Shown here: one piece after another, positions 1 to 32,943 of the stretch
How positions within the stretch are numbered: the first letter of the stretch is position 1
Layout of the letters: each line of letters starts with the position of its first letter
Source of the DNA: a virus
Reading direction: 5' to 3' (one strand)
DNA length: 32,943 nt
Virus record (IMG/VR): IMGVR_UViG_3300043436_000876
Coordinates: 1 to 32,943 of that record
The notes under the pieces: generated by a model
The model's input: the letters and a program-made list of their open reading frames with translations, nothing else
Told to the model about the DNA's origin: nothing
The model's database searches: none
Made by a program: the position numbers and the translations under genes

Positions 1-5
1 ACCAT
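1..5 (-). CDS. Start of a further late gene (only first codon in window)
   Basis: The last bases of the minus strand contain an ATG at 5-3. It is preceded by ATATTTAA exactly four bases upstream, the same arrangement seen before five other genes here. The spacing and the four intervening bases (AGAT) are identical to those before the gene that starts at 30070. This suggests a new gene begins here, downstream of the terminator at 32-60. Nothing of its product can be seen. Confidence 0.4.
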
Positions 6-9
6 ATCT

Positions 10-17
10 TTAAATAT
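10..17 (-). promoter_or_regulatory. ATATTTAA start-proximal motif (copy 1)
   Basis: Minus-strand ATATTTAA ends four bases before the ATG at 5. It is one of six copies with identical spacing. It may be a translation-initiation or late-expression element; the sequence alone does not separate these. Confidence 0.5.
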
Positions 18-31
18 ACTTTAGACTAAAT

Positions 32-60
32 ATAATAAAAAAGGCTACCCGAAAGTAGCC
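32..60 (-). terminator. Rho-independent terminator after the tail tube gene
   Basis: On the minus strand GGCTAC and GTAGCC form a perfect 6-bp stem (55-60 with 43-48) around a 6-base loop. The stem is followed directly by TTTTTTATTAT. It lies 31 bases past the stop codon of the gene at 92-601. Stem, loop and T-run fit an intrinsic terminator closing the capsid/tail tube transcript. Confidence 0.85.
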
Positions 61-91
61 TCTTAAAACACATTATTACAACTAACAAAAA

Positions 92-601
92 CTAAATCAC
101 TGTGAATGCTGACAATGCAGCTACTTGGTCCATTGGATTCTTCTCCATACCAGTTAAAGCTAACTGATACCCTTGAAACTCGCCCATAGCAGCACCACTT
201 AAAGCAGTACCTCCTGAGCATTCTAATCCATAGGTTTCGCCTAACATAAAGAAAGTGCCATCGTGGGTTTCAACGATTACTACGTTTCTACGTTTGGCTA
301 TTACCGCTAATTTATTTCTTGTTGCTTGGGTTAGTTTAGTAAACTCTAAACTTAACAACTGAGTGTAGAACAAAGTTCCTACCTCTGCGTTTGAATTGAT
401 TGTTTCGGTAAAGTTATTTTTACCTTGTGGCAATAATTCATAAGCATAGAAAGAGATACCGCTTACACTTGTAATTACTCCAGATGCGTTTGTTCCAAGT
501 GTCATAGCACTCGGCTCAGCGTTTCCAAAGTAAACTTTTTTTATACCACCGATTGCGTCTTTGCAGTCAAGTGTATATCCTGATGTGATTGCACAACTCA
601 T
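92..601 (-). CDS. Probable major tail tube-like structural protein
   Basis: A 169-residue protein directly downstream of the major capsid gene. It is rich in Gly, Thr and Ser with alternating hydrophobic stretches, suggesting a beta-sandwich structural protein. It has no signal peptide or membrane segment. The N-terminus (SGYTLDCKDAIGG) and the final segment (ALTGMEKNP) recall structural proteins next to capsid genes in Bacteroidetes phages. Its C-terminal 'GY-x-LxLTGxE' pattern resembles tail tube proteins, so a tube role is inferred, not shown. The start is well supported by AAAGGAGAT six bases before the ATG. Flanked by a hairpin after the capsid gene (621-652) and a strong terminator (32-60), it may be tuned separately from capsid. 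A head decoration protein is the main alternative. Confidence 0.6.
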   Translation of the reverse strand: MSCAITSGYTLDCKDAIGGIKKVYFGNAEPSAMTLGTNASGVITSVSGISFYAYELLPQGKNNFTETINSNAEVGTLFYTQLLSLEFTKLTQATRNKLAVIAKRRNVVIVETHDGTFFMLGETYGLECSGGTALSGAAMGEFQGYQLALTGMEKNPMDQVAALSAFTVI

Positions 602-606
602 TTTTT

Positions 607-615
607 ATCTCCTTT
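607..615 (-). promoter_or_regulatory. Shine-Dalgarno-like site for the tail tube gene
   Basis: Minus-strand AAAGGAGAT lies five bases before the ATG at 601. Such sites are uncommon in Bacteroidetes genes, but several occur in this phage. Confidence 0.6.
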
Positions 616-620
616 AATTA

Positions 621-652
621 AAAATATAAGGGGAGATTTTCGCCTCCCCCTT
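621..652 (-). terminator. Terminator-like hairpin between capsid and tail tube genes
   Basis: On the minus strand AAGGGGGAG (652-644) pairs with CTCCCCTT (635-628) with one bulged G, around an 8-base loop. ATATTTTTAATT follows. The hairpin sits only a few bases past the capsid stop codon and before the Shine-Dalgarno site of the next gene. It could partially terminate transcription or protect the capsid mRNA 3' end. Confidence 0.6.
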
Positions 653-655
653 TAA

Positions 656-1606
656 TTACGCCAATGTGAATTTAACGATTTCCTCAGGGAATGCTACTTG
701 CACACCTGCTTTGAAAGCTACATGGTATCTAACCTCCATTGCTTCTTTAGCGTAGAAAATTTCGTAGTTATCTTCTTCACCTAATAAGTCAGTTCCAAAG
801 AAAACATTTGATAACTGCATTGCATAGATTCTGTTAGTAGAATTTAAACCATTTACTCCGATAACAGTTAAGTTAGTACCTGGAATAACGATTTCAAAAT
901 TACTTACTGAACTATCAGCATTGTAGTGGAACAAGTTAGCATTAGTCAACGCCATTTGGTATGTTCTAAAGTTGTTCATACCGATGAAGATTTTAGTATC
1001 TGCTTTTCCTAACAATTCAACAGGCAATGCTCTGTAAACACCTTGCATGATGTTGATGATGTTGTTTACTGTGATTCCACCTGATACGCTATAAGGCGCA
1101 CCTGTCATGAATCCTGATACGTTAGCTTCGATAACTCCAGAAGCTGCATCAATGATTTTAATTAAACCATCAAAACGATTTAAAGCAGGATTTGCGCTTG
1201 CAGTGTTACCTTGCCAAACTGCGGTTTCTAATTGCTCAGAGATTAAGCCTGACTTATACTCAGCGTACTTTTGTTCGAAAGGAATTGAATCGTCTTTTGA
1301 ACCACGTGGCAAAGTCAATTGCAAATACTTAGTGTTCAAATCTTTAGGGCAAAGAGCCTCTTGAACTTTAATTGCAGCAACTGTCAAAGTACGACCTGAG
1401 AAGGTAGTAGTTCCACTTGCTGACCATCCACAAGAATCTGCTTGAAACACTGCATCAGTGTCCATAGTGTTTACTTGCTGAGTAGATTTAACTCCAATTT
1501 GTGGAGTGAATAAGCTAATAGACTTAGCACCAAAAAGGGCTTTAGTCAATAACTGGGTTTCGTTTGCCTTAGTATAATTAGCTAAGGCGGTTACATTAAA
1601 TGCCAT
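656..1606 (-). CDS. Major capsid protein
   Basis: A 316-residue soluble protein placed after a protease gene and a scaffold-like gene, the usual context of an HK97-fold capsid protein. It opens with an extended Ala/Asn/Thr-rich stretch (MAFNVTALANYTKANE). A middle segment has the spine-helix look (FEQKYAEYKSGLISEQLETAVWQG, about residues 109-133). The C-terminal part is beta-rich and ends in a domain with FYAKEAMEVRYHVAFKAG. Length fits the family. The ATG at 1606 lies seven bases after the end of the scaffold gene, so translation is probably coupled; its upstream region is A-rich (AAATAAAAGATT) without a Shine-Dalgarno site. Assignment rests on context and composition plus resemblance to Bacteroidetes phage capsids. 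Confidence 0.8.
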   Translation of the reverse strand: MAFNVTALANYTKANETQLLTKALFGAKSISLFTPQIGVKSTQQVNTMDTDAVFQADSCGWSASGTTTFSGRTLTVAAIKVQEALCPKDLNTKYLQLTLPRGSKDDSIPFEQKYAEYKSGLISEQLETAVWQGNTASANPALNRFDGLIKIIDAASGVIEANVSGFMTGAPYSVSGGITVNNIINIMQGVYRALPVELLGKADTKIFIGMNNFRTYQMALTNANLFHYNADSSVSNFEIVIPGTNLTVIGVNGLNSTNRIYAMQLSNVFFGTDLLGEEDNYEIFYAKEAMEVRYHVAFKAGVQVAFPEEIVKFTLA

Positions 1607-1612
1607 AATCTT

Positions 1613-2224
1613 TTATTTGTTTTTTAAATTTTTAAGTGCTTGTGCAAAATCGTTTAATTTTTCAGTCTCTAATTCTTTAGAAACTTTCATTGAACTAAAT
1701 AGGTTTCCGTTGTCAGCAGGTTCATCGCTTGGAGATTTAGCTATTTTGTCTACTACCTCTACTAATGAAGTAAAGGCTTCTTTTTGTGCGCTAATTGCAC
1801 TCATAGCTTCTTCAATCTTTTCCTCTAACTTAACTTCGCCCATTTTCTTTTCTAATACTTCTATTTTAGCCATACACTCTTTTAACATAGTGTTGATAGC
1901 TTCCATGTCGTATTCTTTCTTTTCTTCTTTACCTAACTCAATTTCAACTTCTGCTTCTTCTTCTTCTTCCTCTTTCTTAGGTGTAATAGCGATTACTTTA
2001 CCATCGGCAACAGTTACAATCTCGCCACTTTCTAATGTGTGGTCTCCATCGGGTGCAGGGATTTTACCTTCTTCGCTTACTATCATCAACTCCGCTCCTT
2101 CAAGTTCACCTTCCCAAGTTACGATAGTTACTCCATCAGCCAATTTGGCTTCTTTAAATTCTTGCTCAGGCTTTTCCATACCTAATGCAATTTTGATTCT
2201 TTTAATAGCTTCTTGTGCTTCCAT
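1613..2224 (-). CDS. Prohead scaffold-like protein
   Basis: A 203-residue, very acidic protein between protease and capsid genes. The N-terminal third (to about residue 85) is a compact beta-rich segment ending in VTVADGKVIAITPKK. A poly-Glu stretch (EEEEEEAEVEIE) follows, then a long heptad-rich coiled coil (about residues 105-165). The Lys/Leu-rich C-terminus (FAQALKNLKNK) could contact the capsid protein. Order and features match scaffolds that are cleaved by the neighbouring protease during capsid maturation. The ATG at 2224 has the ATATTTAA motif four bases upstream. Function is inferred from position and composition; no catalytic motif is present. Confidence 0.75.
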   Translation of the reverse strand: MEAQEAIKRIKIALGMEKPEQEFKEAKLADGVTIVTWEGELEGAELMIVSEEGKIPAPDGDHTLESGEIVTVADGKVIAITPKKEEEEEEAEVEIELGKEEKKEYDMEAINTMLKECMAKIEVLEKKMGEVKLEEKIEEAMSAISAQKEAFTSLVEVVDKIAKSPSDEPADNGNLFSSMKVSKELETEKLNDFAQALKNLKNK

Positions 2225-2228
2225 GATA

Positions 2229-2236
2229 TTAAATAT
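2229..2236 (-). promoter_or_regulatory. ATATTTAA start-proximal motif (copy 2)
   Basis: Minus-strand ATATTTAA exactly four bases (TATC) before the scaffold ATG at 2224. Confidence 0.55.
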
Positions 2237-2258
2237 TAATTTGATTTTTCGTTTTAAT

Positions 2259-3143
2259 TTATTTTACTTTTTCTAAAATTGCTAAGATTTCGTCAAGTTG
2301 CTTATTTGCGTGACTAATCTTCTTTTCTATGAACTCTCCCTCTACTGAAAAGCCTGCAAATACACCTGTTTTAATGTAATCATCCCACACTTTGTCATTA
2401 TCTACTTTGCAAGAAATAAACCAACTACCTTCGCTTAACTCATCAAATCCTAATGGCGTTTTAATTCCACGCTCACTATCAATAATCATAGATTCGATTA
2501 AGTAAACTCCCTCCGCTAAAATGTTTTTGCGGTGCATAATATTGAAGTTACTCGAATATTGGTTTCTAAAGAACTTTTCTACTATCTCTTTAATGGTTTC
2601 GGGTTTAAACATTACATAATACTCAGTGCCATCTTTACGCCTTCTATAAATAGGTAAGTTAGCTATCATAGCTGGCCCACTAATGATTCTCTTTTCCTTA
2701 TCCGCTTTGAATTTAAACTCTGTTTTTCTATCTAATTGGTCTAATTTTCTTTGCGCCCACTCTACACCTTCATCGCCTCCCCAAGCTAACCACATCAATC
2801 TACCACATCCATCGCCTAATTCCTTATTCGAGTTTTGTCTATGGCGTTCAAAGGCTGCCATTCTCGCAATCGTTTCCCTTGTGATTGGTTCGCCATTAGC
2901 TAATTGATTCGCCCTTGCCTTGCCTACTGCCGTTCCACAATCGCCCCATCCGTTTTCCTCTGCCCATCTTAAAGCTATTTTAGCATTTTCTTTTGCCGCT
3001 TCGGGATAATCTGAGTAACTATCTTGGAAGTTTTGGAATGCTTGCCAACCTTTTTTTATAGCAGGGTCATCTACTAAGGCTATAAAGTCCACGCCTGATT
3101 CGTCTGCTTCGTCTATCAATAATTCGTACAATGGTAATTCCAT
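2259..3143 (-). CDS. Prohead maturation protease, XkdF-like, with an inserted domain
   Basis: A 294-residue protein upstream of scaffold and capsid genes. The first 33 residues (VDFIALVDDPAIKKGW) and the segment after residue 150 (SGPAMIANLPIYRR, YYVMFKPETIKEI) look like the XkdF-type prohead protease. A candidate catalytic His is in NIMHRKN (H204) and a candidate Ser in GFSVEGE (S266), in the order expected for the herpesvirus/HK97-type protease fold. About residues 46-134 form a separate insert with Cys- and Trp-rich features (NGWGDCGT, RANQLANGEPI, GCGRLMWLAWGG), also known from other phage head-maturation proteins. It would cleave scaffold and capsid delta regions inside the prohead. Start at 3143 is supported by the ATATTTAA motif. 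Confidence 0.75.
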   Translation of the reverse strand: MELPLYELLIDEADESGVDFIALVDDPAIKKGWQAFQNFQDSYSDYPEAAKENAKIALRWAEENGWGDCGTAVGKARANQLANGEPITRETIARMAAFERHRQNSNKELGDGCGRLMWLAWGGDEGVEWAQRKLDQLDRKTEFKFKADKEKRIISGPAMIANLPIYRRRKDGTEYYVMFKPETIKEIVEKFFRNQYSSNFNIMHRKNILAEGVYLIESMIIDSERGIKTPLGFDELSEGSWFISCKVDNDKVWDDYIKTGVFAGFSVEGEFIEKKISHANKQLDEILAILEKVK

Positions 3144-3147
3144 AACC

Positions 3148-3155
3148 TTAAATAT
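3148..3155 (-). promoter_or_regulatory. ATATTTAA start-proximal motif (copy 3)
   Basis: Minus-strand ATATTTAA exactly four bases (GGTT) before the protease ATG at 3143. Confidence 0.55.
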
Positions 3156-3172
3156 TTAATCTTTGATTTATT

Positions 3173-4855
3173 TTAACCTATTGTGGCTTTAGCTTGGATG
3201 CTACTTACTTTGTTTTGTGAGTTGGTAATGTCCGATTCAGTTACAAATACTTTAACCTTTTCGCCTTCGCTAATTGTTCTTAATGGGTTTTCGTTCCCTA
3301 ACATTGTAAACCCACTCGATGGTCTTGTTTGTGGTGCAGCAACATTTGGCAAACTACCACCTCCACCACCGCCTCCATTTGGAACTTTTACGGATAGAAT
3401 GTTTTTAACTGCTGCTATCCCTGTCGCTGCTGCTGCTGCTGCCGATATGATAGAGAATGTTCCAGTAGGGTCAATCTTGAATCCTTCTTTATACGCTCTA
3501 AATGCTGCTACATAGGTATCAATTGTAGTTGCTGCAACTGCCAATGCTTTTCCTGCTGCCGTTTCTCTACCCGCTAAATTTGAGATATTAGTTAATAGTT
3601 GACTATACGCCTCTAAGGCTTGCATCTTTCCATCTGATTCTGCTTGTGCTATTTTTACCCTTGCATCTGCTGCTTCTTTGTCAGATAAAATTTTTCTTGC
3701 ATTTAATTCCTCAATAGCTGCTAATCTTTCCTCATTTGTTAACAACTCATCTGCCGCAATTGCTTTTAAGTCTTCATTTTCTTGCGCACGTTGTTCACGC
3801 CTTGATTCGTTAAGTGAGGCTTGTCTTTTCCTTTCATATTCATCTTGTGCCTTTACTTTGTCATCATATTCTTTTGCTCTATCGGCTCTATCTTTACTTT
3901 CGGCTTCCTCTCTTTTCCTTTGTTCTTCATCACGTTTAGCTTTGTCGGCTGCTCTCTTTTCTTGTTCGGCTTTTATTTTTTCTTCCCTTGCTGCTTGTGC
4001 ATTTTCTATTTTTATTTTTTTCTCTTCTAAAGAGCCTTCCTCATTTTTACGCTTTTGATAGTTTTGTTGTAATTTTGATAAGGCAGTATCTAATTCATTG
4101 GATAAATTACCTAAACTCTCAATACTTGCTCCCTTTTGAATAGCTAATATTTGTTTATAAGTTGCGCCATAACCTTTAGCAGTTTCGACCAACATTGATG
4201 TCTCAAACTTAGATACTTCTTTTAATTGTTCGATTTGTTCACCTTGCAACCTTGTAGCCTCTTTGATTAACTCATTAGCTTCTTTGTCGCTTATGCTTTT
4301 ATTTTTAGCTTGCTTTAATAATTTGTCTATTTGATTCTCATATTCTGTTTGTTTTAAATTTAAAGCATCAATGTTATCTTCATAGGTTCTTTGCATTTGT
4401 GCGGCTCTTTCCATAGCTGCTGCTTGTTCTCCTATTTTCTCAGTTGTAAATCCTGTTCCATTAGCAAAACTAAACATTGCACTTTGTAAGCCTCTAAATG
4501 CTCCACTTAAATAAGAAATCTTATCGCTTATAAAGTCAGTTATTGGAGCAAAGTCTTTAAAGATTGCCACAAGTCCCGCAACCGCAACCGATACCGCAGT
4601 AAATATTATCCCTAAAGGATTAGCCAATAAAGTAGTAGCTAAAGTTCTTACAGATGTTATTAACCCTTTAACGCCTGCGGATGCTTGCCCCATAACTCCA
4701 GGCAACTCAGTTCCAGCATCTAAAAACTCATCGGTTTCATTTTTGGCTTTCTTAACAGACGCCTCATACTCTTTGAACTCTTTAGTTCCTTTTTGTAAAC
4801 CATCCTTAGCACCTGTTATGTCTATGCCAAGTCTCAATAAAATATCTTTTACCAT
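3173..4855 (-). CDS. Tail tape measure protein
   Basis: A 560-residue protein with the expected make-up. An N-terminal helix opens with LLRLGIDITGAKDGLQKG. A hydrophobic segment follows at about residues 65-100 (LATTLLANPLGIIFTAVSVA). A very long charged coiled coil rich in Glu, Lys, Arg and Ala spans about residues 150-420. An Ala-rich hydrophobic helix comes next, then a Gly6 linker and a short C-terminal tail. The protein sets tail length and probably enters the host with DNA. At about 0.15 nm per residue it would specify a tail of roughly 80 nm, short for a siphovirus. Its ATG overlaps the stop of a 30-residue gene (TAATG). The Gly-rich linker could be a processing point. Confidence 0.85.
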   Translation of the reverse strand: MVKDILLRLGIDITGAKDGLQKGTKEFKEYEASVKKAKNETDEFLDAGTELPGVMGQASAGVKGLITSVRTLATTLLANPLGIIFTAVSVAVAGLVAIFKDFAPITDFISDKISYLSGAFRGLQSAMFSFANGTGFTTEKIGEQAAAMERAAQMQRTYEDNIDALNLKQTEYENQIDKLLKQAKNKSISDKEANELIKEATRLQGEQIEQLKEVSKFETSMLVETAKGYGATYKQILAIQKGASIESLGNLSNELDTALSKLQQNYQKRKNEEGSLEEKKIKIENAQAAREEKIKAEQEKRAADKAKRDEEQRKREEAESKDRADRAKEYDDKVKAQDEYERKRQASLNESRREQRAQENEDLKAIAADELLTNEERLAAIEELNARKILSDKEAADARVKIAQAESDGKMQALEAYSQLLTNISNLAGRETAAGKALAVAATTIDTYVAAFRAYKEGFKIDPTGTFSIISAAAAAATGIAAVKNILSVKVPNGGGGGGGSLPNVAAPQTRPSSGFTMLGNENPLRTISEGEKVKVFVTESDITNSQNKVSSIQAKATIG

Positions 4856-4947
4856 TATTTCACACTTTTAATTATGTCTATTAAATTCTTGTCTTTAAGT
4901 TGAATAACCTTGTAAATCAACTCGAAATTTTTAATTAGTTCTATCAT
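4855..4947 (-). CDS. 30-residue protein coupled to the tape measure gene
   Basis: A short reading frame encodes a mostly helical, hydrophobic/basic peptide (MIELIKNFELIYKVIQLKDK and ten more residues). Its ATG overlaps the stop of the preceding tail gene as TAATG. Its own stop overlaps the tape measure ATG, again as TAATG. A strong Shine-Dalgarno-like GGAGG lies seven bases before the ATG, inside the end of the tail gene. This tight double coupling argues for a genuine translated gene and not chance. Its role is unknown; it might regulate tape measure translation or act as a small chaperone. It is below the size limit of most gene callers. Confidence 0.72.
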   Translation of the reverse strand: MIELIKNFELIYKVIQLKDKNLIDIIKSVK

Positions 4948-7592
4948 TATCCGCCTCCTGTGTTTACTGTGTTTATTATCTGCCAATTACCCTTATAAGC
5001 TATAAACCAAACGCAATGATGTTGCTGCAAGTTATAATCTGAGCTACCATTAATTAAGTTTACTGGATTAATAGGGTAAATCTTTATTGCTCCTCCATTT
5101 ATATTCTTAACTATTATTATAGGGTCACCCGTCAATGGTGGAATTGTTCCCGCATCAGGTAAATAGGCATCGCTTCCACTTTCTACAAAATTAATCTTAG
5201 AGCCAAACTCAAAAATATTTATATTGGTATTCTGCTCTACTGAATTAAACTGAGTTTTTACTTGTGAATCAAAATATTTAGTATTGTCTGCCCTTACAAA
5301 CATTGGCATCTCCTCGTCTGCTATTACGCCACCGCTTCCACCATTACCACTACTACTTACCAAAGTGAATGAAGGTGCTGCCTTTAATTTCAATAGTTCT
5401 AAGTTTACCAACTCATTTGAGTTTAAGTTATGGTCTACCGAGTAAAGTCTATAATATTGTTTGTCAAGTAGATATATTTTTCTAAATGATAAATTGCTAA
5501 ACTCTACTTCATTAAGTCTAAACTTTCCTTTTATAATCTTTGAATCTTTGTCCGTAATTTCCTCTATTGTCTTTTTCCAATACCTATTAAATAAATTCCC
5601 ATTGGTGTAGGTAGTTGACCCAAGTCCGTAAAAAATAGCTTTAGGTTGCGCAAATGACAAGTCGAATGTAGGATTTAAGGTATCGTCAAGCATTCCCGCA
5701 TAAGGAAAATCTGCACCGAAAGTAATTGTTCCGTCTAATCTTGTCTTTAACTGCCAACCCTTAGTAGTTGCAACTAAACCACCATAATAAAGCATTCTAA
5801 TATTATAAGAAGCCAACTCACTATTTTGACTATTTGGGTCTACCTTTCTAATTTTAGTAAATATTCTGTCATGCACTCCATTTGAGTTAGATAAAGGAGA
5901 TGGACTAAATCCTACTTCTATTTTATTGGTTTGGGTTAAGAAGTCATTGTTTATTCTCTGCTTTTTAGTTCCATAAACCTCATCAAATAATTCTTGGTAT
6001 TTAGTGTTGTATTCATCTTTGTCCTCTTTGTAACTTATTACCAAATCCCTAAAATCAAGTACACCCATAGGGGTAACCATTAACTCACTGCTTGTGTCTA
6101 AGTTGTTTGTGATGTCTACTATGTCTGAGGTATAAAAGTCATCTCTTGGCTCAATGATTAATTTGTTTGCATCTATCGTGTCAGGAACTGCATACATATT
6201 AAACGCCCTAAATAACCAAGTTAAAAAGTCCTTTTGCTTTATCTCTTTAGGCAAAGTAGATGAAATGTCTATTATGTTTCCCTCCGTATACTTAGAACTT
6301 GGTGAGGAACTAAACTTACTATTTGCCCCTATTTCTACGCTTATATCCTCTGGGCCATTACCAAACACCCAATAAAAGTCTACATACAATTCATCGTTGT
6401 CATTAGTGTCTATTTCTGAGGAATATAAAACAATGTTCTTTGTAACTGAACCTCCATTAACTACACCACTCATATCAAATTGATAATTTCTACTTGATAC
6501 AAGAGGAAAACCTGTTAAAGCATTATTATTATTTATATTAAAAGTAACTCCGACACTTGTTCCACTTGGTAAGGTTGAGCCTGTGTTATTAAAGACCTTA
6601 ACTTCCGATTCAAATATTAGTACATCAAAACCCGCAGTTCCGCTATTTACATCTATTTTATCATTTGCAGTGTCTACGCTTATAGGATTAGTATCTTGAA
6701 TAATAGTATTAAAGTCAAATCTTTTTACCTCGCTAACTATTGAGCCTGTACTTGGTGTTGTGTAAGTTATCTTTGCCGAGTTAGATACAATAAATGTTTT
6801 ATCATTAATTAAACTCTCAGAGGCTACAAACTTTCCACCAGTGAAAGGCATAATTAACCTTTTAAAAGTTACGCTATTAAAAAAGTTCGATTCGTATCTA
6901 TATCCCGCCTCACTAAATATCTTGTCTACTATCTGTTTGATGTAGATAGCGGGGTACATAGAAGTTTCTAAGGTATATTCAAGTTCTTGTTTATTGGTTG
7001 AAAGTCCATTATCAATTAAGGGGTAAACGTAGCCTTCTCCATTGGGGTTGCCTGATACGAAATTATTATACGCACTTCCGTTTTTAACTATACTATTTGC
7101 CCACGAATTAGCAATGTTCGAATAATTCCAAGTATGGTTGTATTCTGATAGGTCAATCTCTGCCAACTTCTTTTCTCCTAAGTCTTGGAAAAGGTTTGCA
7201 AGTTTACCAATTATAACTAACTCATATTGAATCTCTTGGTCATTGATTGGAATCTCTGTTAATTGCAAATAACCCCTCATTAAGATAATACCACTACGAA
7301 TTACTAACGCCTCTGACTTTAAGTTTACGTTAAAATCGGGAGAATAATTTGTCGCACTCGTGTTTATTGTAATCCTATTAAGATTTTGAATGTTTGAGAA
7401 TATCTCCCTATTATTTGCAGTAGCAGGAACTCGGATAGGTAAAGTATAATCGGACTTTCTTTTCTCAGGCTCTTTAATGTCTATGATTGACTTATTTACT
7501 GGAATAGAAATATCATCATACAAATCCAAATCAAAGGTTTTAGTTACTTGACCTGCTGCATATTGAAGTATCTTTATTTCTGTCTGCATCAT
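4947..7592 (-). CDS. Large tail tip/baseplate-like structural protein
   Basis: An 881-residue protein upstream of the tape measure gene. It is Asn-, Ser- and Thr-rich and predominantly beta, with no signal peptide. The N-terminal part (FDLDLYDDISIPVNKSI, YTLPIRVPATANNREIF) resembles the large tail-tip or hub-type proteins common in Bacteroidetes phages and prophages. The middle is beta-sandwich-like. The C-terminus, after a Gly/Ser linker near residue 760 (SSGNGGSGG), looks like a small separate domain (VKNINGGAIKIYPINP). It probably helps form the tail end that touches the cell. Translation is coupled to the preceding gene by an ATGA overlap; a second ATG follows immediately at 7589. Confidence 0.62.
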   Translation of the reverse strand: MMQTEIKILQYAAGQVTKTFDLDLYDDISIPVNKSIIDIKEPEKRKSDYTLPIRVPATANNREIFSNIQNLNRITINTSATNYSPDFNVNLKSEALVIRSGIILMRGYLQLTEIPINDQEIQYELVIIGKLANLFQDLGEKKLAEIDLSEYNHTWNYSNIANSWANSIVKNGSAYNNFVSGNPNGEGYVYPLIDNGLSTNKQELEYTLETSMYPAIYIKQIVDKIFSEAGYRYESNFFNSVTFKRLIMPFTGGKFVASESLINDKTFIVSNSAKITYTTPSTGSIVSEVKRFDFNTIIQDTNPISVDTANDKIDVNSGTAGFDVLIFESEVKVFNNTGSTLPSGTSVGVTFNINNNNALTGFPLVSSRNYQFDMSGVVNGGSVTKNIVLYSSEIDTNDNDELYVDFYWVFGNGPEDISVEIGANSKFSSSPSSKYTEGNIIDISSTLPKEIKQKDFLTWLFRAFNMYAVPDTIDANKLIIEPRDDFYTSDIVDITNNLDTSSELMVTPMGVLDFRDLVISYKEDKDEYNTKYQELFDEVYGTKKQRINNDFLTQTNKIEVGFSPSPLSNSNGVHDRIFTKIRKVDPNSQNSELASYNIRMLYYGGLVATTKGWQLKTRLDGTITFGADFPYAGMLDDTLNPTFDLSFAQPKAIFYGLGSTTYTNGNLFNRYWKKTIEEITDKDSKIIKGKFRLNEVEFSNLSFRKIYLLDKQYYRLYSVDHNLNSNELVNLELLKLKAAPSFTLVSSSGNGGSGGVIADEEMPMFVRADNTKYFDSQVKTQFNSVEQNTNINIFEFGSKINFVESGSDAYLPDAGTIPPLTGDPIIIVKNINGGAIKIYPINPVNLINGSSDYNLQQHHCVWFIAYKGNWQIINTVNTGGG

Positions 7593-8776
7593 AACGATTG
7601 GCGATAATTGTCGAATGAATACTCAATTGTTAATTGTAGATTAGGAATAGTTTGCCCTTGCTCATATTTGCGCTTAACGTAATTGTTAGCCACTACGTTT
7701 ACAGGCACATAATTACTCGGACTTGTTTCTAACATTACAATCGGACTAAAGACCAATTCCCCTAATGCTGCATACTCGGCATCTGACAATAGGTCTGAGT
7801 TTAAGATAACGCTTTCACTTAGCTTAGTGTAGTATTTAGTTTTGAGCCTATCCGTTTTAGAGTAACCTAATGCTTGGATTTTCTTGAACTCTTTATTCTC
7901 TATTTGGGTTTGCTCTACGCTTACCAAGTTAAAGTTAAAGGCATCGAATCCACCCAATGAGTTAAGCCAATGCAGTCTGTAAGTTTGGTATTTACTACAT
8001 GAATTGTCTACGTTTAAGGTTTTGCTAAATAGTAAGCTATCTCCCGCATTCCTTATCTCTACTTTATAACTTGCTGCTGAGGTCATAAAACCACTCGCAC
8101 CCATAAAGTCTAAGAATGAATCCCCAATGTTTAAAGCAACTATTCCCGATTGTGTGGTATAACTTGAAAAAGAGTTACTAAAGATAGAAACTCCCGCAGC
8201 ATTATACACGAATAAGTCTACAATAGTTATCTCCCCATTTGGGTCAAAGAATGTCAAGAACCTCTGTTGATTTGGTTTGATTGTTTCCGTATACGAGTTA
8301 TCGTTTAAACTAACTTGGTTTGATTCGCTTAAAAGTTTACCTGTACTGAATGCAGTTTTAGACCAATCTAAAAAATCAAAGATAGCATTGCTGCCTAATT
8401 TTGGACTTCCACTTGTTCCGTATTGCGCTTGGTTTGCGTAGATTACAGGAACGCCACTAACATTGTCATATATCTCGCCTAATTGCAGCCAATATTTAAC
8501 CTCGCTATTATTACATTTCACTAAGGCGGTTGAATTAAACGCTCCAAAGTCATAGGTCACGTAATTCTTTACTACATCTGCTACGTTTATTTTGACAGTT
8601 CCTACTAATGGTTGTTTAGGTAGGGTAAGCCTTGTCACTGGATTACTCTGCCCGCTTACGTTTACATCGCATAAGAACTGATAGTTCGGTTGTGTGCTAT
8701 TTGAACCGCTCACACCCACTACTATTTCGTTATATACGTTTTGCCAATTGTTTGGATTTTCTATTATTGTTATCAT
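7589..8776 (-). CDS. Probable distal tail structural protein
   Basis: A 395-residue, beta-rich protein (many Val/Thr/Asn/Ser) without signal peptide or transmembrane segment. It begins with MITIIENPNNWQNVYNEIV and contains KINVADVVKNYV and FGAFNSTA in its first third. Late in the protein TDRLKTKYYTKLSESV is followed by an aromatic-rich end. It lies between a neck/tail-completion-like gene and the large tail-tip gene, joined to both by ATGA overlaps. That places it among distal tail proteins of Bacteroidetes phages. No enzymatic motif is visible. I recognise the type from context but cannot assign a specific function. Confidence 0.5.
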   Translation of the reverse strand: MITIIENPNNWQNVYNEIVVGVSGSNSTQPNYQFLCDVNVSGQSNPVTRLTLPKQPLVGTVKINVADVVKNYVTYDFGAFNSTALVKCNNSEVKYWLQLGEIYDNVSGVPVIYANQAQYGTSGSPKLGSNAIFDFLDWSKTAFSTGKLLSESNQVSLNDNSYTETIKPNQQRFLTFFDPNGEITIVDLFVYNAAGVSIFSNSFSSYTTQSGIVALNIGDSFLDFMGASGFMTSAASYKVEIRNAGDSLLFSKTLNVDNSCSKYQTYRLHWLNSLGGFDAFNFNLVSVEQTQIENKEFKKIQALGYSKTDRLKTKYYTKLSESVILNSDLLSDAEYAALGELVFSPIVMLETSPSNYVPVNVVANNYVKRKYEQGQTIPNLQLTIEYSFDNYRQSL

Positions 8777-9393
8777 CTCGTCAAGTTAATTTCTACACTT
8801 ACCATTATTTGTTTGCCTAATTTGTCACCGATTGCACTTGTTATCTTATTTAACTCTGCCTCATCAATAGCGGAATCAATAAAGTAGGTAGGTTTAATTC
8901 CGTTCTGCTTTACTCCAAATGCTATCGCAGTGGCTCTTTTTCTTTTCTCATCTATTTGAGCCTTTGCCCTTGCTCTTTTTGTTAAGTTCCTTGTTTGTGA
9001 GTATCTCGTATCTAATGGAATCCCCTTTTTAGTTATCCACCTCATTAAGTTCTTAACCATTGGTTCACTTGGGAATCTTGACCTAAAGCTATAAATTGAG
9101 CCGTGCTTAGTCTTTAATCCATTAACCCCACTATTTACAAAGAACGCATAATTGTTTCCCTCTATCCCTACGTAATATTCATTCCCCATTACCGAGATAG
9201 GAACTGCTACTATTGATTGCTTTAATTCGCTATCCTTTAAGTTGGCATCGTCTAAGTTGGCTTTTAAGATTTCGCTTAACTCATTCGCTACATTGAACAA
9301 GGCACGACCTAAGATAGTATCAAACTTGATATTCTCAATAGGCACATAATCCTCACCTATCGCCCCTAATAATGCCTCATAATTTGCGCTCAC
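8773..9393 (-). CDS. HK97 gp10-like neck or tail completion protein
   Basis: A 206-residue basic protein. A helical N-terminal half contains RALFNVANELSEILKANL. It is followed by FFVNSGVNGL, a Lys/Arg-rich segment (TRNLTKRARAKAQIDEKRKR) and IKPTYFIDSAIDE near the end. The pattern 'NSG ... RPTYFIDSAID' with a basic middle is what small tail completion proteins of the HK97 gp10 kind look like. They sit at the head-tail junction. It follows the tail chaperone pair, overlapping the end of the frameshifted frame by 17 bases, and is coupled to the next gene by ATGA. Family assignment is by eye only. Confidence 0.5.
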   Translation of the reverse strand: MSANYEALLGAIGEDYVPIENIKFDTILGRALFNVANELSEILKANLDDANLKDSELKQSIVAVPISVMGNEYYVGIEGNNYAFFVNSGVNGLKTKHGSIYSFRSRFPSEPMVKNLMRWITKKGIPLDTRYSQTRNLTKRARAKAQIDEKRKRATAIAFGVKQNGIKPTYFIDSAIDEAELNKITSAIGDKLGKQIMVSVEINLTR

Positions 9394-9604
9394 TATCTTC
9401 TCGGTCTATTTGGTAACATATCAAATTCAAAAACTCTATAACGTTCATATTAAAGAAGTAGTCCCACTTGGTAGCATCTCGGTTTGAAAGGTTGTCGATT
9501 GTGACAAGGTAACCCCACTTCTTTGCAAATCCTTTACTATCGTCTCCACTTCCGCCAGTAAATAAGTTCCTATATGAGTAGATAATTCTTGTAAGACCTT
9601 GCAA
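9377..9604 (-). CDS. Minus-one frame extension of the tail assembly chaperone
   Basis: An open frame of 75 codons, open from the T9 run at 9603-9611, without its own plausible start codon (first codon TTG). It reads QGLTRIIYSYRNLFTGGSGD, then a protein-like stretch with FAKKWGYLVTIDNL and FLNLICYQIDRE. It begins inside the preceding frame and is in the -1 frame relative to it. A ribosome slipping back one base at the T9 run would join the first 159 residues of the gene starting at 10080 to these 75, giving 234 residues. This parallels the lambda G/GT tail chaperones. The KWGY/IDNL part looks conserved in style with Bacteroidetes phage proteins, supporting real translation. Confidence 0.7.
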   Translation of the reverse strand: MQGLTRIIYSYRNLFTGGSGDDSKGFAKKWGYLVTIDNLSNRDATKWDYFFNMNVIEFLNLICYQIDREDSERKL

Positions 9605-10080
9605 AAAAAAACTAAGAATGGCTGAGCATCTTTCATAGTCATATTCTCATAAACCGATTCACTTATCTCCTTATGCCGTTTGCCATCGTAGTTAGCTACC
9701 TTGCCAAATCGCCAAGTCATTGGTCTTAAAAATACCGCTAAGAACTTATGTAGGTCTTTTTGAACTTCTTTGCTAAATGCTGAGGCATCAATAAATTGAG
9801 CAGCAGTTATCTTCATTATGTCCGTGTCAATCTTATACCATGTTTTGCCAATCTTAACTTTGTCTTTAACCTTAAAGCCTCTTATGTTATCCTCGATGTT
9901 CTTTAACTCTACTAAGTAATCAGTGTAGATTGAATAGGGAAGGTTTGCAATATACTCGATAGGCACGTTTAAAATAGTCGCTATTCTACGTTGATTGTAT
10001 TCTAACTCGCTCTCATAAGGCATCTGAGAAAGTGTACTTACATAGTCTTTTATTTTAAGTCGGTTGAATTCGCTTTGCAT
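9445..10080 (-). CDS. Tail assembly chaperone, frame-zero product
   Basis: A 211-residue protein starting at the ATG at 10080 (MQSEFNRLKIKDYVS). The frame stays open to a GTG at 10140, but the ATATTTAA motif four bases before the 10080 ATG marks that as the start. The protein is helical and charged, with ILNVPIEYIANLPYSIY and a long central helical part. At codons 157-159 it crosses a T9 run (V-F-F). Frame zero then continues for 52 residues, ending in EMLPSGTTSLI. It lies between terminase and tail genes and has an overlapping -1 frame, the classic form of siphovirus tail chaperones, which coat the tape measure during assembly. Confidence 0.7.
   Translation of the reverse strand: MQSEFNRLKIKDYVSTLSQMPYESELEYNQRRIATILNVPIEYIANLPYSIYTDYLVELKNIEDNIRGFKVKDKVKIGKTWYKIDTDIMKITAAQFIDASAFSKEVQKDLHKFLAVFLRPMTWRFGKVANYDGKRHKEISESVYENMTMKDAQPFLVFFCKVLQELSTHIGTYLLAEVETIVKDLQRSGVTLSQSTTFQTEMLPSGTTSLI
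9603..9611 (-). promoter_or_regulatory. T9 slippery run for -1 frameshifting
   Basis: Nine consecutive T on the minus strand, read as GTT TTT TTT TGC in frame zero. A -1 slip gives TTT TTG CAA and enters the 75-codon frame. Both tRNAs could re-pair perfectly on T-only codons. Confidence 0.65.
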
Positions 10081-10084
10081 ATAT

Positions 10085-10092
10085 TTAAATAT
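10085..10092 (-). promoter_or_regulatory. ATATTTAA start-proximal motif (copy 4)
   Basis: Minus-strand ATATTTAA exactly four bases (ATAT) before the tail chaperone ATG at 10080. Confidence 0.55.
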
Positions 10093-10132
10093 ATTTATTT
10101 TGTTTTGTGTAATTTGTTTTGTAAGTTTTTGA

Positions 10133-11305
10133 TTATACACGCATTATGGTATACTTGCCTGAGTTACGTTCTTGTAATTTCATTAAAGCTAAATAGCGAG
10201 CAGCGTCTATTAAGTGGTTATTAAAGTCTATTGGCTCGTTAAGTGTGTGACCTGCTTTGTCGGTTTTCCATTTGTAAGTCCTAAACTCCCTAAGTAAGTT
10301 AGTGCCAATTAGGTTTAGTTTATACCTCCTTAAAATGTCTATCGAGTTAATAATCGAATCCTTGCCTTTTGCAGTTGGCTTGATATTGTAACCTAACCTA
10401 TAAACCTCCTCAATACTTTTAGGCTCGGCTGAATCTGCATAAATCTCATCCCTACGCTCCACACCGATTGAACGTAACTTATCTGCTACATCTTGGTTGG
10501 TTAAGCCTCGCTCGTAGATTTCCTCTTTAATGTAAAGTTCTTGGTTGTACTTATAAAAAGAAACTATTGCAGTAGGGTCGTTTGAGAATCCCCAGTCTAA
10601 TCCGTATCCCATAAAAGTTGCATCTTGTGGAATTGCATAACCCTCTGTAAAGTTATTGAATACTAATCCTTTTAATTGCCCTCTTTGACCTAAACCAAAT
10701 ATCTTCCAATACTCAGGGTCGGCAAGTTCAAGTTGTTCAATCTCTTTTTTAAGTGAATCAGGTAGATGCGGATTGTCTTTGTAGGTAGTGATTAGCAACT
10801 TAGCATCATCTCTCGGAATTACTTGCTCATATATCCAATGCTCAAAGTCGGATGGGTTATAGTCGATAATTACTTTGCCTGTGGTTCTAAGTAGTAACTG
10901 CCTCCAATCTTCTAACTCTAATTCATTGGCTTCATTAGCAAATAGGATGTCACGCTTTCGCCCTCTTATTTTGCTTGCATCGTCTACGCTAAAGAACTCA
11001 ATTAGGTTGTCATTGAGCAAATAAGTGTTTTCGGTCTTATTGTGGTTAGCCTCTGAGTATAAGTCCGCCTCTTTTAAAATGTCGAAAAAGTCCCTCATTG
11101 AAGAAGCCTTTAATGCTGGTAAAGTTTTCCTCACTATTGAATAAGTTAGTCCACTATGTTCTACACAAGTTCTAACTATCCATTGCAAGGCAGAATAAGT
11201 CTTACCTGACCTACTCCCGCCTTGTAATATTGCAATTCTCTTTCGGTCTACCTTAAAGGTTTTATCAATATGTATTAAATTTGGATTAAACCTCATTAGT
11301 GTCAA
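10133..11305 (-). CDS. Terminase large subunit
   Basis: A 390-residue DNA-packaging motor. The ATPase domain shows Walker A GGSRSGKT at residues 29-36 and a Walker B-like ILFANEANEL near residue 145. The nuclease domain has GYGLDWGFSNDPTAIV with its first acidic residue, IYADSAEPKSIEEV, and HLIDAARYLAL near the C-terminus: three acidic positions, as expected of the RNase H-like terminase nuclease. Length is typical of phage terminases of the Terminase_6/Terminase_3 type. It docks on the portal, translocates DNA and cuts it. It overlaps the small subunit gene by 20 bases. A 52-base gap with the ATATTTAA motif separates it from the next gene. Confidence 0.95.
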   Translation of the reverse strand: MTLMRFNPNLIHIDKTFKVDRKRIAILQGGSRSGKTYSALQWIVRTCVEHSGLTYSIVRKTLPALKASSMRDFFDILKEADLYSEANHNKTENTYLLNDNLIEFFSVDDASKIRGRKRDILFANEANELELEDWRQLLLRTTGKVIIDYNPSDFEHWIYEQVIPRDDAKLLITTYKDNPHLPDSLKKEIEQLELADPEYWKIFGLGQRGQLKGLVFNNFTEGYAIPQDATFMGYGLDWGFSNDPTAIVSFYKYNQELYIKEEIYERGLTNQDVADKLRSIGVERRDEIYADSAEPKSIEEVYRLGYNIKPTAKGKDSIINSIDILRRYKLNLIGTNLLREFRTYKWKTDKAGHTLNEPIDFNNHLIDAARYLALMKLQERNSGKYTIMRV

Positions 11306-11723
11306 TAGGTGCTTTTAACCAATCGGGCATTTTATTAATGTTAATATTCTGCTCATTCTGCACTTTTTCAGTTAAGCCATTTAGTCTTTGAGTTATGCTT
11401 GCATTGTACTGCCCAACCATACCACCTTGAATTTGGTCATCCTTGATAGTTTTGCGTATACGTGAACAGATAGTTTGATAATCGGTGTACCTTTGTTCAG
11501 TATTTGCAAAATATTGGCTTAAATCGCTTATAATGCCGTTATCGTAACAATAGCACTCAAAGCCATCCAATGTGAGAGGTCTTTCCAATAGTTCGTAGTC
11601 GCTCACTCCATCCTTTCCTACAAATACGTGTTTCTTTCTTGGGTTACTTTTAACCTCGTTCCTATATGCCTCAAAGTGTTCCCACATCTTCTCAGGCGTT
11701 TCTATGTATTTATGCTTTCCCAT
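11286..11723 (-). CDS. Terminase small subunit
   Basis: A 145-residue protein immediately before, and overlapping, the large terminase gene. It has an aromatic-rich N-terminal part (TPEKMWEHFEAYRNEVK) and a central helical region with LSQYFANTEQRYTDYQTICS. GMVGQYNASITQRLNGL precedes a short C-terminal tail (MPDWLKAPIDTNEV) that probably contacts the large subunit. It would recognise the packaging site and start packaging. The ATG at 11723 has ATATTTAA four bases upstream, so this gene may mark the beginning of the late operon. Confidence 0.85.
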   Translation of the reverse strand: MGKHKYIETPEKMWEHFEAYRNEVKSNPRKKHVFVGKDGVSDYELLERPLTLDGFECYCYDNGIISDLSQYFANTEQRYTDYQTICSRIRKTIKDDQIQGGMVGQYNASITQRLNGLTEKVQNEQNININKMPDWLKAPIDTNEV

Positions 11724-11727
11724 AATA

Positions 11728-11735
11728 TTAAATAT
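11728..11735 (-). promoter_or_regulatory. ATATTTAA start-proximal motif (copy 5)
   Basis: Minus-strand ATATTTAA exactly four bases (TATT) before the small terminase ATG at 11723. Confidence 0.55.
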
Positions 11736-11736
11736 A

Positions 11737-12783
11737 TTATTTCTTACTTATAATACTCTCGTAGATATGGATTCTTACACCCCTCCAATTACTTTCATTT
11801 CTTAGACTAAGTACATCTTCTTTCAATTGGCTACCTAAGTCTTTTCTAAGTTCGGGGTTTTCGATTAGCCTACGAATTGACTTATACCAATCCTTTTTAC
11901 CAGACACTAAGCAGTTTCTTTCGTGTACGCCTAAGCCCTCGTATGCGCTTACATTAGAAACAATAGCAGCTAAACCAAATGCACCCATCTCGGCAAGTTT
12001 CAAATCTGACTTACACCTATTAAACTCGTTATTCCTTAAAGGAATCAAACCAATGTCCATTAAATTATACGCCTGAGCATAACTATTAACATCTGCTGAG
12101 TTTATTCTCCCATAGTTGTTATCGTCTATAATATAATTAGATGTGAATATCTTTTCGTACTTTTCCCATATTGAATCATGTTCATAGAATCCTGCAAGCA
12201 TTAACTTATAGTCCTTATCCTCACTTTTGTTCAAAGATAGCAATTCCCCTTCGATTAGTTGCAAATCTTGTAAATGGGTAACTGAACCACTCCAACCTAT
12301 GTGAACTAAGTCTGACTTCATAGCTTCTATCTCAGGGTTGGGAATGAACTGAGGTTGCTCAAAGTCTATTGTGTTAGGAATAACCGCTATTTTCTTATTA
12401 TACTTAGCTATTTCTAAGGCTAAATGCTTATTTGTCGTAGTGACTAAGTCCGCTTGGGTTAAATTGTATATAATATCCTTTGCCCTTTGTTTGAATTGCC
12501 ACTCCCTATACATTGGATGTGAGTGAGGTAGAACCCAAGTGTCATCTCTATCTATAATAACTGGTATTCCTACTCTTTTTAATTGCTTCCAAAGTAATTC
12601 TTGGTTTCCCATTTTGGAAACTACTGAACTCGCAATTATCAAATCATAGTCCGCAAAGAACGAATCGGGTTGATGGTCTATGCTTGAAATTGAGGTTACA
12701 TCCTTCATGTGTGTATGAGGAATGATTAACCTGTGGTATTCTACGCCCGTAATATGTTCGGGACAAACTAATAGTATTCTCAT
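11737..12783 (-). CDS. Glycosyltransferase, GT-B fold (GT4-like)
   Basis: A 348-residue soluble protein. It opens with MRILLVCPEHITGVEYHR, the first Rossmann strand of a GT-B enzyme. HIGWSGSVTHLQDLQ and LMLAGFYEHD mark the start of the second domain. IPLRNNEFNRCKSDLKLAEM, then GLAAIVSNVSAYEGL, form the sugar-nucleotide binding region with the Glu/Lys pattern of group 1 (GT4) enzymes. ENPELRKDLGSQL is the typical C-terminal helix. The donor and acceptor cannot be told. It is the last of three surface-sugar-type genes and is joined to the methyltransferase gene by ATGA. It may decorate the virion, phage DNA or the host surface. Confidence 0.8.
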   Translation of the reverse strand: MRILLVCPEHITGVEYHRLIIPHTHMKDVTSISSIDHQPDSFFADYDLIIASSVVSKMGNQELLWKQLKRVGIPVIIDRDDTWVLPHSHPMYREWQFKQRAKDIIYNLTQADLVTTTNKHLALEIAKYNKKIAVIPNTIDFEQPQFIPNPEIEAMKSDLVHIGWSGSVTHLQDLQLIEGELLSLNKSEDKDYKLMLAGFYEHDSIWEKYEKIFTSNYIIDDNNYGRINSADVNSYAQAYNLMDIGLIPLRNNEFNRCKSDLKLAEMGAFGLAAIVSNVSAYEGLGVHERNCLVSGKKDWYKSIRRLIENPELRKDLGSQLKEDVLSLRNESNWRGVRIHIYESIISKK

Positions 12784-13337
12784 GCCTTTTTAATTAAAAT
12801 CTCTATTGAAAACTCTCCGTTAGCGTGTTCCTCAGGCTTGTCATTATTTGTTGAAGTGTCTACTACTCTAATGTCATAAGAGTAATATTCAAAAAACTTT
12901 GCCAATATTGAATCTACACTAAATGTGTGAGGTGGTTCGCTTTGGTAAGGTAGGTAGAAATATTTGTGGTCTGCGTTCCATTTGCTTGGTAGTGTCTTTT
13001 TCCTTTCGTATAAGTCTCTATGAGGAATAGAAATAAACACATGACCGCCTCTTTTACAAATCCTTAACCAATTTTCAATAGCTAAGATAGGGTTTGTTAA
13101 ATGTTCTAAAATATGAGATGCGTATACTGTGTCAAAGGTTTCATCTTGGTAAGCCTCCATAGTCGTGGCATCACAAATGTCCTTATCGTGTAATTCTGCA
13201 TCTAAAGAGATTGGGTCTGCTCCATCGTGTGTGTCAAGTCTGCCTACACCTACATCAATAACTTTTTTGCCATAAATGTACTTTTCGTAGAATCCTTCTT
13301 TAATCCTACGTTCCTTTGCTTTGCTTGTTTCTGCCAT
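12780..13337 (-). CDS. SAM-dependent methyltransferase, class I
   Basis: A 185-residue protein with a short Rossmann-type methyltransferase domain. GKKVIDVGVGRLDTHDG contains the glycine-rich motif I. ISLDAELHDKDICDAT follows, with FDTVYASHILEHLTNP (motif IV-like, as in Methyltransf_11 proteins) and RICKRGGHVFISIPHRD (motif VI). HKYFYLPY follows. It probably acts on a small molecule or sugar and not on DNA, since no DNA-MTase motif is present. It lies between two glycosyltransferase-type genes, overlapping the next by ATGA, so a role in finishing or capping a glycan is reasonable. The first residues (AETSKAKERRIKEGFYEKYI) are basic and helical. Confidence 0.8.
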   Translation of the reverse strand: MAETSKAKERRIKEGFYEKYIYGKKVIDVGVGRLDTHDGADPISLDAELHDKDICDATTMEAYQDETFDTVYASHILEHLTNPILAIENWLRICKRGGHVFISIPHRDLYERKKTLPSKWNADHKYFYLPYQSEPPHTFSVDSILAKFFEYYSYDIRVVDTSTNNDKPEEHANGEFSIEILIKKA

Positions 13338-13338
13338 T

Positions 13339-14097
13339 TTATATTAAATTATTTTGTTTTAGTGCGTATTCAAAACCTTCTTGATTAAACATCTCCCAAC
13401 CATTAGTTATAACATTAGGGCAACTAAAGTACACCTCTAATAATCTATTGCATCCTGTTTGCTCTGCTATCGAGTAGCACATAGACTGATTGCCAATAAA
13501 GAGTTTAGATGCTGATATAAAATATTTTAGTTCCAAAAAGTTGTCCACCTTCTTATGTTGAATGTCCCAAATTATATCTTTCATTAACTTGAACTCGGTT
13601 TCTGTTCCGACAAAATAGATAGGTATTTGAACTTGATTAAGAATTGAGTAGTCAAGTTGCCCATTGTTATAACGCTCTGACCTATTTACTACAATGTAGT
13701 CGCTTTGCTCACTACTAATGAATATAGGACTATTTTCATAATATTCTTGAAGTTCGGGGAATGCGTATAAGTACCATTTCTTTATGTCGCCAGCACCTAA
13801 GTTAAAGCTAATTTTCCTAAACTTATCTAAGTCATAGTCTATCTTTTGGTTTGTGTATATTACTACATCGTCTATAAAGTTACATTCCAATAACAAAGGT
13901 CTAAGATTATCAAACATATACCTATTAAGCATTACACCGCCTAATGGATGTTTAAATGCGGGATGTAATTGGATAGGCTCATCTAACTTCAAGTATAAGA
14001 TAGCGTTCTTATCGTGCAAGTCACACGCTGAACGAATAGCATTTAGGGAATAGATAATATCCCCTGCGTTGCCTGAGTGTTTAAATTTTAGATTCAT
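13339..14097 (-). CDS. GT9/heptosyltransferase-like protein
   Basis: A 252-residue protein starting MNLKFKHSGNAGDIIYSLNA, the 'GDxIxxLPAI' opening of the ADP-heptose:LPS heptosyltransferase-like GT-B fold. Further on, DYIVVNRSERYNN and IPIYFVGTETEF precede LFIGNQSMCYSIAEQTG, the region that binds the nucleotide in GT9-like enzymes. It is shorter than bacterial heptosyltransferases, as many phage versions are, and catalytic competence is not certain. It starts the sugar module and is separated from the methyltransferase gene by one base. Confidence 0.65.
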   Translation of the reverse strand: MNLKFKHSGNAGDIIYSLNAIRSACDLHDKNAILYLKLDEPIQLHPAFKHPLGGVMLNRYMFDNLRPLLLECNFIDDVVIYTNQKIDYDLDKFRKISFNLGAGDIKKWYLYAFPELQEYYENSPIFISSEQSDYIVVNRSERYNNGQLDYSILNQVQIPIYFVGTETEFKLMKDIIWDIQHKKVDNFLELKYFISASKLFIGNQSMCYSIAEQTGCNRLLEVYFSCPNVITNGWEMFNQEGFEYALKQNNLI

Positions 14098-14305
14098 ATT
14101 GTTCTAATGCGTTAAAAATCTTGTGTACCAATTCGTTAATGCAGTTTCCGCAATAAATGTTAGCGGTTACATAGCCATACATATCTTTATGCAGTTGCTG
14201 AAAAGTAAGTAACTCCAATGCAGTCCACTTCATAGCGTGATTTGTTTTAAAGGTTTCCCACCTTGACTTAAATGGTTTTAGTCTTTCGTATTGTTCTTGG
14301 TTCAT
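14081..14305 (-). CDS. Small phage protein with one CxxC
   Basis: A 74-residue protein, charged and helical at the N-terminus (MNQEQYERLKPFKSRWETF). TANIYCGNCINELVHKIFN lies near the C-terminus. One CxxC could bind metal as a dimer or be a redox pair. It overlaps the preceding membrane-protein gene by ATGA and the next gene by 17 bases. This type of small 'CGxC' protein occurs next to the CSFC membrane protein in other Bacteroidetes phages as far as I recall, but no function is known to me. Confidence 0.6.
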   Translation of the reverse strand: MNQEQYERLKPFKSRWETFKTNHAMKWTALELLTFQQLHKDMYGYVTANIYCGNCINELVHKIFNALEQYESKI

Positions 14306-14562
14306 GAGTTTAATAATTTATAAATGAACAAACATAAAACGCTGCTTAGGCATCCAATAAATAATGAATCTATAAATCCATTGCCTAAGTATAAAGAGTA
14401 GCTTAAACCGCCCCAAAATGCCATACAGAAAGAACATCCGAATGGTTTAGGTAGTTGCTTTGCGTAAAGTTTGCCGTAAATGTCAGTTGAGAAGTCACTA
14501 ATAGCAATCCCAAAGGATGCGCTAAGAGTTGTAATAATCGCTAAATTTTTTAAATCTATCAT
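14302..14562 (-). CDS. Small membrane protein with CSFC motif
   Basis: An 86-residue protein with about three hydrophobic helices (LAIITTLSASFGIAISDF; FCMAFWGGLSYSLYL; FIGCLSSVLCLFIYKLL). A KPFGCSFCMAFW turn sits between the first two. The Cys-x-x-Cys next to aromatic residues resembles DUF1360-like small membrane proteins. It overlaps the sigma factor gene by 41 bases, so a slightly later start is possible, but no better ATG is visible. Its role is unknown; inner-membrane location is inferred. Confidence 0.6.
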   Translation of the reverse strand: MIDLKNLAIITTLSASFGIAISDFSTDIYGKLYAKQLPKPFGCSFCMAFWGGLSYSLYLGNGFIDSLFIGCLSSVLCLFIYKLLNS

Positions 14563-15073
14563 GGTTTTCTAATTTTAGTTTTTTAATTGTTTTTTGTATC
14601 GTGTATTGAACCGCACCATATTTTATGCCAGTCATAACGGAAATCTTCCTAAACTCGCCTATATCAATGTATAACTTTAATAGTGTTTGGTCATACCAAT
14701 CTAACTTATCTATCTTATCCTTAATGTTTTGTGTGAAGTTTTGATAAACATCCTCTTTGTTTTCGAGTTCACTATCCAAGTCACTTTCTAATCCTATGAG
14801 TAGTTCAATGCTTTCGGTAGAGTCGTTGTGTCTGTATTTCTTGTAAAATGGTGAATGCTTTGAGTTCCAACTATTATGTGCAATCTTTACGAATAGGAAC
14901 TTCAAATACTTTTTGTCACTTGCATCTTGTATCTTCTCATCGGGTAGGTCTAATAGGTTAATGATAACCTCGTGAAACAAGTCCTCAAATAAAGTAGGTG
15001 AGGCTATGTTTCTGCATACATTTCTATACGCAGGGTCTTTATAAATAGCCTCTATTATTTGTGCTTTGTTCAT
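14522..15073 (-). CDS. Phage sigma-70 family (ECF-like) sigma factor
   Basis: A 183-residue protein with the two-domain plan of small sigma factors. Region 2 is at about residues 5-85 (ASPTLFEDLFHEVIINLLDL, then KKYLKFLFVKIAHNSWNS), fitting core-binding helix 2.1/2.2 and the start of DNA-melting 2.3/2.4. Region 4 is at about residues 120-172 (WYDQTLLKLYIDIGEFRKIS, then GIKYGAVQYTIQKTIKKLK), a helix-turn-helix that would read the -35 element. It probably redirects host RNA polymerase to other phage promoters. It is encoded after a Bacteroidetes-type promoter and before the late block, as expected of a middle/late switch. Its gene overlaps its neighbours on both sides. Confidence 0.75.
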   Translation of the reverse strand: MNKAQIIEAIYKDPAYRNVCRNIASPTLFEDLFHEVIINLLDLPDEKIQDASDKKYLKFLFVKIAHNSWNSKHSPFYKKYRHNDSTESIELLIGLESDLDSELENKEDVYQNFTQNIKDKIDKLDWYDQTLLKLYIDIGEFRKISVMTGIKYGAVQYTIQKTIKKLKLENHDRFKKFSDYYNS

Positions 15074-15360
15074 TAATAGCCTAATTGCTCTTTTATTTTA
15101 TCTTGGTTCAATTGCCTTTTACAATATAAAGTGCCTCGCAAATGCTCGCATTCTTCTTGTATCTTTTGCCTACACCTTCTTATTGATTCTGCGTTTGTAA
15201 GTTTTCCTTCTGCGTATAGTTCCAAGAATTTAAACTTATCATCTACGCCTTGACTTTCATAAAACCAAACATTAGCAGTTAGTTTCTCATCTGAATCCCT
15301 AAGATGTGGGTACTTTTCCAATAGGTTTTTAACCTTTTCTTTAATTGTAAAGTTAATCAT
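15073..15360 (-). CDS. Conserved phage protein, possibly DNA-binding
   Basis: A 95-residue basic, helical protein. It contains LLEKYPHLRDSDEKL, LTNAESIRRCRQKIQEE and HLRGTLYCKR. This 'KYPHLRDSDEKL ... GKLTNxESIxRxRRKxQEE' pattern is a widespread small phage protein of unknown function, found in several phyla. It is the first gene after the promoter at 15380-15408, with a leader of roughly 15 bases. It shares one base with the sigma factor start, so the two are probably co-regulated and might work together. Confidence 0.75.
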   Translation of the reverse strand: MINFTIKEKVKNLLEKYPHLRDSDEKLTANVWFYESQGVDDKFKFLELYAEGKLTNAESIRRCRQKIQEECEHLRGTLYCKRQLNQDKIKEQLGY

Positions 15361-15379
15361 ATTAGTTAGTTGTGTTTAG

Positions 15380-15408
15380 CAAATGTAATATTTATTTTTA
15401 AAATGCAA
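15380..15408 (-). promoter_or_regulatory. Bacteroidetes-type promoter P15
   Basis: On the minus strand TTG (15408-15406), 18 bases, then TACATTTG (15387-15380), matching the primary Bacteroidetes sigma pattern. It sits in the 57-bp gap before the gene at 15360, giving a very short leader. AAATAATTATTGCAT around the upstream box is shared with P23. It should drive the sigma factor operon. Confidence 0.75.
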
Positions 15409-15417
15409 TAATTATTT

Positions 15418-15777
15418 TTATATCATTGAATTATTTGCTTTCTCAATCGTATTTAATTCAGACTCTAATCTATCAATTTCGGTTGCTGCTAAAATCAATG
15501 CTGCTTCGTTGTCTTTGTTCTTTCTTCGCCAATAAAGTTCTTGAAGATATATTGAGCCAATGTAGTCAAATACTTTCTTTAGTGTTTCTATGGTCTTTAG
15601 TGCATTGTTTTTCCTTTCACCTTGTAATGTATCTACCTTGCTACTAAAATCGTTTATAACCGCCCTTAAATCGTTTAGGATGGATATTGCAGTTTCTTCT
15701 TTGCGTTCATGATTTTGCAAACTGCGAGTGGTAAAATATAACTGCTCTAAAGTTTCGGTGTATTTATCTTCGCTCAT
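15418..15777 (-). CDS. Hypothetical coiled-coil protein
   Basis: A 119-residue, highly charged, helical protein with long heptad-like stretches (ISILNDLRAVINDFSSKV; EIDRLESELNTIEKANN) and a central YIGSIYLQELYWRRKN. No catalytic motif. It is the last gene of the operon starting with the replication initiator, one base from the Mom-like gene. I do not recognise a family. Dimerisation through the coiled coil is likely; a partner cannot be named. Confidence 0.65.
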   Translation of the reverse strand: MSEDKYTETLEQLYFTTRSLQNHERKEETAISILNDLRAVINDFSSKVDTLQGERKNNALKTIETLKKVFDYIGSIYLQELYWRRKNKDNEAALILAATEIDRLESELNTIEKANNSMI

Positions 15778-15778
15778 G

Positions 15779-16462
15779 TTAAAATAAACTTATTTGAACT
15801 GAAGGGTTATAACTTGCATCATATCTAATATTTTCTCCTTTTGGATATGGCTCAATTTTATATGGTAGCATTTTTAACATTTTTGATTTATCTTTTTTAT
15901 TTCCTAAAAAAATAAAATATCTATGTTTACGTGGTCTTTCAATAGTTATTAAATCTTCTCCAAATTTATCTCTTAACCATTGAACCCTATTTTCTTGACC
16001 TCTGCTCATATCCATAATTGTTCCATTATGCAGGTGTTCTTTACCTTTAATATAGTAATCATTAAATTTAGCTGATAAACCCGTATATATAAAGTTTGTA
16101 GCCTGATAAATATACCCATGATGGTTATGCGATGTATCAGCATAGCTTACTATTACTAAAGGTTTAGGAATCAATTTTAAACTACTACTAACAAAATATG
16201 ATAATATATTTTTTTCTAATCCTTCGTTAATAATTAATCTATTTAATTCCATTAACTTATATTCATTATTCCATAAATTTCTTAATGGATTTGATACAGG
16301 AGTGCCATAAGTAATTACACCTTGTAAAATATTTTCAATATTAAATAATCCAAATGAATATTCTATTGGTGGAATTCTGTGAGCATAATGTTTTTTTAAT
16401 AACCATTCCTTGCAGTCACAAGTATCTATTGATTTTACTTTATATTTTTCTTTTATTGACAT
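15779..16462 (-). CDS. Mom-like DNA modification protein (GNAT fold)
   Basis: A 227-residue protein resembling phage Mu Mom and related adenine-modifying proteins. It starts with CKEWLLKKHYAHRIPPIEYS, the 'xxHYxxxxP' opening. It continues with FGLFNIENILQGVITYGTP, LMELNRLIINEGLEKNILS and SLKLIPKPLVIVSYADTSHN. It then has HHGYIYQATNFIYTGLS, a signature of the GNAT-like acyltransferase fold in these proteins. Mu Mom converts adenine to a methylcarbamoyl form that resists restriction enzymes. A similar anti-restriction role is likely, though the exact modification cannot be read. No small Com-like zinc translational activator is seen nearby. Its codons are much AT-richer than those of neighbours (9 G+C in the 60 bases at 16201), suggesting separate acquisition. 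Confidence 0.65.
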   Translation of the reverse strand: MSIKEKYKVKSIDTCDCKEWLLKKHYAHRIPPIEYSFGLFNIENILQGVITYGTPVSNPLRNLWNNEYKLMELNRLIINEGLEKNILSYFVSSSLKLIPKPLVIVSYADTSHNHHGYIYQATNFIYTGLSAKFNDYYIKGKEHLHNGTIMDMSRGQENRVQWLRDKFGEDLITIERPRKHRYFIFLGNKKDKSKMLKMLPYKIEPYPKGENIRYDASYNPSVQISLF

Positions 16463-16463
16463 T

Positions 16464-17432
16464 TTAAAAAGGTATTATATCGTTATTCATTCCTGCTATT
16501 CCTATAAACTCGCCTTGTTGTTTTGCTTTTTGACCTTCGCCAGCATAGTACATTTTGCTTTCAATGGTTTCTCTGTATCTTGACTTTCGATAATCAAATT
16601 CAAGTTCTTCCATTAGTACCTTTACTTTTCCAATTGTATCGGGCTTAACCTTACAAAAGTAAATATCAACTGTCTGTTTTGTTCTATCCGGATAGTCAAC
16701 TGAAATAATTACTTTGCCATTTGAGTTCCACGCTGAACCGCCTTTAATATCATCCGCATCAGGAACTCGCCTTTTTGGTTTGCTTCCGTTTTGGCTTTGC
16801 ATGAACTCCATTTTCTTAGGGTGAGCAATAGTCATAAAGTGTCTATTTTTTAGTTCAGCCAACTCATTACGATAGCTAAGTATGTAATCTAAGTACAAAT
16901 CTTCACGCCCTCCATATGGCGACATATCGTGGAATAAATTTTTCCAACTATCAATAAAACAAGTGTGAACAATTCCGTTAACATCTTCGTAATCGGTTGT
17001 AAATTGCCATAGTTCCTCAGGCATTATAGGCTTCTTTGCATCTTCTTTAGTAGCTATTAGGAAGTGCGTGTCAATCCATGCGCTTGCGTGTATAACCTCC
17101 GCATTGGTTATTGAATTGTCATAACCTCTAAATGAGCGTTTATAATACTTTACAAATAGCTTTCTCCTTATTTCGTTGTAGCTTCCTATGTCGGGAGCAT
17201 AAAGTAAATGTCTTATTCCAAAAGTTTCTGATTGATAAAACAATAACTCTAAAGCAAACTCAGTCTTTCCGCTATGTGGTAGCCCTGTTATATCCGTTAC
17301 GCCATCCATTGCGAATCTAAACACGCCATTTAAACATTCAAAACCTGCATAGTTAGTTCTTGCACCTCCTGTCTTATGGTATAGTTCAAAGTCTGAACGC
17401 TTCTTGTTTGGGTCGATTATCTTTACATTCAT
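16464..17432 (-). CDS. RecA/DnaB-like replicative ATPase (helicase-like)
   Basis: A 322-residue protein with a RecA-type ATPase core. Walker A GLPHSGKT is at residues 50-57 and a Walker B-like HTCFIDSW near residue 160. A later TIAHPKK fits the sensor/H motif of DnaB- or RepA-like enzymes, and DDIKGGSAWNSNGKVIISV follows. The N-terminal 45 residues are too short for a DnaB primase-binding domain. It probably unwinds the fork as a hexamer, or is a RepA/RadA-like recombination ATPase. It overlaps the preceding initiator/loader-like gene by four bases, an arrangement typical of loader-helicase pairs. AAAGGAACGG before the ATG is a weak Shine-Dalgarno match. Confidence 0.7.
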   Translation of the reverse strand: MNVKIIDPNKKRSDFELYHKTGGARTNYAGFECLNGVFRFAMDGVTDITGLPHSGKTEFALELLFYQSETFGIRHLLYAPDIGSYNEIRRKLFVKYYKRSFRGYDNSITNAEVIHASAWIDTHFLIATKEDAKKPIMPEELWQFTTDYEDVNGIVHTCFIDSWKNLFHDMSPYGGREDLYLDYILSYRNELAELKNRHFMTIAHPKKMEFMQSQNGSKPKRRVPDADDIKGGSAWNSNGKVIISVDYPDRTKQTVDIYFCKVKPDTIGKVKVLMEELEFDYRKSRYRETIESKMYYAGEGQKAKQQGEFIGIAGMNNDIIPF

Positions 17433-18037
17433 AATCCGTTCCTTTCATTAAACATTCTTAGTCTGAACTCCCTTTCCGTTTCTTCTTTGGGTAATTGTAA
17501 TGCCTCAGGAATTACATCGTTCCACCTTTTTTGATTTAAGTAGGTCATTGGGTTCGGATGGTTATATTCTGGGAATGGTTTATAAGAAATAAATTTATCT
17601 AATGTAGCTTTTATAGATTCTTTTTCTTTATTAGTTAATGAATCAAATTTATTTTCGCATTTGTCTTTAGCAATCTTATTTGGATACATCTTCCAAAAGT
17701 CATTAAAGGTAAATGTATTAATATCTTTCTCTTTCCCTTCCTCTTTCTCTTGTGCCTTAGGGGGTGGCGTAACCCCTGCCGTAGGGGGTAAGCTACTTAG
17801 AGGCTCTAAGGATATATCGCCCCTCTTTAATCTTTGGTTAAATCCGTTTATTTGTGAATCAATAGAATGTTGTTGGGATATGTAGGCAAATTTAGCCATC
17901 CCTTTAAGTTCAGTTTTTTGTCCAGTAAATTGTTCTAACATTAAAGCATCGTAAAATGCTAATCTGTCTTTGTCGGTTAATTCGTTGGCTACTTCATAAT
18001 AGCTACGAAAAAAATTAAATGCTTTTCTATTGCTCAT
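17429..18037 (-). CDS. DUF6291 replication initiator/helicase loader-like protein
   Basis: A 202-residue protein with two parts. The N-terminal domain (about residues 1-75: AFNFFRSYYEVANELTDKDR, DALMLEQFTGQKTELKG) fits DUF6291. A Pro-rich linker follows (residues near 95, PPTAGVTPPPK). The C-terminal domain (TFNDFWKMYPNKIAKDKC and PNPMTYLNQKRWNDVIPE) is the 'FWxxYPxKxxK ... TYLNxxRW' module of DnaD- and loader-type phage replication proteins. The ATG at 18037 is chosen because it begins the DUF6291 homology; the frame is open further upstream but has no ATG and runs through a structured leader. It probably brings the following ATPase to the origin. The linker-coding DNA carries G-rich inverted repeats, which recalls the lambda O gene. 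Confidence 0.7.
   Translation of the reverse strand: MSNRKAFNFFRSYYEVANELTDKDRLAFYDALMLEQFTGQKTELKGMAKFAYISQQHSIDSQINGFNQRLKRGDISLEPLSSLPPTAGVTPPPKAQEKEEGKEKDINTFTFNDFWKMYPNKIAKDKCENKFDSLTNKEKESIKATLDKFISYKPFPEYNHPNPMTYLNQKRWNDVIPEALQLPKEETEREFRLRMFNERNGL
17757..17810. repeat. G-rich overlapping inverted repeats inside the initiator gene
   Basis: TTAGGGGGT (17757-17765), ACCCC (about 17771-17775) and TAGGGGGT (17782-17789) allow two mutually exclusive hairpins, since the central ACCCC can pair with either flank. A perfect palindrome, CTTAGAG-G-CTCTAAG, follows at 17796-17810. The cluster codes for the Pro-rich linker of the protein. Candidate initiator-binding region. Confidence 0.5.
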
Positions 18038-18044
18038 AAATAAA

Positions 18045-18114
18045 AATTGCCCTCGGCGTGGTGGTGCTTCGGGCAATTCTTTTAATTCCTTAATAAAATG
18101 ATACTCACCACCAC
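18045..18114 (-). promoter_or_regulatory. Structured leader with competing pairings before the initiator gene
   Basis: On the minus strand GTGGTGGTG (18114-18106) is exactly complementary to CACCACCAC (18066-18058). The latter lies in the loop of a perfect 8-bp hairpin, AATTGCCC/GGGCAATT (18078-18071 with 18052-18045). That hairpin is followed by TTTATTT and the ATG at 18037, so it looks like an intrinsic terminator. Pairing of the upstream GTG repeat with the loop would make a pseudoknot or oppose the hairpin. The leader also holds a three-codon frame (Met-Trp-Trp-stop, 18116-18105). Confidence 0.55.
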
Positions 18115-18128
18115 ATGGGTATCAAGTG

Positions 18129-18158
18129 CAAATATAAACCTTTATAAATAAATGTCAA
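18129..18158 (-). promoter_or_regulatory. Bacteroidetes-type promoter P18
   Basis: Minus-strand TTG (18158-18156), 19 bases, TATATTTG (18136-18129). The upstream box is in the last codons of the NinG gene. It should drive the initiator, ATPase and Mom-like genes with a leader of about 85 bases. Confidence 0.75.
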
Positions 18159-18762
18159 GCATTTTATTATACTTAGTCCTTAAAGCTATTCTTTCCTCTG
18201 CGTTTCTTGGCAACTTAGCAGACTTGTTTAATTCAATTAACTCCTTTACTATCTTTTTAGCCGTTTTCGTGCGTTCTGCGAGTTCATCTTTATTTAGCTT
18301 AACAATCGGATAGATTACGTTTAAATCGTCAATATAAGCCATCTGAGAATCGCCAAAGGTTTGTATTATACCCTCTCTAAATTTAATTAGATTGCCATTT
18401 TGATAAGTATTGCACCTTGCACAACCAGAGTAAATGTTGTGTAGATTAAACCTTAAATTATCCCATGCACCTACTCCTCTAAAATGTGAGGCATCAAATT
18501 TAGCATTTGTAACTCCACAAGCTAAACATTTGCAACCTTCATCAATTAGCCTAACTATTTTGTTAACCTCAATTTGAAGTTCTTTCTTGTAGTCGCCTAA
18601 AGTTTTTAAGGATTCCTTTAATTTTAGGTTAAGTTTCTTTTTTTCGACCTCCTTCTGTTTTGTTTTTGCTGCACTTACTTTCAATGCACACTTTAATCCG
18701 CAAACCGATTGAATGGTATTGCTTGGCTCAAAGTTTTTACCGCAGGATTTACATTTTTTCAT
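18142..18762 (-). CDS. ninG: NinG/Rap-like recombination protein
   Basis: A 206-residue basic protein starting MKKCKSCGKNFEPSN. The ATG at 18762 is chosen over an upstream extension that would overlap the previous gene. A zinc-binding Cys set sits at the N-terminus (CKSCG and CGLKCA). A Lys-rich coiled coil follows, then the HNH-like core: CLACG, FDASHFRGVGAWDNLRFN, HNIYSGCARCN. This is the layout of lambda NinG (Rap), a Holliday-junction-directed recombination endonuclease acting with Red-type systems. It lies downstream of an annealing protein and exonuclease of that type. Eleven bases separate it from the PAPS-reductase-like gene. Confidence 0.85.
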   Translation of the reverse strand: MKKCKSCGKNFEPSNTIQSVCGLKCALKVSAAKTKQKEVEKKKLNLKLKESLKTLGDYKKELQIEVNKIVRLIDEGCKCLACGVTNAKFDASHFRGVGAWDNLRFNLHNIYSGCARCNTYQNGNLIKFREGIIQTFGDSQMAYIDDLNVIYPIVKLNKDELAERTKTAKKIVKELIELNKSAKLPRNAEERIALRTKYNKMLDIYL

Positions 18763-18773
18763 AGTTTTTTTAA

Positions 18774-19607
18774 TTAATCTGTACAAAATCCCGCTTGACA
18801 ACCACTACCAGTTCCAAAATAAAATTCTTGTTGTAATCCTATTTTTTTTATTTGTTCATAGGTTATATTTGATTTATAATTGTATTTTGAGTTAATTTCC
18901 ATATTATTAAACCATTCCATTTTACTATAATTGTCATCATAGTTTTTTCTCAATTGTTGTATATCTTTCCAAAAACAACCAACACAATTTGAATCATCAG
19001 GAAATTTAATATTTTTACTTTCCCAAAATTTATGCACTGGAATATGAGTTACTTTATCATAAACTAAAGGATAATTTGCTATACCCCAATTTAGGTCTTT
19101 CCATTTATTTCTTGTTCCGTTTTTGCCAATTATAATTTTTGTTTTTAATTCTCTTTCTTTTTTTCCATATTTTGCTCTCTCTTTTTCGTCATATCTAATT
19201 CCAATATTTGAAAACACTTTTTCATTATCTGATATAATATTTTTATAAATATATTCTGCAATAGGTCTAATTTTCATATCTGTTGTGCAAAATCTTCTTG
19301 CCATATTTGGAACTGCATTTCCGTGTTTTTTAATTACAGATTCAAAAGTATCTCCACTAACCCAAATTATTTCTTTTCCAATAAATTGTTCAAGGTCTCG
19401 CATTGCGTACAAGGTTAAATCGCTTTCAGCAGTTGCAATAAAATCTTTACCCAATTTTTCAGAAATATATTTTACAATACCTAAATCTTTTGGTTTGCAA
19501 TTAATATCTTCTATTTGAACTAATGCAAATATTTCATAATCAGCAGGATAATGGACTGCCATATAACTTGAAGTTTTACCTCCGCTTAAACTATTTATTG
19601 TTTTCAT
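18774..19607 (-). CDS. PAPS reductase-like PP-loop protein
   Basis: A 277-residue adenine-nucleotide alpha-hydrolase. The PP-loop SGGKTSS is at residues 8-14. ARRFCTTDMKIRPI, NIGIRYDEKERAKYG, a CVGCFWK motif and a C-terminal GCQAGFCTD give at least five Cys, as in Fe-S-carrying members. It activates a substrate by adenylation, but the substrate is unknown. Family members act in sulfate reduction, DNA phosphorothioation (DndC) and tRNA thiolation. No other Dnd or sulfate genes are present, so a nucleic acid modification or sulfur-linked anti-defence role is only a guess. The gene is much AT-richer than its neighbours (11 G+C in the 60 bases at 19201). Confidence 0.75.
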   Translation of the reverse strand: MKTINSLSGGKTSSYMAVHYPADYEIFALVQIEDINCKPKDLGIVKYISEKLGKDFIATAESDLTLYAMRDLEQFIGKEIIWVSGDTFESVIKKHGNAVPNMARRFCTTDMKIRPIAEYIYKNIISDNEKVFSNIGIRYDEKERAKYGKKERELKTKIIIGKNGTRNKWKDLNWGIANYPLVYDKVTHIPVHKFWESKNIKFPDDSNCVGCFWKDIQQLRKNYDDNYSKMEWFNNMEINSKYNYKSNITYEQIKKIGLQQEFYFGTGSGCQAGFCTD

Positions 19608-19608
19608 T

Positions 19609-19905
19609 TTACAATTTCTTTAATTCATTATCCAAACCATCCAAAACGCCCCACATTGATTCTTGAAGTAACTCCCAATCTTTGCTTTTGAATCTTGGGT
19701 CACTTAATAGCGTTTCGTCAATCTGTTTGATAAAGTAGTTTATTTTAGGTTTAGCCTCTTTAATTACTCCGATAATATGCTTGTTGTCAATTACATTTCT
19801 ACATTCCCAAACTGTCTGCATTGCCTCGCTGGCTGCTTTACTGCACATATAAGCCATTAAAAGGTTTTGGATGATTGTTCTTTCGGGTATTATTTGTTTA
19901 TTCAT
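19609..19905 (-). CDS. Hypothetical helical protein
   Basis: A 98-residue, helical protein (RTIIQNLLMAYMCSKAASEA near the N-terminus; SKDWELLQESMWGVLDGLDN near the C-terminus) with no recognised motif. It lies between the methyltransferase and the PAPS-reductase-like gene, ten bases from one and one from the other. Unlike those two it has ordinary base composition for this phage, suggesting that they were inserted around an older gene. Confidence 0.6.
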   Translation of the reverse strand: MNKQIIPERTIIQNLLMAYMCSKAASEAMQTVWECRNVIDNKHIIGVIKEAKPKINYFIKQIDETLLSDPRFKSKDWELLQESMWGVLDGLDNELKKL

Positions 19906-19915
19906 TGTTTTGTTT

Positions 19916-20722
19916 TTAAAATAATTGTGGTTGCAATATTTTAATATTTAGTCGTTTTTCTGCATAATTACATTGTTTATCTGATATTTCACTACCTAAA
20001 TAATTTCTTTTTTCCATTACACAAGCATTTGCAGTTGTGCCAGTTCCCATAAAACTATCGTAAATTAAATCATTTTCTTTTGTATATAGTAATAATAATT
20101 TTCTAACTAATTCTGTTGAATAGGTTGCTTTATTTAAATTATTACTTCCGTCATTATTTGATGCTTCAATAAAATTATCTATTATATCATAATAATTTTG
20201 ACCATTATTGCCAATTATAAAATTTTTATTAGTTTCAAATGTTTCTAATTCATTTTTTCTTGAAAAAACAAATACAAATTCACATATTCTTCTTAATCTA
20301 TTTTTTGATGCTGGGTGAGGTATAGATGTTGGCTTTTTCCAAATTATAGTATCAGCAATAGAAAAATTTGTTTGATTGCAAATTTCAGAAACCATTTTAT
20401 ATGGCAAAGATGGATTTTCTATTGAATATGAAAAATTAAATAATACGCAACCATTATTAATTAATATTTTATCATATCCATTAAAAACATTTATTATAAA
20501 ATTAATATATTCAGATTCACTTTTCCAATCTTCATAAATATCATATCTTTTATGTTTATCTGAATAACCACCTTTCCTATTAGTCATATTATATGGTGGA
20601 GAAGTCATAACTAAATTTATTTTAGATTGCAATTCAGGTCTATTCATTGTTTTTAAACAATCTTCGTTGTATATTTTATTTATTTGCATTAATAAATTTT
20701 GCGATAATTCTCGGTCTGTCAT
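19916..20722 (-). CDS. DNA methyltransferase, N4-cytosine or N6-adenine type
   Basis: A 268-residue enzyme with the beta-class motif order. The catalytic TSPPY is at residues 40-44 and the SAM-binding DSFMGTGTT at residues 222-230, with IIWKKPTSIPHPASKNR between them and a C-terminal YAEKRLNI. No restriction endonuclease is near, so it is probably an orphan protecting phage DNA from host restriction or marking sites. SPPY is used by both N4mC and N6mA enzymes, so the base is not settled, nor is the target site. It is extremely AT-rich (9 G+C in the 60 bases at 20221). Its ATG overlaps the stop of the DnaA-like gene. Confidence 0.85.
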   Translation of the reverse strand: MTDRELSQNLLMQINKIYNEDCLKTMNRPELQSKINLVMTSPPYNMTNRKGGYSDKHKRYDIYEDWKSESEYINFIINVFNGYDKILINNGCVLFNFSYSIENPSLPYKMVSEICNQTNFSIADTIIWKKPTSIPHPASKNRLRRICEFVFVFSRKNELETFETNKNFIIGNNGQNYYDIIDNFIEASNNDGSNNLNKATYSTELVRKLLLLYTKENDLIYDSFMGTGTTANACVMEKRNYLGSEISDKQCNYAEKRLNIKILQPQLF

Positions 20723-21063
20723 AGTAGCGTTTCAATTTTTTTAATCCGTTCCACAAAAAGCATATCCTTGTAATCAAGATAATTCTGAATCTTAGTGCGA
20801 GCATTCATTATAGTAGTGTGGTCACGCCCTCCTAATCTTAATCCGATTGATTGTAGGCTGTTGTAGGTATGCTTGCAGGCTAAGTAAGCTATGCAATGCC
20901 GCCACCACATTATCTCTCGCTTTCTGTTGTTGGATGTTAGTTCCTTTTCTGTATAGCCGCTTACTTTGGTGACTGCCCAAATAATGCCGTCAAGTGTAAT
21001 CTTATGTTTGTTAACCCCGTGTACTCGAACGTAGAAGTCTGGTTTTGATATTAGTAGTGTCAT
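20719..21063 (-). CDS. Stand-alone DnaA domain IV-like DNA-binding protein
   Basis: A 114-residue protein whose second half is the DnaA C-terminal helix-turn-helix. EIMWWRHCIAYLACKHTYN matches the helix before the signature, and GLRLGGRDHTTIMNA (the GGRDHTTI signature at residues 78-85) is unmistakable. The first 30 residues do not look like a DnaA domain, and there is no AAA+ domain. It should bind DnaA boxes or similar sites, either to take over or block host initiation or to act at the phage origin. A Shine-Dalgarno-like GGAGG precedes the ATG. It couples to the methyltransferase by ATGA. Confidence 0.85.
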   Translation of the reverse strand: MTLLISKPDFYVRVHGVNKHKITLDGIIWAVTKVSGYTEKELTSNNRKREIMWWRHCIAYLACKHTYNSLQSIGLRLGGRDHTTIMNARTKIQNYLDYKDMLFVERIKKIETLL

Positions 21064-21308
21064 TTCTTACCTCCGTATGTTTCGTTGTAGTATTCTTCAA
21101 ATGTTTCTTTTGGATTCATACCCATTTCCCAATGCTTACCATAGGCAGTATATTCCTCATGACAAATTAAATACGCATTTTGTATTTGCTCCTTTTCCAT
21201 TTGTTTGGCTTGTTCTTTGGCGTAGTATAACTTAATACCTGTTTCTGTATCTACTGAAAAAGGCAAGATTTCATCTATTTGTTCCCATAACCACTCAACC
21301 GCAGTCAT
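21060..21308 (-). CDS. Small phage protein, MTAVEWL type
   Basis: An 82-residue acidic protein (MTAVEWLWEQIDEILPF; YYAKEQAKQMEKEQIQNAY; TFEEYYNETYGGKK). This pattern is common in Bacteroidetes phages and prophages, without a known function. The ATG at 21308 starts two bases past the stop of the MazG-like gene. A longer version starting at 21356 would overlap that gene by 47 bases and is less likely. It overlaps the DnaA-like gene by four bases. Confidence 0.7.
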   Translation of the reverse strand: MTAVEWLWEQIDEILPFSVDTETGIKLYYAKEQAKQMEKEQIQNAYLICHEEYTAYGKHWEMGMNPKETFEEYYNETYGGKK

Positions 21309-21309
21309 T

Positions 21310-21603
21310 TTATTTAACTCGTTTCCCATTGTCGTACGTTCTATTATGTAATTCAATTAATTTCTTTGCCATTGCTGCTTCTATATCCTCTACATTAAAG
21401 CCAGTTAAATGTGCTGCTTTAAATAGTAGTAGAAAACAATCTGCTAACTCCTCTGCTTGTTCTGCTTTGCCTTTTAAAACAATCGCCTCTCTAAACTCCC
21501 ATATTTCGTCACTTCTTAGCTTCATTAGCACGTTTAGCCAATGCTCATCTCCAAAGGTATCTTTACTCCATTGGAAATATTCATTTAATAATTCTTGGTT
21601 CAT
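21310..21603 (-). CDS. MazG-like (DUF550-type) nucleotide pyrophosphohydrolase
   Basis: A 97-residue all-helical protein. It has LRSDEIWEFREAI, then AEELADCFLLLFKAA (the EExxD metal-binding pattern of MazG-like enzymes), FNVEDIEAAMAKKLIELHNR and a short basic tail. Such phage proteins hydrolyse nucleoside triphosphates such as dATP/dGTP, or alarmone-related nucleotides, to adjust the pool during replication. The first helix also carries acidic residues that could complete the site. Length matches single-domain members. Confidence 0.75.
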   Translation of the reverse strand: MNQELLNEYFQWSKDTFGDEHWLNVLMKLRSDEIWEFREAIVLKGKAEQAEELADCFLLLFKAAHLTGFNVEDIEAAMAKKLIELHNRTYDNGKRVK

Positions 21604-21618
21604 TGTGTGTTTGTTAAT

Positions 21619-21646
21619 GGCAGTAAGCAGTTGCCCGCCTACCGCC
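21619..21646. other. Intergenic hairpin before the DUF3127 gene end
   Basis: GGCAGTA (21619-21625) pairs with TACCGCC (21640-21646), seven pairs with one G-T, around a GC-rich 14-base loop. It lies in the 51-bp gap between the DUF3127 and MazG-like genes and stands out in an AT-rich region. There is no clear T-run, so it may be an mRNA processing or stability element. Confidence 0.35.
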
Positions 21647-21654
21647 TTGTTAAT

Positions 21655-21915
21655 TTAGATTTTCCAAGCATTTATAGAAGTATACCACTTGCCTTGATGT
21701 TCCCTTGACTCTATATTGATTGAGCAAGTAATAACGTGACCTAATTGATAGTCTTGTAAACGTGGCATTAACTTTTCGGGAACTACGATTGCAATACTTT
21801 TTGGATATTGTCCCTCAGTTTCTACAATGATAGTTTGTTTTTGCCAGTCTTTACCTGATTTGCTTGTTCCTGATTCTGTTTTTAAAATCTGTTTTAGTGT
21901 TCCTTGAATCTCCAT
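21655..21915 (-). CDS. DUF3127 single-strand-binding-like OB-fold protein
   Basis: An 86-residue protein, beta-rich, matching the DUF3127 pattern. It opens with MEIQGTLKQILKTESGTSKS, has GKDWQKQTIIVETEG and PKSIAIVVPEKLM, and ends in HQGKWYTSINAWKI. The family resembles a short SSB-type OB-fold and is found almost only in Bacteroidetes and their phages. It lies right after the exonuclease gene, so a single-strand DNA-binding role in recombination or replication is likely but not proven. Confidence 0.8.
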   Translation of the reverse strand: MEIQGTLKQILKTESGTSKSGKDWQKQTIIVETEGQYPKSIAIVVPEKLMPRLQDYQLGHVITCSINIESREHQGKWYTSINAWKI

Positions 21916-21916
21916 C

Positions 21917-22597
21917 TTAGTTTTGGTTTAATTTATTTATTATTTCGTTTTTAAGTTCGTGTGCTAATGCTATTTTCTCAATGATTAAGTCTATTCTTTC
22001 TTGGTTACGCTTAATCTCAATCTTGTGGCTTTGTAGTTTGCCTTTTAATCTTGGGTCAAATGAGTAGAAATAACACATTTCCGAGTTGGTTAGGTGCATA
22101 TTTAATTGCATTTGGTCGTAATACTTAGGCAACTCACTTTGAAGGTTCTTAGCCGTTAAAAAAGCCTTGTAGTATAAATGAGTGTCGGTGTTTGGGCATT
22201 TAATCTCTGCTATTGCTTTTAACTTTGGGAATATAAGGTCAGGAGTTCCACCATATTGCTCGGTGCAAAAGAACACCATACCACCACTACTTGTGTAAAT
22301 AACATCTTCACTGGCTACGTTTAATCCTAATTCACTACATAATTCAAAGGCAGCAGCAGGCTCATTCTCATTACCCCACTGCATTTCTGTTGAATAGTAT
22401 TGCGGCTTAGGTGCATCGTAAAAAGAGGCTATCTTTTCTAAAATGTAGGTTATTGCTCCATCGCTTAACTTTTGACCCGCTTCTTTAGCCTTCTTAGTTG
22501 GTTCTGCCATTAGTCTATTTGCCTCACTTGAAGTAAATAACTTACCTCTATACTTTTGCCAATCTTCTTGGCTTTCAAATACTAATCTTTCTATCAT
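21917..22597 (-). CDS. YqaJ/lambda-type exonuclease
   Basis: A 226-residue PD-(D/E)xK nuclease. An early SSEANRLM helix is followed by MQWGNENEPAAAFE (first acidic residues). GTPDLIF at residues 117-122 and AEIKCP at 130-135 give the Asp and Glu-x-Lys metal-binding triad. YYDQMQLNMHLT is the QxxxH helix typical of lambda exonuclease/YqaJ enzymes. It resects double-stranded ends 5' to 3' and hands single strands to the annealing protein encoded just upstream, which overlaps it by four bases. AAGGAG before the ATG is a good ribosome-binding site. Confidence 0.85.
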   Translation of the reverse strand: MIERLVFESQEDWQKYRGKLFTSSEANRLMAEPTKKAKEAGQKLSDGAITYILEKIASFYDAPKPQYYSTEMQWGNENEPAAAFELCSELGLNVASEDVIYTSSGGMVFFCTEQYGGTPDLIFPKLKAIAEIKCPNTDTHLYYKAFLTAKNLQSELPKYYDQMQLNMHLTNSEMCYFYSFDPRLKGKLQSHKIEIKRNQERIDLIIEKIALAHELKNEIINKLNQN

Positions 22598-23130
22598 TGT
22601 AGTTTCTCCTTATTGTTTCCGAATCTTGCTGCAAGGTCTTGGTCGGGTTTGTAATCTAAAGTGTCCTTTCTATTTAAGTCTGCACCAAATAACTTACCAA
22701 TGTGGTCTGCTGCATCTTTTACCGCTAATGTCTTAGCTATTGGAAATGCCATACTTAATGCACCATTATTGATATTCTGCAAGTCTGCTGGTGAAGTGTC
22801 CTTCTTGGTTTGTAATTGAGTTGCCCCAATGCCATCGAATTGCATTAATTGTCCGTTTGTAGGGTTAATAACCTTTAATCTAACTGTCACCCATACCCCA
22901 TTGAAAGCAGTTCCTTGACCTGTAATCTCTATTTCGTAGGTCTTAAAGATTCGAGTTAAGAGATATTCCACCTTGTCAATTGGTAGATATTTGTAGCCTC
23001 TAATAAATGGATGCTCTTTCACCCATTTTGCGGGTGGTTGCTGATTGAGCAATAAGTTTAATCGGTCATTTTTGTAGGCAATCTCGATGTCTTGCGTTAA
23101 GTCTGCAAGTGTAGGTAAGTTACTTTCCAT
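22594..23130 (-). CDS. Rad52-like single-strand annealing protein
   Basis: A 178-residue protein. AKWVKEHPFIRGYKYLPID and YEIEITGQGTAFNGVWVTVR are followed by a beta-rich middle with FDGIGATQLQTKK. FPIAKTLAVKDAADHIGKLF then LNRKD close the fold. This is like the DNA-binding core of Rad52/Sak-type annealing proteins ('AxxDAxxxAGKxFG'). Its place before a YqaJ exonuclease supports a Red-like system, with NinG further along. It has a very strong Shine-Dalgarno-like AAAGGAGG, placed inside the end of the preceding small gene. Confidence 0.65.
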   Translation of the reverse strand: MESNLPTLADLTQDIEIAYKNDRLNLLLNQQPPAKWVKEHPFIRGYKYLPIDKVEYLLTRIFKTYEIEITGQGTAFNGVWVTVRLKVINPTNGQLMQFDGIGATQLQTKKDTSPADLQNINNGALSMAFPIAKTLAVKDAADHIGKLFGADLNRKDTLDYKPDQDLAARFGNNKEKLQ

Positions 23131-23278
23131 TGCTTGCCTCCTTTAATTCTAAGATTTCGATTTCTTTTTCCTCTACTTGTTTCTTGGCGTTTTGCCACCA
23201 GCGAATGTAGTTTTCCGCATCTCTTTTTAGTGTCAAGTTTTCTCGCACTAATTCTAAAATAATTTGTTCGTTAGTCAT
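23120..23278 (-). CDS. Small coiled-coil protein, first gene after P23
   Basis: A 52-residue charged helix (MTNEQIILELVRENLTLKRD at the start, EEKEIEILELKEASNGK at the end). The ATG at 23278 lies 20 bases from the promoter's -7 box. Its end overlaps the annealing gene by 11 bases and contains that gene's ribosome-binding site. Position and tight coupling support expression; the function is unknown. It is missed by a 60-codon cut-off. Confidence 0.7.
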   Translation of the reverse strand: MTNEQIILELVRENLTLKRDAENYIRWWQNAKKQVEEKEIEILELKEASNGK

Positions 23279-23298
23279 GTTGTTGTTAATTGTGTGTG

Positions 23299-23328
23299 CA
23301 AATATAGTTATTTAATTTAATTATGCAA
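23299..23328 (-). promoter_or_regulatory. Bacteroidetes-type promoter P23
   Basis: Minus-strand TTG (23328-23326), 19 bases, TATATTTG (23306-23299), followed by a short leader containing ACAATTAACAAC. That leader sequence is also present behind P25. It should drive the recombination/replication operon. Confidence 0.8.
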
Positions 23329-23335
23329 TAATTAT

Positions 23336-23536
23336 TTAAAGTTGTTCATCTGTTACTCGTGGAATATCGTTACCTCCGTGAGTATCAATCTCAATTGGCT
23401 TGACTATATTGTATAGTTCAGACTGATAACTGGCAATTATAGACCTTAATTTAGCAGTTATTATGTGCCGTTCAATTGTGCATCCGTTGGCGATTATTTC
23501 GTCTGCGGTTGCTTCAATTAGTTTGTATGCTTTCAT
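23336..23536 (-). CDS. Small hypothetical protein
   Basis: A 66-residue mostly helical protein (KLIEATADEIIANGCTIERH, TAKLRSIIASYQSELYNIVK) with a short C-terminal IDTHGGNDIPRVTDEQL. It ends eight bases before the P23 box, the last gene of the P25 transcript. No family recognised. Confidence 0.65.
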   Translation of the reverse strand: MKAYKLIEATADEIIANGCTIERHIITAKLRSIIASYQSELYNIVKPIEIDTHGGNDIPRVTDEQL

Positions 23537-23751
23537 AGTCCCCTAATGTGTTCAAAGTGTTCAATAAGTTGTGCGTTAAGTTCTTTTTGCCTAACAATCC
23601 AGATAGCTTCTATTTCGCTTTCTAAGTGTTTTAAGCCACAACTTATAGCAATTGAAATTAGTTGTTCTATATCTATTCTATCCGTTGCGTTGTGAGCCTT
23701 TTCTATAAGGTCGTTTTCTACGTAGTTGCGTAAATTTTGGATTGTTTGCAT
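23533..23751 (-). CDS. Small hypothetical protein
   Basis: A 72-residue acidic helical protein (RNYVENDLIEKAHNATDRID; EAIWIVRQKELNAQLIEHFE). It overlaps both neighbours, by four bases on one side and 34 on the other. No motif seen. The overlap suggests translational coupling in a compact early operon. Confidence 0.6.
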   Translation of the reverse strand: MQTIQNLRNYVENDLIEKAHNATDRIDIEQLISIAISCGLKHLESEIEAIWIVRQKELNAQLIEHFEHIRGL

Positions 23752-23963
23752 TGTCTTTCGATATTATAAAGTTGAATTTCGAATTTGTAATTGTTAGCGG
23801 TTGCTTCATCCCATTTCTGCCTATAATGGCTCAATAGTTCAAAGTCTTTGTCGGTTGACTTAGGGGAATTGCACTTTTTAATTTGCTCGCCATACTTTGT
23901 GCGATAGTGTTTGGTAATTTCGATGGCAGTCAGTAGCTGCTTTCTTAGTTCTTTGCGTGTCAT
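23718..23963 (-). CDS. Small basic hypothetical protein
   Basis: An 81-residue, Lys/Arg-rich helical protein (MTRKELRKQLLTAIEITKHY; ELLSHYRQKWDEATANNYKF) with two Cys. No recognised family; nucleic acid binding is possible from charge alone. Confidence 0.6.
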   Translation of the reverse strand: MTRKELRKQLLTAIEITKHYRTKYGEQIKKCNSPKSTDKDFELLSHYRQKWDEATANNYKFEIQLYNIERQCKQSKIYATT

Positions 23964-23965
23964 TG

Positions 23966-24259
23966 TTATTTCTTTTTAAATTGTTCAAACCATTCTTTAA
24001 AACTTCCTTTATCCTCACCAATAAACATCATTCCTGCTTCAAATGCACCTAATAAATCTTCCTCAGTATATATTCTCTCTGCTTTCCATTTAGCACCTTC
24101 GTATAACCCTATTTTAATATTATTCAAATCATTTTCGTAATTTGTAGGAAATGGTCTTTGTGGATAAACAAAAGTGTATAAATGCCCCCATTTATTTTTA
24201 AGTTTATCCATTGCTATTCTTTCTATATCAGCAGCATCTTCAAGTATTTCTTTTTCCAT
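23966..24259 (-). CDS. Small hypothetical phage protein
   Basis: A 97-residue acidic protein with a pattern frequent in small phage proteins: a Glu-rich start, YEGAKWKAERIYTEEDLLGA, then FEAGMMFIGEDKGSFKEWFE and a basic end. I recall such 'AFxxG ... FxxWF' proteins as common but uncharacterised. One base separates it from the next gene. Confidence 0.6.
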   Translation of the reverse strand: MEKEILEDAADIERIAMDKLKNKWGHLYTFVYPQRPFPTNYENDLNNIKIGLYEGAKWKAERIYTEEDLLGAFEAGMMFIGEDKGSFKEWFEQFKKK

Positions 24260-24260
24260 G

Positions 24261-24449
24261 TTAGTTGTTATTCATGTTTTGTAATAACTCTCGATAGCTC
24301 ACTTTACCATTCTCGCCTCTCATGTGCTTACAGGCTCTGTAAAGTTGATTTCTGGTCATTCCGTTGCGTTTGATAAATTCCTCCTTTTCCTTTTTAGCCT
24401 CTCTCACAACTATTGCGATAAGAACGCTTAATGTTAATAGCCACATCAT
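24261..24449 (-). CDS. Small membrane-anchored protein
   Basis: A 62-residue protein with one N-terminal hydrophobic helix (MMWLLTLSVLIAIVV) followed by a charged cytoplasmic-type tail (REAKKEKEEFIKRNGMTRNQ). A Shine-Dalgarno-like AAAGGAGC is present upstream. Two ATGs in a row leave the exact start open. The function is unknown. Confidence 0.6.
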   Translation of the reverse strand: MMWLLTLSVLIAIVVREAKKEKEEFIKRNGMTRNQLYRACKHMRGENGKVSYRELLQNMNNN

Positions 24450-24631
24450 AGTTGCTCCTTTCTTAATAGCATCTCAATAGCCTCATTATGTAAGTCAGCG
24501 ATTGAAACAATTGGTTCTGAATCTGCTTTGATTTTGTTGCGCCTAATTTGTAGGGCTTGTAGCCTATTTGGTAGGCCTACATTGAGTAGCGTAGTAGCTA
24601 CTTTTCTTTTTGGTTTTGTTACGTTTGCCAT
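24446..24631 (-). CDS. Small basic hypothetical protein
   Basis: A 61-residue protein starting MANVTKPKRKVATTLLNVGL, with LQALQIRRNKIKADSEP and a helical end (IADLHNEAIEMLLRKEQL). The ATG at 24631 is chosen because the region before it, though open to 24697, is taken up by the tRNA-like element. Basic N-terminus and helix suggest nucleic acid or protein binding. No family known to me. Confidence 0.6.
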   Translation of the reverse strand: MANVTKPKRKVATTLLNVGLPNRLQALQIRRNKIKADSEPIVSIADLHNEAIEMLLRKEQL

Positions 24632-24647
24632 ATTGTTAAAATGTTTG

Positions 24648-24738
24648 TAGTCAGGACAGGATTCGAACCTGTAAGTTTCCAATCGCAACGATACCATATC
24701 CTATCTTGGAGTCGAACCAACTTTAAGCCACCTGACTA
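24648..24738 (-). tRNA. tRNA-like element, isotype not assigned
   Basis: TAGTCAGG at the 5' end pairs perfectly with CCTGACTA at the 3' end (8 bp; 7 bp plus discriminator is also possible). A canonical T-arm follows from the other side, ACAGG-TTCGAAT-CCTGT, adjoining the acceptor stem. The central part is odd. A second T-arm-like hairpin (TTGG-TTCGACT-CCAA) sits where the D or anticodon arm should be. A TCCAA/TTGGA stem encloses 23 bases instead of 7, and no normal D-arm fits. No CCA is encoded. It could be a divergent type II tRNA, one with an insertion, or a degenerate tRNA. Confidence 0.5.
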
Positions 24739-24744
24739 TTTTAA

Positions 24745-24837
24745 TTATTTCTTTTTTACATTTTCATATATTCCACCTAAAATGCAAACCATAATTATTT
24801 GTAATAATGTACTCATCCAATAATAAGCGTGTTCCAT
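24745..24837 (-). CDS. 30-residue membrane peptide
   Basis: A frame starting MEHAYYWMSTLLQIIMVCIL and ending GGIYENVKKK. It is one hydrophobic helix with a positively charged end, so an inner-membrane peptide is likely. It lies six bases from the tRNA-like element, in the P25 transcript. It is too short for standard calling; no function known. Confidence 0.45.
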   Translation of the reverse strand: MEHAYYWMSTLLQIIMVCILGGIYENVKKK

Positions 24838-24842
24838 ATTTT

Positions 24843-24974
24843 TTATTTTAAATAAATGATTTTATTCTCTTTCTTAGCCTTTTTAGCTTTAGCCTCTTTG
24901 TTGTTTTGGTCTACGTGATTGTAGAAAGCAATCGACAAAATAGTGATGCAAGTGTAGATTAGTAGTGTTTCCAT
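24843..24974 (-). CDS. 43-residue membrane-anchored peptide
   Basis: It starts METLLIYTCITILSIAFYNH (one hydrophobic helix) and continues into a Lys/Ala-rich tail (KEAKAKKAKKENK). The single helix with basic tail suggests an inner-membrane peptide facing the cytoplasm. It follows the 58-residue gene by five bases. Unknown function. Confidence 0.5.
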   Translation of the reverse strand: METLLIYTCITILSIAFYNHVDQNNKEAKAKKAKKENKIIYLK

Positions 24975-24979
24975 TGTGT

Positions 24980-25156
24980 TTATTTATTTAAATAGTTGTT
25001 TAGTTCTGGTTTATTATTAAAATATTGCGCCTCAATTGGATTGTCATTTGCATCCCACTCTATTCTATTACCTAAATTGTCTATTGGATATAAAACCCAT
25101 TGTCTACAATTTGTGTCGTAAAAATATTCGAATCCGTTTTTAGTGTAAGTCTTCAT
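24980..25156 (-). CDS. 58-residue protein, first gene after P25
   Basis: The frame begins MKTYTKNGFEYFYDTNCRQW and is aromatic- and Asp/Asn-rich (VLYPIDNLGNRIEWDANDNP). It looks like a small beta-type protein. The ATG lies 22 bases from the P25 -7 box, making it the first translated gene of this early transcript. Such leading small genes often encode host take-over proteins, but nothing in the sequence shows that. Confidence 0.65.
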   Translation of the reverse strand: MKTYTKNGFEYFYDTNCRQWVLYPIDNLGNRIEWDANDNPIEAQYFNNKPELNNYLNK

Positions 25157-25178
25157 TGTTTCGTTGTTAATTGTAGGA

Positions 25179-25208
25179 CAAATGTAAAATAATTATTTAA
25201 GTATGCAA
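25179..25208 (-). promoter_or_regulatory. Bacteroidetes-type promoter P25
   Basis: Minus-strand TTG (25208-25206, within TTTTG), 19 bases, TACATTTG (25186-25179), then a leader containing ACAATTAACAAC as at P23. It drives the small-gene operon. Confidence 0.8.
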
Positions 25209-25251
25209 AATAAATATTTATATATTGTGTAACTAACTGAAAAACAAACAA

Positions 25252-25632
25252 TTATTTTTTTATAGTAAGGACTAAAACCGCCCCAAATAGTGCAGATATT
25301 AGCAACCACCACCACTTAAACGGGCTTGGTTTGGGTGTAATTGTAGGAACTTTTACCGATTTTGTAATATAAATTGTGTCGCCTTTACAAGTTCCCTCTA
25401 TGTAAGTAGTATCGTTTACCCTAAAATATTTAATTTGTAGCCTATCTTTTATGATTGTAATGGTATCGCCTTTATAGACAAATGCCGTGTCTGTACGTAT
25501 TGTTTCGGTGCGAATAGTATCGTGCAGCGTTACTACTAAAGTGTCTTTTGAGCAGAACTTTTCAACGCAGGTCTTTTTGGTGTAGCAACTTACTATCAAG
25601 GTAAGTGCAAGTATTGTGTAAATGTTTTTCAT
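25252..25632 (-). CDS. Probable unimolecular spanin (lipoprotein with C-terminal membrane anchor)
   Basis: A 126-residue protein with a lipoprotein signal (MKNIYTILALTLIVSC, lipobox ending in Cys16). A Thr-rich, beta-forming middle repeats 'DTI/DTx' units (TLHDTIRTETIRTDTAF, KGDTITIIKD, EGTCKGDTIYITKS). A Pro-rich spacer is followed by a C-terminal membrane helix (FKWWWLLISALFGAVLVLTI) with a KK end. Outer-membrane lipid at one end and inner-membrane helix at the other is the u-spanin plan. U-spanins fuse the two membranes as the last step of lysis, as phage T1 gp11 does. It lies about 2.2 kb after the lysozyme gene, not next to it. A plain lipoprotein is the alternative. Confidence 0.65.
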   Translation of the reverse strand: MKNIYTILALTLIVSCYTKKTCVEKFCSKDTLVVTLHDTIRTETIRTDTAFVYKGDTITIIKDRLQIKYFRVNDTTYIEGTCKGDTIYITKSVKVPTITPKPSPFKWWWLLISALFGAVLVLTIKK

Positions 25633-25636
25633 AATG

Positions 25637-25644
25637 CAAAGATA
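25637..25644 (-). promoter_or_regulatory. Possible -7 element before the spanin gene
   Basis: Minus-strand TATCTTTG fits TAnnTTTG and lies four bases before the ATG at 25632, so a transcript from it would be almost leaderless. No TTG is found at the right distance upstream, so it is weak. Confidence 0.3.
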
Positions 25645-25672
25645 TTAATATTTTATATTTGTTGTGTTGTTT

Positions 25673-25754
25673 AACGGGCAGGTTAAAACAAAAGATATTG
25701 ATTAAGGGCGACTTAATCCAAACTTAATCTTTAAAACCTAATGACCTGCCCGTT
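25673..25754. other. Large inverted repeat with internal alternative hairpins
   Basis: AACGGGCAGGT (25673-25683) and ACCTGCCCGTT (25744-25754) form a perfect 11-bp stem, extendable by a wobble and one pair. Inside, GATTAAG (25700-25706) can pair with either of two CTTAATC copies (25712-25718 and 25723-25729). On the plus strand the stem is followed by GTTGGGTTTTTTT; on the minus strand it is preceded by AAAAAAAC. It lies in a 385-bp gap with no gene. It could be a structured RNA, a terminator for plus-strand transcripts, or a DNA site such as an origin. Confidence 0.6.
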
Positions 25755-25922
25755 GTTGGGTTTTTTTATACCCACTTCAAAAAATGTTCCATTAGTCTGT
25801 GCATAGGTTTTAGACCATTCCACGAAAACGGATTATAATTTCACAAATACTTTTAAATCGAATTGATGACGCAACACTTTCTCTTTTCGAGCCTCACTTA
25901 ACTTTACGACTCATTTATACGC

Positions 25923-25992
25923 AAGTTAATTTGGTAAGGTTGTTTGCTCTCTATTAGGGGGTAGGGGGCAAACACTTTTACTTACCTAACTT
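25923..25992. other. Three-segment imperfect hairpin with a G-run loop
   Basis: AAGTTA/TAACTT, GGTAAG/CTTACC and TGTTTGC/GCAAACA (25923-25947 with 25968-25992) nest into one long hairpin. A 4-base bulge and an internal loop interrupt it. The apical loop on the plus strand holds TTAGGGGGTAGGGGG. The gene-free interval 25633-26017 consists mostly of this and the element at 25673-25754; the rest shows no coding sequence I can support. Confidence 0.6.
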
Positions 25993-26017
25993 ACTTCCAA
26001 TCTAATTACCGCAAGAT

Positions 26018-26275
26018 TTAAACTACCTTTAATCCCCACATAAGATTAATCCACAACATTTCTTTCTTAGCTTGAACGTGAGTAATTTTAAGTTTCTTCA
26101 TTAAATACTTTTCGCCTTGTTCAATCCACTCGTGATTCTGCTCTAAAGTCATTGTAAACTCATTATACCAAGCATCTTGCCTACCAACAACATCTTCATA
26201 ACATACATTATGTTTACCAATAGAAAACATTAGGTTGATTAAGTCAATAACAACTTGTTTGCGCTTTTCGTTCAT
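26018..26275 (-). CDS. Hypothetical helical protein
   Basis: An 85-residue helical protein (MNEKRKQVVIDLINLMFSIG; HEWIEQGEKYLMKKLKITH; MLWINLMWGLKVV). It has several Met and Trp, no recognised motif, and no signal peptide. It overlaps the metallophosphoesterase gene by ATGA, so the two are probably translated together. It is the last gene before the structured gap. Confidence 0.6.
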   Translation of the reverse strand: MNEKRKQVVIDLINLMFSIGKHNVCYEDVVGRQDAWYNEFTMTLEQNHEWIEQGEKYLMKKLKITHVQAKKEMLWINLMWGLKVV

Positions 26276-27285
26276 CGAATCTTATGGTTAATAATCTTTT
26301 TATTATGCACCTCAAAATCGCCAGTTTTAGCGTCTTTTGTAACTATTGCAAAGCCTTGATTATGTTTACTTACTTGTGGGTTATAATCGGGGTTAACAGT
26401 AGTCATTGCGCCAATTGAATAACAACCTAAAACCTTACCATCCATATCAGATTCTACGTGTTCAGATGTTCTATGAACGTGAGAAATCAATGTGCAAGTG
26501 TTTGTCTTTGTAAATACTCCTCTCGCAGGGTTAACAGGTGCAAATATTCCCTTAACTATATGATGTCCATGTGCTATGTTTAATGAGCCAAACTTCATGT
26601 AGCGATAGTCTTGCACGTAGTCTATCTTCATATCCTCAAGCATTAATAATTTCTCGAGTTTATTTGCGCTATAAAGTTCTGGTGCTTGGCGTAGTACATA
26701 ATCCTCGATTCGTTTATCGTGGTTACCGGCATGAAATACTATCTTCACATCCATTACTTTCTGCATCCACGCTAACAAGTTCTTAACGCCTTCAATCTGT
26801 TCCATTACTCGCATTTCATTTGGCTTGCTTATGAAACGTGATATAGTGCTAAAGTCTAAACTATCGCCATTGATTATAATGCAGTCTACTTTCTCGTTAA
26901 AGCCATATTCTAAGGCTAAAGTTAACGATTCAATATCTGTATATGGGTAGTGTAAATCGCCAATGACTAATGCTTTGTTGTAATTGCTTCCAAACACATA
27001 AGGAGTTTTATCTTCTTGTGTCCTAAAGTCCAAATCATACTTGGCACGTTCAGCGTTTAATTTCTCTAAAAAAATAGGTGTTGCAAACTTTCGAATGTGT
27101 TTAGGAGAATTGCCCATTTTGCCTTGAACAAATCTGATTCTATTCCTTGCTTCTTCAATATCCTTGAATATTAATGGGTATTTGTTTTTCAATATTTTTG
27201 CAAGTGTACGATTTGCCGTTATTTTAGGGTTTTCTAATAACACCTCTTCGGCTAATTTAGCTTTGTTAATCTTCATTTTCGTCAA
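26272..27285 (-). CDS. Calcineurin-like metallophosphoesterase
   Basis: A 337-residue protein with all five metallophosphoesterase blocks. GDLH is at residues 109-112, NGD at 139-141, GNHD at 187-190, HGHH at 239-242 and SHVHR at 268-272. The first 100 residues form a separate helical, basic domain (ITANRTLAKILKNKYPLIF) that could bind DNA. Two metal ions would catalyse phosphodiester or phosphomonoester hydrolysis. Phage members are thought to be nucleases or nucleotide phosphatases; the substrate cannot be read from the sequence. It lies between lysis-type genes, unlike the usual SbcD-like replication context. Confidence 0.85.
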   Translation of the reverse strand: MTKMKINKAKLAEEVLLENPKITANRTLAKILKNKYPLIFKDIEEARNRIRFVQGKMGNSPKHIRKFATPIFLEKLNAERAKYDLDFRTQEDKTPYVFGSNYNKALVIGDLHYPYTDIESLTLALEYGFNEKVDCIIINGDSLDFSTISRFISKPNEMRVMEQIEGVKNLLAWMQKVMDVKIVFHAGNHDKRIEDYVLRQAPELYSANKLEKLLMLEDMKIDYVQDYRYMKFGSLNIAHGHHIVKGIFAPVNPARGVFTKTNTCTLISHVHRTSEHVESDMDGKVLGCYSIGAMTTVNPDYNPQVSKHNQGFAIVTKDAKTGDFEVHNKKIINHKIR

Positions 27286-27493
27286 ATATTTCTGCGTGAA
27301 TTTCCGAAATGTAATAATCTAAAACATCTAATGCTTTTCTTTTTATTCTGTTCTTTTGCTCCTGACCTTTCTTGTCGTATGGGTCAAGAAATTCGATTGA
27401 ACTCAAAGCATAATAGCACTGACTAATTATCTCAGCCCTTGTGTCGTAATCTTCATAAAATACTTCTTCTTCATTCCCATCCATATTGTTCAT
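27266..27493 (-). CDS. Small acidic hypothetical protein
   Basis: A 75-residue acidic protein (NEEEVFYEDYDTRAEIISQC; FLDPYDKKGQEQKNRIKRKA; YYISEIHAEIFDENED). The N-terminus has two possible ATGs (27493 and 27484). It overlaps the metallophosphoesterase gene by 20 bases. No family recognised. Confidence 0.6.
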   Translation of the reverse strand: MNNMDGNEEEVFYEDYDTRAEIISQCYYALSSIEFLDPYDKKGQEQKNRIKRKALDVLDYYISEIHAEIFDENED

Positions 27494-27539
27494 CGGGGTT
27501 AAATGGTATTTCGTATGGAATTTCTATTTGGGTGTCCAT
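27471..27539 (-). CDS. Possible 22-residue peptide
   Basis: A short frame (MDTQIEIPYEIPFNPDEQYG and two more residues), starting two bases after the stop of the membrane protein gene and overlapping the next gene by 23 bases. The spacing suggests coupling and the peptide looks protein-like, but 22 codons is within chance. A longer frame in the same phase running upstream to 27722 lies opposite the membrane protein's frame and is not believed. Confidence 0.3.
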   Translation of the reverse strand: MDTQIEIPYEIPFNPDEQYGWE

Positions 27540-27541
27540 TG

Positions 27542-27880
27542 TTATCTTATTAATGTGTAGTAAATAGAAAACAAACCGCCCCAAATAATGTAAAATAAAA
27601 TCGTGTACCAAGTAAAGCCAAAAATCGCTGCTAAAAAAGCAAGTATCATAATCATTTTGGCAAACTTGTATAACTCGGTAAACATTACTAAAATCGTTCC
27701 CGCTAATAATTCCGCTAACCACTCAGGAATAAACTGAGCCATCCAATCTGCAAAGGCGTGTTTAATCTTCCACCCATCACGACTAAACCAAATCCCATAG
27801 CTTACAAATGAATCGTTGCTCATTATGGCATCCATAACCGCATTTGAAGCTATTGTAATAAGTAGGAGTAGGTAAATCAT
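27542..27880 (-). CDS. Small membrane protein in the lysis region
   Basis: A 112-residue protein with an N-terminal hydrophobic helix (MIYLLLLITIASNAVMDAIM), an amphipathic middle (WFSRDGWKIKHAFADWMAQF) and two to three strong membrane helices after residue 50 (FAKMIMILAFLAAIFGFTW, ILFYIIWGGLFSIYY). It follows the lysozyme gene by eight bases. It could be a second holin, an antiholin or a spanin partner, but the sequence does not decide. Confidence 0.65.
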   Translation of the reverse strand: MIYLLLLITIASNAVMDAIMSNDSFVSYGIWFSRDGWKIKHAFADWMAQFIPEWLAELLAGTILVMFTELYKFAKMIMILAFLAAIFGFTWYTILFYIIWGGLFSIYYTLIR

Positions 27881-27888
27881 AGTTGTTA

Positions 27889-28347
27889 TTATTTTTTAAA
27901 ATATAAGTCTGCTTCTGCTTGCCTTCTATTTACTAAACCATTTAACACCTTTCCATTGGCGTTAACCCACTTCATAAAATGAGATTTAATATTTTTATCG
28001 TTTGGATTTGCATTAACCCTTTTTAATAACGTGCTTGTTCTTAATGCACCCGCTCCAATGTTATACGCAAAAGAGGTTAAAGCATCGAATTGAGCCTGAT
28101 TAATGGTGTCTATGGTAATTGCATCCACCCGCTTTGCAAACTCGTTTAATTCGTGCTTTAAAATGTCTTTTGCCTCAACCTCTGTGATAGGTTTGTCTGT
28201 CAATCTTACTCTTTGCCCATTTGGGTAGATAGTTGTTCCATAACCAATAGTAGGCACTTTTGCTGGGCATAGATAAGGTTTAGCACTAAAGCCTTCAAAC
28301 TTCTTAACTAAATCAATGCAATCCTGACTTACTTCTGTTATTCTCAT
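27889..28347 (-). CDS. T4-type lysozyme (GH24 endolysin)
   Basis: A 152-residue muramidase. The catalytic motif E-8-D/C-5-T is met exactly: E18 in KKFEGF, C27 in PYLCP, T33 in VPTIGYGTT. The rest of the fold is present (NQAQFDALTSFAYNIGAGAL, LLKRVN, GLVNRRQAEADLY). There is no signal peptide or N-terminal anchor, so it needs the holin encoded just upstream to reach the cell wall. It overlaps the holin gene by ATGA. It cleaves the peptidoglycan sugar backbone at lysis. Confidence 0.92.
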   Translation of the reverse strand: MRITEVSQDCIDLVKKFEGFSAKPYLCPAKVPTIGYGTTIYPNGQRVRLTDKPITEVEAKDILKHELNEFAKRVDAITIDTINQAQFDALTSFAYNIGAGALRTSTLLKRVNANPNDKNIKSHFMKWVNANGKVLNGLVNRRQAEADLYFKK

Positions 28348-28721
28348 GATTCTGCTTTACGTTGTAATACGTTAAATAAGTTCTTTAATAAGTCTACGCC
28401 CGTAATCGCTTGGATATTTTCTCGCATAGATTGTAACTCGCTCAAAGCTATCATAGCAATTACAGGCTTAACCAACGGAATCACATCACCGAAATACACC
28501 TCACACCAACGAACCGCAGCAATCGCAACTAAGTAGCTTGAACCTGTGTAGAATTTCTTTATCATTGCTCTACTGCTTAAAGTGCCCGCTTTATGTGCTT
28601 TAATTACGCCCGTAATCCAATCGAACATTACTAACCCACCAACAAATAATAATGAGGTTAAAATAGGGGATAAATAGGCAATTAAGCCTGTTGTTAAATA
28701 AGCTAAATATTTCTCTTTCAT
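28344..28721 (-). CDS. Phage holin
   Basis: A 125-residue protein with two to three membrane helices (YLAYLTTGLIAYLSPILTSL; LFVGGLVMFDWITGVIKAH; YLVAIAAVRWCEVYFGDVI, weaker) and a charged C-terminus (NLFNVLQRKAES). The FDWITGVIKAHKAG motif with following KKFYTG is the signature of the phage holin family 4 type (toxin secretion/lysis holin). It would form holes in the inner membrane that let the lysozyme through. Genes on both sides overlap by ATGA. Confidence 0.85.
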   Translation of the reverse strand: MKEKYLAYLTTGLIAYLSPILTSLLFVGGLVMFDWITGVIKAHKAGTLSSRAMIKKFYTGSSYLVAIAAVRWCEVYFGDVIPLVKPVIAMIALSELQSMRENIQAITGVDLLKNLFNVLQRKAES

Positions 28722-28963
28722 TTTATTGGTGGAGGCGGGGTTACTACTTCAAATTCTGTTGGCTTGCCTAAAACAACTTGCAAACTATCGTCATAAACAA
28801 TATACCAAAATTGCGGCTGATTCAATTCTGCAACCTGATATTCAACCCAATTCTGTGTTACATCATCAGGTGTAACAGGTATGCCGTAGTAATCATTACA
28901 AGCCTTTTGCGCTGCTTGCGCTTCGCTTTCTGTGGTGTATTTATAGCCGTTAATAAATTGCAT
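28718..28963 (-). CDS. Small appendage-associated protein
   Basis: An 81-residue protein (MQFINGYKYTTESEAQAAQK; YQVAELNQPQFWYIVYDDSL) ending in a VTPPPPIK tail. It follows the LamG-like appendage gene, overlapping by 14 bases. Many phages encode a small helper or chaperone after a fibre gene, and position alone suggests that. No motif seen. Confidence 0.55.
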   Translation of the reverse strand: MQFINGYKYTTESEAQAAQKACNDYYGIPVTPDDVTQNWVEYQVAELNQPQFWYIVYDDSLQVVLGKPTEFEVVTPPPPIK

Positions 28964-29795
28964 AATAGTTATTTATTTCTGTTTGTTTTGATTGTGCTGT
29001 TGCTAAAGTATCGCCACTGCCCCATATTACAATTTCAGCTATTTGTCCTACTATTGGCCTATATTGAGCGCCTATTCTTAGAGTAAAATTTGTTTGTTTG
29101 TTTGTGTTGCTAGTTCCTATACTTGCGCCATTAGTTACAACCCTTCTATTTGTTGACGATATGTTTAACGAGGCAGAAATGAAATTGCTATTAATTGATA
29201 ATCCTGCACTTATAACTGATTCAGGTGCTGCGCCATTTGAGAAATAGTAAGAACCATCTGCAAAATTATTTAAATAATTATAATCTAAGGCACTATCTTG
29301 AGCACCAATTATTCCTGATGCTGATATTGCGCTTCCTGTCCTAAAAACGCTATACAAAGAACTTTCAGCATTGTTAATAATAGCACTTGTAATTAGAAAT
29401 GATGAGAATATTCCATTTATGCAAGGTTTTCCAGAAACATTAGTATAAATAACTCCGCTTGAAATTATTTGGTATTGATTTGCTGCCGTTGTTTGCGTTG
29501 CGTTTAAGCCGTTTAAACTTTGGTCATACCAAGTAGTAACAAAACCATCTCCCGCCCCGCAAAATGTTTGCGCTGCTGCTGAATCAAATTCGTTATTTAA
29601 AAAGCCTATATCAGTTTCAGCGTTATCGCTTGACCTTCTTATTCTAACTGCTGCACCTGTATAGGCTGCTCTTAATTTTCTTAAACTATACCCTGCTGCT
29701 GCATTTGGGTATAAATCAAGTAAACCTTGAAATGCAGGTGCTGAGCCTGCTCTGCGCCTTCCAAATGGGATTCCTATGCCTATTCCAATAGCCAT
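28950..29795 (-). CDS. Tail fibre/head appendage with LamG-like (arabinofuranosidase B-type) domain
   Basis: A 281-residue, Ser/Ala/Asn-rich protein. After a Gly/Ile-rich start (MAIGIGIGIPFGRRR) it has AAGYSLRKLRAAYTGAAVRI, a stretch of SSDNAETDIGF, FVTTWYDQSLNGLNATQ and later ASGIIGAQDSA. This is the concanavalin-like fold related to the catalytic domain of alpha-L-arabinofuranosidase B (GH54 type), often found in Bacteroidetes phage fibres. It probably binds, or less likely cleaves, surface polysaccharide. Catalytic residues cannot be confirmed by eye. It lies one gene before the lysis block and follows a small beta-rich gene. Confidence 0.72.
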   Translation of the reverse strand: MAIGIGIGIPFGRRRAGSAPAFQGLLDLYPNAAAGYSLRKLRAAYTGAAVRIRRSSDNAETDIGFLNNEFDSAAAQTFCGAGDGFVTTWYDQSLNGLNATQTTAANQYQIISSGVIYTNVSGKPCINGIFSSFLITSAIINNAESSLYSVFRTGSAISASGIIGAQDSALDYNYLNNFADGSYYFSNGAAPESVISAGLSINSNFISASLNISSTNRRVVTNGASIGTSNTNKQTNFTLRIGAQYRPIVGQIAEIVIWGSGDTLATAQSKQTEINNYYAIY

Positions 29796-29797
29796 AT

Positions 29798-30070
29798 TTA
29801 AACCTCCCTATATCCGTATCCGATAACTGAACCGCTTGATGGTGTTACTGCTGCGATTGGGTCGCCATTAAACATAGGAATAACTGTTCCTGCGCTCAAA
29901 GTTTTGCCTGATAGATTGTATTGAGTAAGCAAGTTTTGACCGCCTGCGCTTGTTAAAACGCTTAACACGCACTCAGTATTAACTACTAAGCAGAAAAATC
30001 TATGTCCTGTGGTAGCTGCATCAATTAAACGCATTCCATTGCCACCTAAAATCTTGTTTGAATCTGTCAT
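29798..30070 (-). CDS. Small beta-rich structural protein
   Basis: A 90-residue protein (MTDSNKILGGNGMRLIDAAT; LVVNTECVLSVLTSAGGQNL; IPMFNGDPIAAVTPSSGSVI) that ends in GYGYREV. Gly/Ser/Thr-rich, without membrane segment. I recall similar small proteins preceding fibre genes in Bacteroidetes phages, perhaps a decoration protein or fibre trimerisation base. Its ATG has ATATTTAA four bases upstream, suggesting expression like other late genes. Confidence 0.6.
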   Translation of the reverse strand: MTDSNKILGGNGMRLIDAATTGHRFFCLVVNTECVLSVLTSAGGQNLLTQYNLSGKTLSAGTVIPMFNGDPIAAVTPSSGSVIGYGYREV

Positions 30071-30074
30071 ATCT

Positions 30075-30082
30075 TTAAATAT
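30075..30082 (-). promoter_or_regulatory. ATATTTAA start-proximal motif (copy 6)
   Basis: Minus-strand ATATTTAA exactly four bases (AGAT) before the ATG at 30070. Confidence 0.55.
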
Positions 30083-30099
30083 TTTATTTTGTTATTATT

Positions 30100-30534
30100 T
30101 TAATTTGAAGGTACTGCGCATGAATTATATGTGCTTGGAACATTTAAGGTTATATTAGCAGTCCACCCCGCTACTTCATCTCCTTGTGAATCCATAAAAG
30201 GGGTTAAAGTGATAGAATCTTGAATTAAAAATATCTCACTAGGATTTCTTAGTTCTATGATTACATCCTCTATCATTTGTAAAGTATCGCTCATTACATC
30301 ATTTTCATTAGATAAGTCCTTTTTAACTATATCCATAACCATTAACTGAAAATTCAAAGCAATTACCTTGTAAGAAAAGTTTGAAGGTGCTACATCAGCA
30401 AATAATACAGGGTATTGCATAGGACTTTCCGTTCCTAAGTCAGCAATATCACCAAAGAAAAAGCTATTTATTTGCTCGTGATTTGTTGCTATTGTTTGCA
30501 ACTTGGCTATCAACTGATTTAAAGTGACCTTCAT
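30100..30534 (-). CDS. Tail completion/terminator-like protein
   Basis: A 144-residue protein (NQLIAKLQTIATNHEQINSF, then VIALNFQLMVMDIVKKDLSN and DTLQMIEDVIIELRNPSEIF). It ends with a beta segment (GWTANITLNVPSTYNS). An alpha-beta protein of this length after the connector gene fits the tail terminator/completion proteins that cap the tail tube at the head. The family is a guess from size, order and the 'W-x-x-N-I-T-L' end common in such proteins. Confidence 0.5.
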   Translation of the reverse strand: MKVTLNQLIAKLQTIATNHEQINSFFFGDIADLGTESPMQYPVLFADVAPSNFSYKVIALNFQLMVMDIVKKDLSNENDVMSDTLQMIEDVIIELRNPSEIFLIQDSITLTPFMDSQGDEVAGWTANITLNVPSTYNSCAVPSN

Positions 30535-30598
30535 ATTTTTTTACAAATTGTTTTAATTTCTCTACGTTTGTCTTATTCTTACTTCCTGATTTTCTCAT
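30464..30598 (-). CDS. Possible 44-residue basic protein overlapping the next gene
   Basis: A frame starting MRKSGSKNKTNVEKLKQFVK overlaps the connector gene stop by ATGA and runs 71 bases into the tail completion gene in another phase. Very Lys/Asn-rich. The ATGA coupling and the otherwise empty gap support translation, but the overlap weakens it. Confidence 0.35.
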   Translation of the reverse strand: MRKSGSKNKTNVEKLKQFVKKYEGHFKSVDSQVANNSNKSRANK

Positions 30599-31185
30599 GA
30601 TAACCATCTTTTTGGGTTGTTTCCTTGATACTTAATACGTGCAGGTATTTCATCACAATCAATTTCACCACCTAAATACATTCCATTTGAGTAGTTTCTC
30701 GCAGTTGGATAGATAGTAGATACATCCGCATTTCCTTGATTTAAATACGCAGGGTATTTATTTGGATTAGCCATTAGATATAAGGTAACTCTCTCTGCGT
30801 AATATTGCGCCCTATTAATCGCCTTATCCATTAAGTATCGAATATCGTTTAAACTTGCTTGCTGACTGAACTCTGAAGATTTAGTTGCTACGTTCTTATT
30901 TTGAAACTTAAAACTTAAATCCAACATAGACTCATAAACGCAATATTTAATCATTGTCGGCTGAACGTATGACTGCAATAAAACTTGGTTATCTGCGCTC
31001 ACTGAGTTTCCACTTACTTGGGAGATTAACTCATTATACAAAGCCGTTCCCAATAATGGTAGGATATAAATATTTTGAACCTCCTTAATAGTAGGAATCA
31101 AAAGTTTTGGGTCTACATTCTCACTAATAACACTCTCTTGCTTTAGTGCTGCTTCCCCTATAAATAAGACTGTTGCGTTTAACAT
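30595..31185 (-). CDS. DUF6712-like head-tail connector protein
   Basis: A 196-residue helical protein directly downstream of the portal gene, one base away. The N-terminal half (LKQESVISENVDPKLLIPTI, then LPLLGTALYNELISQ) resembles gp6-type adaptor proteins. The middle has VQPTMIKYCVYESMLDLSFK and the end is rich in Asn, Tyr and Gly. DUF6712 proteins of this kind sit after portal genes in Bacteroidetes phages and are taken as head completion/adaptor proteins. They form a ring under the portal to which the tail joins. Confidence 0.7.
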   Translation of the reverse strand: MLNATVLFIGEAALKQESVISENVDPKLLIPTIKEVQNIYILPLLGTALYNELISQVSGNSVSADNQVLLQSYVQPTMIKYCVYESMLDLSFKFQNKNVATKSSEFSQQASLNDIRYLMDKAINRAQYYAERVTLYLMANPNKYPAYLNQGNADVSTIYPTARNYSNGMYLGGEIDCDEIPARIKYQGNNPKRWLS

Positions 31186-31186
31186 A

Positions 31187-32943
31187 TTACTTCTTTTTAA
31201 CTAATACCGAACTCCATTGATGTCTGCAAAAAGGCAAGTGAATGTCTGTTCCTTTCACAGTCTGCCAACCTCCTCTTTTTGTCCAAACATTTCTATCTAC
31301 TATACTACTTATTTTGTCAATCTCTGCCCTTGTGTAAACTTTATTTAAGTTTAATAACGCTCTGCAAAAATCTCTATTCTTCGAATCACGTGGCCCAGTG
31401 TATTTGTACTTAACCTTAAAAGAATCCAACTCATTTGAAACTCTATCTAATATAGAAGCCGATGGAGGTGGAGTTAATATATTCCAAGCACCTTCCGTAA
31501 TTCCTAAGACCTTGTTTTTTTCTAAGTTAACTACTAACTCTTTAACTTTACTTTCGCTCAAACCCATTATCTTGCCGATTTCGGTTTTGCTTAACAAGGG
31601 ATTCTTCTTAACTATATCTAATAACTCTTTTTCAACCTCTGTTGGCTCGTATATCTTAGCAAATAACTCCTTTTCATTGAACTCCAAATGGCTTTCAAAC
31701 TCATAGTGGTCATCGCTAAATGTAACTTTACGTGATTCTATCTCATCGTATAAATCTGCACTTTCACCAAACTCCGCAAATATTCTTATCTCTTTTTCCC
31801 ATTCTTGACTGCTCATTTGAACCTCTTGAACCTCAGGCTCAGGCGGTAATCCTGCCATTTCTCTCATCTCAGGTCGTGTAGCTATTTGAAGTAATGTCTG
31901 CTCTGTGAACGTAGGTTTAAACATCTCTAATGGCTTCACTTCAATTGTCGCAGTTGCTTTCGATTGATTAGCCAAATAAGTAAACAACACTTCAAAATGT
32001 TGCTGAATAGGCTTTACATAATTCTGTTCAAATAACTTAAAAGAATCAATCATCTCTGACCTTCCGCCCAATTGACCTTCTACTCTAATTCCAAAGAACA
32101 TAGGCGAAGTTATCTTATGAGCTACGAATATTTCCTCTTGAACTTGCTTATTAAGTAAATCAAATTGCTTGTCTAATTCATTTGGTTGAATAGGAATAAC
32201 GGTCGGAGCATTGTCTACTCTATCGCTAAAGTTTATAATCCATCTGCCCGCATTGTCTGTTCCTTTGTGCCTTCTATTTAATCTCCGAACTAAATCGTCT
32301 TTTTCGTCTTGTGTAGGCTCTCCATTGTTGAAGGATAAAATACCACCAAAGAAAAACTCATTGTGTAAATTACTTCTATGGTAATTAGCTATCTCTACAT
32401 CACACTCTACATAAGGAATCGCTCCAATATACTCAGGTAAAGGATAAGTAGCCGTTGCTGGTCTGTAATCTCTATAATAATAAATCTGAGTTCCTTGCTT
32501 TTTTTCGGGGTTAAATACCTTATAAGATTTAGTCTTTGCTCTTGGGTCTACCCAATCATTTGAGAAATAAAACTCTGTATTATCTACGTTTGAACGAATC
32601 TTAGAAAAGTCCATGTGGTAAATCTCGGCTATTGATTCGCCAACTCTATCCCAAATAATCTGCAAGGCATAACCACCATATAGCAACTTATCTAAAATAC
32701 ACTTATTGAAAATCTCATCTAACGAATCAAATCTATTCGCATTAGCAAATAAGTTCCAAGTTCCTTCCATCTCCAATCCCGCACCATATACATAGGTCTG
32801 TTTACCTGTTAAGATTGCGTTGTGTTTTGCCGACCTGTTAAATAAGTCCACAAGGTATAATGGATAGAGATTATCTGAGCCATAATTAACGTATTTTTTA
32901 TTCTTCTCTTGATAGAACTCGGGCGTTTTGTACTTATCAATGT
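31187..32943 (-). CDS. Portal protein with C-terminal winged-helix and MuF-like segments (5' end outside window)
   Basis: The frame is open to the window edge, and residues before the GTG at 32851 continue in-frame (TPEFYQEKNKKYVNYGSDNL then YPLYLVD). The true start is therefore beyond 32943. The first about 330 visible residues are a portal: the clip/wing part contains GGYALQIIW, and SPMFFGIRVEGQLGGRSEMI is the typical portal region. At 31466-31648 lies a winged-helix segment (LLSKTEIGKIMGLSESKVKE). From about 31402 to the stop comes GPRDSKNRDFCRALL, GGWQTVKG and PFCRHQWSSV. This Cys/His/Trp pattern resembles the C-terminal part of Mu gpF-like head morphogenesis proteins. A portal carrying both is unusual. 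Confidence 0.8.
   Translation of the reverse strand, partial: IDKYKTPEFYQEKNKKYVNYGSDNLYPLYLVDLFNRSAKHNAILTGKQTYVYGAGLEMEGTWNLFANANRFDSLDEIFNKCILDKLLYGGYALQIIWDRVGESIAEIYHMDFSKIRSNVDNTEFYFSNDWVDPRAKTKSYKVFNPEKKQGTQIYYYRDYRPATATYPLPEYIGAIPYVECDVEIANYHRSNLHNEFFFGGILSFNNGEPTQDEKDDLVRRLNRRHKGTDNAGRWIINFSDRVDNAPTVIPIQPNELDKQFDLLNKQVQEEIFVAHKITSPMFFGIRVEGQLGGRSEMIDSFKLFEQNYVKPIQQHFEVLFTYLANQSKATATIEVKPLEMFKPTFTEQTLLQIATRPEMREMAGLPPEPEVQEVQMSSQEWEKEIRIFAEFGESADLYDEIESRKVTFSDDHYEFESHLEFNEKELFAKIYEPTEVEKELLDIVKKNPLLSKTEIGKIMGLSESKVKELVVNLEKNKVLGITEGAWNILTPPPSASILDRVSNELDSFKVKYKYTGPRDSKNRDFCRALLNLNKVYTRAEIDKISSIVDRNVWTKRGGWQTVKGTDIHLPFCRHQWSSVLVKKK

Follow-up and report, generated by a model that had tools for sequence, protein, structure and literature searches.

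In phage P4, immunity is encoded in a leader: the processed CI RNA pairs with two targets and serves lysogeny. The attenuators of plasmids pT181 and pIP501 respond to an antisense partner, the attenuator target having mutually exclusive folds, and in ColE1-type plasmids kissing antisense RNAs are found. The put element of phage HK022 is a two-hairpin RNA with neither a U-run terminator nor a kissing loop; the purine and lysine riboswitches contain kissing loops, the lysine aptamer also carrying a loop-E motif; and the pRNA of phi29, an RNA of the packaging motor, pairs from one molecule to another.

Like the P4 leader, the flavophage element described here heads a replication operon, holds complementary segments within the leader and would have premature termination as its output; unlike it, the element consists of two hairpin loops in one short leader, and no relative of its initiator family turned up in 84,980 bacterial and archaeal genomes. 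It shares with the plasmid systems loop-loop RNA contacts bearing on replication and, as far as the attenuators go, a terminator ahead of the initiator gene, but a single sense RNA carries both of its loops, and mutually exclusive folds are not conserved. Like put, it is a short two-hairpin RNA immediately after early phage promoters, although it has both a U-run and a kissing loop. The riboswitches resemble it in being cis leaders with a loop-loop contact and a gene downstream, whereas the flavophage element has no conserved ligand-binding core, shows 51 kissing words in 87 elements, and carries its kissing loop on the terminator hairpin itself. With phi29 pRNA it has in common one RNA with two complementary loops that covary between phages; it differs in being a terminator-bearing leader ahead of replication genes. 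The likenesses to P4 CI RNA, the plasmid attenuators, put and pRNA are probably functional analogies rather than signs of membership. Rfam 15 gave no match over the leader studied here and, in 11 relatives at E ≤ 5, chance matches only, below threshold; no description of the element was found in the literature searched, which covered few subscription papers. The kissing-loop leader is apparently undescribed so far.

Anatomy of the leader

The window, that is, the whole stretch of DNA analysed, is a virus record of 32,943 bases whose minus strand carries nearly all of the gene-like long ORFs, and the site was read straight from that strand. The leader is about 90 nt long and lies between a NinG-like gene and the replication initiator gene (Table 1). 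It is headed by the promoter TTGACA-16-TATATTTG, which reads as a Bacteroidota sigma-A type. The sigma-A -7 consensus of Flavobacterium psychrophilum, TAnnTTTG, occupies positions -12 to -5 (PMC9723704), so that +1 is expected at about 18124.

Table 1. Features of the leader, its neighbouring genes and the second element in the window
Feature	Position	Strand	Basis or remark
TTGACA box	18158-18153	-	sequence
-7 box TATATTTG of sigma-A promoter	18129..18136	-	sequence; TAnnTTTG consensus
5' hairpin P1, stem TGATAC/GTATCA (6 bp), loop CCATGTGGTGGTGA	18099..18124	-	sequence, MFE fold, covariation in relatives
Kissing sequence A GTGGTGGTG, P1 loop	18106..18114	-	exact complement of B; A:B helix covaries across relatives
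Hairpin P2, terminator stem AATTGCCC/GGGCAATT, 8 bp perfect	18045..18078 (18078-18071 with 18052-18045)	-	sequence
Kissing sequence B CACCACCAC, inside 18-nt P2 loop	18058..18066	-	exact complement of A; covariation across relatives
U-run ending P2: TTTTT, then ATTT	18042..18046	-	sequence
ATG-TGG-TGG-TGA mini-frame (incidental)	18105..18116	-	not conserved in relatives
Replication initiator gene	17429..18037	-	PHROG 270 replication initiation protein, 1.3e-10
NinG-like gene	18142-18801		adjoins leader
Second element, same anatomy: TATATTTG, two complementary loops, T7	25654..25767	+	descriptor match score 35, 11-nt kiss
Second element, P1 loop AACGGGCAGGT	25673-25683	+	descriptor match
Second element, P2 loop ACCTGCCCGTT	25744-25754	+	descriptor match

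The 5' hairpin P1 has the layout TGATAC-CCAT-GTGGTGGTG-A-GTATCA and is followed by an AT-rich linker; P2 has the layout AATTGCCC-GAAG-CACCACCAC-GCCGA-GGGCAATT, then TTTTTATTT and the ATG. P2 (-14.9 kcal/mol) and its U-run span 18078-18042 and are separated by 4 nt from the ATG at 18037-18035. By sequence, a putative intrinsic terminator with a GC-containing stem and a U-run stands between the promoter and the first gene; a stock terminator scan missed it because the P2 loop is 18 nt long and the scan allows 3-8 nt. A sequence-only reading of this DNA had described a perfect, terminator-like 8-bp hairpin with a T-run before the ATG and a loop segment exactly complementary to an upstream repeat, and both are there. 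It was right that this repeat is complementary to the P2 loop and overlooked that a 6-bp hairpin of its own presents GTGGTGGTG in its loop. Because the two 9-mers both lie in hairpin loops, their contact is a loop-loop kiss. P1 and P2 are both part of the leader's MFE fold (-26.8 kcal/mol, z = -2.1), and the 9-nt A:B duplex has an energy of -15.4 kcal/mol. Class I elements have a clear apical sub-stem that the window variant lacks, and the only other carriers of the window's kissing pair are near-identical relatives (L002-L004).

The N-terminus of the initiator is DUF6291-like, below the cut-off, and its ATG start is backed by alignment A1; an N-terminus extended through the leader from a TTG at 18076 was rejected, relatives starting at MSNRK/LTKRK. 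Downstream of the initiator, a sigma-factor-like protein (PHROG 1740) and a Mom-like DNA modification protein are encoded (14522-15073 and 15779-16462, minus strand). Elsewhere on the minus strand, 24648-24737 gave a tRNA-like Rfam match of 29.8 bits (gathering 29) that overlaps a predicted ORF start.

Conservation of the fold in relatives

Eighty viral loci were fetched by the initiator protein alone and analysed together with the window. In the 165 nt upstream of the initiator starts, unrelated sequences follow one plan: TAnnTTTG comes first, then a short hairpin, next a terminator hairpin with a loop that complements the first one, and finally a U-run and the ATG. The tie to the replication operon proposed in the sequence-only reading is supported. 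A descriptor comprising TAnnTTTG, P1, a terminator P2 and a loop-loop complement of at least 6 nt gave 37 matches (28 distinct) in the 80 loci and the window, against 1.4 expected from whole shuffles or 0.6 from downstream-only shuffles. Another 80 loci, which the protein alignment had brought in with longer flanks and partly from the contigs of the first set, gave 63 matches (42 distinct) against 2.3 expected. Among the matches listed for the pattern GTGGTGGTG..CACCACCAC in viral contigs, the descriptor was passed only by the lineage of the window.

Because these scans require complementarity, the test was rerun on promoter and terminator alone. Loop complements of at least 6, 7 and 8 nt were present in 48, 37 and 24 of the 57 non-redundant sites, against chance values of 6.3, 2.2 and 0.6 obtained by permuting P1 regions and P2 loops among sites; six of the nine sites without a complement of at least 6 nt are on the opposite strand. 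Covariance model R1, built from ten leaders with no kissing information, matched leaders outside its training set. At 14 such places, some with E above 0.01, the complement was at least 6 nt in 14, at least 7 nt in 12 (1.1 expected) and at least 8 nt in 10 (0.2 expected). The element sequences are related to one another, and none of these counts are independent.

Alignment A4 (10 sequences) revealed pairing in 270 of 270 cells over P1, the kiss, lower P2 and apical P2, a percentage that for the kiss is partly built in, in A4 as in A5, because members were picked by the descriptor; the unbiased tests of the kiss are the 57-site permutation test and the 14 R1 places. Both sides change in 21 of the 27 pairs of A4, with double changes in 5 of 8 kissing pairs and in all five pairs of the P1 stem (helix 1), and the P2 stem in relatives shows double changes in 8 of 10 pairs. 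The covariation score of A4 was 0.775 vs 0.224 when shuffled, and slid-partner controls gave 0.05-0.13. In alignment A5 (6 sequences), the kiss is the only helix that varies: P1, P2 and the apical stem stay constant, and 4 of the 7 kissing pairs show double changes. The kissing 7-mer occurs as GTTGCAG, GTAACGG or GTCGTGG, the other loop changing to match. General diversifying selection on the kissing words was considered and rejected: they change on average at about the same rate as stems and linkers, and lineage A5 alone shows such a pattern.

The covariation of the two 9-mers and the stem, proposed earlier as a check, is thus very strong in relatives, and the pseudoknot-type long-range pairing that had been suggested finds support in the covarying kiss: two hairpin loops with covarying Watson-Crick complementarity, as in a kissing-loop RNA. 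The description of the pairings as competing did not hold, as no nucleotide is shared between P1, the kiss and P2, which are compatible and co-conserved; the four conserved helices of A4 occupy different columns and are all paired in every sequence. Judged by these comparisons, the P1-kiss-P2 leader is a genuine and widespread RNA element, present in dozens of phages that infect Flavobacterium and related bacteria, whose fold is kept while its letters are wholly different. Since the fold is kept and the sequence is nearly free, ordinary homology searches miss the element.

Distribution and shape of the family

Our curated collection holds 87 distinct elements, among which 51 kissing words occur. 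The kiss is 6-11 nt long, most commonly 8; A begins about 10-13 nt past the -7 box, B occupies the central part of the P2 loop, and the A-to-B spacing is mostly about 46-56 nt. Nearly all elements are preceded by the same -7 box, TAnnTTTG, and in nearly all the next gene starts 6-53 nt past the P2 stem. The median P2 energy is -16.5 kcal/mol. Between the lower and apical stems of P2, internal loops of the form AGTA/GAA (28/87) and TGAA/GGA (17/87) recur, for example in L015, L028, L114 and L122; by analogy with sarcin-ricin/loop-E or tandem-GA motifs, which they resemble, they could be a protein-binding or rigidifying module. The P1-P2 linker is similar to AAAGAAATTATTTAA in divergent classes.

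A scan with the class pattern GGGCAGGT..AGTAA..CCTGCCCG, which requires neither U-run nor promoter, identified 24 viral contigs, all with a U-run (at least 5 T in the 8 nt after P2) and 22 with the promoter box. Eight matches to this pattern in bacterial genomes look like chance repeats, and the GGGCAGG pattern, considered as a sign of bacterial carriers, gave only chance repeats in other organisms. Across 345 Bacteroidota genomes the RNA model matched nothing, which counts for little because, under stricter filters, only some dozen candidates were scored in each genome; the same route does recover phage records. No prophage carriers were seen, as the searches of genomes with the initiator (zero relatives in the 84,980 mentioned above) and with the RNA model came back empty.

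Among cultured carriers, Polaribacter phage P12002L has the element directly ahead of its 'replication protein' and Cellulophaga phage phi19:3 ahead of a DUF6291 protein; Flavobacterium phage 11b carries one as well. In Flavobacterium columnare phage FCL-2, record KM873719, the leader lies at about 37475-37590 on the plus strand and precedes a replication initiator. In Tenacibaculum phage JQ, the element has a variant promoter box and lies upstream of the gene preceding the initiator homologue. Tenacibaculum phage Gundel_1 carries elements before its replication protein and before an AntA/ANT antirepressor; the latter (L428, 33891-34020, plus strand), ahead of an AntA/KilAC antirepressor gene, recalls the RNA control of antirepressors in P1 and P7 by c4 RNA. 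No descriptor match was obtained in Flavobacterium phage 6H or Nonlabens phage P12024S, and no element was present in the sequence stretch examined for the close initiators L008-L011. The absence from Rfam despite cultured carriers (11b, FCL-2, P12002L, Gundel_1, phi19:3 and JQ) may be because the fold is conserved and the sequence free.

Downstream genes and cassette exchange

The genes behind the leaders usually encode replication initiators and otherwise helicases, endonucleases or an antirepressor; small ORFs also follow some leaders, and the helicase, NUMOD4/HNH and GIY-YIG endonuclease calls rest on the opening residues of the proteins. As the proteins behind the leader fall in different PHROGs, the RNA does not depend on a particular protein family. 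In L087 (6479, plus strand), L288, L332, L420 and L423, the element lies directly ahead of GIY-YIG or NUMOD4/HNH homing-endonuclease-like genes, and mobile endonucleases may spread together with the leader.

Comparison of the sibling phage L432 with the window showed that both have the promoter, the NinG gene and an ATPase gene matching at 100%. From TATATTTG onward, L432 carries another leader built to the same layout, with the kiss TTTCGCA/TGCGAAA and a longer P2 loop, followed by an initiator that is unrelated to that of the window (weakly DUF1376-like, with a primosomal PHROG) except that its last residues match. Positions 4600-5950 of L432 thus form a non-homologous leader and initiator cassette between near-identical flanks, with an extra gene of 177 aa without a Pfam or PHROG match. 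In L003, the leader and initiator of the window stand behind other upstream sequence, the junction again being at the -7 box. Read from these junctions, leader and initiator are exchanged as one cassette that is cut at the -7 box.

A second element in the window

The plus-strand element (Table 1) has no plus-strand gene downstream, and the plus strand is otherwise gene-poor. Its linker holds an extra hairpin. Its loops have CGGGCAGGT/CCTGCCCG (9-mer CGGGCAGGT) in common with the commonest class in other phages; no relatives carrying the same 11-nt pair were found. From its sequence and position, this copy is perhaps a stand-alone small RNA.

Proposed mechanism and alternatives

The comparisons show a promoter-started composite fold of P1, linker, P2 and U-run, with the P1 loop paired to the apical loop of P2, ahead of an early operon; P1 starts at about +1 to +6, and P2 has a lower and an apical stem, in many cases separated by an internal loop. 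We infer from this architecture that P2 would be an intrinsic terminator at which some transcripts end after about 80-90 nt, and that docking of P1 would set the frequency. The model of a 'kissing-loop terminator', an attenuator in which a kissing loop would link the terminator to the 5' hairpin, has in our judgement an even chance of being correct.

In our view, docking most likely antiterminates. P1 would be complete before loop B emerges, and B would emerge before the 3' arm of P2; P1 could then seize loop B on its exit from the polymerase, and the short linker would impede closing of the last base pairs at the base of P2, giving read-through. With P1 occupied otherwise, by loop B of a terminated leader RNA or by a factor, P2 would close and transcription would stop. 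The cognate loop of another leader RNA would be an attractive occupant of P1, leading to copy-sensing or superinfection control. A cis contact during transcription would explain the constrained A-to-B spacing despite the inverse relation of linker and stem lengths (rho -0.48). The idea of a mechanical conflict arises because the linker seems too short for a fully stacked rod in about a quarter of the elements: the ratio of linker reach to the length of the stacked P1-kiss-P2 rod has a median of 1.16 and is below 0.94 in about a quarter, a crude estimate that assumes a straight rod, whereas bent kissing complexes would abolish the conflict. A linker spanning such a rod should moreover grow with the stems, but it does the opposite.

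The same anatomy could be read in other ways. Plasmid replication genes are shut off by antisense RNAs, and a sense-RNA version would be recognition in trans, in which terminated leader RNA builds up with copy number and its loops capture new transcripts, turning the operon off. Most leaders do precede replication genes, kissing words differ between elements of one contig (L309, L417, L421, L426), A5 presents three loop specificities on one invariant backbone, and the gene-less plus-strand copy shares CGGGCAGGT with the commonest class. A pure trans role, however, has no need of a constrained A-to-B spacing, intramolecular pairing should win kinetically, and the kissing positions evolve on average no faster than stems or linkers, which leaves this reading possible but doubtful. 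That the kiss strengthens or protects, sealing the 5' end on the terminator so that a stable small RNA (or mRNA 5' end) is the product, would suit four compatible, co-conserved helices forming one rigid fold, a structured body as suggested by the recurrent internal loops (AGTA/GAA, TGAA/GGA), and the stand-alone copy; we think it rather unlikely, as the elements lie nearly always just ahead of an early gene and are exchanged with it, and a free RNA needs neither.

Processive antitermination as by put, with the P1-P2 fold binding polymerase so that later terminators are ignored, would fit elements directly behind host-type promoters of early phage operons, but the conserved U-run after P2 (24/24) would be superfluous and conserved primary sequence is limited to short patterns; we consider this very improbable. 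Least credible of all, to the point of being nearly dismissible, is the attenuator controlled by a ribosome on a Trp leader peptide that had been suggested from the Met-Trp-Trp-stop frame in the upstream repeat. The frame exists in the window, yet a closed mini-ORF is present in 14 of the 87 elements and one with a Trp codon in 3, so that there is no conserved Trp-rich leader ORF, and ribosome stalling is unlikely because the mini-ORFs are not conserved. The tandem Trp codons come from the GTG repeat that is the kissing word of this lineage only, in line with the reservation, voiced with the original suggestion, that they might be incidental. No conserved alternative in the form of a mutually exclusive antiterminator helix was seen in the A4 structure; a classical competing-hairpin switch is therefore also unlikely.

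The kissing-loop terminator can be extended, tentatively and with the odds against it, to a widespread phage leader family that would govern early operons by self-recognition of a sense RNA, with operon-specific loop words in which cis pairing would let polymerase pass and trans pairing would stop it. If true, phages could control copy number or superinfection with neither a protein nor an antisense transcript. A terminator loop that kisses the 5' end of its own RNA would be a novel design of transcription regulator. The element precedes replication genes in phages of a major aquatic bacterial group, and its 51 differing loop pairs are a natural set with which RNA-based replication control in Bacteroidota phages is directly testable.
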